Shown: piece by piece, positions 1-38,031 of the stretch
How positions within the stretch are numbered: the first letter of the stretch is position 1
How the letters are laid out: the number at the start of each line of letters is the position of its first letter
NCBI GenBank assembly: GCA_012744395.1
Contig: JAAYCB010000104.1
Location: 1 to 38,031 of the forward strand
DNA from: Pirellulaceae bacterium
GTDB taxonomy: Bacteria > Planctomycetota > Planctomycetia > Pirellulales > Thermoguttaceae
DNA length: 38,031 nucleotides
Reading direction: 5' to 3'
Program-made: the position numbers and the translations under genes
The notes under the pieces: model-generated
The model's database searches: none
What the model was told of the DNA's origin: nothing
The model's input: only the letters and a program-made list of their open reading frames with translations

Positions 1-2
1 AT

Positions 3-443
3 TTCTACCATGTGGTCGAGCACGTCTACGCCCTGGCGGCCTTGAACACTTCCTGGCGGGCCCGCGAGCGCAAGCGCTGGGCGACTCGACAACGGCGTCG
101 TTTGTGGCGCGGGGAACTGAAGGCGTTCATCCAGGAAGTCGAGCGACTCTGCCAGGGGAAACGGGGCAAGGGATGGAGTCGCGAACGGGACTACCTCCTG
201 CGCAATGCCCGCGCCGGGCGTCTGGACTACGCCAAGGCGCGTCGTGCGAAGATGCCGATGGGCAGCGGTTCCATGGAGAGCGCGGTTCGCCGGGTCATCA
301 ACTTGCGATTGAAGGGGCCGGGCATCTTCTGGCACGAGGAGCACGCCGAGCAGATGCTGCTGTTGCGGGCCTATTACAAGTCGAAGCACTGGCAAGTCCT
401 GACGAACAAAGCCTTTGGAATCCCACTCACGAATGCCGCATAA
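3..443 (+). CDS. Transposase, ISKra4-like, C-terminal part (cut by window edge)
   Basis: The reading frame is open from the first complete codon, so the gene begins before the window; 146 residues are visible. It starts with F-Y-H-V-V-E-H, which resembles the catalytic D-x-Y-H-x-x-E-H segment of ISKra4/ISLre2-type DDE transposases. Near the C-terminus it has M-G-S-G-S-M-E-S followed by a basic R-L-K-G-P-G-x-x-W stretch, which resembles the conserved 'G-S-G-x-x-E' catalytic-glutamate region of the same families. The GTG at 12 is an internal codon rather than the start. No terminal inverted repeat could be identified downstream of the stop, so the right end of the element is unknown. Family assignment is from motif recognition. 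Confidence 0.75.
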   Translation, partial: FYHVVEHVYALAALNTSWRARERKRWATRQRRRLWRGELKAFIQEVERLCQGKRGKGWSRERDYLLRNARAGRLDYAKARRAKMPMGSGSMESAVRRVINLRLKGPGIFWHEEHAEQMLLLRAYYKSKHWQVLTNKAFGIPLTNAA

Positions 444-675
444 CTCCTATAAAAGCGCAATGCTCCCAGATGCGAGTCGCCCCCGATTTCGCTACTTCTG
501 CGTTGACCGAACCATCGCCAAAATCGCTGCCCGAATAGCCTCCGGGAGTCCGTTCCAGACGCCTGCAACACCCTTCAATTCGGGGGGAAATCGGCACCCA
601 AATCGGCCTCCGGCCCGCTCGGCACCAATACGGGCACCCCGGCACTTGCGGCCTCGCGCAACTCTTTGGTATCTT

Positions 676-751
676 GCGGGTTACGCGATTGGCTCACCGG
701 ACTTAGGATCCAGTGGGGCAACCCGTGCAGGTTCGAGTCCTGTCTCTCGCA
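676..751 (+). tRNA. tRNA-Leu(UAG), 5' half degenerate; remnant or attachment site
   Basis: The 3' half is a textbook leucine tRNA: anticodon loop CTTAGGA at 702-708 (anticodon TAG at 704-706), a long variable arm with stem GGG/CCC around GCAA, a T-arm with GTTCGAGT, and an acceptor strand ending CTCTCGCA at 751. The 5' side does not fit. Only GCGGG at 676-680 pairs with 746-750 (one G-U), the next two acceptor positions mismatch, and the D-arm region (683-696) is about five bases shorter than usual for tRNA-Leu. The anticodon stem has one C-A mismatch. It is therefore probably a non-functional remnant, or the 3' copy left at the border of an integrated element. Confidence 0.6.
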
Positions 752-951
752 GCTTGTTCGAGTTTTGGGTATGTCGGATCGAGCCGGGGCGTGCTTCCAG
801 CGCCTTCTCACCGCTCCGTAAATTCAAGCAAAGAGAGGTTTCCGGCCGCCGATCGGCTCCACCGCTGCAATCCAGGCCACCGGGGCAGTCGGATCAGCGT
901 CCGATCCAAGAGAATCGGCATGGAAGGCCGGCGCGGCGAACCGGGCGGGCC

Positions 952-2319
952 CTATTTCCGCCCGGCCAGTTCCAGGACCTTGCCGACGATGCGTTCTTCG
1001 ATCGATTCGGCGAACGGTCCGGGCAGCGATCCCCAGACGGTGGCCTGGCCCCCTTCGTAGCCCCCCTCCTTGAGGACGCGGAGCGAGGGGACGTAGGTGA
1101 AGACGTCGTTGGAGTATCCGGCGACCCAGACGGCCGGTCCGGCCAACTCGCGCTTCAGGCGGAGCGAATAGTCGACGACCACCTCGCCGCCAATCGCCAC
1201 CAGCGTCAGGTCTCCCCCGAAGCGGACGACCTGCACGGGGCAGGGATAGCTCTCGCGGATCTTGCCGTTCTTGGCCAGTTCGTCGAGCAGGCGGCGGGCG
1301 TGGCGGGCAGCCGGCTGTTTGCCCGCGGCGGCCGTCTTCTCAAGCTCTTCGCGCGCGGGCGGCGGGGCGAAATCGAGCGGCACCTCGTCAAACGCAAGAG
1401 CCAGCGGACCGCTCAAGGTCCTGGGGATCGTCTCGAGGGCCGCTTCCACCGCCACGGCCAGGCTGCGGCCGTGATATTGGGCCAGCTCCTCGGTCCGCCG
1501 CGGGTATGGATTCTGGTCCCCGCCGCAACCCTGGACGAACAGGGCGATTGTCTCCGGGTGGGCCTCTTCGAGATACTGCTGCGCGTAGCCCGCATAATCC
1601 CCGCAGAACTGGTAATAGCCGAGCGTCGTGTTGTGGCAGGCGTAGCCGAACGCCAGGGCGAGGACTTGCTTGCTCTGCGGATCGGTGACGCGGAGCACGG
1701 GCACGTCGTGGTCGACCGGCCCATCGGAATAGGGGGCGTTCATGAAACCCCTTTGCGTCGGCCGGCGGCGGTTCATCGCCAGCCCGCAACGCGCGTGCAG
1801 ATAGTCGAGTTTCGCCGGCGCCAGCTTGCCAAGAGCCTCACCCACCGCGGCCAGGAGCTTCAACCGCAGACCGTCGGAATAGGCCTGGATGCGGGCTCCC
1901 TGTTCGGCGGGCAGGTCCCATTCGGCGGCCCGGCCAGCGCGGACCTCCGGCCCACAGTGCGTGTGCGAGACGTTGATCAGCAGCGATTCCGGGGCCAGAC
2001 CGTGTTTCTGCTCGACCTCTCGCTCCATCCACTTGCGGATCTCGCGGGGGATGCTGATCAGGTCCATTGTGAGGATTACCAGCCGCGTGCCCTGCCGGTC
2101 CTCGATCGCCAGGGCCTTGGCGAACAGGTCTTGCGCCACGCCTTCCGACGGTTTCGTGCGTGCGGCGTAGCCGGCCATCCAGATCGAGCTTTCGGGGGTG
2201 ATCTTCACCCGGGCGGCGCCCGCCTTCCACGTCGCCTCGTCGGCCGACGCGCCGCCCGCTATCCCGCCGGCCAGCAGACCGGCCGCCAAAACTGCATGAA
2301 AAAGCGCCAAACGCTGCAT
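952..2319 (-). CDS. Secreted neutral/alkaline ceramidase-like hydrolase
   Basis: A 455-residue protein with an N-terminal signal peptide (about residues 1-26, ending A-S-A) and a body typical of the neutral/alkaline non-lysosomal ceramidase N-terminal domain family. It opens with K-A-G-A-A-R-V-K-I-T-P and carries the metal/active-site region S-H-T-H-C-G-P-E at 118-125. True ceramidases cleave the N-acyl bond of ceramide, but the many planctomycete members are uncharacterised, so the substrate is unknown. The ATG at 2319 was chosen because an AAAGG motif sits about seven bases upstream and the signal peptide begins directly there; the longer open frame upstream has no such support. A second, larger family member lies at 19385-21604. 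Confidence 0.8.
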   Translation of the reverse strand: MQRLALFHAVLAAGLLAGGIAGGASADEATWKAGAARVKITPESSIWMAGYAARTKPSEGVAQDLFAKALAIEDRQGTRLVILTMDLISIPREIRKWMEREVEQKHGLAPESLLINVSHTHCGPEVRAGRAAEWDLPAEQGARIQAYSDGLRLKLLAAVGEALGKLAPAKLDYLHARCGLAMNRRRPTQRGFMNAPYSDGPVDHDVPVLRVTDPQSKQVLALAFGYACHNTTLGYYQFCGDYAGYAQQYLEEAHPETIALFVQGCGGDQNPYPRRTEELAQYHGRSLAVAVEAALETIPRTLSGPLALAFDEVPLDFAPPPAREELEKTAAAGKQPAARHARRLLDELAKNGKIRESYPCPVQVVRFGGDLTLVAIGGEVVVDYSLRLKRELAGPAVWVAGYSNDVFTYVPSLRVLKEGGYEGGQATVWGSLPGPFAESIEERIVGKVLELAGRK

Positions 2320-2577
2320 GACTTGACCTTTCTCTCTCTGGACAAGGGACGTCCCGTCTGGACTCGCTGCCGCGCCACCCGCCGCGGTGGAATTGCTGGT
2401 TTTCGGGGCCTTTTTTGAGCGCGAGAACGCCAGACGCGCATCCGCCGCGAAACCGGCGCCAAAGTGCGAGCGCCGGCCCACATGGTAACAAAAGGGCTTG
2501 CGTGGCGATACATCCCGAGACATTTGCAGCGGAGCGGTTCGGGCCGAGGGCCGGAGGTGGGCGCAGGGCGAAGCAGA

Positions 2578-2603
2578 GGTTCCCAAGCCGCAGCTTGGGA
2601 ACC
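2578..2603. repeat. Dispersed hairpin repeat, family A
   Basis: An almost perfect inverted repeat: GGTTCCCAAG and CTTGGGAACC arms around a short GC-rich loop. Near-identical copies are at 6410-6435 and 31955-31980, with a degenerate one near 15040. It lies downstream of glgX (minus strand), where the hairpin could act as a transcription or mRNA-stability element, but no T-tract follows. Confidence 0.85.
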
Positions 2604-2676
2604 AGAGGGAATGCCGCAGCTTGGGGGCCAGGGGCGAGATTCACAACGTCTTCGTGGCGGGGCAGGTCCGCGAGGA

Positions 2677-4836
2677 TTATTGCTCGTCGGGCGCCACGTA
2701 ACAGACCATCGAGTGGGATTGCAGCAGGAAGCGGTTCCGCAGCGGCGGCTCGGGGCCGTCCAAGCTGGGATAGATGTCGCCGGGGGGCTTTGCGGCGGTG
2801 TTGATGAACAGCTGCCAGGGCAGACCGCTCACGGCATTGGGGATGGCGAATTCCTGCTCATGGGCGCCGCCGTGGAAACACATCAGCAGGTGGTAGTGCG
2901 GGCCGGGGGCGGAGATGCTCAGCGGCGCGGCTGCGAGCACGCAGACGAGGCTGCTCGAGCTGACCGACCAGTCGATCGGGCCGCCGTCGGCGGCGAACCA
3001 GGAGACATCGGCCAGTCCGCCGGGGCGGAGCGGCCGGCCGGTGAGGAAGTTTGTCTGGCGGACGCTGGGCTGCGACTTGCGGAAGGCGATCAACGAGCGC
3101 ACGAATCGCACCAGCCCGCTGTTCCGTCGCTGCGACTTCCAGTCGACCCACGAAATCGGATTGTCCTGGCAATAGGCATTGTTATTGCCCCGCTGGGTGC
3201 GGCGGAACTCATCGCCGGCGACGATCATCGGCACGCCCTGGCTGAGCAGGAGCGTGGCGAAGAAGTTGCGGACCTGCCGGTAGCGTACGGCGTTGACTTC
3301 GTGCCTCCGCGTGGGCCCCTCGACTCCGTAGTTGCAGCTATTGTTGTTGTTTTCGCCGTCGCGATTCCCTTCGCCGTTGGCTTCGTTGTGTTTTTCGTTG
3401 TAGCTGACCAGATCGTGGAGCGTGAAGCCGTCGTGCGAGGTGATGAAATTGATACTGTTCAGCGGCCGCCGCCCGCCCGCCTGGTACAAGTCGCTGGAGC
3501 CGGTGAGCCGTGTCGCCAGGGGCCCGGTCATCCCGGGATCGCCGCGCCAGAATTTGCGTACATCGTCGCGGTAGCGGCCGTTCCATTCGGCCCAGCGAAG
3601 GCATCCGAAGGTGCCGACCTGGTATCCGCCGGCGGCGTCCCAGGCTTCCGCGATGATCTTCGTGTCGGCCAGCAGCGGGTCCTCGGCGATGGATTCGACA
3701 ACCGGGGGGTTGGCGACGAGGTTGCCTTCGCGGTCGCGGCTGAGAATCGATGCCAGATCGAAGCGGAAACCGTCGATGTGGTAGTTGTGGACCCAATGGC
3801 GGAGGCAATTGAAGATCATCTCGCGGACAATCGGGTGGTTTCCATTCAGCGTGTTTCCGCAGCCGGAATAGTTCTTGTAATGCTTGCCGCCGTCTTCGAG
3901 CATGTAATAGACCTGGTTCTCCAGGCCCTTGAAACTGATCGTCGGTCCGTGTTCGTTGCCTTCGCAGGTGTGATTGAAGACGACATCGAGGATCACCTCG
4001 ATGCCGGCCTGGTGCATGGCGCGGACCATCTCCTTGAACTCTCGGACCTGGGCGCCGGGTTCGCTGCTCACGGCGTAGCCGCGATGCGGGGCGAAGAAGG
4101 CCATCGGATCGTAGCCCCAGAAATTCGGCCGTTCGAGTTCTTGTCCCAGGCAATCGTTGGTGGGGAACTCGTGGATCGGCATCAATTCAATGGCCGTGAT
4201 GCCCAGCGACTTCAAATACGGGATCTTCTCGATCAATCCGAGGTAGGTTCCCGGGTGCGCGACGCCGGAGGACTTGGATCGGGTATACCCGCGAACGTGG
4301 GCCTCGTAGATGACCGTCTGGGCAAGATCGCGGCGGAGGTGGCGGTCTCCCTTCCAGTCGAATTCGTCATCGATGACCACGCACTTGGGCGGACGGACGA
4401 CCCCGTCGTTGGGGGGCAGATAGTGGCCCGCGAGTGCCTTGGCATAGGGGTCGATCAGGCGCGCCCGGCCGTCGAATCGCTGCCCGATGTCCGGCTGGAA
4501 CGGCCCGTCGGCCTGGAAGTGGTAGAGCTGCCCAGCCACCATGCCGGGCACGAAGACACTCCAAATATCGCCCCAGCGGTTCAGGTCGCGGTCAAAATCG
4601 ATGACTTCATATGGATCGCGGTCCTCGACGTCGTTGTAGAGCAAGACACGCATCGCCGTGGCCGATCGGCTGACAACGACGAACTGGACTCCGTCGTCGT
4701 GAACGATCGCGCCGTAGGGGAGCGGGTGGGTGAATTTCAGCGATGGTAAACGTTCAAACACAAGTGCCGGGTCCGCAACCCGAACGGGGGGAAAACTCAC
4801 GTTGCCTGGATACCAGTGATTTAGATCGAAAGCCAT
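2677..4836 (-). CDS. glgX: Glycogen debranching enzyme GlgX (isoamylase type)
   Basis: A 719-residue GH13 enzyme, usual length for GlgX/isoamylase, that hydrolyses alpha-1,6 branch points of glycogen. An N-terminal CBM48-like beta-sandwich (about 35-150) is followed by the catalytic TIM barrel. The four GH13 motifs are visible: D-V-V-F-N-H (284-289), D-G-F-R-F-D with the nucleophile D360, I-I-A-E-A-W with the acid/base E397, and S-H-D with D469. It is cytoplasmic, with no signal peptide. The ATG start fits the family N-terminus, although no Shine-Dalgarno sequence is visible before it. No other glycogen gene is in the window, so it seems to be a stand-alone gene. Confidence 0.93.
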   Translation of the reverse strand: MAFDLNHWYPGNVSFPPVRVADPALVFERLPSLKFTHPLPYGAIVHDDGVQFVVVSRSATAMRVLLYNDVEDRDPYEVIDFDRDLNRWGDIWSVFVPGMVAGQLYHFQADGPFQPDIGQRFDGRARLIDPYAKALAGHYLPPNDGVVRPPKCVVIDDEFDWKGDRHLRRDLAQTVIYEAHVRGYTRSKSSGVAHPGTYLGLIEKIPYLKSLGITAIELMPIHEFPTNDCLGQELERPNFWGYDPMAFFAPHRGYAVSSEPGAQVREFKEMVRAMHQAGIEVILDVVFNHTCEGNEHGPTISFKGLENQVYYMLEDGGKHYKNYSGCGNTLNGNHPIVREMIFNCLRHWVHNYHIDGFRFDLASILSRDREGNLVANPPVVESIAEDPLLADTKIIAEAWDAAGGYQVGTFGCLRWAEWNGRYRDDVRKFWRGDPGMTGPLATRLTGSSDLYQAGGRRPLNSINFITSHDGFTLHDLVSYNEKHNEANGEGNRDGENNNNSCNYGVEGPTRRHEVNAVRYRQVRNFFATLLLSQGVPMIVAGDEFRRTQRGNNNAYCQDNPISWVDWKSQRRNSGLVRFVRSLIAFRKSQPSVRQTNFLTGRPLRPGGLADVSWFAADGGPIDWSVSSSSLVCVLAAAPLSISAPGPHYHLLMCFHGGAHEQEFAIPNAVSGLPWQLFINTAAKPPGDIYPSLDGPEPPLRNRFLLQSHSMVCYVAPDEQ

Positions 4837-5519
4837 GTTGCGTCAAATCGAACCGAGTCTTTTGGTTGCCAAATCTGGGAAGACGGGGCAAATCCGCGGA
4901 TATCATCGCGCGGCTGGGGGGATTGTGCAAGTCGCGTACCTGGGAAAGAGCGCAAACTCCAGCCAGTGCACGACTTGGCATCCTCAACAAGCCCGTGGCA
5001 AGCGGCTCGCGGGGCTACCGGCGACAGGCCGGGCGAGATGCTTGCAGCTAAACCCTATTGTTCGGTCGGTCGGGGGGAGGAAATCGAGTCTTCGCCCGGG
5101 GCATCGGCCACATCGCGCAACTAGCGCAACACATATCAGCGGAGCACTTTGCGCCTACGAGTCGGCGTCCGCATGGAACAGATGTCCGGTCAGCGCGGAC
5201 TATTGCCATCCTGCCGGCGACGGCACCCGGCGGCCGCCGGGGGTAAAGAGCGGATTGTCGCCAGGCGTGGGGACGCGAACGGGCGTGTCTTTCGCAGCGG
5301 GCTGGCGGGCTGCGGGCAAAGAAAACGAGCGGCCACCCCGCCAGGCGCCGCCCGGATGGACACTTCGTTTTTCGGGCAAGGTTCACGATCGAAGGTTCAA
5401 GGTCCAGGTTCCCTCAGTCCGGCGCTGCCAACTGAAGCCGCAGCCTTGCCCGCTCTTGGCGATCGGGGATGGAACCTGGAACCTCGTCCGGATTCACCCT
5501 CCGAGAAAACGGCTGCACA
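4837..5519. other. 683-bp gap without a supported gene
   Basis: Open frames here have no recognisable protein character. The only structure seen is a pair of inverted 'aggttc-aaggtcc' repeats near its right end, listed separately. Confidence 0.6.
5391..5484. repeat. Dispersed repeat family B, inverted pair
   Basis: The motif AAGGTTCAAGGTCCAGGTTC (from 5392) is mirrored by GGAACCTGGAACCT at 5471-5484. The same word family recurs as an inverted pair at 31875-31948 inside the nickel operon. Confidence 0.6.
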
Positions 5520-6305
5520 CTATTCGACCACGACGTCCTGGTGAAACACGGCGTGACAATCGTCACAACTTTTCTGAAGCGCCGCCATCGCCTCGGTCGC
5601 GGCGTCCAGCGACTTTGCGTGGACAGCCCTGTTCACCGCCGCCGCCGCGTCACGCATCTCGATGCAGTACTGGTACCACTTCTGAACCTCGTCCGGTTTC
5701 TCCGTTTCGTCGGCGTTGGGCATGCTGCCGTGGGCAATGACGGCAATCGCCGCCGACCCGCCGGCCAGCCTCGCGATGTTCCTGTCGAATCGACGGATGT
5801 CGCGCTTCATCCGCGTATGAATCAACGGGACTTCCCCCATCAAGGGCGCCATGGCGGCAACCTTCATCCACTTCAGCGAGGATGAATCGCCGGTCGAAAA
5901 CAGGGCAGCCTTGGCCCTTTCCACGCCCTGCCTGGCCGACGGGTAGTCCGCCGCCTTGGCCAGGTCCTGGGCGGCCTTGATCAGCCCGGGGGCGGCCTGC
6001 TTGAACTGGCTCGGCTGGTCGTGCAGCGCGACGGCCAGCGCAAGGACCGCCAAGGCATGTGTCTTCTTCTCCAGCTTGGTCACCGCCTTCGCGTCAATCC
6101 TGTTGGTTGCGTGGCGGTACTCCGCCTCGTCCTGGACACATTCCTCCAACTCTTCGAGGTAGAACTTCACCTGGCCGTCGAGATCCGCGACAGGCACGAT
6201 GCTTGAGAGAGCGGGTGATTGCGGCAAGTCGGCGGCGCTCAGGCCGCGCGCCGCCACCGCAGCCGCGGCCAGGGCCGCCAGCAGGCAGGGTCGTGGGAGA
6301 TTCAT
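5520..6305 (-). CDS. Cytochrome c'-like (class II) exported c-type cytochrome
   Basis: A 261-residue protein with a signal peptide (about 1-24), a mostly alpha-helical body and a single heme-attachment motif C-D-D-C-H at 247-251, eleven residues from the C-terminus. A C-terminal CxxCH after a helical region is the hallmark of class II cytochromes (c' and c556 type), here possibly as a duplicated four-helix arrangement because the protein is about twice the usual length. It should act in the periplasm; the redox partner is not evident from neighbours. The ATG at 6305 has AAAGGAG about seven bases upstream and is preferred to an ATG eight codons earlier that would place basic and cysteine residues before the signal. 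Confidence 0.72.
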   Translation of the reverse strand: MNLPRPCLLAALAAAAVAARGLSAADLPQSPALSSIVPVADLDGQVKFYLEELEECVQDEAEYRHATNRIDAKAVTKLEKKTHALAVLALAVALHDQPSQFKQAAPGLIKAAQDLAKAADYPSARQGVERAKAALFSTGDSSSLKWMKVAAMAPLMGEVPLIHTRMKRDIRRFDRNIARLAGGSAAIAVIAHGSMPNADETEKPDEVQKWYQYCIEMRDAAAAVNRAVHAKSLDAATEAMAALQKSCDDCHAVFHQDVVVE

Positions 6306-6409
6306 GCAGCACTCCTTTACTGGTTCCATCGTTCATGCCGCCAACGCCGGCACGTGAAAGGCAGATATTGTGTCGTGGTGTCCTCACCACCTGGGTTGGG
6401 TCGCCACCT

Positions 6410-6435
6410 GGTTGCCAAGCTCCCGCTTGGGAACC
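6410..6435. repeat. Dispersed hairpin repeat, family A
   Basis: Same inverted repeat as at 2578, with one arm base changed (GGTTGCCAAGC ... GCTTGGGAACC). It lies in the 769-bp gap between the cytochrome gene and purM, which otherwise has no supported gene. Confidence 0.8.
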
Positions 6436-6500
6436 GGAAAGGGCGGGGCCTGGAAACCAGCAGAGTTTGCCAGTTTGCCGCCGGTGTGTCAAGAAAAGAA

Positions 6501-6540
6501 GCGGACGGCGGTTCGAAGGGGGGGAACGACCGCCGTCCGC
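6501..6540. repeat. Perfect 12-bp inverted repeat
   Basis: GCGGACGGCGGT at 6501-6512 is matched exactly by its reverse complement at 6529-6540, with a 16-base loop containing a run of seven G. There is no T-run on either side, and it lies between divergent genes, so it is not an ordinary terminator. Function unknown. Confidence 0.7.
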
Positions 6541-7074
6541 GGGGGAGATAGAGCCACACGGAGTGTGTGTTTTGCAGCCGCTGCGGCCAAAGGGGGAACA
6601 GCCACAGCGGCTACTGGAGGTGTGTGTTGCGTATCCACAGCTTACTACGCAAGCAGGAGGCGAAGGGTTCGCGGGTCGGACAACGAATTTTGCGGAATTT
6701 TCGCGGTCCGAATCCAGCTCGGGAGACCTGCCCGGAGCCGAAAGTCGGCAGGGTTCACGACTCACGGTTCAATTGCCTGTCTCAGCGCATCGGTTGGGTA
6801 AGACGCGACGCCTGACGGGGAGGACGGGCCGGGGAGGGGCTTGGATCGGGCAACCTGGATTGCCCCTTGCCCAGACATCTGGCCGCAAGTTCCGGTTCCC
6901 AGCCCGCTGGGGGAATGGTGGCGGGGCATGAAAGGCCGGAACCCGGCTGGTTTTCGCCAGCCAATCGCGTAAAATACGGGTTTTCGCGGGCTGTTCTTCA
7001 CACGAGCACATCAGCGGCCCGCCTGGCGGAGCCGTGACGGACCACCATTGGGCGGGACTCCCTTGAGAGGGCCT

Positions 7075-8139
7075 ATGGCGAAAGCAACGTACAAAGATGC
7101 GGGCGTTGATCTTGACAAGTACGCCGACGCGATGGCGCGGTTGCCGCGGCTGGTGTCGCGGACTCACTCGCCCCGCGTGATGAGACTTGAGGGGGGATTC
7201 GCCGGTCTGTTCCAACTCGACTTTCCGGGCCCGCTATTTGCCCGCCGCTACAAATCGCCGGTGCTGATTGCCTGCACCGACGGTGTGGGGACGAAGCTGA
7301 AGGTGGCATCCGCGATGGGAGTCCATGACACGGTGGGGATCGACCTGGTCGCGATGTCGGTCAACGACGCGATCTGCTGCGGGGCGGAGCCGCTGTTCTT
7401 CCTGGATTACGTGGCGATGCCGAAGGACGACCCCCCGCTGCTGGAGCGGATCGTCCACGGGATCACCGAGGGTTGCGTTCAGAGTGATTGCGCGTTGCTT
7501 GGCGGGGAGACGGCGATTCTGCCCGACGTCTACCAGGAGGGCGACTACGATCTGGCCGGATTCTGTGTTGGCGCGGTCGATCGGCAGGGGATCATCGATG
7601 GTTCGGCGATCGCGCCGGGCGATGCCGTCCTGGGAATCGCGTCCAGCGGACTCCACTCGAACGGGTTCAGCCTGGCGAGGAAGGTGGTTTTTGAAATCGC
7701 CGGACTCTCCGTCGCCGATCACGTTGACGAACTGGGGATGACGGTGGGCGAAGCGTTGCTGACACCGACGCAAATCTATGCCCGGCCGGTCCGTGCCGTG
7801 CTCGCCCATTACAAGGTGAAGAACGTGGTTCACGGAATTGCCCACATCACCGGCGGCGGGCTCCACGAGAACCTCGCGCGGATCCTGCCCGAAGGCGTCC
7901 GGGTGTTGATCGATCGCGATCGCTGGCCGGTACCGCCGGTCTTCTCCTGGATCGAGCGGCTGGGAGAGATCGAGAAGGGCGAAATGGCCCGCGTGTTCAA
8001 CATGGGCGTCGGGCTGGTGATGGTCGTCAGCCCATACTTTGCCGAAAGCATCCGCAGCCAGTTGGCCGATCTCGGCCTGCGGAGTTGGGTCATCGGCCGG
8101 GCGGAGCCGGGTCAGAAGGGCGTCGCCTGGAGCGCGTAG
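7075..8139 (+). CDS. purM: Phosphoribosylformylglycinamidine cyclo-ligase PurM
   Basis: A 354-residue AIR synthetase, which closes the imidazole ring of FGAM using ATP in purine synthesis (cytoplasm). Family signatures are clear: N-terminal Y-K-D-A-G-V-D, the D-G-V-G-T-K-L segment, [18 protein letters not shown], and the [10 protein letters not shown] segment near the C-terminus. The ATG at 7075 (M-A-K-A-T-Y) was chosen over a codon nine residues upstream because GAGAGG precedes it at short spacing and the conserved N-terminus starts there. It is the only plus-strand gene among minus-strand neighbours, so it is probably transcribed alone. Confidence 0.95.
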
Positions 8140-8638
8140 AAATCGGCTCGACCGGTCCGCACCACCAGCGCAAGGAAGCGTTTGGGTGGAAGATCGACCT
8201 GCTCGAACGGTTCGAAGCGAAACCACTGCCGCGGCGTGCAGCGCGCCACGCGTTGAGGATCAGAAGGGCAGATACCAGAGCTGCGGTCCAGCGCATTCTA
8301 TCGCTGCGGCCCCTCGGGAAACTGCTTGAAACACAAGGCACAGCCGAGCCGCTCTTGCGCAGACTACGGCGGAAGCTCGCGCCGTCGCGTGCCCTGATAC
8401 CCTGGGTGCCGACCTTGCCCAAGCGCGGCGCGGTGGACCGACGCGGGAGGGGTGGTGGTCAAACGATGAACAGTGACCCCGCCAGCAATCCTGCCGATCC
8501 TCCGTGACCGGCCGGGACGAACCGGTCAAACTGGAGTTCAGCATCCGCGCGCCGATCCTGGAGCCCGTGTCGGTCACCGATCGACCACCCCGACGGCAGA
8601 ATCGGCTCCACTGCGGTCGAACTTCGTGCCCCAATCGC
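8140..8638. other. 499-bp gap without a supported gene
   Basis: It separates the convergent purM and dsbD-like genes. A weak minus-strand frame with a short hydrophobic stretch exists but lacks other support. No terminator with a T-tract was found. Confidence 0.5.
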
Positions 8639-10693
8639 TCAACCACGCGGGCGGGCCTGTTCCAGCGCGCTGAGGACCATGTCCGGCGTATACCCGTCGC
8701 GGAAGACGATCGGATTGTTGGGATCGTCGGGGGAGAAGACGGCCAGGATCGGCACCTGCTTGCTGCCGAGCACGCCGAGGAACTCCTTCACTTCGGGCGG
8801 CTGGTGGGTGTAGTCGGCCTTCAGGAGGATCGCGCCCTCGCGGTGGAACGCATCCCGCACGCTCGGCGATTCCAGCACGCCGGCCTCCAGCGTCTTGCAC
8901 GTTAGGCACCAGTCGGCGGTGAAGTCCACCACGACCGGACGCGGCTCGGCGGGAACTGGAACCGCGCCGGCCGCGGGCGCGTCGCCGACGCGGGCGACAA
9001 ACCGCTCGCGCATCTCATCATACAGGCCGTGGAACGCCAGGCGGCCGAGCGGCATCCTGTCCAATCCCGGAAAGAGCAACAGCCAGGCCAGCCCGACCAC
9101 GGCGCAGGTCTCGACCCAGGCCCACCACTTCTCCGCCGCGGGCGCTGTGATCGGGGTGCGGTTGAACCACCAGAGCCCCGCCCAGATTGCGAACAGCAGG
9201 CCGATCGTCGGAACCACGTAGGGCCAGTCGAGAAAGCTCAGCAGGAAGACGACCGTGCCGAGGAGGAAGAAGCCCATCACTTGCTTGAACGTCTCCATCC
9301 ACGCGCCGGGCTTCGGGAGGAACTTGACCAGGCCCGGCACTGCGCCGATCAGCAGGTAAGGGCTGGACATTCCCAGCCCGATGGCGAAAAACACGGCGAA
9401 GATGATCGCCGGCGGCTGCGCGACGGCCCAGGTCAGCGCGGTTGCCATGAACGGACCGGTGCAGGGGGTGGCGAGGACCGTCGTAATGACGCCCTTCAAG
9501 AAGGCCGCGGAAAGCCCCTCCTGCTGCTGGATTTGAACCGCCTTGCCGGCGCCGACAAACCCGGGGATGGGGATTTCCCAGACGCCAAGAAAGCTCAACC
9601 CCATGGCGAACACGATCGCGGCCAGCACGACGTTGAAGGCCGCGTAGGTGAACAACTGCCCCCAGCCGAGCCCCAGCCCGGCCGCCAGCGCCGCCAGCAC
9701 CAGGAAGACCGAAATGATCCCCGCCGCATAGACGACGTTCAAGGCCAGGGCGCGGGCGCGGCTCTCGCCCGCCTGGGTGACGAACGAGAGGACCTTCAGC
9801 CCGATGACCGGCAAGACGCACGGCATCAGGTTCAGGATCAACCCACCGACGAACGCTCCCAGGAGAATCCAGCCAAGCGATTTGTCGGAGTGCTGCTTCT
9901 TGACGTTCTCCGAGACGAGCGCTGGATCGAAGGCAATCCCATTCGTGCCGACAACCCGGGCGAAATCCTCCATGTTGGTGTAAGCATACCACTTGAGCTT
10001 CTCCCCGGCGGCGCGCGGGCCGGGCGCGTCGGTCGCCACGGCCTCGCCCGAGTCCGGTTCAGCCACTGGCGGAAACGGCGTCGGCGGCACCACCGGCGGC
10101 GCGGACTCCGCAGCGGCGGGCGGCGGCGCGAGGAGGTTCCGCGAGGCCGCCGGCGCCGAGGCCCGCGGGAGATCGACGCCCGGCCCCAGCCGGGCGGTGA
10201 AACGGAACTCCTCCGGCGGCAAGCACGAGTTTTCGGAACAGGCCTGGGCGTAGACCGCGCCGCGGATCGCGAGCTTCGACAAGTCCTCGCCCGCGGCGAA
10301 CCGGATCGGCGCGTGCCAGACGACCGTCCCGTCGTGCGACTCGACCTGAATGTTGCCGAAGACCGCCTCGACCTTGACTTGCGGCGAACGGTCCGCCTGA
10401 AAGCTGTCCACGACCTCGAATTCGCTGGACTTGTCGAGCCTGATTTGCGTTGGAATCGGCCCCTTGCCCGTCTGGGTGATCGAATAGATGTGCCAGCCGG
10501 GCTCCATCGTGGCGGTGACGAACAGCCGGGCTGGATCGCCGTTCTGCGGCGCGGTGAACTCGCCTGAGACCCGAACCTTGGGATCCGCGTCCCCCCCGAA
10601 GCCGAACTGGGCAGACGCGGGACGGACCGCCAGCGTCACAAGGACGGCCACCAACAGCCGGGTCAGAATTCCACTAAGACTCAAATTGCGCAT
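8639..10693 (-). CDS. dsbD: DsbD-type thiol:disulfide interchange protein
   Basis: A 684-residue inner-membrane reductase that passes electrons from cytoplasmic thioredoxin to periplasmic thiols. The order is complete: signal peptide (about 1-28), an N-terminal DsbD alpha domain with the cysteine pair C152/C157 (C-S-E-N-S-C-L-P-P), a Pro/Ala-rich linker, a membrane domain of about eight helices with the transport cysteines in N-L-M-P-C-V-L-P and A-T-P-C-T-G-P, and a C-terminal thioredoxin-like domain with W-C-L-T-C-K (C596, C599). All three redox pairs are present, so it should be active. Start ATG has GAGAG close upstream. Substrates may include cytochrome c maturation or envelope proteins; the neighbours do not say which. 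Confidence 0.92.
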   Translation of the reverse strand: MRNLSLSGILTRLLVAVLVTLAVRPASAQFGFGGDADPKVRVSGEFTAPQNGDPARLFVTATMEPGWHIYSITQTGKGPIPTQIRLDKSSEFEVVDSFQADRSPQVKVEAVFGNIQVESHDGTVVWHAPIRFAAGEDLSKLAIRGAVYAQACSENSCLPPEEFRFTARLGPGVDLPRASAPAASRNLLAPPPAAAESAPPVVPPTPFPPVAEPDSGEAVATDAPGPRAAGEKLKWYAYTNMEDFARVVGTNGIAFDPALVSENVKKQHSDKSLGWILLGAFVGGLILNLMPCVLPVIGLKVLSFVTQAGESRARALALNVVYAAGIISVFLVLAALAAGLGLGWGQLFTYAAFNVVLAAIVFAMGLSFLGVWEIPIPGFVGAGKAVQIQQQEGLSAAFLKGVITTVLATPCTGPFMATALTWAVAQPPAIIFAVFFAIGLGMSSPYLLIGAVPGLVKFLPKPGAWMETFKQVMGFFLLGTVVFLLSFLDWPYVVPTIGLLFAIWAGLWWFNRTPITAPAAEKWWAWVETCAVVGLAWLLLFPGLDRMPLGRLAFHGLYDEMRERFVARVGDAPAAGAVPVPAEPRPVVVDFTADWCLTCKTLEAGVLESPSVRDAFHREGAILLKADYTHQPPEVKEFLGVLGSKQVPILAVFSPDDPNNPIVFRDGYTPDMVLSALEQARPRG

Positions 10694-10756
10694 GCTTCTC
10701 TCATTCCTTGAAACAGACTTGCTCCCATCGGTTCGATGCGCCGCGAGCGGACACAG

Positions 10757-11818
10757 TTACAGAACAAGCCCCCTCCGGTTGGGGATGTCAAATTGTAGCG
10801 TCTCGAGCCGCGCTATCAAGTCGTCCATACGCTGCAAGACCGCGCAGGGTTCCTCGAAGACACGGCCATCCAGAATTGTCCAGCTTGCCCAATTGAGCGC
10901 GCCGAGCAGGAGCCCGCTGACATCAAACGCATTGGCCAGGTTCCGTTCGGCTTCCGAGACCGGCCGCACCGCCTCGTAGGCGGACACGCCAACCTCCCAG
11001 AGCGCTCGGTTGCTCCCCGCAAGGCTGCCGAGAAGCCGGGCCAGATCGCATGACACATTATCCCATCGCATCGCACCGAAATCGACCAACCCGGTCACGC
11101 GGTCGCCTTGGTAGAGGAGATGGTCGTGCCAGATGTCGCCGAGGCATGGTTGCAGCGGCACCCGATGGCGCTGGACGGAAGCCAGTTGGTCGTAGACCGC
11201 CGGCGCCGCCCGGGGCAGAAGCTTGAGCACGCGTTCGGCGCGGTCAGCGATTTCCGGCCAGGCCGCCGGCCCAGCCAGCGCATCGTGCAGAAGCCGCGCC
11301 CGCACGGTGAGCCATTCCCGCAGGACCGCCAGCCGATGCGCGATCCCCGGCGAGGGGCCCTCGCCGCGCGTCGCACCAGGCCCGCTGGACGAGCCGGTCC
11401 AACAGAGATCCTCGACCGCCCGATGAAATTCGGCCAGACAGGCCGCCGCCGCCTTCAGGCGCGGCGCGGTCGGCGAGGCGGCGAAATCGGCCTTGCCGGG
11501 CATCCAGGGGGAGAGTTCCCAGAGGTGGCCGCCGCGGGAGACGTACGGCTGGCCGCCGCGGGCTTCCAGCGGGACTGGGGCCAGGCAGAAGCCCCGCTCG
11601 CGCGCGTGCCGCAGCACGGCGTGGATGAATCGCAGTTCGGCGGGCCCGGGATAGTCCGCCGGCCAGCGGCGGAGGCAGTACGGCCCCGCCTCCGCCTCCG
11701 CCCGCCAGAACCGCGCGCCGCTGAAGCCGCCGGCCCCGCCGAGGGCCAGGAGCCTCGTTGGACGGACCACCGCCGGATACGCCGCCAGCACGGCAAGAGG
11801 ATCGGGACATTCAGCCAT
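10757..11818 (-). CDS. Aminoglycoside-phosphotransferase-fold kinase
   Basis: A 353-residue protein of the APH/choline kinase fold. The phosphotransfer loop appears as L-G-D-I-W-H-D-H (227-233) and the metal-binding motif as V-D-F-G (245-248), followed by the usual W-x-x-V-x-x-D-L-A-R segment. The catalytic aspartate D228 and D246 are kept, but the canonical H-G-D-x-x-x-x-N has His to Leu and Asn to His changes, so activity may differ from standard members. Substrate unknown; this is not evidence for antibiotic resistance. Its ATG overlaps the stop of the upstream oxidoreductase by one base (TGATG), implying translational coupling. Confidence 0.75.
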   Translation of the reverse strand: MAECPDPLAVLAAYPAVVRPTRLLALGGAGGFSGARFWRAEAEAGPYCLRRWPADYPGPAELRFIHAVLRHARERGFCLAPVPLEARGGQPYVSRGGHLWELSPWMPGKADFAASPTAPRLKAAAACLAEFHRAVEDLCWTGSSSGPGATRGEGPSPGIAHRLAVLREWLTVRARLLHDALAGPAAWPEIADRAERVLKLLPRAAPAVYDQLASVQRHRVPLQPCLGDIWHDHLLYQGDRVTGLVDFGAMRWDNVSCDLARLLGSLAGSNRALWEVGVSAYEAVRPVSEAERNLANAFDVSGLLLGALNWASWTILDGRVFEEPCAVLQRMDDLIARLETLQFDIPNRRGLVL

Positions 11819-12948
11819 CAGACTTCAATACGCCGGCCGTCGCGAGCGGACCGGCGGAGGGCCTCCATCCAGCGTTGCACGCGGATGCCTTGGCGAAGAT
11901 CGGGTTCGGCGGGGCGGCCACGGGCCACCGCACGGAGAAAATTCGCCAGGCACGCGACATGGCCGCGGAGCCAGCCCGTGGCCGCCTTGGGGCTGGGAAA
12001 GGAAGTCGCCGGAGGATCGTAACGCTGGCCGGTGTCGATCCGGGTCCACCCGCGCGACCCCGCCGGCGGGTAGGCGGCCCGCGCGTCGTAGAATTCCAGA
12101 TGATGGGGATCCATCAGGTTGAACCGCAGCGCGCCGCGCGTGCCGTGGATCTCCAGCCGCAGTTCGTCTTCCGTCCCCGTGGCGATCTTCGACGCTTCGA
12201 GAATCCCCACCCCGCCCGACTTCAACCGGGCAATCGCCAGCACGCAGTCCTCCGCGTCGACCTTCCCCTTGGCATTCGCGCCGCCCGGCAAGGGCCGCTC
12301 CGGAAACGCGATCTGGGTGGCGGCTTGAAACGATTCGAACGGGCCGATCAGCCAATCGATCGCATCGAGCACGTGGGAGCCGATGTCGGCAATCGCCCCA
12401 CCGCCGCCGGCCGCCGTGAGTTTCCAGCGCAGCGGCGCAGCGGGATCGGCGCTGCCGCTTTGCAGGTAGGCGGCGCGGAACTGGAGCACCTGGCCGAGGG
12501 CCTCTTGTTCGACCAGCTGCCGGGCGTGGATCATCGCCGGGAAGAACCGATTGTGAAAGGTCATCTGGGCGATCCCCCGGTAGCCGGCCAGCCCGGCCTC
12601 GACCTGGTCGGCCTCCTCGCCGCTGGCCACGAGGGGCTTGTCGCAGAAAATGTGCTTCTGCTGGCGGATCGCCGAGAGCAGGGCGGCCTTGTGCGCGCTG
12701 TTGGGCGTGCAGATGTGGACGATGTCGATCGCGGGATTCTCGGTCACCGCCCGGTAGTCCGTCGCGGCCGACGAGGCGTCCAAGACGCGCCGCGCTTTCT
12801 CGGCGGTCTCCGGCCGCGAGGTGACCACGTGGGTGATCCGTGCCTCGAGCGGCACGGGATCGTAGAACAGCGGCAGGTTGCGGTAGCCGTAGGCATGCAC
12901 CTTGCCGATGAAGCCGAAACCGATGATTCCGATGCGGTACGTGTTCAC
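11818..12948 (-). CDS. Gfo/Idh/MocA family NAD(P)-dependent oxidoreductase
   Basis: A 376-residue dehydrogenase. The N-terminal Rossmann fold has G-F-G-F-I-G (10-15), the family motif D-K-P-L is at 103-106, and the C-terminal alpha/beta domain contains G-G-G-A-I-A-D-I-G-S-H-V-L-D, the usual substrate-binding His/Asp region. Such enzymes oxidise or reduce sugars and cyclitols; the substrate cannot be told from sequence. The start is GTG at 12948, needed to keep the strand before the dinucleotide loop; no Shine-Dalgarno sequence is visible, as a repeat lies directly upstream. It is coupled to the kinase-like gene downstream through TGATG, suggesting a joint sugar or polyol pathway. Confidence 0.87.
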   Translation of the reverse strand: MNTYRIGIIGFGFIGKVHAYGYRNLPLFYDPVPLEARITHVVTSRPETAEKARRVLDASSAATDYRAVTENPAIDIVHICTPNSAHKAALLSAIRQQKHIFCDKPLVASGEEADQVEAGLAGYRGIAQMTFHNRFFPAMIHARQLVEQEALGQVLQFRAAYLQSGSADPAAPLRWKLTAAGGGGAIADIGSHVLDAIDWLIGPFESFQAATQIAFPERPLPGGANAKGKVDAEDCVLAIARLKSGGVGILEASKIATGTEDELRLEIHGTRGALRFNLMDPHHLEFYDARAAYPPAGSRGWTRIDTGQRYDPPATSFPSPKAATGWLRGHVACLANFLRAVARGRPAEPDLRQGIRVQRWMEALRRSARDGRRIEV

Positions 12949-12959
12949 GGAGGATGGAA

Positions 12960-13022
12960 AAATGACGAATGTGGAAAGTCAAATGTCGAAAGAATGACGA
13001 AGGTCGAAGGGCGAAGGTCATG
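12960..13022. repeat. Dispersed repeat family C (AATGTCGAA/AATGACGAA)
   Basis: Short iterated words AATGACGAA, AATGTCGAA and GAAGGTCGAAGG fill the space between the DUF1559 stop and the oxidoreductase start and run over the DUF1559 stop codon. The same words recur at 35948-35977. Confidence 0.65.
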
Positions 13023-14085
13023 GCATGGCGATCGACTCGCCGCCGGCGATCGAGCCCATTGCGCCCCAGACGCCGTACGTGCTGTGGCCCGAGCCCGCCG
13101 GAGGCTGGCCCAGGTTGCCGGTGTCGATCGTCTCGGCAATGAAGCGGACGGAGCCGTCGCCCATCAAGACATTCACGCCGCCGGGATGGCGGCTGGAGGG
13201 GGGCAGCAGCCCGTCGTTGTTGTCGGCGCTCGGCTCGTTGCCCGTCGAGCAGGCGGGGGCATTGGGGGGGAGAACCGTCGTAAAACCGGTGCGTTCCGCC
13301 TGGCCGTCCGTGTAGCAGTGCCCCCACAGCGCCTTGACAACCACGCCCGGCCGATAATACCTGCCGTTGGTCGCCAGCAGGCAGAGATTGGGCTGCATGT
13401 CGACACCGGCAATTCCGTTGGCGATTCCCAGAACGACTTCAACTTCTTGGGAGAGGGCGACGCGGGGCTGGATTGCGTCATCGTTCCAGCCGGCGCGGAT
13501 CCGTTCGCTCATCATGATCGTGTTGCTCAAGCCGTCGGAGATGCTCGAAAACCGTGTCGCTTGCCCGAAAACGCCGCGATTGCCCTCCGAATAGCCCGGA
13601 TTCAGGCCGGTCGTGCCGTCGCCGATGCAGAACGCGTAGTTGTGCATGCGGCCGACGCGGGCGGCGTCCGACGGGCAGGAGAGGATCGCGGGCGCGGTAT
13701 CCCAGACGTGCCAACTCGCCCAGGCGTAAGGTCCACCGGGGCTGATCCCATTGGCCACGTCGCCCGCCCGGATGTGATCGTAGAGCACTCCCTGCTCGTA
13801 ATAAGGCATTAGGGCCACGAATGCGCTCAAGCGGCCGCCGTTGTTGGCGCCGGGGTAGCAGCACGTTCCGCCGCGGCGAAAGGGCAAGGCCCCGTGCGTG
13901 GAGTGGTAGTTGTGGTTGGCCAGCCCCAACTGCTTCAATCCATTCGTGCATTGGGAGCGACGGGCCGCTTCCCGGGCGGCCTGCACGGCGGGCAGGAGGA
14001 TGGCCATCAGGATGCCGATAATCGCAATCACCACGAGCAGCTCGACCAGCGTAAACGCCCGCCTTCCACGCGAGGTGGGAACCAT
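13018..14085 (-). CDS. DUF1559 protein with type IV pilin-like N-terminus
   Basis: A 355-residue member of the large planctomycete DUF1559 family. The N-terminus carries the prepilin signal R-G-R-R-A/F-T-L-V-E-L-L-V-V-I-A-I-I-G-I-L, with the conserved glutamate at +5, followed by L-L-P-A-V-Q-A-A-R-E-A-A-R-R. The C-terminus has the family ending H-P-G-G-V-N-V-L-M-G-D-G-S-V-R-F. Such proteins are presumed pseudopilins on the cell surface; the function is unknown. The ATG at 14085 was chosen because it places the prepilin peptide 10 residues from the start; the open frame extends further upstream without support. A small lipoprotein gene lies 174 bases upstream on the same strand, a common partnership. 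Confidence 0.92.
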   Translation of the reverse strand: MVPTSRGRRAFTLVELLVVIAIIGILMAILLPAVQAAREAARRSQCTNGLKQLGLANHNYHSTHGALPFRRGGTCCYPGANNGGRLSAFVALMPYYEQGVLYDHIRAGDVANGISPGGPYAWASWHVWDTAPAILSCPSDAARVGRMHNYAFCIGDGTTGLNPGYSEGNRGVFGQATRFSSISDGLSNTIMMSERIRAGWNDDAIQPRVALSQEVEVVLGIANGIAGVDMQPNLCLLATNGRYYRPGVVVKALWGHCYTDGQAERTGFTTVLPPNAPACSTGNEPSADNNDGLLPPSSRHPGGVNVLMGDGSVRFIAETIDTGNLGQPPAGSGHSTYGVWGAMGSIAGGESIAMP

Positions 14086-14259
14086 GGCACACCCCCGAAA
14101 GAACAAGAGGGAACAAGTCGCGGCCGACTCCGCAGCAGACAGGGCTCTTGCCACAAGCCAGCCGAATCATACTCCCCCCGAGTGGCGGCTGTCAATCATT
14201 TGGGGAAAACCCGACGCCGCGCTTCGACCCCGGCTCGGCGCGGGGCGCGCCGAGCGGCG

Positions 14260-14727
14260 TCAATCGGCCAGAACAAAGTCGAACGTGTTCCGGCCCGCGA
14301 CGACCTTGGCGGTCAGGCCGGAATGGGCGGCATTCGAATACTTCCTGGGGAGCAGGTTCTTCGAGAACGCCGCCGCGCGGCGGGGGGGCGGAACATAGCC
14401 GGCCATCGACGGCCTGGCCGGGGGAGGCGGCGGCGATTCGTATTTCGTGATCGAGACCCGGTAATCGCCGGGCACGGCGCCGTCGCCGTGCTCAAACGTC
14501 ATCAACTCGTACTTGCCCTCCGAGTTGGTCTTGGCAAAGGCATTGTCCGAACCGACGGCGGGCTGAAAATTCAGATTCGCATCAACCACCGGCTCGCCCT
14601 TGTAGGTGACGGTACCGCTGACCGGGTAGGTCTTCGGATTCTTGGGCCCCGAGTCGCCGCAGCCGATCGAGAAGGCCAGCAGTCCGGCGCACAGCCCAAC
14701 GCCCCGCGATACGGAGATTGCGTTCAT
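14260..14727 (-). CDS. Small lipoprotein with carboxypeptidase-regulatory-like fold
   Basis: A 155-residue exported protein. A signal sequence ends in F-S-I-G-C with C23 as the probable lipidated cysteine. Then Y-P-V-S-G-T-V-T-Y-K-G-E-P-V-V-D-A-N-L-N-F resembles the transthyretin/carboxypeptidase regulatory-like beta-sandwich, and S-E-G-K-Y-E-L fits the next strands. These lipoproteins usually accompany DUF1559 genes in planctomycetes, as here. The ATG at 14727 has GGAG about nine bases upstream and begins the signal peptide; the long upstream frame is non-coding in character. Function unknown. Confidence 0.82.
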   Translation of the reverse strand: MNAISVSRGVGLCAGLLAFSIGCGDSGPKNPKTYPVSGTVTYKGEPVVDANLNFQPAVGSDNAFAKTNSEGKYELMTFEHGDGAVPGDYRVSITKYESPPPPPARPSMAGYVPPPRRAAAFSKNLLPRKYSNAAHSGLTAKVVAGRNTFDFVLAD

Positions 14728-14855
14728 TCGCCAGCACTCCGACAAGGGTTCGGTCAATCGTCCCCACCCCGACGCATGCCTCGGCGGGCCGTGTCTTCCC
14801 GCGGTAAGTGGCTCTTCTCCGCCTTCTAGACTAGTAGCGGCCCATGGGCGGGGCA

Positions 14856-14891
14856 AGCCCCGGGCAATCGCCCAGCCCCGGGCAATCGCCC
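14856..14891. repeat. Perfect 18-bp tandem duplication
   Basis: AGCCCCGGGCAATCGCCC occurs twice head to tail (14856-14873 and 14874-14891) in the 396-bp gap before the lipoprotein gene. The gap otherwise holds only a degenerate hairpin repeat near 15040. Confidence 0.85.
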
Positions 14892-15039
14892 GCGCGGCGC
14901 CCATCGCGCGGCCTTGGGCGCCGGGGTTCGGGTTGGGCCTCCGACCCGTCCCCAGGCTTCCAGCACGGGAATGCTCGCTGGCGGCCCCCGGCAGGCGGCA
15001 CCGCAGATGGCGAACGCCATCGCCCGGGAGATGGCTGCG

Positions 15040-15066
15040 CTTCCAAGCTGGCGCTTGGGGACGAGG
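15040..15066. repeat. Degenerate family A hairpin
   Basis: CTTCCAAGCTGGCGCTTGGG keeps the CCAAGC/GCTTGG core of the family A hairpins but has diverged outer arms. Confidence 0.5.
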
Positions 15067-15123
15067 GGGAACGCGCGCGGCATGAATCCCGTTCACCAGA
15101 CAGGAAGACCTTGGCGGGCGCGG

Positions 15124-16743
15124 TCACTCGAGGACGCGGACGATGACCGCCGTGGTGTCGTCTTGGGGGGTGATCCGTCCGGCGAATTCGCGCGCCGTCC
15201 GGCAGAGTTTCCTGGCGATTTCCTCGGCGGACCGCTGCCGGTGCCGCCGGACAACGTCGATCACCCGCTGGCGGCCGAACAGTTCCCCATCCGGCTTGCG
15301 CGCCTCCTCGATTCCGTCGGTAACCAGCACGAGGATGTCGCCGGATTCGAGGTGGATCGGGCCCGATGTCGGAAAGCCGATGTCGGGAAACATGCCGAGG
15401 GGGTGCGAGGTGCTCTCGAGCCAGCGTTTCACCTCTCCGTCGCGGCCGATCAGGTAGCCCGGCGGATGGCCGGCGCTGGCGTAGACGAGTTCGCGGCGCC
15501 CGGTGTCGATGCGGCCGCAGAAGAGCGTGACGAAGTGATATTCGCTGGTGGCTCGGCAGAGGACGGAGTTGGCGTGCCGCAAGACTTGGGGGATCTCGTC
15601 GTGGGCCTCGACCAACATCCGGATCAGGACCTGGGTCAGGGACATGATCAGGGCGGAGCTGAATCCGTGGCCGGTGACATCGCCGATGACCAGGCCCAGG
15701 CAATCGCCCGCCATCGGCAAATAGTCGTAGTAATCCCCGGAGGCGAACTCGGCCGGATAAAGCGCGCCGGCGATGTCCAGCCCGGGAAGATCCGGGGCCT
15801 GCTTGGGCAGAAGGTGCTCCTGGATTCTCTGGGCGGTCAGCAGCTGCAATTCCGTCTCGTGCAGGGCCTGCTCGATCCGCCGCCGGGTGGTGATGTCGCG
15901 GCAGGACATGACGACCGCGCTGACCTCGCCGCCGTTGGCGATCGGAGCAGCGCTGACTTCCATGACCATCTGGGCGCCGTCCGGGCTGCGGAACCCCCGC
16001 GTGACGATCGCGGGGCTGTTGCTTGCCAGGACCTGGGACACGGGGCACCCGGCCTCCTCGTGGCAGTTGGGGCAACCGGGATAGAACAACGCGCCGCAGG
16101 TCATCTGCTCGACGAGCGGGGCCCGTTCTTGGGCCAGCGACTGGGCCACCCGGTTGGCGAGGATGATCCGCCGCTGCGCGTCGACGACCAGGGTAATCTC
16201 CGGAATCGCGTCGAGCACCGTTTGCAGGAACGTGGACGACTGGCGGAGGGAGTCCTGCAACCGCCGCCGCTCGGTGACATCGCGGAGGATGCCGTCGTAG
16301 CGGACGAGTGTCTCGCCCTCAAGATGCCGGATGATCGTGCTGCGGACCCAGCGGGTTGAGCCGTCGCGGTGGAGAATCCGGTGTTCGAGGGGCTCGGCGT
16401 CCCGACGGAGAACGTCTCTGGAGCGCTTCAGCACCGTCTCCTGGTCGTCCGGATGGACCATCTTGATCCAGAGAAACGGATCGGACTGGAAATCTTCCGG
16501 GCGGTAGCCGGTCACCGAGATGCATCCGGAGGTGTGCTCGGTGGCAATCGGCTCTCCCTGGTGGACCCGGACAGCGTAGGCGTAATCGGTGACCGCGTCG
16601 AGAAGCCGACGGTAGCGGGCTTCGCTTTCGCGAAGCGCCTGCCGCAGCGCGTCGGCATCGCCCGGCGGCCAGCCCGCCGCGGATGGCGGGGGAGCGGGCG
16701 CCGAGTCGGATTTCTTCTTCTCGCGGCCCGTTTGCCGAGTCAT
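15124..16743 (-). CDS. PAS-PAS-PP2C (RsbU/SpoIIE-type) serine phosphatase
   Basis: A 539-residue cytoplasmic signalling protein. Two PAS domains (about 38-160, with a PAC-like end G-I-L-R-D-V-T-E-R-R, and 165-290, ending M-S-C-R-D-I-T-T-R-R-R) precede a PP2C-type phosphatase domain (about 310-538). The metal-binding aspartates are seen in G-D-Y-Y-D, G-D-V-T-G-H-G, V-T-D-G-I-E-E-A-R and D-D-T-T. Members dephosphorylate anti-sigma-factor antagonists (STAS proteins), but no such partner is in the window. The second PAS carries a cysteine cluster (C-G-A-L-F-Y-P-G-C-P-N-C-H-E-E-A-G-C), which could bind metal or sense redox state. No transmembrane segment is visible. Confidence 0.9.
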   Translation of the reverse strand: MTRQTGREKKKSDSAPAPPPSAAGWPPGDADALRQALRESEARYRRLLDAVTDYAYAVRVHQGEPIATEHTSGCISVTGYRPEDFQSDPFLWIKMVHPDDQETVLKRSRDVLRRDAEPLEHRILHRDGSTRWVRSTIIRHLEGETLVRYDGILRDVTERRRLQDSLRQSSTFLQTVLDAIPEITLVVDAQRRIILANRVAQSLAQERAPLVEQMTCGALFYPGCPNCHEEAGCPVSQVLASNSPAIVTRGFRSPDGAQMVMEVSAAPIANGGEVSAVVMSCRDITTRRRIEQALHETELQLLTAQRIQEHLLPKQAPDLPGLDIAGALYPAEFASGDYYDYLPMAGDCLGLVIGDVTGHGFSSALIMSLTQVLIRMLVEAHDEIPQVLRHANSVLCRATSEYHFVTLFCGRIDTGRRELVYASAGHPPGYLIGRDGEVKRWLESTSHPLGMFPDIGFPTSGPIHLESGDILVLVTDGIEEARKPDGELFGRQRVIDVVRRHRQRSAEEIARKLCRTAREFAGRITPQDDTTAVIVRVLE

Positions 16744-16984
16744 GAATCCCGCATTCCCTCTGTTGACCCTCGGCAGTCGAGGATACTCGATTCGGCCGTT
16801 GCCCGCCAGTCTGCCGGGCAGCCAGTCGAGCCGCCCGGACGCCGTGACGGTGCGGGCGGATCAGCCGCTTTCCCCGACGGGCGCGGAGCGCGGCGGAGGC
16901 TCCTGGCAGCGGGGCTGGCCGGGATTTCGCGGCGGCTGGCGGCTCCGCGGGCCGTGTCAGGGCGCGGCCCACGGCCCAACGCCG

Positions 16985-17323
16985 CTACCGGTCCGTGGCG
17001 AGACAACCGGCCGGGCGAGCCGCGCGAAAGCCGCCCCGGTAGCTGGCCACGAAACTCGTCAAGCCGACGGTGAGCTTGTCGTCAGGGAGGAGTCTCGCCT
17101 CGGCGACCCGCATCCCATTGACATAGGTGCCATGTCTTGAGCCCAAGTCGCGAACAACCAGCAGTCCGCCGACCTCGTCCAGCTGGCAGTGGCGCCGGCT
17201 GACCCACTGGTCCTCCACGAGGACCTGCGAAGAGCTGCTGCGTCCCAACACGGCCGGCAACTTCTCCAGGACCACTTTTCGGTTATGGCCGAGCGGGTTC
17301 AGTTCGATCAGTTTGACTTTCAT
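16985..17323 (-). CDS. Stand-alone FHA domain protein
   Basis: A 112-residue protein almost wholly made of one forkhead-associated domain, which binds phosphothreonine peptides. The contact residues are present: G-R-S (27-29), S-R-R-H (42-45) and G-S-R-H-G-T-Y-V-N-G (61-70). It precedes, on the same strand, the PAS-PP2C phosphatase gene 241 bases downstream, so both may belong to a Ser/Thr phosphorylation circuit; this link is inferred. No kinase is in the window. The 241-base gap shows no other feature. Confidence 0.85.
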   Translation of the reverse strand: MKVKLIELNPLGHNRKVVLEKLPAVLGRSSSSQVLVEDQWVSRRHCQLDEVGGLLVVRDLGSRHGTYVNGMRVAEARLLPDDKLTVGLTSFVASYRGGFRAARPAGCLATDR

Positions 17324-17669
17324 CTTTCAAGTCGCGTCCACAACGCGCTGGGCAAGCGGCGGAATCAATCGAGCAGGAGCGGACCAAGCCGCCGCGCAAG
17401 CCGGCCTGGCGTCCCAACATCCGAACGATATCCCCTTGTTGCTGCGATTAGGCGCCGCCGCAGGAGACGGCGAGGGCTGCTGGAACAAGGAAGCCTCCAT
17501 GCACGTGGCGGGAAGTCGTAGGAGGGCGCGCCGAATCGGCGCTCACGACGATACGCATTAAAGATGGGCCGCCGCGCGATCGTTGTCAAGACCTGCTTGG
17601 CGGGTATGCACCCAGAGCCGTCGGCTCGATGCGGAGACCGAGTCGATTGCCCGCCGGCGCGGCAGGCCG
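17324..17669. other. 346-bp gap without a supported gene
   Basis: No convincing coding frame, terminator or repeat was seen between the sulfatase stop and the FHA start. Confidence 0.5.
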
Positions 17670-19295
17670 TCATCGACTGGTCCCCGCGGACTTGCCCTGG
17701 CCGGCGGCGGGGCGTTTCCCCTCCGCAGCGCCGCCCCGCGGCTCGGGCGGGTCCGCCTCCGGCACCTCAAGCTCCCGGCGGAGCCGGACGAGTTCCGCGG
17801 CAAGCCGGGCCTGCTCGGCCGCATACTCCGGCCGCCCGAAGACATTGTTCAACTCCTTCGGATCATTGGCCACGTCGTACAGCTCCCACTGGTCGACGTC
17901 GGGCTCGTAGAAGTGGATCAGCTTCAGCCGGCCGTCGGCCACGCCGCAGTGGCGGCGGACGCGATGCACGCCGGGGTACTCGTAGTAGTGGTAGTAGAAC
18001 GACGTGCGCCAATCGGCCGGCGTCGCCCCCTGCAACAGCGGGACGAGGCTCCGCCCCTGCATCTCGCCGGGCACTTCCACGCCGGCAATCTCCAGGAACG
18101 TCTCGGCGAAGTCGAGGTTCGAGACGATGTCTCTGTTGACGCTGCCCGGCTCGACCGTGCCCGGCCAACGAATCAACAGCGGCGTCCGCAGCGACTCCTC
18201 GTACATCCAGCGCTTGTCGAACCAGCCGTGCTCGCCCAGGTAGAACCCCTGGTCGGAACTGTAAACAACGACCGTGTTCGCGGCCAGCCCCGCCTCGTCG
18301 AGATAGTCGAGCACGCGGCCGACGTTCTCGTCAACCGAGGCGATCGTGCGGAGGTAGTCTTTCATGTAGCGCTGATATTTCCATCGCACAAGGTCCCGGC
18401 CTTGGAGGTTCGCTTCGCGAAACGCCCTGTTCTCCTCCTCGTAGGCTGCGTCCCATTTCGCCTTCTGCTCAGCCGTGAGCCCTGCCGGCGGCGTGAGCTT
18501 CAAGTCGGCAGCATTCATCGTCTTCTCGATCGACATGTCCTGGGTTCTCGCCGGCGCGGCCCGCGTAGCATAGTCGTCGAAGAGCGTGTCCGGCTCGGGG
18601 ATCGTCGCGTCCTTGTACAAGTCAAGCTGTTTCGGGCCGGGCTGCCAGTTGCGGTGGGGGGCCTTGTGCTGGTACATGAGCAGGAACGGCCGCGTCTGGT
18701 CGCGCCCGTTCTTCAGCCAATCGAGGGCCAGGTCGGTGATGATCTCGGTGGTGTAGCCGATGTGGCGCCGGCGCTGGCCGTTGCGGAGCATCGCCGGATT
18801 GTAGTAGGGCCCCTGCCCGATGAGGACCTCGGAGTAGTCGTACCCCTGGGGCCGCATGTGCTCGCCGAGGTGCCACTTGCCGACGACGGCCGTCTGGTAG
18901 CCGGCTTTCTGGAGCAGCTTGGGGAAGGTCTGCTGGGCGCCGTCGAACTTGTTGCCGTTGGTATAGAACCCGTTCTTGTGGCTGTACTTGCCCGTCTGGA
19001 CCACCGCCCGGCATGGACCGCAGATCGAATTGGTGACGAAGCAATTGTCGAACCGCATGCCCTCGTCGGCCAGCCGATCGATGTTGGGCGTCTGGTTGAG
19101 ATTCAGCCGGTAGGCCGACACCTGCTGGTAGGCGCTGATCGCCTGGTAGGCGTGGTCGTCGCAGTAGATCAAGAGGATATTGGGGCGTTCCGCCGCGTCG
19201 GCCGCGGTAGCGATCTGGCAGCAGAGTCCGCCGACGATAGCGGCTGCAAGCATCGCCGGAACGCGCCCGCGCAGGCTGTTTTGGACGGAGAACAT
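17670..19295 (-). CDS. Exported sulfatase (formylglycine type)
   Basis: A 541-residue arylsulfatase-family enzyme that removes sulfate esters, most likely from polysaccharides. A signal peptide (about 1-35) precedes [11 protein letters not shown], the first metal-binding segment. The activation motif C-x-P-x-R is present as C-G-P-C-R with C92 as the residue to be converted to formylglycine, and G-K-W-H-L-G-E follows as the second active-site signature. The C-terminal part contains the DUF4976-like region ([10 protein letters not shown]-x-E-L-N-N). GGAGG sits eight bases before the ATG. It follows the ceramidase-LamG gene by 89 bases on the same strand and is probably co-transcribed with it. 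Confidence 0.93.
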
Positions 19296-19384
19296 GACCG
19301 GGCCTCCGATGGTCTGCTGAAGGAGCGGATGGCTTTGGGGACTGTTCAGGATAGCTGGCCGGGCTGCGCGATGGGATCGGCCCG

Positions 19385-21604
19385 TTATCCGGATTTTTCC
19401 GATTTGGCATCTGTGCGCAACGCGGCAGCCGCCCAGTGCGCGGCAATCGCCTCCGGCGCAAGCGGCCGATCATAGAGGGCCGCCTGGCAGAGCTTGCCCT
19501 CGAAGTTGTAGAGCTTGTCGCTGCGGCCGCCGATGAACACGCCGGCCGCGCCGGCGGGAGAGCCCGGCGAGGCGTCGCCGCTGAATTCGGGCGTGGTGCG
19601 GCCGTCCAGGTAAGCGGCCACCCGCGAACCGTCGCGGACAAAGACCACGTGGTGCCAGGTCTTCGGCTCGATAATCGTCGTGCCGGCGACCAGTTCTTCG
19701 CGCTGGTCGCCATTGTAGAAGAAGAGCTTTCCGGCCAGTGCCTCGCCGAGGTGGTTGCCGCCGATCCCCAGATGCTCGCCCGGGGCGCCCTTGGCCCCGT
19801 CCGGACCGCGCGAGAACAGGTAGCCGGTGACCGCTCGGGCGTCGCTGGGCAGGCAGTTGCAGAACCAGATTTCGACGGACCAGGCATCGCCGAGGTTGAC
19901 CGCCGGCGCGACGAGCCGCGCGTCGGCGAAGTGGGCCGCCCGGATCGCGCCGTCGGGCCGGGAGAGACCGGCCAGCTCGGGCCCCTCGAGAAAGAACGCC
20001 ACTCCGGTTTCGTATTCGCCGTGATTGCCGTGCGGAGACCGGTCTTCCGCCGTGGCGCCGCCGATCGTGTCGAGCGGCCAGTATGCGGCGGGCTGATGCT
20101 CCAGAATCAGATCCGTGTAAGCGCCGCCGGTCCGGGGCATGGCTCGACGCGGACGCTCGGCAAGCTGTTCCATCAGCGTGAGCAAGGCTTCGACAATCTT
20201 CGGCTCGGCGGTCGTCTCCAGGCCGGCACTCCGAGCGGGCCAGGTGTTGTAGCCGCCGAAAGGGAACAGCTCCGGCGGCGGAATATAACCCTCCCCCCCG
20301 CCGGCCAGTTCGATATTCATCGTTTGACGGAAAGGCGACTGCCCCTTGAGCTTCAATCCGGTGATCGCATAGACTTCGCAGGGGATCGCCGTGATCGCCA
20401 GGTCGCCGATCCGGAGGGCCTGCAACCGCAGGTCGCGCTCGGGCTCGGCGACCAGGTACATCTGCTCGCGGGCGTAGACCTCGGGGCGGCTGGTAGGTCT
20501 CCGGTCGCCCATCGCCTCGACCAGGCCGCGAGCCCACGCCAGGCGCTGCTCGTCGGGCAGGCGGCGGCCGAGCCGGATCGTCGTCGCAGCGCTGGCCAGG
20601 GGGACCCAGTCGCGATGCTCCACCCGGCGGCAGGCCTCCAGCGCGCGGGCGGCCACCCGCTGCGCGTAGGTCTCCAGATCGATCGCCTTGCGCTGGCTGG
20701 AATAGTCCATCCAGTGCTGATCGCCGCTGGTGCCATGCGACATCATGGCAATGCACGGTTTTCCAGCCCCTTGCTTGGAAAGCGTCTCGCCGACGATCGC
20801 CGAGAACCGCCCGAAATAGTCGGCCGAGACCGGCGCGGCGCCGAAGTAGTGCATCGAGTAATTGGCCAACAGCGCCAGCGGCGCGCCATCGGCGCGGACG
20901 ATCGAGAGCACGGTCAGTTCGGGGTCTTCCGGGCCGCAGGGTCCGAGGTAGTCGGGGTTCTGATAGCCCGGATGCATCATCGCCCGGACCGTATTCCGGC
21001 CGAACGGGTCCGCGCCGATCCGGTCGGGGCGGCGAATCCAGACGCGGCAGTTCGTGTCCTCGCTGTCGATCACCGAGGCCCAGCCGACGCGAGCCGGCTC
21101 GGTCGCCGCGGCCGCCTTCTCCACGCACTCGACGAGTTTGCCGGGCAGGAAGGCGGCATACGCCTCGTCGACCCCCGTCCCCAGGGCGCCGACCACCGAG
21201 GGGGCGCTGTGGGTGTGGGTGGCCGAGATGACGATGCTCTTCTCTGGGATTCCCGTCGCCGCGGCCGCTTGGGCCTTGACCTGATCGAGCATTTCGCGGG
21301 GCATCATCAGGTTGTCGACCACGACCAGCGCCAGCCGGTTCTGGCCATCGTCGAGGACGATGCCGCGGGCGCAGAGCCGGTCCCGCAGTTCCCCGCCGGT
21401 CCCCTCCAGGAACCCCCCGCTGACGACCACGGGGAGGCGAGGCGGAGAGATATCAACCTCCGCGGCGCCGGCGCGGAAGACGGGCCGTTGCTGCCGCCGC
21501 TCGGACGGGTGTTCTCTGGCCAGGGCAAGCGGGGCGGAGACCGCCGCCGCGGAGGCGAAGGTGCTGGTGCGAAGAAACTCACGTCGCGTGGTCGGTCGGT
21601 TCAT
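19385..21604 (-). CDS. Tat-exported ceramidase-like protein fused to a LamG domain
   Basis: A 739-residue protein. The N-terminus has a twin-arginine signal (T-R-R-E-F-L-R-T-S) with an Ala-rich core. Residues about 45-490 match the neutral/alkaline ceramidase-like domain, with [10 protein letters not shown] and the active-site segment S-A-T-H-T-H-S-A-P (H130, H132). From about 495 a second region starts [11 protein letters not shown] and contains V-E-I-W-F and [19 protein letters not shown], typical of LamG/concanavalin-like carbohydrate-binding domains. The combination suggests a hydrolase anchored to glycans; the substrate is unknown. The downstream sulfatase supports a role with sulfated glycoconjugates, which is inference. 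Confidence 0.87.
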
Positions 21605-21773
21605 GATCGGGGATCCAGAGCGAGTAATAAAGGCCGTTCGGCAGCGTGTCCCACGGGGTCGTCGGGACGCCGATGATTGTCACGCGTGGCGAGCCGCCCG
21701 TCAAGCAATTCCCGCGTTGTGCGGAGAAGGCAGCGGCCGGCAAAAGGCGCCCGGCACGGCCGGCATCGCCCCG

Positions 21774-23330
21774 CTAGGGGCCCGCGGCGGAGGCCCCGTC
21801 GCCTCTTGCCGGGGCGACGAAGACGCGGCGGCCGCTGATCCGCACGATCTGGACGCGGCAGCCGCGGTCGATGAACTCGCCGTCGGTCATGACATCGAGC
21901 ATGCGATGGCCGAACCGCGCGCGGCCGGCGGGGCGGAGGGCCGAATCGGCCACGCCCAGATCGCCCATCGCCGGCTCATCGGCCGCCCTGCTCTCCGGTT
22001 CCGTGGCCGCCGCCGGCGGCTGGAGCATCAGCCGGCTGAGAATCGGCATCGAACCGAAATAGCGGCTCATCAGGGTTGCCAGCAAGAAGAAGATCAGCAG
22101 CGAGGCCGTGAGCACGGAGAGGGTCGAAAGCAGCGTGGCCAGTTGCTGGCCGGTATGCGGGATCACGAAATCCTGGCTGGCCAGGATCAGGCTGGCGCCG
22201 AGGAGCAGCATGCCCGACAGACCGGCGATTCCGAAGCCCGGCAGGACGAACAACTCGAGGGCCAGAAATCCCAGGCCAGCCAGAAACAGAACGATCTCCA
22301 GCCAGTCGGCCGTGCCGCCGAGAAACCGGCTCCAGAAGAACAGGGCGAAGCACAGCCCGGCAATCAGGATTCCCATGCCCAGTCCCGGCGAGCTCATCTC
22401 GAAGTAGAGGGCCACCAGTCCGATGATGAACAACAGTCCGGTGACGATCGGCCAGTTCAAGACGAGCACCACGGTGTCGACCGCCGTCCACTGGAGAACT
22501 CTCGGCTGACCGGCCACGCCGAGCTGCTCGCACAGGTCTTCCCGGCTGTCCGCGTTTCCGTCGGCCAGTCCCAGTTCAACCGCCCGGGCGCCGTTGACCT
22601 CGAGAAAGTTGCCCCCCAACGATTCCTCGACCGGTTTGCCCTTTTCCCAATCGTCTCCATCTTCGGCCGCGGCGAGTTCCTTTTCCGACATGTAGGTTTC
22701 CACGCCGGTCCGCTTGTTGCGGACCTTGAACACGTCGAGGTCTTTGTCGACCATTGCCTCGGCCAATGCCGCCGGGCGGCCGCGCGCGGCGGCCAGGTCG
22801 CGGATCGTGCGGACCACGTGGGTCCGCTCCTTCTCCGGCACGTAGCGGAAGGCGCTCTCGCCGTCGGACTCGATCACTCCCGCGTCGCCGATCGCCCCGG
22901 TCGGGCCCATGAAAATCCGCTCGCAGCCGAGGGCGGCGAAGGCCGCCCCGCTGAGCGCCCCGTGCGCGCCGCCGGGGATATACGCCACGGTCTCGGCCCA
23001 ATCGACGGTGCCGAGCATCTGGGCGAGGCGCATGCTGGAGAAGAGTTCCCCGCCCGGGCTGTCGATCTCGATGATCACCAGTTCGGCGCCGTCGCGGCGA
23101 GCCGTCTCCAGCTTGCGTTCCAGATAGGAAGGCGTAAACGGCGTGATCATCCCCTCCAGCCGGACGATCGCCGCGCGTTTGCCTGCCGGGCGCGCGGCCG
23201 CGGCGGCCGCGGCCCGACCGCAGCAATCGGCACTGGCCGCCGCAAGCAGGAAGACGACCAGCCTCATGACCCGGCCTGGCGGCGCCGATCTTGGAAAGAG
23301 CCCGAATCGCCCCATCGGCTGTTCATCCAT
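21774..23330 (-). CDS. NfeD-like membrane-bound ClpP-class serine protease
   Basis: A 518-residue protein of the long NfeD (1510-N) type. An N-terminal hydrophobic segment is followed by a ClpP-class protease domain (about 55-250), with V-I-I-E-I-D-S-P-G-G and the nucleophile in G-A-L-S-G-A-A-F (S127). Then come four or five membrane helices (about 275-420) and a C-terminal OB-fold NfeD domain (about 440-510; G-R-A-R-F-G...V-Q-I-V). Related proteases cut stomatin-like proteins in the membrane, but no stomatin gene is adjacent here. The start is uncertain: ATG codons at 23330, 23315 and 23267 are all possible, and none has a strong Shine-Dalgarno sequence. The last places the signal directly at the N-terminus. 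Confidence 0.85.
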   Translation of the reverse strand: MDEQPMGRFGLFPRSAPPGRVMRLVVFLLAAASADCCGRAAAAAAARPAGKRAAIVRLEGMITPFTPSYLERKLETARRDGAELVIIEIDSPGGELFSSMRLAQMLGTVDWAETVAYIPGGAHGALSGAAFAALGCERIFMGPTGAIGDAGVIESDGESAFRYVPEKERTHVVRTIRDLAAARGRPAALAEAMVDKDLDVFKVRNKRTGVETYMSEKELAAAEDGDDWEKGKPVEESLGGNFLEVNGARAVELGLADGNADSREDLCEQLGVAGQPRVLQWTAVDTVVLVLNWPIVTGLLFIIGLVALYFEMSSPGLGMGILIAGLCFALFFWSRFLGGTADWLEIVLFLAGLGFLALELFVLPGFGIAGLSGMLLLGASLILASQDFVIPHTGQQLATLLSTLSVLTASLLIFFLLATLMSRYFGSMPILSRLMLQPPAAATEPESRAADEPAMGDLGVADSALRPAGRARFGHRMLDVMTDGEFIDRGCRVQIVRISGRRVFVAPARGDGASAAGP

Positions 23331-23498
23331 CCGTAATGCTGAAAGCTTTGCTCCCGACTCAATCGTAGGCCCCGGCGGGGGGGGCTGTCAATCGCTCAAC
23401 AGTCCTCGCGCAGGCGGCGGTGGCCGCCCGCCGGCTTGCAGCAACCGGCCATCCACGGGAGAGCGGCGGCGCCGGCGGGTGCTTTGGGCTGGCGGGCG

Positions 23499-24278
23499 TC
23501 ACGTGGGGTCGCCGAACAGCCCGGCGGCGTTGCCTCGGCGGACCTGCTCTTTGACTTGTTCGGGCGCGTCGAGCACCTCCAGCTTCAGCAGCGCCGGGTC
23601 GGGATAGGTGAACGGCATGCCGGAGCCGAACACGAGGCGGTCGGGGCCGAGCGCGGCGAGGAGCTGTCCGATCTCGTTTCCCAACACCGCGCTGGCGCGG
23701 GAAATTTCGATCACGTAGTTGGCCGGCAGTTCGCCCGGCCGGCCCAGCGGCGTGCCGCTCAAGCCGGCGGCGTTGAGGAGGAGGAACCGCCCCTTGGGGT
23801 GTTTCTTTACCAGATCGACAACCTCCGCCGGGCGGATGTCCGGAACGTCCACCAGCCAGCTCCGCTGCCGGTAGTCTTCCACGCGGAACGGGATCGAGAC
23901 AGGCAGGTTGCGTTCGACGGCCGCGGAAATCAGCTCCTCGGCGCACGGGTCGGCCAGGGCGTAGTTGTGCCACTTGGGATAGAGCCGCAGCCCTTGCATG
24001 CCGAACTGCTGGTGGCAGATTTCCAGGTCGTCGCGCCAGCCGGCATAGAACGGATTGATTACCGCCAAGGGAATCAGCCGGTCGCGATGGGGCTTGACCG
24101 CCGCGAACAACTCCTCGTTTCCCGACTGGCAGTTGCGATAGGTGATCGCGCTTGCGCTGGAGACCGCCGCCCGCTCGATCCCCTTGGAGTCCATCAGCCG
24201 CAACAGGCCCTCCGGCGTATTGTGGCGGAGTTGCCGGAAGGCGAAGTGGCCCAGGTAGGCGTTGACGTCGAAGATCAT
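23499..24278 (-). CDS. Amidohydrolase-fold protein lacking the usual metal ligands
   Basis: A 259-residue TIM-barrel protein of the amidohydrolase-2 type without a signal peptide. Its N-terminus M-I-F-D-V-N-A-Y-L-G takes the place of the family metal motif D-x-H-x-H, so both histidines are replaced (Asn, Tyr). The later A-H-x-G-G position reads N-A-A-G, and the final G-C-D position reads G-S-G. With these changes it is probably not a standard metal-dependent hydrolase. Its ATG overlaps the stop of the upstream amidohydrolase by four bases (ATGA), so the two are made together and may form a complex. Function unknown. Confidence 0.85.
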   Translation of the reverse strand: MIFDVNAYLGHFAFRQLRHNTPEGLLRLMDSKGIERAAVSSASAITYRNCQSGNEELFAAVKPHRDRLIPLAVINPFYAGWRDDLEICHQQFGMQGLRLYPKWHNYALADPCAEELISAAVERNLPVSIPFRVEDYRQRSWLVDVPDIRPAEVVDLVKKHPKGRFLLLNAAGLSGTPLGRPGELPANYVIEISRASAVLGNEIGQLLAALGPDRLVFGSGMPFTYPDPALLKLEVLDAPEQVKEQVRRGNAAGLFGDPT

Positions 24279-25162
24279 GATTTGTTCCGTGTTGCCAAGA
24301 GCCGGTTCATGTTGCCGCCGAGGATGTTGCGTTTGCTCTCCGCGTCGAGCCTGGCGGCGCGGATTTTTCCCACGCCGGCCGTCATCGACATGTCGCAGCC
24401 GAACAGCAGCCGGTCGACGCCGAGAATCTCGGCGGCCATCTCGATCATCCCCTCGTCGGTAACGCTTCCGCTCGTGTCGAGATAGACGTTCGAGGCGTGG
24501 CGCAGGGCCTTGATCGTCCACTCCCAATCGCCGCCGCCGCCGACATGCGCGCAGATCAGCCGGGCCTCGGGGTAGCGCCGCCCGAGTTCGGCCAGGTGGC
24601 CGCCGTCGGAGATGTTGGGCTGCCCGGGGAGCGGGTAGTGGGCATGGCCGGCATGGTGGAGAATCGGCACGCCCAGCTCGATCGCCGTCTCGACCACGGG
24701 CGCCACGACCGGATCGGTGCAGACGCGCTCGTTGTAGAGCTTGACGCCGATGAACCCGCGCTCGTCGACGCAGCGGCGGATTTCGTCCACCGCCTCCCTG
24801 CCGCATTCGGGGTTGACGTAGCAGTAGCCCCAGACGCGGTCGGAGAAACGCGCCGCCGCCTCGGCCAGCCAGCGGTTGCACGCGCGGAATCCATCGGCCG
24901 TGGCTGGGCGTGCCGGCGTGAGGATCGAACAGCAGAGCCGGTGGATGCCCAGCTTGTCCGCGGCCTCGATCAGCTGGCGGTCCTTCTCCGCGTATTTCGC
25001 GTTGCCGTGGTGATGCAGATGGGCGTGGCAATCGATCACGATCGCCGCGCCGCCGCTCGGCTTGGGCCCCGCCGCCGCGGGGCCGCCGGCAAGGATCGCG
25101 CCCGCCGCAACGGCGGAGGTCTTCAGCAAGCTGCGGCGCGAGAGCTTCTTGGCTGGTTCCAT
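24275..25162 (-). CDS. Tat-exported metal-dependent amidohydrolase (amidohydrolase-2 family)
   Basis: A 295-residue TIM-barrel hydrolase. A twin-arginine signal (S-R-R-S-L-L-K-T-S, residues 8-16, then an Ala/Gly-rich core) is followed by I-D-C-H-A-H with the metal ligands H46 and H48, a lysine in G-V-K-L-Y, histidines in H-H-A-G-H-A-H and C-A-H-V-G-G, and the C-terminal aspartate in G-C-D-M-S-M. The set is complete, so hydrolase or decarboxylase activity is expected; the substrate is unknown. It is coupled to the degenerate paralogue downstream by an ATGA overlap. The start has GGAG upstream and gives a normal Tat signal. Confidence 0.88.
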   Translation of the reverse strand: MEPAKKLSRRSLLKTSAVAAGAILAGGPAAAGPKPSGGAAIVIDCHAHLHHHGNAKYAEKDRQLIEAADKLGIHRLCCSILTPARPATADGFRACNRWLAEAAARFSDRVWGYCYVNPECGREAVDEIRRCVDERGFIGVKLYNERVCTDPVVAPVVETAIELGVPILHHAGHAHYPLPGQPNISDGGHLAELGRRYPEARLICAHVGGGGDWEWTIKALRHASNVYLDTSGSVTDEGMIEMAAEILGVDRLLFGCDMSMTAGVGKIRAARLDAESKRNILGGNMNRLLATRNKS

Positions 25163-25237
25163 TTGCGTCTCCTCCTTCGTGGCCGGAACCGCGGTTCCAG
25201 AAGGCCGGTCCTCAACAGGCGACCGCGACCGAGCGGC

Positions 25238-25891
25238 TCAGGCGGCGTCTTCCGGTTTGCGGGCAAAATGCGCTCTCAGGAATTCCACGATGATCGGCAG
25301 CACCGAAATCCCGATGATCGCCAGGATCACCAGGGTGAAGTTCCGCCGCACCGTCTCCAATCCGCCAAAGGCATACCCCCCGTAGATGAAGGCGGCCACC
25401 CAGGCGATGCCTCCAACCACGTTGTAGGCGATGAACCGCGAGTAGTTCATCGCTCCGATGCCCGCCACGAACGGGGCGAACGTGCGGATAATGGGGATGA
25501 AGCGGGCGAGGATGATCGTCTTGCCGCCATGCCGCTCGTAGAACTCGTGTGTCCGCTCGAGGTGGCGCTGGTTCAGGAACCGGATCGTGCCGCCAAACGC
25601 CCGCGGACCGATGTAGGCGCCGATCCAGTAGTTGACCGTATCGCCGACGATCGCCGCCAGGGTCAACAGGACGAACAACAGGTTCACGTTCAAGGCGCCC
25701 CGCGCGGCGAACGTCCCCGCGGCGAACAGCAGGGAATCGCCCGGAAGGAACGGCGTCACGACCAGCCCCGTCTCGCAGAAGATGATCGCCAGGAGAATCA
25801 GGTACGTCCAGGCGCCATAGTCCTGGATGATCACATCGAGGTGCTTGTCGAGATGCAGGAACAGGTCGATCGCGTAATGCAGAAATTCCAT
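25238..25891 (-). CDS. DedA-family membrane protein (VTT domain)
   Basis: A 217-residue inner-membrane protein of the DedA/SNARE-associated family, linked in other bacteria to lipid-carrier (undecaprenyl phosphate, phosphatidylethanolamine) scrambling and envelope homeostasis. It shows the family landmarks [12 protein letters not shown], the G-D-x-x-N-Y-W-I-G segment, and F[23 protein letters not shown] with F-V-A-G following. About five hydrophobic helices are visible. It sits 75 bases downstream of nothing on its own strand and ends 75 bases before the amidohydrolase start, so it may lead into that pair as one transcript. Confidence 0.92.
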
Positions 25892-26315
25892 TGGCCGTTG
25901 TTCGTCTCCGCGGTGGGCTTGCCGGGCTGCGGGGGAATGTTCTGCCTCCGCGCCCTGCCGGGCGCTGCCAAGGTGTTCTGGAATCCATCCTGAACCTCCC
26001 GCGGCGGAGCACGGGACTTCGCGAACCGGCCATCCAGAAGGCGGATTCTGCGGTCGTCGTCATGCAGGGCGGAACCAGGGAGCCGGTCGGAAACCGGTCC
26101 GGGCGTTCCAACCGCCCGCCACTTGGGAGGGCAGGCCGCGCAAGCTGGGAAGTATAACAGCCCGGCACGCGGCTTGCCATACCGGGAAATCCGAGCGCCG
26201 CGGCCGCGCGCTTTTTCGGCGTCTGCCGCCTCGATCGGATCGGTCCGGAGGGTGGGGGGCGAGCCTCCAGAACCCGGGCGCTCGTCAAACACGGCGCTTG
26301 CGCGCCGGCGGCCGG
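25892..26315. other. 424-bp gap without a supported gene
   Basis: It lies between the isomerase-like gene and dedA. No clear terminator, promoter or coding frame was seen. Confidence 0.5.
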
Positions 26316-27191
26316 TCATTTGCCCATTTTGCGGAGATTCTTCAGGCAAGCCGCCACGCTTTCCAGCGGCTTGTCGCCGACTTCGTGCTCGACGATGTAC
26401 CAACGGGTCCCGCCGACGGCCTCACAGATCTGAAAGACCTGTTTCCAGTCCACATCGCCTTCGCCAAGGGCGGCGGCGGGCGGTCCGCCGTATTCCTTCA
26501 GGTGCACGGTCAGCGAGCGGCCGGGAAACTTCTTCAGGGTGGCGTACGGGTCGCCGCCCCCGCCGATGCAGTTGCCGATATCCATCTGCATGACCACGCG
26601 GTCGCTCGAGTTCTCGAACAGCAGGTCCCACTGGGTCGCATCGCCAATCTTGCCGAAATCGCCGCCGTGGGCGTGATAACCGACGTAGCCGTCGTACTGC
26701 CTGACGCGCTCGGCCAGTCGCGAGAGCAACTCGCCCGTCTTCTTGCAGGCCTCGGCGGAATTGCGCAGCTCGTCGGGCATCCAGGGGAAAATCAGGTAGG
26801 GATTGCCGAGGACGCGGTTGAATTCGGCTTCCTTGTCGAACTCGCTGAAATCGCCGCCGGCGAGGGTTTTGAGCGAAGCGCGCAGGTGGGTGCCGCAGCA
26901 GACCAGGCCGTGCTCGTCGAGCATCTTGCGGAGTTGCTCGGCCGCCCGACCGTAGTAGCCGGCAAACTCCACGCCCTGGTAGCCGATTTCGCTCACCGCC
27001 TTGATCACGCCGGGCAGGTCCTCTTCGCACATCTTGCGAACGGAATACAATTGGAGCCCGATGGGGATCTTTTTGCCCTTGTCATCTTGTCTGCCGGTCT
27101 GGGCAAACGTCTCCAGGGGCAATCCGCTCGCGGCGCAGGCAGCGGCAGCGCCGGCCCCCAACTTCAGCAGATGGCGTCGAGTGAGATACAT
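26316..27191 (-). CDS. Tat-exported sugar phosphate isomerase/epimerase-like protein
   Basis: A 291-residue xylose-isomerase-like TIM-barrel protein. A twin-arginine signal (T-R-R-H-L-L-K-L-G, residues 4-12) and Ala-rich core are followed by G-L-Q-L-Y-S-V-R, the typical first strand. Further on it shows G-V-E-F-A-G-Y-Y-G, the C-C-G-T-H-L segment, V-G-Y-H-A-H-G-G-D-F, M-Q-M-D-I-G-N, H-L-K-E-Y and E-H-E-V, giving the expected metal-binding Glu, Asp, His and Glu residues. Substrate unknown; it is likely periplasmic. The ATG at 27191 is preferred over the GTG four codons upstream because GTGGAG serves as its ribosome-binding site. Confidence 0.88.
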   Translation of the reverse strand: MYLTRRHLLKLGAGAAAACAASGLPLETFAQTGRQDDKGKKIPIGLQLYSVRKMCEEDLPGVIKAVSEIGYQGVEFAGYYGRAAEQLRKMLDEHGLVCCGTHLRASLKTLAGGDFSEFDKEAEFNRVLGNPYLIFPWMPDELRNSAEACKKTGELLSRLAERVRQYDGYVGYHAHGGDFGKIGDATQWDLLFENSSDRVVMQMDIGNCIGGGGDPYATLKKFPGRSLTVHLKEYGGPPAAALGEGDVDWKQVFQICEAVGGTRWYIVEHEVGDKPLESVAACLKNLRKMGK

Positions 27192-27423
27192 CGTCTTCTC
27201 CACGGCTCAAATGATCTGACAGACACGGAAGCGATCCCTCTCCAGGGCACTGCCAGTCTATTCGGCCAGCGGCGCGGCAGCAAGCGGGAGAGACTTCCGG
27301 TCGGGCAACCTGCCGACGGTCGGCATCCCGCGGAATTCGCCACGGCCCACCGGCAGCGACGCCGGGGAAAGCCTGCGGTTTAAGCCCGTCGAGACGGATT
27401 TTCCGGGAGAGAAGGCAGGCCGC

Positions 27424-27639
27424 CTACGGCCTTCTGAGGGCCGCCGGCGACGAGATGCGGCGTTGGCTCCGCAGCGCGTTGGGGGCGGCCAGATGCGCCC
27501 AGGCGGCGACCAGCTTGCGAAGCTGGCGATCGATTCTCGAAGAAAACCGCTGAAACGCTCGACTCTCGCGATCCAGCGGAAAATCGCTCCGGTCCCAGTC
27601 GTCCTGCCACTGGATTGCCGCGGGACTCTTGTTTTCCAT
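27424..27639 (-). CDS. Hypothetical 71-residue soluble protein
   Basis: A small basic protein with no signal peptide or membrane segment. It is rich in Trp, Arg, Asp and Ala, with W-Q-D-D-W-D, F-P-L-D-R-E, R-F-S-S-R-I-D-R-Q-L-R-K-L-V and a C-terminal W-A-H-L-A-A-P. The mixture of conserved-looking aromatic and charged blocks and the G-rich stretch GGGGTGG just before the ATG favour a real gene, and I have an impression of similar small proteins in planctomycetes, but I cannot name a family. The longer overlapping frame (to 28090) is in another phase and looks non-coding. Confidence 0.5.
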   Translation of the reverse strand: MENKSPAAIQWQDDWDRSDFPLDRESRAFQRFSSRIDRQLRKLVAAWAHLAAPNALRSQRRISSPAALRRP

Positions 27640-27978
27640 GTTCCACCCCTGTCGCCCCGATCATCGCGACGGCTGTGCTGAAAAGCCGCGCGAACGGTCG
27701 GAAAATCCGGCGAACGCCTCTTCTCGCCGGTTGCCGGTTGAATGTTGCCGACGCGGTCTCCTGAAGTCTATTCGCCTGATCCCGCCGAATCTCAAGTCCC
27801 ACGCCGTTTTTCGGGAAGGACAGTCCCGCCCGAGTAGATGATGCCGCCAGTGATTGGACGCGCGGTACTCCTGATCGGTTTCCTGGCGACTCGACTCCGC
27901 CGTGCCAATCTCCGACTTCTCTACGGAGGACAGTTGTTCCTGGTTCGGGTTCACGCGATTGGGAGGACTTCCGGGGAC
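27640..27978. other. 339-bp gap without a supported gene
   Basis: It is the upstream region of the small hypothetical gene. No convincing gene, repeat or promoter pair was identified. Confidence 0.4.
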
Positions 27979-28013
27979 AAAAAAACTCGGGGGGCCATTT
28001 GCATCCCCCCGAG
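27979..28013 (-). terminator. Intrinsic terminator of the EF-hand gene
   Basis: On the minus strand CTCGGGGGG (28013-28005) pairs perfectly with CCCCCCGAG (27994-27986) over nine base pairs with a ten-base loop, followed directly by seven T. It lies 49 bases after the EF-hand stop codon. This is the clearest intrinsic terminator in the window. Confidence 0.92.
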
Positions 28014-28061
28014 CGGGGCAAGCCTCGTGCTGCCGGCACGACGAGTCGATCGGTTACGGGA

Positions 28062-29012
28062 CTACCTCCACCAGGCCGCCTTGGCGGCATCGTCGGTCTT
28101 CTTTTCGGCCTCGGTCTTTCTGTCGGTCGGCGGTTGGGGTTCTTCGGCAGACTTCTTCGCGTCGCGGCCGGGGCGCGGGCGATCCTCCGACTTCTTGACC
28201 TCCCGGCCGGGGCGCGGGCGGTCCGGCTTCCCGGGGTCGGCCATCTTGGTGCGTGGTGAACGACCGATTTCGCCCGACGGGGGCACGGGCGGCTTGCCGG
28301 CGCCCGGCCGGTCAGCCGGCGACCACCGCCCGCGACCGTCGCGCGGCCGCTGCTGGCTGAACTCCGGCCGCCGCGGTTTGCCAGCCGGGCGGTCCCATCC
28401 GCGATGGCCTGACCAGGTGCGATCGCCCATCATCGGCCCGGCGTGCCACGGTCCCCGCGGCCCCCACGGTCCGTGGTGCATGGCCGGCCCTCGACCGCCG
28501 GGCGCGATCCGCGGGCTGTGCGAGGCGTGCCATCGGGTCGCTGGGCCAGCGCCCCAATACCCCCAATGCCGCCAGCCCCCCCACGGCCTCATCGCTCCTC
28601 GCCCACACCACGGGCAGGCAGGTGGTCGCGGATGGGGGCCAGGCTTCCCCTTGCGAGGCGGCCCGGCAAACCGGACCTTGGATGGTCGAGATGGCTGCGT
28701 CTTTTGATCGGCGGGGCGGCGCCCAAACCGCGCGCCGGGCGCACCGGTGTGCCGCGACCGCTGCTTGGCCATTTCCTCCCGCGTGACCTGTCCGTCGCGA
28801 TTACGATCTGCGCGGCGGAGCAACTCTCGAACCCAGTCGGGCGCCCGGTCCGGCACGTCATCGATAACGACGCGGCCGTCCTTATCGGCGTCCAGTCGTT
28901 CAAAGAAAGCGCCGCGCTGGGGCGGCGCGGGGCGATCCTCTGCGGCCGGCGCGGCTGGAGCGGAAAGGGCGAGGACCATCGTCCCCGCCAAGCACGTTAC
29001 CCATGTCTTCAT
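28062..29012 (-). CDS. Exported EF-hand protein with Trp/Gly/Pro-rich basic tail
   Basis: A 316-residue protein with a signal peptide (about 1-24) and two canonical EF-hand loops: D41-x-D43-x-D45-G...D52 and D69-x-N71-x-D73-G...E80. These should bind calcium outside the cytoplasm. The rest is low-complexity: a proline- and arginine-rich segment, a C-P-W-C motif, a stretch dense in Trp, Gly, His and Pro, and a 13-residue tandem repeat (D-R-P-R-P-G-R-x-x-K-K-S) near the end, before an Ala/Lys tail. AGGA lies upstream of the ATG at 29012. Function unknown; a structural or matrix role is inference. It ends at a strong terminator. Confidence 0.82.
   Translation of the reverse strand: MKTWVTCLAGTMVLALSAPAAPAAEDRPAPPQRGAFFERLDADKDGRVVIDDVPDRAPDWVRELLRRADRNRDGQVTREEMAKQRSRHTGAPGARFGRRPADQKTQPSRPSKVRFAGPPRKGKPGPHPRPPACPWCGRGAMRPWGGWRHWGYWGAGPATRWHASHSPRIAPGGRGPAMHHGPWGPRGPWHAGPMMGDRTWSGHRGWDRPAGKPRRPEFSQQRPRDGRGRWSPADRPGAGKPPVPPSGEIGRSPRTKMADPGKPDRPRPGREVKKSEDRPRPGRDAKKSAEEPQPPTDRKTEAEKKTDDAAKAAWWR
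28150..28226. repeat. 39-bp tandem repeat inside the EF-hand gene
   Basis: Two adjacent in-frame units beginning at 28152 and 28191 encode the repeated D-R-P-R-P-G-R-x-x-K-K-S segment; both contain CGGCCGGGGCGCGGGCG. Confidence 0.75.
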
Positions 29013-29573
29013 GTCTTTCCTTTCGTGTTCTCGGTTCGCATGGCCTGGTGGCGGAGGGCCCCCCGACCTATCTCCGTAAACCGTCGCCAGGCGTCGAGGT
29101 TCCGGCCGCAAGAACAAATCGACATCCCCCCTCTTGTTGGGGAAACCGGGTCCAGGCACGTCGGCCTTGCCCGGATTACGGCTTCTGCCTACAATCCAAC
29201 CCACCAGAATTCTCGAACCATTGGAACTGAACATCCGTATCACAGTGCGGGGGACGGGGCAATCCGTTGCGGTTGTCGCCGCGACCCGCGTGAAAAGGAG
29301 AATGCGTCTTGGCGGTTTTGCCGCGGGAAACGATAATGGGTGGCGGGGAGGCGACACGCGTGGCGTGGTCGCGACGGGCGGCGGCCGGGAGAGCCGGCGT
29401 CTGCCGTCAGCGGCCCTGTGAGTCGTCAAAGGCGCTACAGGGCGCGAGAAGGAGCGATTCGGTCTTAACTGGCCTGCCGGGGAATTGATATTCCCATCGG
29501 GCGGAGACGGCCGAAGAGAGGTTTGCACAAGCGATCTGTTCGGCATGCGACCTTCTCTCGCCCAGGGGTAACC
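29013..29573. other. 561-bp divergent intergenic region
   Basis: It separates the EF-hand gene (minus) from the FlgM-like gene (plus). No coding frame is supported; only the plus-strand promoter candidate at its right border was noted. Confidence 0.4.
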
Positions 29574-29574
29574 G

Positions 29575-29603
29575 TTGACGCAGCAGTGTGAGTTATATTT
29601 AAT
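29575..29603 (+). promoter_or_regulatory. Candidate sigma70 promoter for the FlgM-like gene
   Basis: TTGACG at 29575-29580, a 17-base spacer and TTTAAT at 29598-29603 lie in an AT-rich island of a GC-rich region, 53 bases before the start codon. An overlapping TATATT offers another -10 box with poorer spacing. Confidence 0.45.
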
Positions 29604-29655
29604 TGGACACGCCCGCATGATCGGCTCGCGTGGCGTCTCTTCGGGAGTTTTGAGG

Positions 29656-29934
29656 ATGCACATTTACGGTCCGGCCAATTTGCACGGAGCCCAACCCATC
29701 GGCCCCCCGCACTCTGCTCGCGTCGCGCAGCGACAGGTCGCCAGCGAATCGAAGCCGATTCAGGACGAGCTGCAAATCTCCGATGCGGCCCAACTCGTCG
29801 ACAAGGTCCGCGAGTTGCCCGACGTTCGCCAGGATCGCGTCCATGCGATCCGCACGCAGATCGCCCGAGGCGCGTACGAGACGTCGGAGAGACTCGAGAT
29901 CGCGGTCGGCCGACTGCTCGATGAGATCGGCTAG
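29656..29934 (+). CDS. flgM: FlgM-like anti-sigma-28 factor
   Basis: A 92-residue protein whose N-terminus M-H-I-Y-G-P-A-N-L-H-G-A-Q-P-I is typical of planctomycete proteins annotated as FlgM. The C-terminal half (D-E-L-Q-I-S-D-A-A...V-D-K-V-R-E-L-P-D-V-R-Q-D-R-V...I-R-T-Q-I-A-R-G-A-Y-E-T...L-L-D-E-I) fits the FlgM sigma-28-binding helices, including the 'R...V..I...I..G.Y' pattern. It would hold back the flagellar sigma factor until hook completion. No other flagellar gene is in the window. The ATG at 29656 has TGAGG directly before it; the longer open frame from 29575 overlaps the likely promoter. Confidence 0.8.
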   Translation: MHIYGPANLHGAQPIGPPHSARVAQRQVASESKPIQDELQISDAAQLVDKVRELPDVRQDRVHAIRTQIARGAYETSERLEIAVGRLLDEIG

Positions 29935-30028
29935 GCGGGCCGTTTGACGCCTCGTCGCGCGGCGGAGAGACCAGGGGCGCGAGCCGCCCGTCGCACCGGC
30001 CGGCAACGAATCCACTGGGCCTTCCGCC

Positions 30029-30517
30029 ATGACCCGTGATTACTCGCTGCGAACGGTCAAACCCGCCCACCCTCCGGTGGAGCAGTTTGTACGGTTCCTC
30101 AAGTCGCAGGGGAAACGGATCACCCAACAGCGGCGGATCATCATCGACCAGGTCTTCAGCCACCACGACCATTTCGACGCCGATGAATTGATGGTCCACC
30201 TTCAGGACCTGATCGTCCAGCGGAAGGTGAGCCGGCCGACCGTCTATCGGACGCTCGGTGAGCTGACCGAGGCTGGCCTGATTCGCAAGATGACGATCGC
30301 CGGGCGGAGCGTTTACGAGCACGACTACGGCTATCCGCGCCACGACCACCTGCACTGCGAAGTCTGCGACCGGTTGATCGAGTTTCACAGCGGCGACGTC
30401 GAACGGCTCTGCGCCGCCGCCGCCCGGGAGCACGATTTCGAAGTCTATGGGCACCGGCTGTTTGTGACCGGAATCTGCCGCGACTGCCGGCGCCGCGCGG
30501 GGCGGCGGCGCTCCTAG
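30029..30517 (+). CDS. Fur-family metal-dependent transcription regulator
   Basis: A 162-residue Fur/Zur/Nur-type repressor. The winged helix has T-Q-Q-R-R-I-I-I-D-Q-V-F (32-43) and the recognition helix S-R-P-T-V-Y-R-T-L (68-76). The regulatory site is seen in H-D-H-L-H-C (105-110), and two structural zinc cysteine pairs are at C110/C113 and C150/C153. Which metal it senses cannot be told from sequence. It ends 46 bases before nikR on the same strand, next to a nickel importer, so it may respond to nickel or iron; this is inference. No clear ribosome-binding site precedes the ATG. Confidence 0.92.
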   Translation: MTRDYSLRTVKPAHPPVEQFVRFLKSQGKRITQQRRIIIDQVFSHHDHFDADELMVHLQDLIVQRKVSRPTVYRTLGELTEAGLIRKMTIAGRSVYEHDYGYPRHDHLHCEVCDRLIEFHSGDVERLCAAAAREHDFEVYGHRLFVTGICRDCRRRAGRRRS

Positions 30518-30563
30518 CCCGGACTGAACACGTGGCCCCTTGTCTCGCCGGGGAGGACCGAGT

Positions 30564-30974
30564 GTGAGCGAAATCGTGCGGTTTTCCGTTTCCGTTGAAG
30601 ACGATCTGCTCGGGCAATTCGACCGCTACTGCAAACAGGAGCAGTTTGCCACCCGAAGCGAGGCCGTGCGGCAGCTGATCCGCGACCGGCTGACGCAGCG
30701 GGCGTGGGCCAGCGGTTCCCACGAGGTCGCCGGCACCCTGACGCTGGTCTACGACCACCATCGGCCGCAGCTCCGCGACCACCTGATGAACCTGCAACAT
30801 GACAACACCGACCTGATCATCTCGGTGCTGCATGCCCATCTTGCCCATGACCTCTGCCTTGAGGTGATCGTGCTCCGCGGCCCCGCCGACCAGCTCCAGA
30901 CGATCGCCGCGCAGCTTCGCGGCCTGAAGGGCATTTTCAAAGGCGAGCTGGTGATGGCCGCGGCCGACCCCTGA
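30564..30974 (+). CDS. nikR: Nickel-responsive regulator NikR
   Basis: A 136-residue ribbon-helix-helix regulator with a C-terminal ACT-like nickel domain. The DNA-binding part is I-V-R-F-S-V-S-V-E-D-D-L-L...R-S-E-A-V-R-Q-L-I-R (4-40). The square-planar nickel ligands H79, H90, H92 and C98 (L-H-A-H-L-A-H-D-L-C-L-E) have exactly the spacing of E. coli NikR H76, H87, H89 and C95. It should repress nickel uptake when nickel is plentiful, acting on the nikKMLQO operon just downstream. The start is GTG at 30564, with GGGGAGG eight bases upstream; an earlier TTG lies before that site and is unlikely. Confidence 0.95.
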   Translation: MSEIVRFSVSVEDDLLGQFDRYCKQEQFATRSEAVRQLIRDRLTQRAWASGSHEVAGTLTLVYDHHRPQLRDHLMNLQHDNTDLIISVLHAHLAHDLCLEVIVLRGPADQLQTIAAQLRGLKGIFKGELVMAAADP

Positions 30975-30981
30975 CGACCGG

Positions 30982-31010
30982 TCGACAAGACCCTTGCGGC
31001 GTAATAAAAT
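30982..31010 (+). promoter_or_regulatory. Candidate sigma70 promoter of the nik operon
   Basis: TCGACA at 30982-30987 and TAAAAT at 31005-31010 each differ from consensus by one base and have the ideal 17-base spacer. It lies between nikR and nikK, 56 bases before the nikK start. Confidence 0.6.
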
Positions 31011-31017
31011 AAAGGGG

Positions 31018-31030
31018 TTCGTGTTACGAA
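31018..31030. promoter_or_regulatory. Palindrome at the nik promoter start site, candidate operator
   Basis: TTCGTGTTACGAA is a perfect 5-3-5 inverted repeat about eight bases after the -10 box, overlapping the expected transcription start, a suitable place for a repressor such as NikR or the Fur-family protein. The half GTGTTAC (31021-31027) also forms an imperfect inverted pair with GTAATAA at 31001-31007. Identification as a binding site is inference. Confidence 0.45.
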
Positions 31031-31065
31031 ACCGCACACACGCCCCTTTCCGCACGGTAGCCGCC

Positions 31066-31854
31066 ATGGGTCTGGTTAAGCTCTCTTTCCGCACAGCTCC
31101 CGCGATTCTGCTCCTTGTGGTCAGCGTTTCCGCTACGGCCTGGGGCCACTTTCAGGTTTTGATCCCCTCGCGCGACGTTGTCGCGGCGACCGATGGCCGC
31201 AGCGTCGAATTGGAGATGATCTTCACCCACCCGATGGAAGGCGGCCCGCCGATGCCGATGGGCCGGCCGCGGCAGTTCGGCGTTCTCGCCGGCGGCGAGA
31301 AACGCGATCTGCTCGACACGCTCGCCGCCGGTCAGATCGATGGCAAGACCGTCTACGCCTGCTCCGCCCGCCTGCTCCGGCCCGGCGATCACGTCTTCTA
31401 CCTGGAACCGGCGCCCTACTGGGAGCCGGGCGAAAAGAAGATGATCATCCACTACACGAAGGTCGTCGTCGACTTCCTCGGCGCCCAGACCGGATGGGAC
31501 GCGATGGTCGGCCTGCCCGTCGAAATCGAGCCCTTGGTGCGGCCATACGGGCTGTGGACGGGAAACACGTTTCGAGGAATTGTCCGGCGCGGCGGCAAGC
31601 CGGTCCCCTTCGCCACCGTCGAGGTCGAGTACCTGAACGCGGACGGGGAAGTCAAGATTCCCAACGAAGCCCTGGTGACCCAGGTGATCAAGGCCGATGC
31701 CAATGGGGTTTTTGCCTATTCGATGCCCCGGGCCGGTTGGTGGGGATTCGCCGCCCTGATCGACGGCGACGAGCCGATGACCGCGCCGACGGGCGAGGAG
31801 GTCGACGTGGAACTCGGCGGCTTGATCTGGGTCCGTACGGTAGACATGGACTAG
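31066..31854 (+). CDS. nikK: NikK, periplasmic DUF4198 component of ECF nickel importer
   Basis: A 262-residue exported DUF4198 protein. A signal peptide (1-27) ends A-W-G, so the mature protein would begin with histidine (H-F-Q-V-L-I-P-S), a feature shared with NikL of the same operon. F-T-H-P-M-E-G-G-P-P-M-P-M is the typical His/Met-rich segment, and a C-terminal beta-sandwich (R-R-G-G-K-P-V-P-F-A-T-V-E-V-E-Y) follows. NikK is known as an accessory part of NikKMLQO transporters, presumably presenting Ni2+ to NikM. ATG 31066 is chosen because it starts the signal peptide; a frame opening at 30994 would overlap the promoter. Confidence 0.87.
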   Translation: MGLVKLSFRTAPAILLLVVSVSATAWGHFQVLIPSRDVVAATDGRSVELEMIFTHPMEGGPPMPMGRPRQFGVLAGGEKRDLLDTLAAGQIDGKTVYACSARLLRPGDHVFYLEPAPYWEPGEKKMIIHYTKVVVDFLGAQTGWDAMVGLPVEIEPLVRPYGLWTGNTFRGIVRRGGKPVPFATVEVEYLNADGEVKIPNEALVTQVIKADANGVFAYSMPRAGWWGFAALIDGDEPMTAPTGEEVDVELGGLIWVRTVDMD

Positions 31855-31874
31855 GGTGGGAAAAGACAAAAAAA

Positions 31875-31980
31875 CCAAGGTTCAAGGTTCAATGTCCAAT
31901 ACACAGAGCAAGCACCGGCAACGGCTCTGGACCTTGGAACTTGAACCCTTTCCTGGTTCCCAAGCTCCAGCTTGGGAACC
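31875..31980. repeat. Composite repeat cluster (families B and A) inside the nik operon
   Basis: A family B inverted pair (CCAAGGTTCAAGGTTCAATG from 31875, mirrored by GGACCTTGGAACTTGAACCC ending 31948) is followed by a near-perfect family A hairpin at 31955-31980. It occupies most of the 183-base nikK-nikM gap and could alter downstream expression. Confidence 0.8.
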
Positions 31981-32037
31981 AGGTGTGGAGCCTGGCGGCA
32001 TGAAACGGAACCCTGAACCCTTCTTGATCGGCCGATC

Positions 32038-32670
32038 ATGCACATTGCCGAAGGAGCCCTGAGCGGGTCGCTAGCGGGCGTGGCGGTCCTCGGCGCCGGC
32101 TGGGCGGCGACCGCGCTCGGCACGGCGATTGGGCTCCGCCGCATGGACTACGAGCGCGTTCCGCAAGTCGCCCTGCTCAGCTCGGCCTTCTTCGCCGTCT
32201 CGCTGATCCCGATTCCGCTTGGCGTGACCTCGGTCCATCTGGTCCTCTGCGGGCTGGTTGGGCTGGTGCTCGGCTGGGCCGCCTTCCCCGCGCTTCTGGT
32301 CGCCTTGTTCCTCCAGGTGCTGATCGCCGGCGCGGGCGGTCCGACGACGCTCGGGCTGAACACGGCGGTGATGGCCACTCCGGCAATCGCCGTCTATGCG
32401 ATCTTCCGCCGGGCGGTCCACGCCCGCAGCGAGACGGCGACCTTCCTGTCTGCGTTTGCCGCCGGGGCGCTGGGCGTGTTGCTTGGCGCCGTGCTCAATG
32501 CGGCGGCCCTGGCGCTGTCCGGCAGGGAGTTCCAGGTGGTTGCCCGCGCGGCGCTGGCGGCGCATCTGGTGATCGCGCCGTTCGAGGGCCTGGTCACGGC
32601 GGTCGCGGTGGTGTTCCTCCGCAAGGTCCGCCCCGAGCTGCTCGACGCTCCCCTCCTGGCCACGCATTGA
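32038..32670 (+). CDS. nikM: NikM/CbiM substrate-specific membrane component of ECF nickel importer
   Basis: A 210-residue integral membrane protein with about six or seven helices. It starts M-H-I-A-E-G, the invariant N-terminus whose His2 and free amino group coordinate the metal in NikM/CbiM. Further conserved parts are G-V-T-S-V-H-L-V-L, a segment that also contributes a metal-ligand histidine (His67), and L-Q-V-L-I-A-G-A-G-G-P-T-T-L-G-L-N. The strict N-terminus fixes the start at 32038. No normal ribosome-binding site precedes it; instead the palindrome GATCGGCCGATC directly touches the ATG. Nickel rather than cobalt is inferred from NikR and from the NikK/NikL partners. Confidence 0.92.
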   Translation: MHIAEGALSGSLAGVAVLGAGWAATALGTAIGLRRMDYERVPQVALLSSAFFAVSLIPIPLGVTSVHLVLCGLVGLVLGWAAFPALLVALFLQVLIAGAGGPTTLGLNTAVMATPAIAVYAIFRRAVHARSETATFLSAFAAGALGVLLGAVLNAAALALSGREFQVVARAALAAHLVIAPFEGLVTAVAVVFLRKVRPELLDAPLLATH

Positions 32671-32686
32671 GAGAGGTCCGCCCGCG

Positions 32687-33319
32687 ATGCCTGCCGCCCG
32701 ATCGATCCCATCTCTTCCCCTCCTGGCGGCGGTCGCCGCCGGGTTGGGGCTGTTCGCCGGCAACGGCGCCCAGGCCCACACGATCAACGTTTTCGCCTAC
32801 GTTGAGGACGGCGTCATCCACGGCGAAGTCTTCGCGCGGGGCGGAACTCCGATCGCCGGCGCGAAGATCACCGCGCTGGATCCGCAGGGCGCGAAGCTGG
32901 CCGAGACGATCGCCGACGCGGAGGGCCGATTCGCCCTGATCCCGACCAGGCGGTGCCCTTGGCGGCTCGTGGCCGACGCGGGCGAAGGACACCAGGCGGA
33001 ATACACGGTTCCGAGCGATGAGCTGCCCGAGGGTCTGCCGGACGGCGGAGACGAGCCGGGCGAACCCGCCGGCGCGACGGCGGCCGAGCCGGCCGCCGCG
33101 CCCGCGGACCGGCCGCACCAGCGGCCCGCCGCGGGCGCTCAGGGTGGACTCGACAAGCAGGTGATCGCGCTCCGCCGCGACATCGAACAACTCCGGCAAG
33201 AACTCCGCTTTCAGGACATCGTTGGCGGCATCGGCTACATTCTCGGGCTGATGGGTGTGAGCTTTTATTTTCTCGGCGTCCGCCGCCGCGAGCGCAATTC
33301 CCCCAAGGCCGGCGTCTGA
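32687..33319 (+). CDS. nikL: NikL accessory component of ECF nickel importer
   Basis: A 210-residue protein with a signal peptide (1-30, ending A-Q-A), after which the mature part would begin with His (H-T-I-N-V-F-A-Y-V-E-D-G). A periplasmic beta-sandwich (V-F-A-R-G-G-T-P-I-A-G-A-K-I-T) resembles the domain of NikL, followed by an Ala/Pro-rich linker, a helix (about 155-177) and one C-terminal membrane segment (about 181-199) ending in a basic tail. In NikKMLQO systems it replaces NikN. It lies 16 bases after nikM with GAGAGG upstream. Confidence 0.85.
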   Translation: MPAARSIPSLPLLAAVAAGLGLFAGNGAQAHTINVFAYVEDGVIHGEVFARGGTPIAGAKITALDPQGAKLAETIADAEGRFALIPTRRCPWRLVADAGEGHQAEYTVPSDELPEGLPDGGDEPGEPAGATAAEPAAAPADRPHQRPAAGAQGGLDKQVIALRRDIEQLRQELRFQDIVGGIGYILGLMGVSFYFLGVRRRERNSPKAGV

Positions 33320-33329
33320 GAGACACGCG

Positions 33330-34073
33330 ATGGACCCAACTGCCGACGGCCCAGCCCTGCTCGACCGCGTCGATCCGCGCAGCCGCATCCTCGCCACGAT
33401 CGCGTTTGCCCTGGTCGTCTCCGTGGTCAACCGTCCGCCCGCCCTCCTGGCCGCGCTGGCATCCGCGGTCGTCTCGGCGGCCTTCAGCGGCGTTGGCCTC
33501 CGGGACATGCTGCGGCGATTGGCGCCGCTGAACCTGTTCATGCTCCTGCTCGTGGCCCTGATGCCGCTCTCTTCCGGCGGCCGCCAGCTCGGCACGGTCG
33601 GCCCGTTTTCCTATAGCGCGGACGGCCTCCGCCTGGCCCTGACGATCGCCGCCAAGGGCAACGCGATCGTGCTGCTGCTGCTCGCCCTGGCCGGCTCGCT
33701 CGACATCAACACGGTGGGCCATGCAATCAGCCATTTCCGCGTGCCGGACAAGCTGACCCACCTGCTGTTGTTCACGGTTCGCTACCTCGACGTGCTCCGT
33801 CGGGAATATCACCGGCTCCGCGCGGCGATCGAGGTGCGAGCCTTCCGCCCCGGGGTGAACATGCACACCTACCGGACCTATGGCCGGTTGGTCGGGATGT
33901 TGCTGGTCCGCAGCCTCGACCGCTCCGAGCGCGTCGTCGCGGCGATGAAGTGCCGCGGTTTCCACGGGCATTTCTACCTCCTCGACCACTTCCATTACTC
34001 GCGGCGCGACGCGCTGTTCGCCGCCGCGGCGGCCGCCGTGCTTGCGGGCATTGCCCGGCTGGAGTGGCAATGA
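33330..34073 (+). CDS. nikQ: NikQ/CbiQ, ECF transporter T component
   Basis: A 247-residue transmembrane coupling protein of ECF importers. It has a short N-terminal cytosolic part with L-D-P/V-D-P-R-S-R-I, about five hydrophobic helices, and the cytosolic coupling helices with the EcfT-type motifs E-V-R-A-F and E-R-V-V-A-A-M-K-C-R-G-F, which dock onto the ATPase. It transmits ATP-driven movement from NikO to NikM. It starts ten bases after nikL, and its stop overlaps the nikO start by four bases (ATGA). Confidence 0.92.
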   Translation: MDPTADGPALLDRVDPRSRILATIAFALVVSVVNRPPALLAALASAVVSAAFSGVGLRDMLRRLAPLNLFMLLLVALMPLSSGGRQLGTVGPFSYSADGLRLALTIAAKGNAIVLLLLALAGSLDINTVGHAISHFRVPDKLTHLLLFTVRYLDVLRREYHRLRAAIEVRAFRPGVNMHTYRTYGRLVGMLLVRSLDRSERVVAAMKCRGFHGHFYLLDHFHYSRRDALFAAAAAAVLAGIARLEWQ

Positions 34074-34726
34074 GCGATCCGCTCGTCAAGCTCGACAGAG
34101 TGACCTTCCGCTACGGCGAGCGGACGGTGCTCGACCAATGCGACCTGGCGCTCGCGGCGGGCGAACGGGTCGGCCTGGTCGGCGCCAACGGGTCGGGCAA
34201 GACGACGCTCCTGGGGCTGATCGTCGGCCTCCGCCGGCCCGCGCAGGGCCGCGTGATCGTTTTCGGAAAGCCCCGCGAGCGGGAGGCCGACTTCCGCCCG
34301 ATCCGCGGCCGCGTGGGGCTGCTCTTCCAGGATTCCGACGACCAGCTCTTCTGCCCCACGGTGGCCGAAGACGTGGCTTTCGGCCCGTTCAACCTCGGCA
34401 AGTCGCGGCACGAGGTCGAGCAGATCGTGGCGCGGACCCTGGGCGAGCTCGGCCTGGAGGACTACGCACACCGCGTGACCTATAAGCTCTCCGGCGGTGA
34501 AAAACGGCTCGTCGCCCTGGCCACCGTTCTGGCCATGGAGCCGGAGGTGCTCCTGCTCGATGAACCGACCGCCGGTCTGGATGAGACGGCCGCCGAGCGC
34601 GTGGCCGGAATCCTTGCCGGCCTGCCGCAGGCGATGCTGATTGTCTCACACGATCGCCCGTTCCTCGCCCGAATCGCCGACCGGAGATTGTGCCTCCGCC
34701 GCGGCTGCCTTCAGGAGCCTCTCTGA
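34070..34726 (+). CDS. nikO: NikO/CbiO, ATPase of ECF nickel importer
   Basis: A 218-residue ABC ATPase that powers the importer as a homodimer. All motifs are intact: Walker A G-A-N-G-S-G-K-T (38-45), Q-loop F-Q-D-S-D-D-Q-L-F (Q87), signature L-S-G-G-E-K-R (140-146), Walker B V-L-L-L-D-E-P (160-166) with catalytic E165, and the switch His in V-S-H-D (H194). The D-S-D-D-Q-L-F after the Q-loop glutamine is typical of the CbiO/EcfA class. It is translationally coupled to nikQ and is the last gene of the operon. GGAG lies eight bases before the ATG; no terminator was found downstream. Confidence 0.95.
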   Translation: MSDPLVKLDRVTFRYGERTVLDQCDLALAAGERVGLVGANGSGKTTLLGLIVGLRRPAQGRVIVFGKPREREADFRPIRGRVGLLFQDSDDQLFCPTVAEDVAFGPFNLGKSRHEVEQIVARTLGELGLEDYAHRVTYKLSGGEKRLVALATVLAMEPEVLLLDEPTAGLDETAAERVAGILAGLPQAMLIVSHDRPFLARIADRRLCLRRGCLQEPL

Positions 34727-34789
34727 TCTGAGCCGGCTGCCCGCCGCTTCAGGACCAGCCCGTGCCCCACTCGCGCGGGGTCAATGATC

Positions 34790-34925
34790 AGGCAGCTGTG
34801 GTTGGATTTCGCCCCGAACGGGGCAGCCACAAATCAGCCCAGGGCAGAGCGCAGCGGCGATCGCCGCGCAGCGTCGTGGCTGGGTTCGAGAAGGGACGCA
34901 CGGTGCAAGCCCTGAAAGGGCGGGA
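34790..34925. repeat. Cluster of palindromes after the nik operon
   Basis: Three perfect or near-perfect palindromes lie close together: GCCCCGAACGGGGC (34811-34824), GCGGCGATCGCCGC (34854-34867) and GCCCTGAAAGGGC (34909-34921). They resemble the short hairpins scattered through planctomycete-like genomes. They fill much of the gene-free 770 bases from 34727 to 35496, together with the MITE-like element. Confidence 0.6.
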
Positions 34926-35083
34926 CTCCAGCGCGCACGTGCCCATCCGGGCGAGCCAATTGTTGCCATCCGTGGCCATCGTCCGTCCCTGAGAGATCGA
35001 CCTTCACCAGGCTGCCCCGTGCCAACCGGTCTACGATCATTCACGGTTCTTCCTATTGGCCGGTCCCAGCCTTGCCCAGTCGA

Positions 35084-35113
35084 TTGACTTTTCCCCCCCG
35101 CCGTGAATATAGT
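35084..35113 (+). promoter_or_regulatory. Candidate sigma70 promoter upstream of the CBS gene
   Basis: TTGACT (35084-35089), an 18-base spacer and TATAGT (35108-35113) form a good match. It lies just before the MITE-like element, which would then be in the 5' leader of the CBS-domain gene. Confidence 0.5.
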
Positions 35114-35124
35114 TCCCCGTTGTC

Positions 35125-35333
35125 TAACCCGGATTACTCATGAGCCGATCGCCAACCCGACGCGTAAGCGAGGACAGTAACCCGACGCGTAAGCGAGGAG
35201 AACTTGCCCAGCGGGCCTTGACTACGCTTCCCAGCTCGCCTCGCTTGAATTACCCAGATCGCCTCGCTTACGCTTCGGGTTCCGACGGCGCGCGACAGTC
35301 GAGAGATCCCTGGCTCATAACTAATCCGGGCGA
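35125..35333. mobile_element. MITE-like element, about 209 bp
   Basis: The ends are inverted repeats: TAACCCGGATTACTCATGAG from 35125 against CTAATCCGGGCGA ending at 35333, with 18 of 22 bases complementary. Inside, AACCCGACGCGTAAGCGAGG occurs twice in direct orientation (35154 and 35179) and once inverted with small changes (35259-35281). No open frame for a transposase fits inside. The structure is that of a non-autonomous miniature element; no target-site duplication was recognised. Confidence 0.65.
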
Positions 35334-35496
35334 AGTTTGATATCCCCAAATGGGCCCCGGTGGACCGGCTCATGTTCGTGGCGCGGAGGCTCATCGTGCC
35401 ATCCGGCAACGGTCTGCCGCCGGGCGCGTTGCGGCAGTCTCCGTGAACGGGGTGTACGGCGCGCCTGCCCGGGGCGGGAAAGGAGGGATTGGTTGG

Positions 35497-35991
35497 ATGA
35501 CGATTGAGGAGATTCTCAAGGCCAAGGGGAACAAGGTCTACACGGTCGATGCCGACGCCACGTTGGAGCATGTGGTCTCAAGGCTCGTCGATCACAATGT
35601 CGGGTCGCTGGTTGTCTGCGATCGCCACGCGGAGCACGGCGAACGCGTGATCGGAATCATCACCGAGCGCGACATCCTCCATGTCTGCGCCTCCCGCGGC
35701 CAGCGGCAGCTCGCCTCGATCCGCGTCCACGAGGCGATGAGCACCGATCTGGCCACCGCCTCGCCGGCGGAACAGGTGGAGACGATCATGGGGCTGATGA
35801 CCAGGCGGAGAATCCGCCATCTGCCCGTGCTTCGCGAGGGCCGGTTGGTGGGGCTCGTATCGATCGGCGACGTCGTCAAAGCGCAGCACGACCACCTCGC
35901 GATGGAGAACAAGTTCATGAAGGACTACATCCAGCGAGAGGGGGTCGGGAATGTCGAATGTCGAATGACGAATGCGCATCCGCCGGGCTAG
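35497..35991 (+). CDS. Two-CBS-domain protein
   Basis: A 164-residue cytoplasmic protein formed by a Bateman pair of CBS domains (about 8-65 and 76-133), with G-I-I-T-E-R-D-I-L and L-V-G-L-V-S-I-G-D-V-V-K as the typical strand-helix ends. Such pairs bind adenine nucleotides and sense energy state; the partner is unknown. The ATG at 35497 follows AAGGAGG at slightly long spacing. The last 14 residues (G-N-V-E-C-R-M-T-N-A-H-P-P-G) are encoded by a dispersed repeat, and its stop TAG shares the palindrome CTAG with the stop of the convergent gene. Confidence 0.9.
   Translation: MTIEEILKAKGNKVYTVDADATLEHVVSRLVDHNVGSLVVCDRHAEHGERVIGIITERDILHVCASRGQRQLASIRVHEAMSTDLATASPAEQVETIMGLMTRRRIRHLPVLREGRLVGLVSIGDVVKAQHDHLAMENKFMKDYIQREGVGNVECRMTNAHPPG
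35948..35977. repeat. Dispersed repeat family C at the CBS gene end
   Basis: GGAATGTCGAATGTCGAATG followed by ACGAATG; the same words occur at 12960-13022. Here it is part of the coding sequence. Confidence 0.7.
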
Positions 35992-37037
35992 CCGACGTGA
36001 TACTGTTCGACTCTGACCCGATCCACCTCGATACCGATCCCCGGCCCCTGGGGCACGGCGATCATCCCGTCGACTGTTTCGAAGTCTTCGATCGCCAGGT
36101 CGTCCACCGGGCGATGTTGGGGGCATTCGATGCAGCCGGTGAACGCCGGCGTGGCCGCGGCCAGTTGAAGCATCGCCGCCATGGCGATGCCAACCGAGGG
36201 ACCGGCCGATAGAGAAGCCCCGATGCCCGCCGCCTGGGCAATCGTGCCGCAGCGTCTCGCGTTGGCAAGCCCGCCCACGCGCTGCACATCGATAATCGCC
36301 AGCCGTGCCGCCCCGCCGCGGATCAAGGCCATGACGTCGGCGGGGCCCTCGATCGCCCGCGAGACGGCCAGGGGAACCGTGGTCTGCCGCCGCAAGGCGG
36401 ACAACGGCTCGAGCCGGCGATCGGCCAGCGGATCGAGGAGGAAATCCAGCGGCACGTCCTCGATGCGGCGGCAGAGTTCGAGGGCCTGCTCCGGATTGTA
36501 GACACCGCGGCCGTCAAGCCGCAGCTCGACACGGTCGCCGACCGCCTCGACCAGCGCCGTGACGACGTCCTCGTCACTGGAAAGACGCCCCGCGGCCGAG
36601 ACGGTTTGCCAATGGAATCCCTGCTCGGCCATCTCCCGCGAAAGCTGGAGGACCTGTTCAATCGTAGCGCCGTGGAGGCGGATGCCCAGCGGCAGACGCT
36701 GCCGGTACTGCCCGCCGAACAGGCAGCAGAGGGGCAGGCCGGCGACCTGGCCCACCAGGTCCCAGGAGGCCATCTCGACGGCGGCCTGCAAGGGGCGGGG
36801 CCGCAGGGCCTCCAGATCGAGCAGTTCCTCGATGTCGAACGCGCTGCGGCCCGCGAGAATCGACAGCAGGATGTCGCGCCGGGCGGGAAGTTCCGAGGCG
36901 CGCCAGGCAAGCCCGGCCTCGCCCCAGCCCTCCAGACCCGACTTGGTCGCCAAACGGACGAGCACCGACGGAATCGGCGGTTCGGAACCGATCGCCTCGC
37001 GCTCGACCAGGAAAAGTTCCACGTCGTTGATCGTCAT
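35988..37037 (-). CDS. Enolase-superfamily protein, catalytic residues largely lost
   Basis: A 349-residue protein with the capping domain (1-115) and TIM barrel of the mandelate racemase/muconate lactonizing group. The barrel ends carry D175 (R-L-D-G-R-G) as first metal ligand, an aspartate D202 (L-L-D-P) where Glu is usual, and V-S-R-A at 225-228 where the third acidic ligand is expected. The K-x-K acid/base motif after 'G-F' reads W-Q-T-V-S (143-147). D250 in I-I-D-V-Q-R-V-G-G is kept. It is therefore probably inactive as a typical enolase-type enzyme, or does something different. Its ATG overlaps the ispH stop by four bases. Confidence 0.82.
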   Translation of the reverse strand: MTINDVELFLVEREAIGSEPPIPSVLVRLATKSGLEGWGEAGLAWRASELPARRDILLSILAGRSAFDIEELLDLEALRPRPLQAAVEMASWDLVGQVAGLPLCCLFGGQYRQRLPLGIRLHGATIEQVLQLSREMAEQGFHWQTVSAAGRLSSDEDVVTALVEAVGDRVELRLDGRGVYNPEQALELCRRIEDVPLDFLLDPLADRRLEPLSALRRQTTVPLAVSRAIEGPADVMALIRGGAARLAIIDVQRVGGLANARRCGTIAQAAGIGASLSAGPSVGIAMAAMLQLAAATPAFTGCIECPQHRPVDDLAIEDFETVDGMIAVPQGPGIGIEVDRVRVEQYHVG

Positions 37038-37957
37038 CCCCGAAGCTCTCTCGGCAATTGAAATCGGACGTTCTCTTCGCGCACCCGATGGGTCCGCAGA
37101 CTCGTCTGGAAGCGGCCCCGCAACCACGCGACGCATCGCTCCACGAGGCCTTCCGGAGCACTCGCGCCGGCCGTGATCACCACGGTCTCCTCGCCCGAAA
37201 ACCAATCCGGGCGGATGTCGTCCGGGCCGTCGATCAGGTAGGCCGGCACGTCCTGGTTGTTGGCGATCTCGACGAGGCGCTGGCTGTTGGAGCTATTCCG
37301 GCTGCCGACGACGAGAACCAGGTCGGCCTGGCCGGCGAGAATGCGGACCGCCTCCTGGCGGTTCTGCGTCGCGTAGCAGATATCCTCTTTTGCCGGCCCC
37401 TCGATCTGCGGGAACCGCTGCTTGAGGCGGCGGATGATCAGCGAGGCGTCGTCCACCGAGAGCGTCGTCTGGGTCAAGTAGGCGAGCTTTTCCGTTCCGG
37501 AAAACTCGAGCCGGTCGACGTCTTCCACGCTCCCCACCAGGTGGATCGCCTCGGGCGCCTCGCCGATCGTGCCGATCACCTCGTCGTGCCCCCGGTGGCC
37601 GATGAGCACGATCTTGTATCCCTCGCCGGCGAAACGCGCCGCCTCGCGATGGACCTTGGTCACCAGGGGGCAGGTCGCGTCGATCGTCGCCACGTTCCGC
37701 GCTTCCGCGCTGCGGCGGACCTCCGGGGAGACGCCGTGGGCCGAGTAAAGCAGGTTCGCCCCGGCGGGCACGTCGTCCAGATGCTCGACGAAGACGACTC
37801 CCCGAGCGCGGAAGTGCTCGACGACCCAGCGGTTGTGGACAATCTCGTGATACACGAAAACCGGCGGTCCGAATCGCGCCAACGCGATTTCGAGACTCTC
37901 AATCGCCATGTTCACGCCCGCACAAAACCCGCGCGGCGCGGCGAGAATAATCTGCAT
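37034..37957 (-). CDS. ispH: 4-hydroxy-3-methylbut-2-enyl diphosphate reductase IspH
   Basis: A 307-residue iron-sulfur enzyme making IPP and DMAPP in the last step of the MEP isoprenoid pathway. The three cluster cysteines are C12 (R-G-F-C-A-G-V), C96 (D-A-T-C-P-L-V) and C194 (E-D-I-C-Y-A-T-Q-N-R-Q), as in E. coli. H-E-I-V-H-N, S-A-H-G-V-S-P and T-Q-T-T-L-S also match. The ATG at 37957 gives the conserved M-Q-I-I-L-A start with AGGAG upstream; an ATG seven codons earlier contains that site and is less likely. It is the first gene of a two-gene operon with the enolase-like gene. The remaining 74 bases to the window end show nothing certain. Confidence 0.96.
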   Translation of the reverse strand: MQIILAAPRGFCAGVNMAIESLEIALARFGPPVFVYHEIVHNRWVVEHFRARGVVFVEHLDDVPAGANLLYSAHGVSPEVRRSAEARNVATIDATCPLVTKVHREAARFAGEGYKIVLIGHRGHDEVIGTIGEAPEAIHLVGSVEDVDRLEFSGTEKLAYLTQTTLSVDDASLIIRRLKQRFPQIEGPAKEDICYATQNRQEAVRILAGQADLVLVVGSRNSSNSQRLVEIANNQDVPAYLIDGPDDIRPDWFSGEETVVITAGASAPEGLVERCVAWLRGRFQTSLRTHRVREENVRFQLPRELRG

Positions 37958-38031
37958 GGTTTGCTCGCTCCTGGGCAAGCATCATAATGAATCGGTGAGG
38001 CAGCAACCAGGGGCATGAGGCCGCGAGATTC

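Follow-up and report, generated by a model that had tools for sequence, protein, structure and literature searches.

The gene that lies directly behind ispH in the stretch of DNA analysed here (38,031 nucleotides from a Pirellulaceae bacterium, called the window in what follows) codes for a protein of the enolase superfamily that has kept its fold and lost its catalytic residues. This protein, named ENO below, belongs to a clade of single origin that is maintained by purifying selection, mostly in a conserved gene neighbourhood. We privilege the hypothesis, held with about even confidence, that ENO is a conserved pseudoenzyme which would act as a co-expressed, non-catalytic partner of isoprenoid/squalene metabolism. 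The relevant features at this end of the window are:

35497 to 35991, plus strand: gene of a two-CBS-domain protein, convergent with ENO; several orthologous loci have such a gene in the corresponding position
35988 to 37037, minus strand: ENO, the pseudo-enolase gene (349 amino acids; enolase superfamily fold of the MLE/MR type without the catalytic residues)
37034 to 37037, minus strand: ATGA overlap of the ispH stop and the ENO start, present among linked loci in the window's genus only
37034 to 37957, minus strand: ispH, coding for 4-hydroxy-3-methylbut-2-enyl diphosphate reductase (307 amino acids; NCBIfam IspH models)
37958 to 38031, no strand: beginning of the intergenic region between the divergent genes ispH and hpnC, where the contig ends

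Two Pfam models match ENO above their cut-offs, MR_MLE_C (144 bits) and MR_MLE_N (36.9 bits). Its AlphaFold (AF2) model is confident (pLDDT 92.4, pTM 0.90) and superposes over the full length of the protein on muconate and chloromuconate lactonizing enzymes (Z about 42, 344-346 residues). Judged by this full-length homology and by the predicted structure, ENO is a member of the enolase superfamily with the MLE/MR fold, composed of a capping domain and a modified (beta/alpha) barrel. The whole fold is common to the MLE subgroup enzymes 1nu5, 3dgb and 3i4k, with 23-26% identity. Among the curated enzyme families of NCBIfam none reaches its cut-off (the top score is 118 bits against a cut-off of 335), and ENO is by this measure no member of the known isofunctional families of muconate cycloisomerase, gluconate/galactonate dehydratase, OSBS or epimerases.

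The register of the active-site motifs was established from ungapped alignments to solved relatives and to intact relatives, together with a profile-profile alignment. It assigns the key positions as follows:

36597 to 36605, minus strand: codons of T145-V146-S147, the K-x-K place of relatives, with Lys in 0/53 orthologues
36513 to 36515, minus strand: D175, sole remaining metal ligand (ligand 1), invariant in 53/53
36432 to 36437, minus strand: L201 (Glu of ligand 2 lost) and D202 (newly invariant Asp), from the orthologue alignment
36357 to 36362, minus strand: S226 (ligand 3 lost) and R227, which is Arg in 39/53 where relatives have Glu
36288 to 36290, minus strand: D250, at the presumed MR-type Asp or AEE-type Lys place, kept in 42/53

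A reading of the DNA from the sequence only had taken Q-T-V for the altered K-x-K motif, which all three kinds of alignment show to be one residue out of register: the true site is T145-V146-S147, and Q144 stands one residue ahead of it. Both lysines of the motif are present in 16/16 and 23/23 intact relatives. A similar shift explains the claim that the second metal ligand is Asp instead of Glu. The place of this ligand is L201, so it is lost rather than replaced; position 201 is L, I, V or F in all 53 orthologues and an acid in none, and the Glu is kept in 16/16 intact relatives. D202, the next residue, falls on the Q or D of E-[QD]-P; it is Asp in 53/53 orthologues versus Gln in 14/16 intact relatives. 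The third ligand had rightly been reported as missing: S226 occupies its place, and position 226 is variable (W, S, C, R, A, G, H) and never D, E or N in the 53 orthologues. With T145-V146-S147, L201 and S226 in register, ENO is thus devoid of the Lys bases and of two of the three metal ligands, a loss more complete than first described. In competent members of the superfamily, strands 3, 4 and 5 provide three acidic ligands for Mg; of these D175 alone is left in ENO. The further marks of MLE/MR subgroup enzymes, K-x-K on strand 2 and a Lys (strand 6) or an Asp-His dyad as second base, are absent too. D250 stands at what we take to be the position of the MR-type Asp or AEE-type Lys, and its His partner is gone. 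Compared with 1nu5, 3dgb and 3i4k, ENO therefore shares the Asp of the first metal ligand but has no K-x-K, no Glu as ligand 2 and no Asp as ligand 3.

Residues were counted over 53 distinct aligned orthologues and neighbourhoods over 54 distinct ones, 51 of them with enough upstream DNA. The same catalytic losses are found in 53/53 orthologues, which come from several families; those with named records are mainly Pirellulales, Thermoguttaceae and related MAGs. Whether orthologues share the losses had been proposed as a check, with decay of a single copy expected if most of them kept the catalytic residues; not one does. In a tree of 76 rows the 50 pseudo-type rows lie on one side of a single branch with support 100/99, indicating that the clade has one origin, and they adjoin relatives with an intact active site, mostly from Planctomycetota. 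A search that covered 146 genomes from the order and 294 from the phylum found the clade in Pirellulales only, the matches outside this order (218-265 bits) falling within the intact-type range. Pairwise dN/dS lies between 0.08 and 0.21 (nine pairs), which speaks for strong purifying selection on a retained fold across the order Pirellulales. Taken alone, the loss of catalytic residues could betray an ordinary enolase-superfamily enzyme whose gene is decaying. This is hardly conceivable here, a pseudogene being ruled out by the dN/dS values and by the identical losses in orthologues of several families; the reading frames are also intact and of full length, and the predicted fold is confident. 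ENO combines in this way a homologous fold, lost catalytic residues and maintenance by selection, as pseudoenzymes do.

The relatives closest to ENO in our set are intact planctomycete MR/MLE-like proteins (L073-L086, from Planctomycetaceae/Isosphaeraceae and others), with about 29-33% identity and a profile alignment that spans the full length. They differ from ENO in keeping L-K-T-K, D-P-N, F-E-Q-P, N-E-S and H-C-x-H-D, and none has ispH or hpnCDE in the DNA seen. At the third-ligand site these proteins read L-N-E-S, with Asn for Asp, and more distant relatives read A-D-E-S.

The ispH product scores 429.6 bits with NCBIfam model PRK01045.1-2 (cut-off 420) and 315 bits with TIGR00216 (cut-off 188), and its gene is single-copy in the window's genome. 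A duplicated ispH as the gene linked to ENO is ruled out, since each of the 16 carrier genomes with a match has one ispH. The neighbourhood, which the sequence-only reading had allowed might not be conserved, shows ispH directly upstream of ENO on the same strand in 37 of the 51 informative distinct loci, including most deep branches. The ATGA overlap reported there is present at 37034-37037. The accompanying claim that both proteins are made together is right only in part: 2/37 linked loci, both of the window's own genus, have the overlap (spacing -1), and gaps of 2 to 253 nt separate the two genes in the rest. The view of a pseudoenzyme tied to IspH likewise stands as an association but proves too narrow, because the conserved unit is larger: in most loci with enough flank hpnE-hpnD-hpnC lie on the opposite strand, divergent from ispH (hpnE-hpnD-hpnC <> ispH-ENO). 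The window forms one end of contig C10, and its positions 37905-38031 correspond to L167:1-127 of contig C421 from the same genome, an exact overlap of 127 nt that looks like an assembly-graph break. The start of hpnC is at base 133 of contig C421, some 85 nt away from ispH, and hpnD and hpnE come after it; given the shared 127 nt, hpnC-hpnD-hpnE continue directly past the window edge. A squalene-hopene cyclase gene is found on contig C428 of this genome. On the other side of ENO, the CBS-domain gene overlaps it tail to tail by 4 nt, and the genes beyond vary between loci.

The link to this locus has exceptions. ENO is not behind ispH in 14/51 distinct loci, with the same residues lost; it follows thrC in L053 and L059 (thrC of the latter identified by likeness to the former), purH in L096 and other genes elsewhere. 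The divergent ispH/hpnC pair persists in four genomes (G024, G039, G049, G051) although ENO moved, and roughly 60 genomes by hand count have the pair without ENO. A match to HpnC was sought in ENO carriers and none was found in G061, G112 and G032, while many HpnC-positive genomes have no ENO. This pattern of presence and absence rules out ENO as a strict component of the HpnCDE squalene module. With ENO elsewhere in 14 loci, ispH/hpnC pairs devoid of it and carriers without HpnC, ispH/hpnCDE looks like an older core to which ENO would have been added in some families, to be usually but not always kept there. The 14 displaced copies, the pairs left behind and the HpnC-less carriers would also suit a role of ENO unrelated to isoprenoids, its place behind ispH being an old and rarely broken gene order. 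We consider this unlikely because the adjacency holds in the 37 loci even where ENO identity falls to about 30-45%, whereas the genes beyond the CBS gene vary, and because squalene genes still adjoin ENO in three loci without ispH next to it (L067, L069 and L071, where ENO is 5' of hpnD...hpnE).

A rather unlikely alternative, though one with residues in its favour, is that ENO is an enzyme with new chemistry or a specific ligand binder that works without the canonical metal or the Lys bases. A re-tooled barrel mouth composed of R120, Q144, D175, D202, R227, D250 and E304 would then bind an anionic isoprenoid or another metabolite. D175 and D202 never vary among the 53 orthologues, and conservation is 48/53 for R120, 43/53 for Q144, 42/53 for D250, 40/53 for E304 and 39/53 for R227; most of these residues are predicted at the C-terminal ends of barrel strands, and D202 and R120 are clade-specific. 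The invariance of the two Asp and the retention of R120 are what a binding site or a new active site would need, and they count against a non-catalytic reading. Against new chemistry, position 226 varies freely, several deep branches have another residue in place of R227, and the pocket is not preferentially conserved. Conservation at 34 strand-end positions, taken as the pocket, is 0.477 in the ENO clade versus 0.453 in the rest of the barrel (p 0.21), and the set shows no extra conservation whether the clade's inner or outer part is considered. In intact relatives the corresponding values are 0.744 versus 0.622 and 0.749 versus 0.610 (both p below 0.0002). A second set, the nine canonical catalytic and metal positions, gives 0.483 in the ENO clade (p 0.30) versus 0.852-0.865 in intact relatives (p below 0.0002). 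The pocket that was expected to stay conserved thus does no better than the surrounding barrel. Many of the residues conserved specifically in the clade are charged and located outside it (E36, E49, R53, R54, D68, E71, R217, R240, R261, R340 and E344). Since the barrel mouth is not unusually conserved and these charged residues are retained, a non-catalytic binding partner is favoured over new chemistry, and the pocket result leans towards a putative scaffold or regulator.

We infer that ENO acts without catalysis, and gene order by itself suggests an isoprenoid enzyme as its partner; ENO may have a role specific to IspH. The non-catalytic partner that we privilege may have arisen as follows. 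In one lineage, a Pirellulales ancestor of ENO akin to enzymes whose active site is intact lost the catalytic His, both catalytic lysines and two of the three ligands for the metal. The fold was retained and the gene came to sit behind ispH, in a locus with hpnC, hpnD and hpnE. ENO would most likely serve there as a binding partner, such as a scaffold, a chaperone or a flux sensor, between the MEP pathway (IspH) and squalene. In a broader formulation, to which we lend just short of even confidence, the clade would have left Mg-enolate chemistry and become either a dedicated MEP-to-squalene regulator or scaffold, or a protein that converts or binds an isoprenoid intermediate without a metal.

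The enolase superfamily is a standard example of divergent evolution in which one partial reaction, the metal-assisted abstraction of a proton, has been conserved. The ENO clade, which would have dropped this reaction in an isoprenoid/squalene locus, offers a test case for the passage from enzyme to non-enzyme, and ENO is a candidate component of isoprenoid and squalene/hopanoid metabolism in planctomycetes. Such an accessory could have been missed by genetics because Thermoguttaceae and the other families involved are known mostly from MAGs. The open-licence literature searched gave no account matching ENO of an enolase-superfamily protein with ispH, of an enolase-superfamily pseudoenzyme or of a planctomycete HpnCDE locus. 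The general class of pseudoenzymes, which includes pseudokinases among others, is reviewed in PMC10415035; like ENO, its members keep the fold, have lost catalytic residues and are under selection. Conserved pseudoenzymes are therefore already known, and it is the enolase-superfamily clade of them, next to isoprenoid genes and not found in the literature searched, that is new.

Some minor observations complete the picture. The conserved cysteines C104, C189 and C263 of ENO are unlikely to contribute to a shared Fe-S site, as they are on separate helices in the predicted model. Cobalt ECF transporter genes (CbiM, CbiQ, ATPase) occupy positions 32038-34726 of the window on the plus strand. Three ispH-type genes were found in each of G064 and G082, and two in some other genomes. 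Finally, much of Pirellulales has ispH and hpnC side by side in divergent orientation, even in genomes without ENO (G075, G132, G144, G084 and others), a pairing that links the MEP pathway with squalene synthesis.
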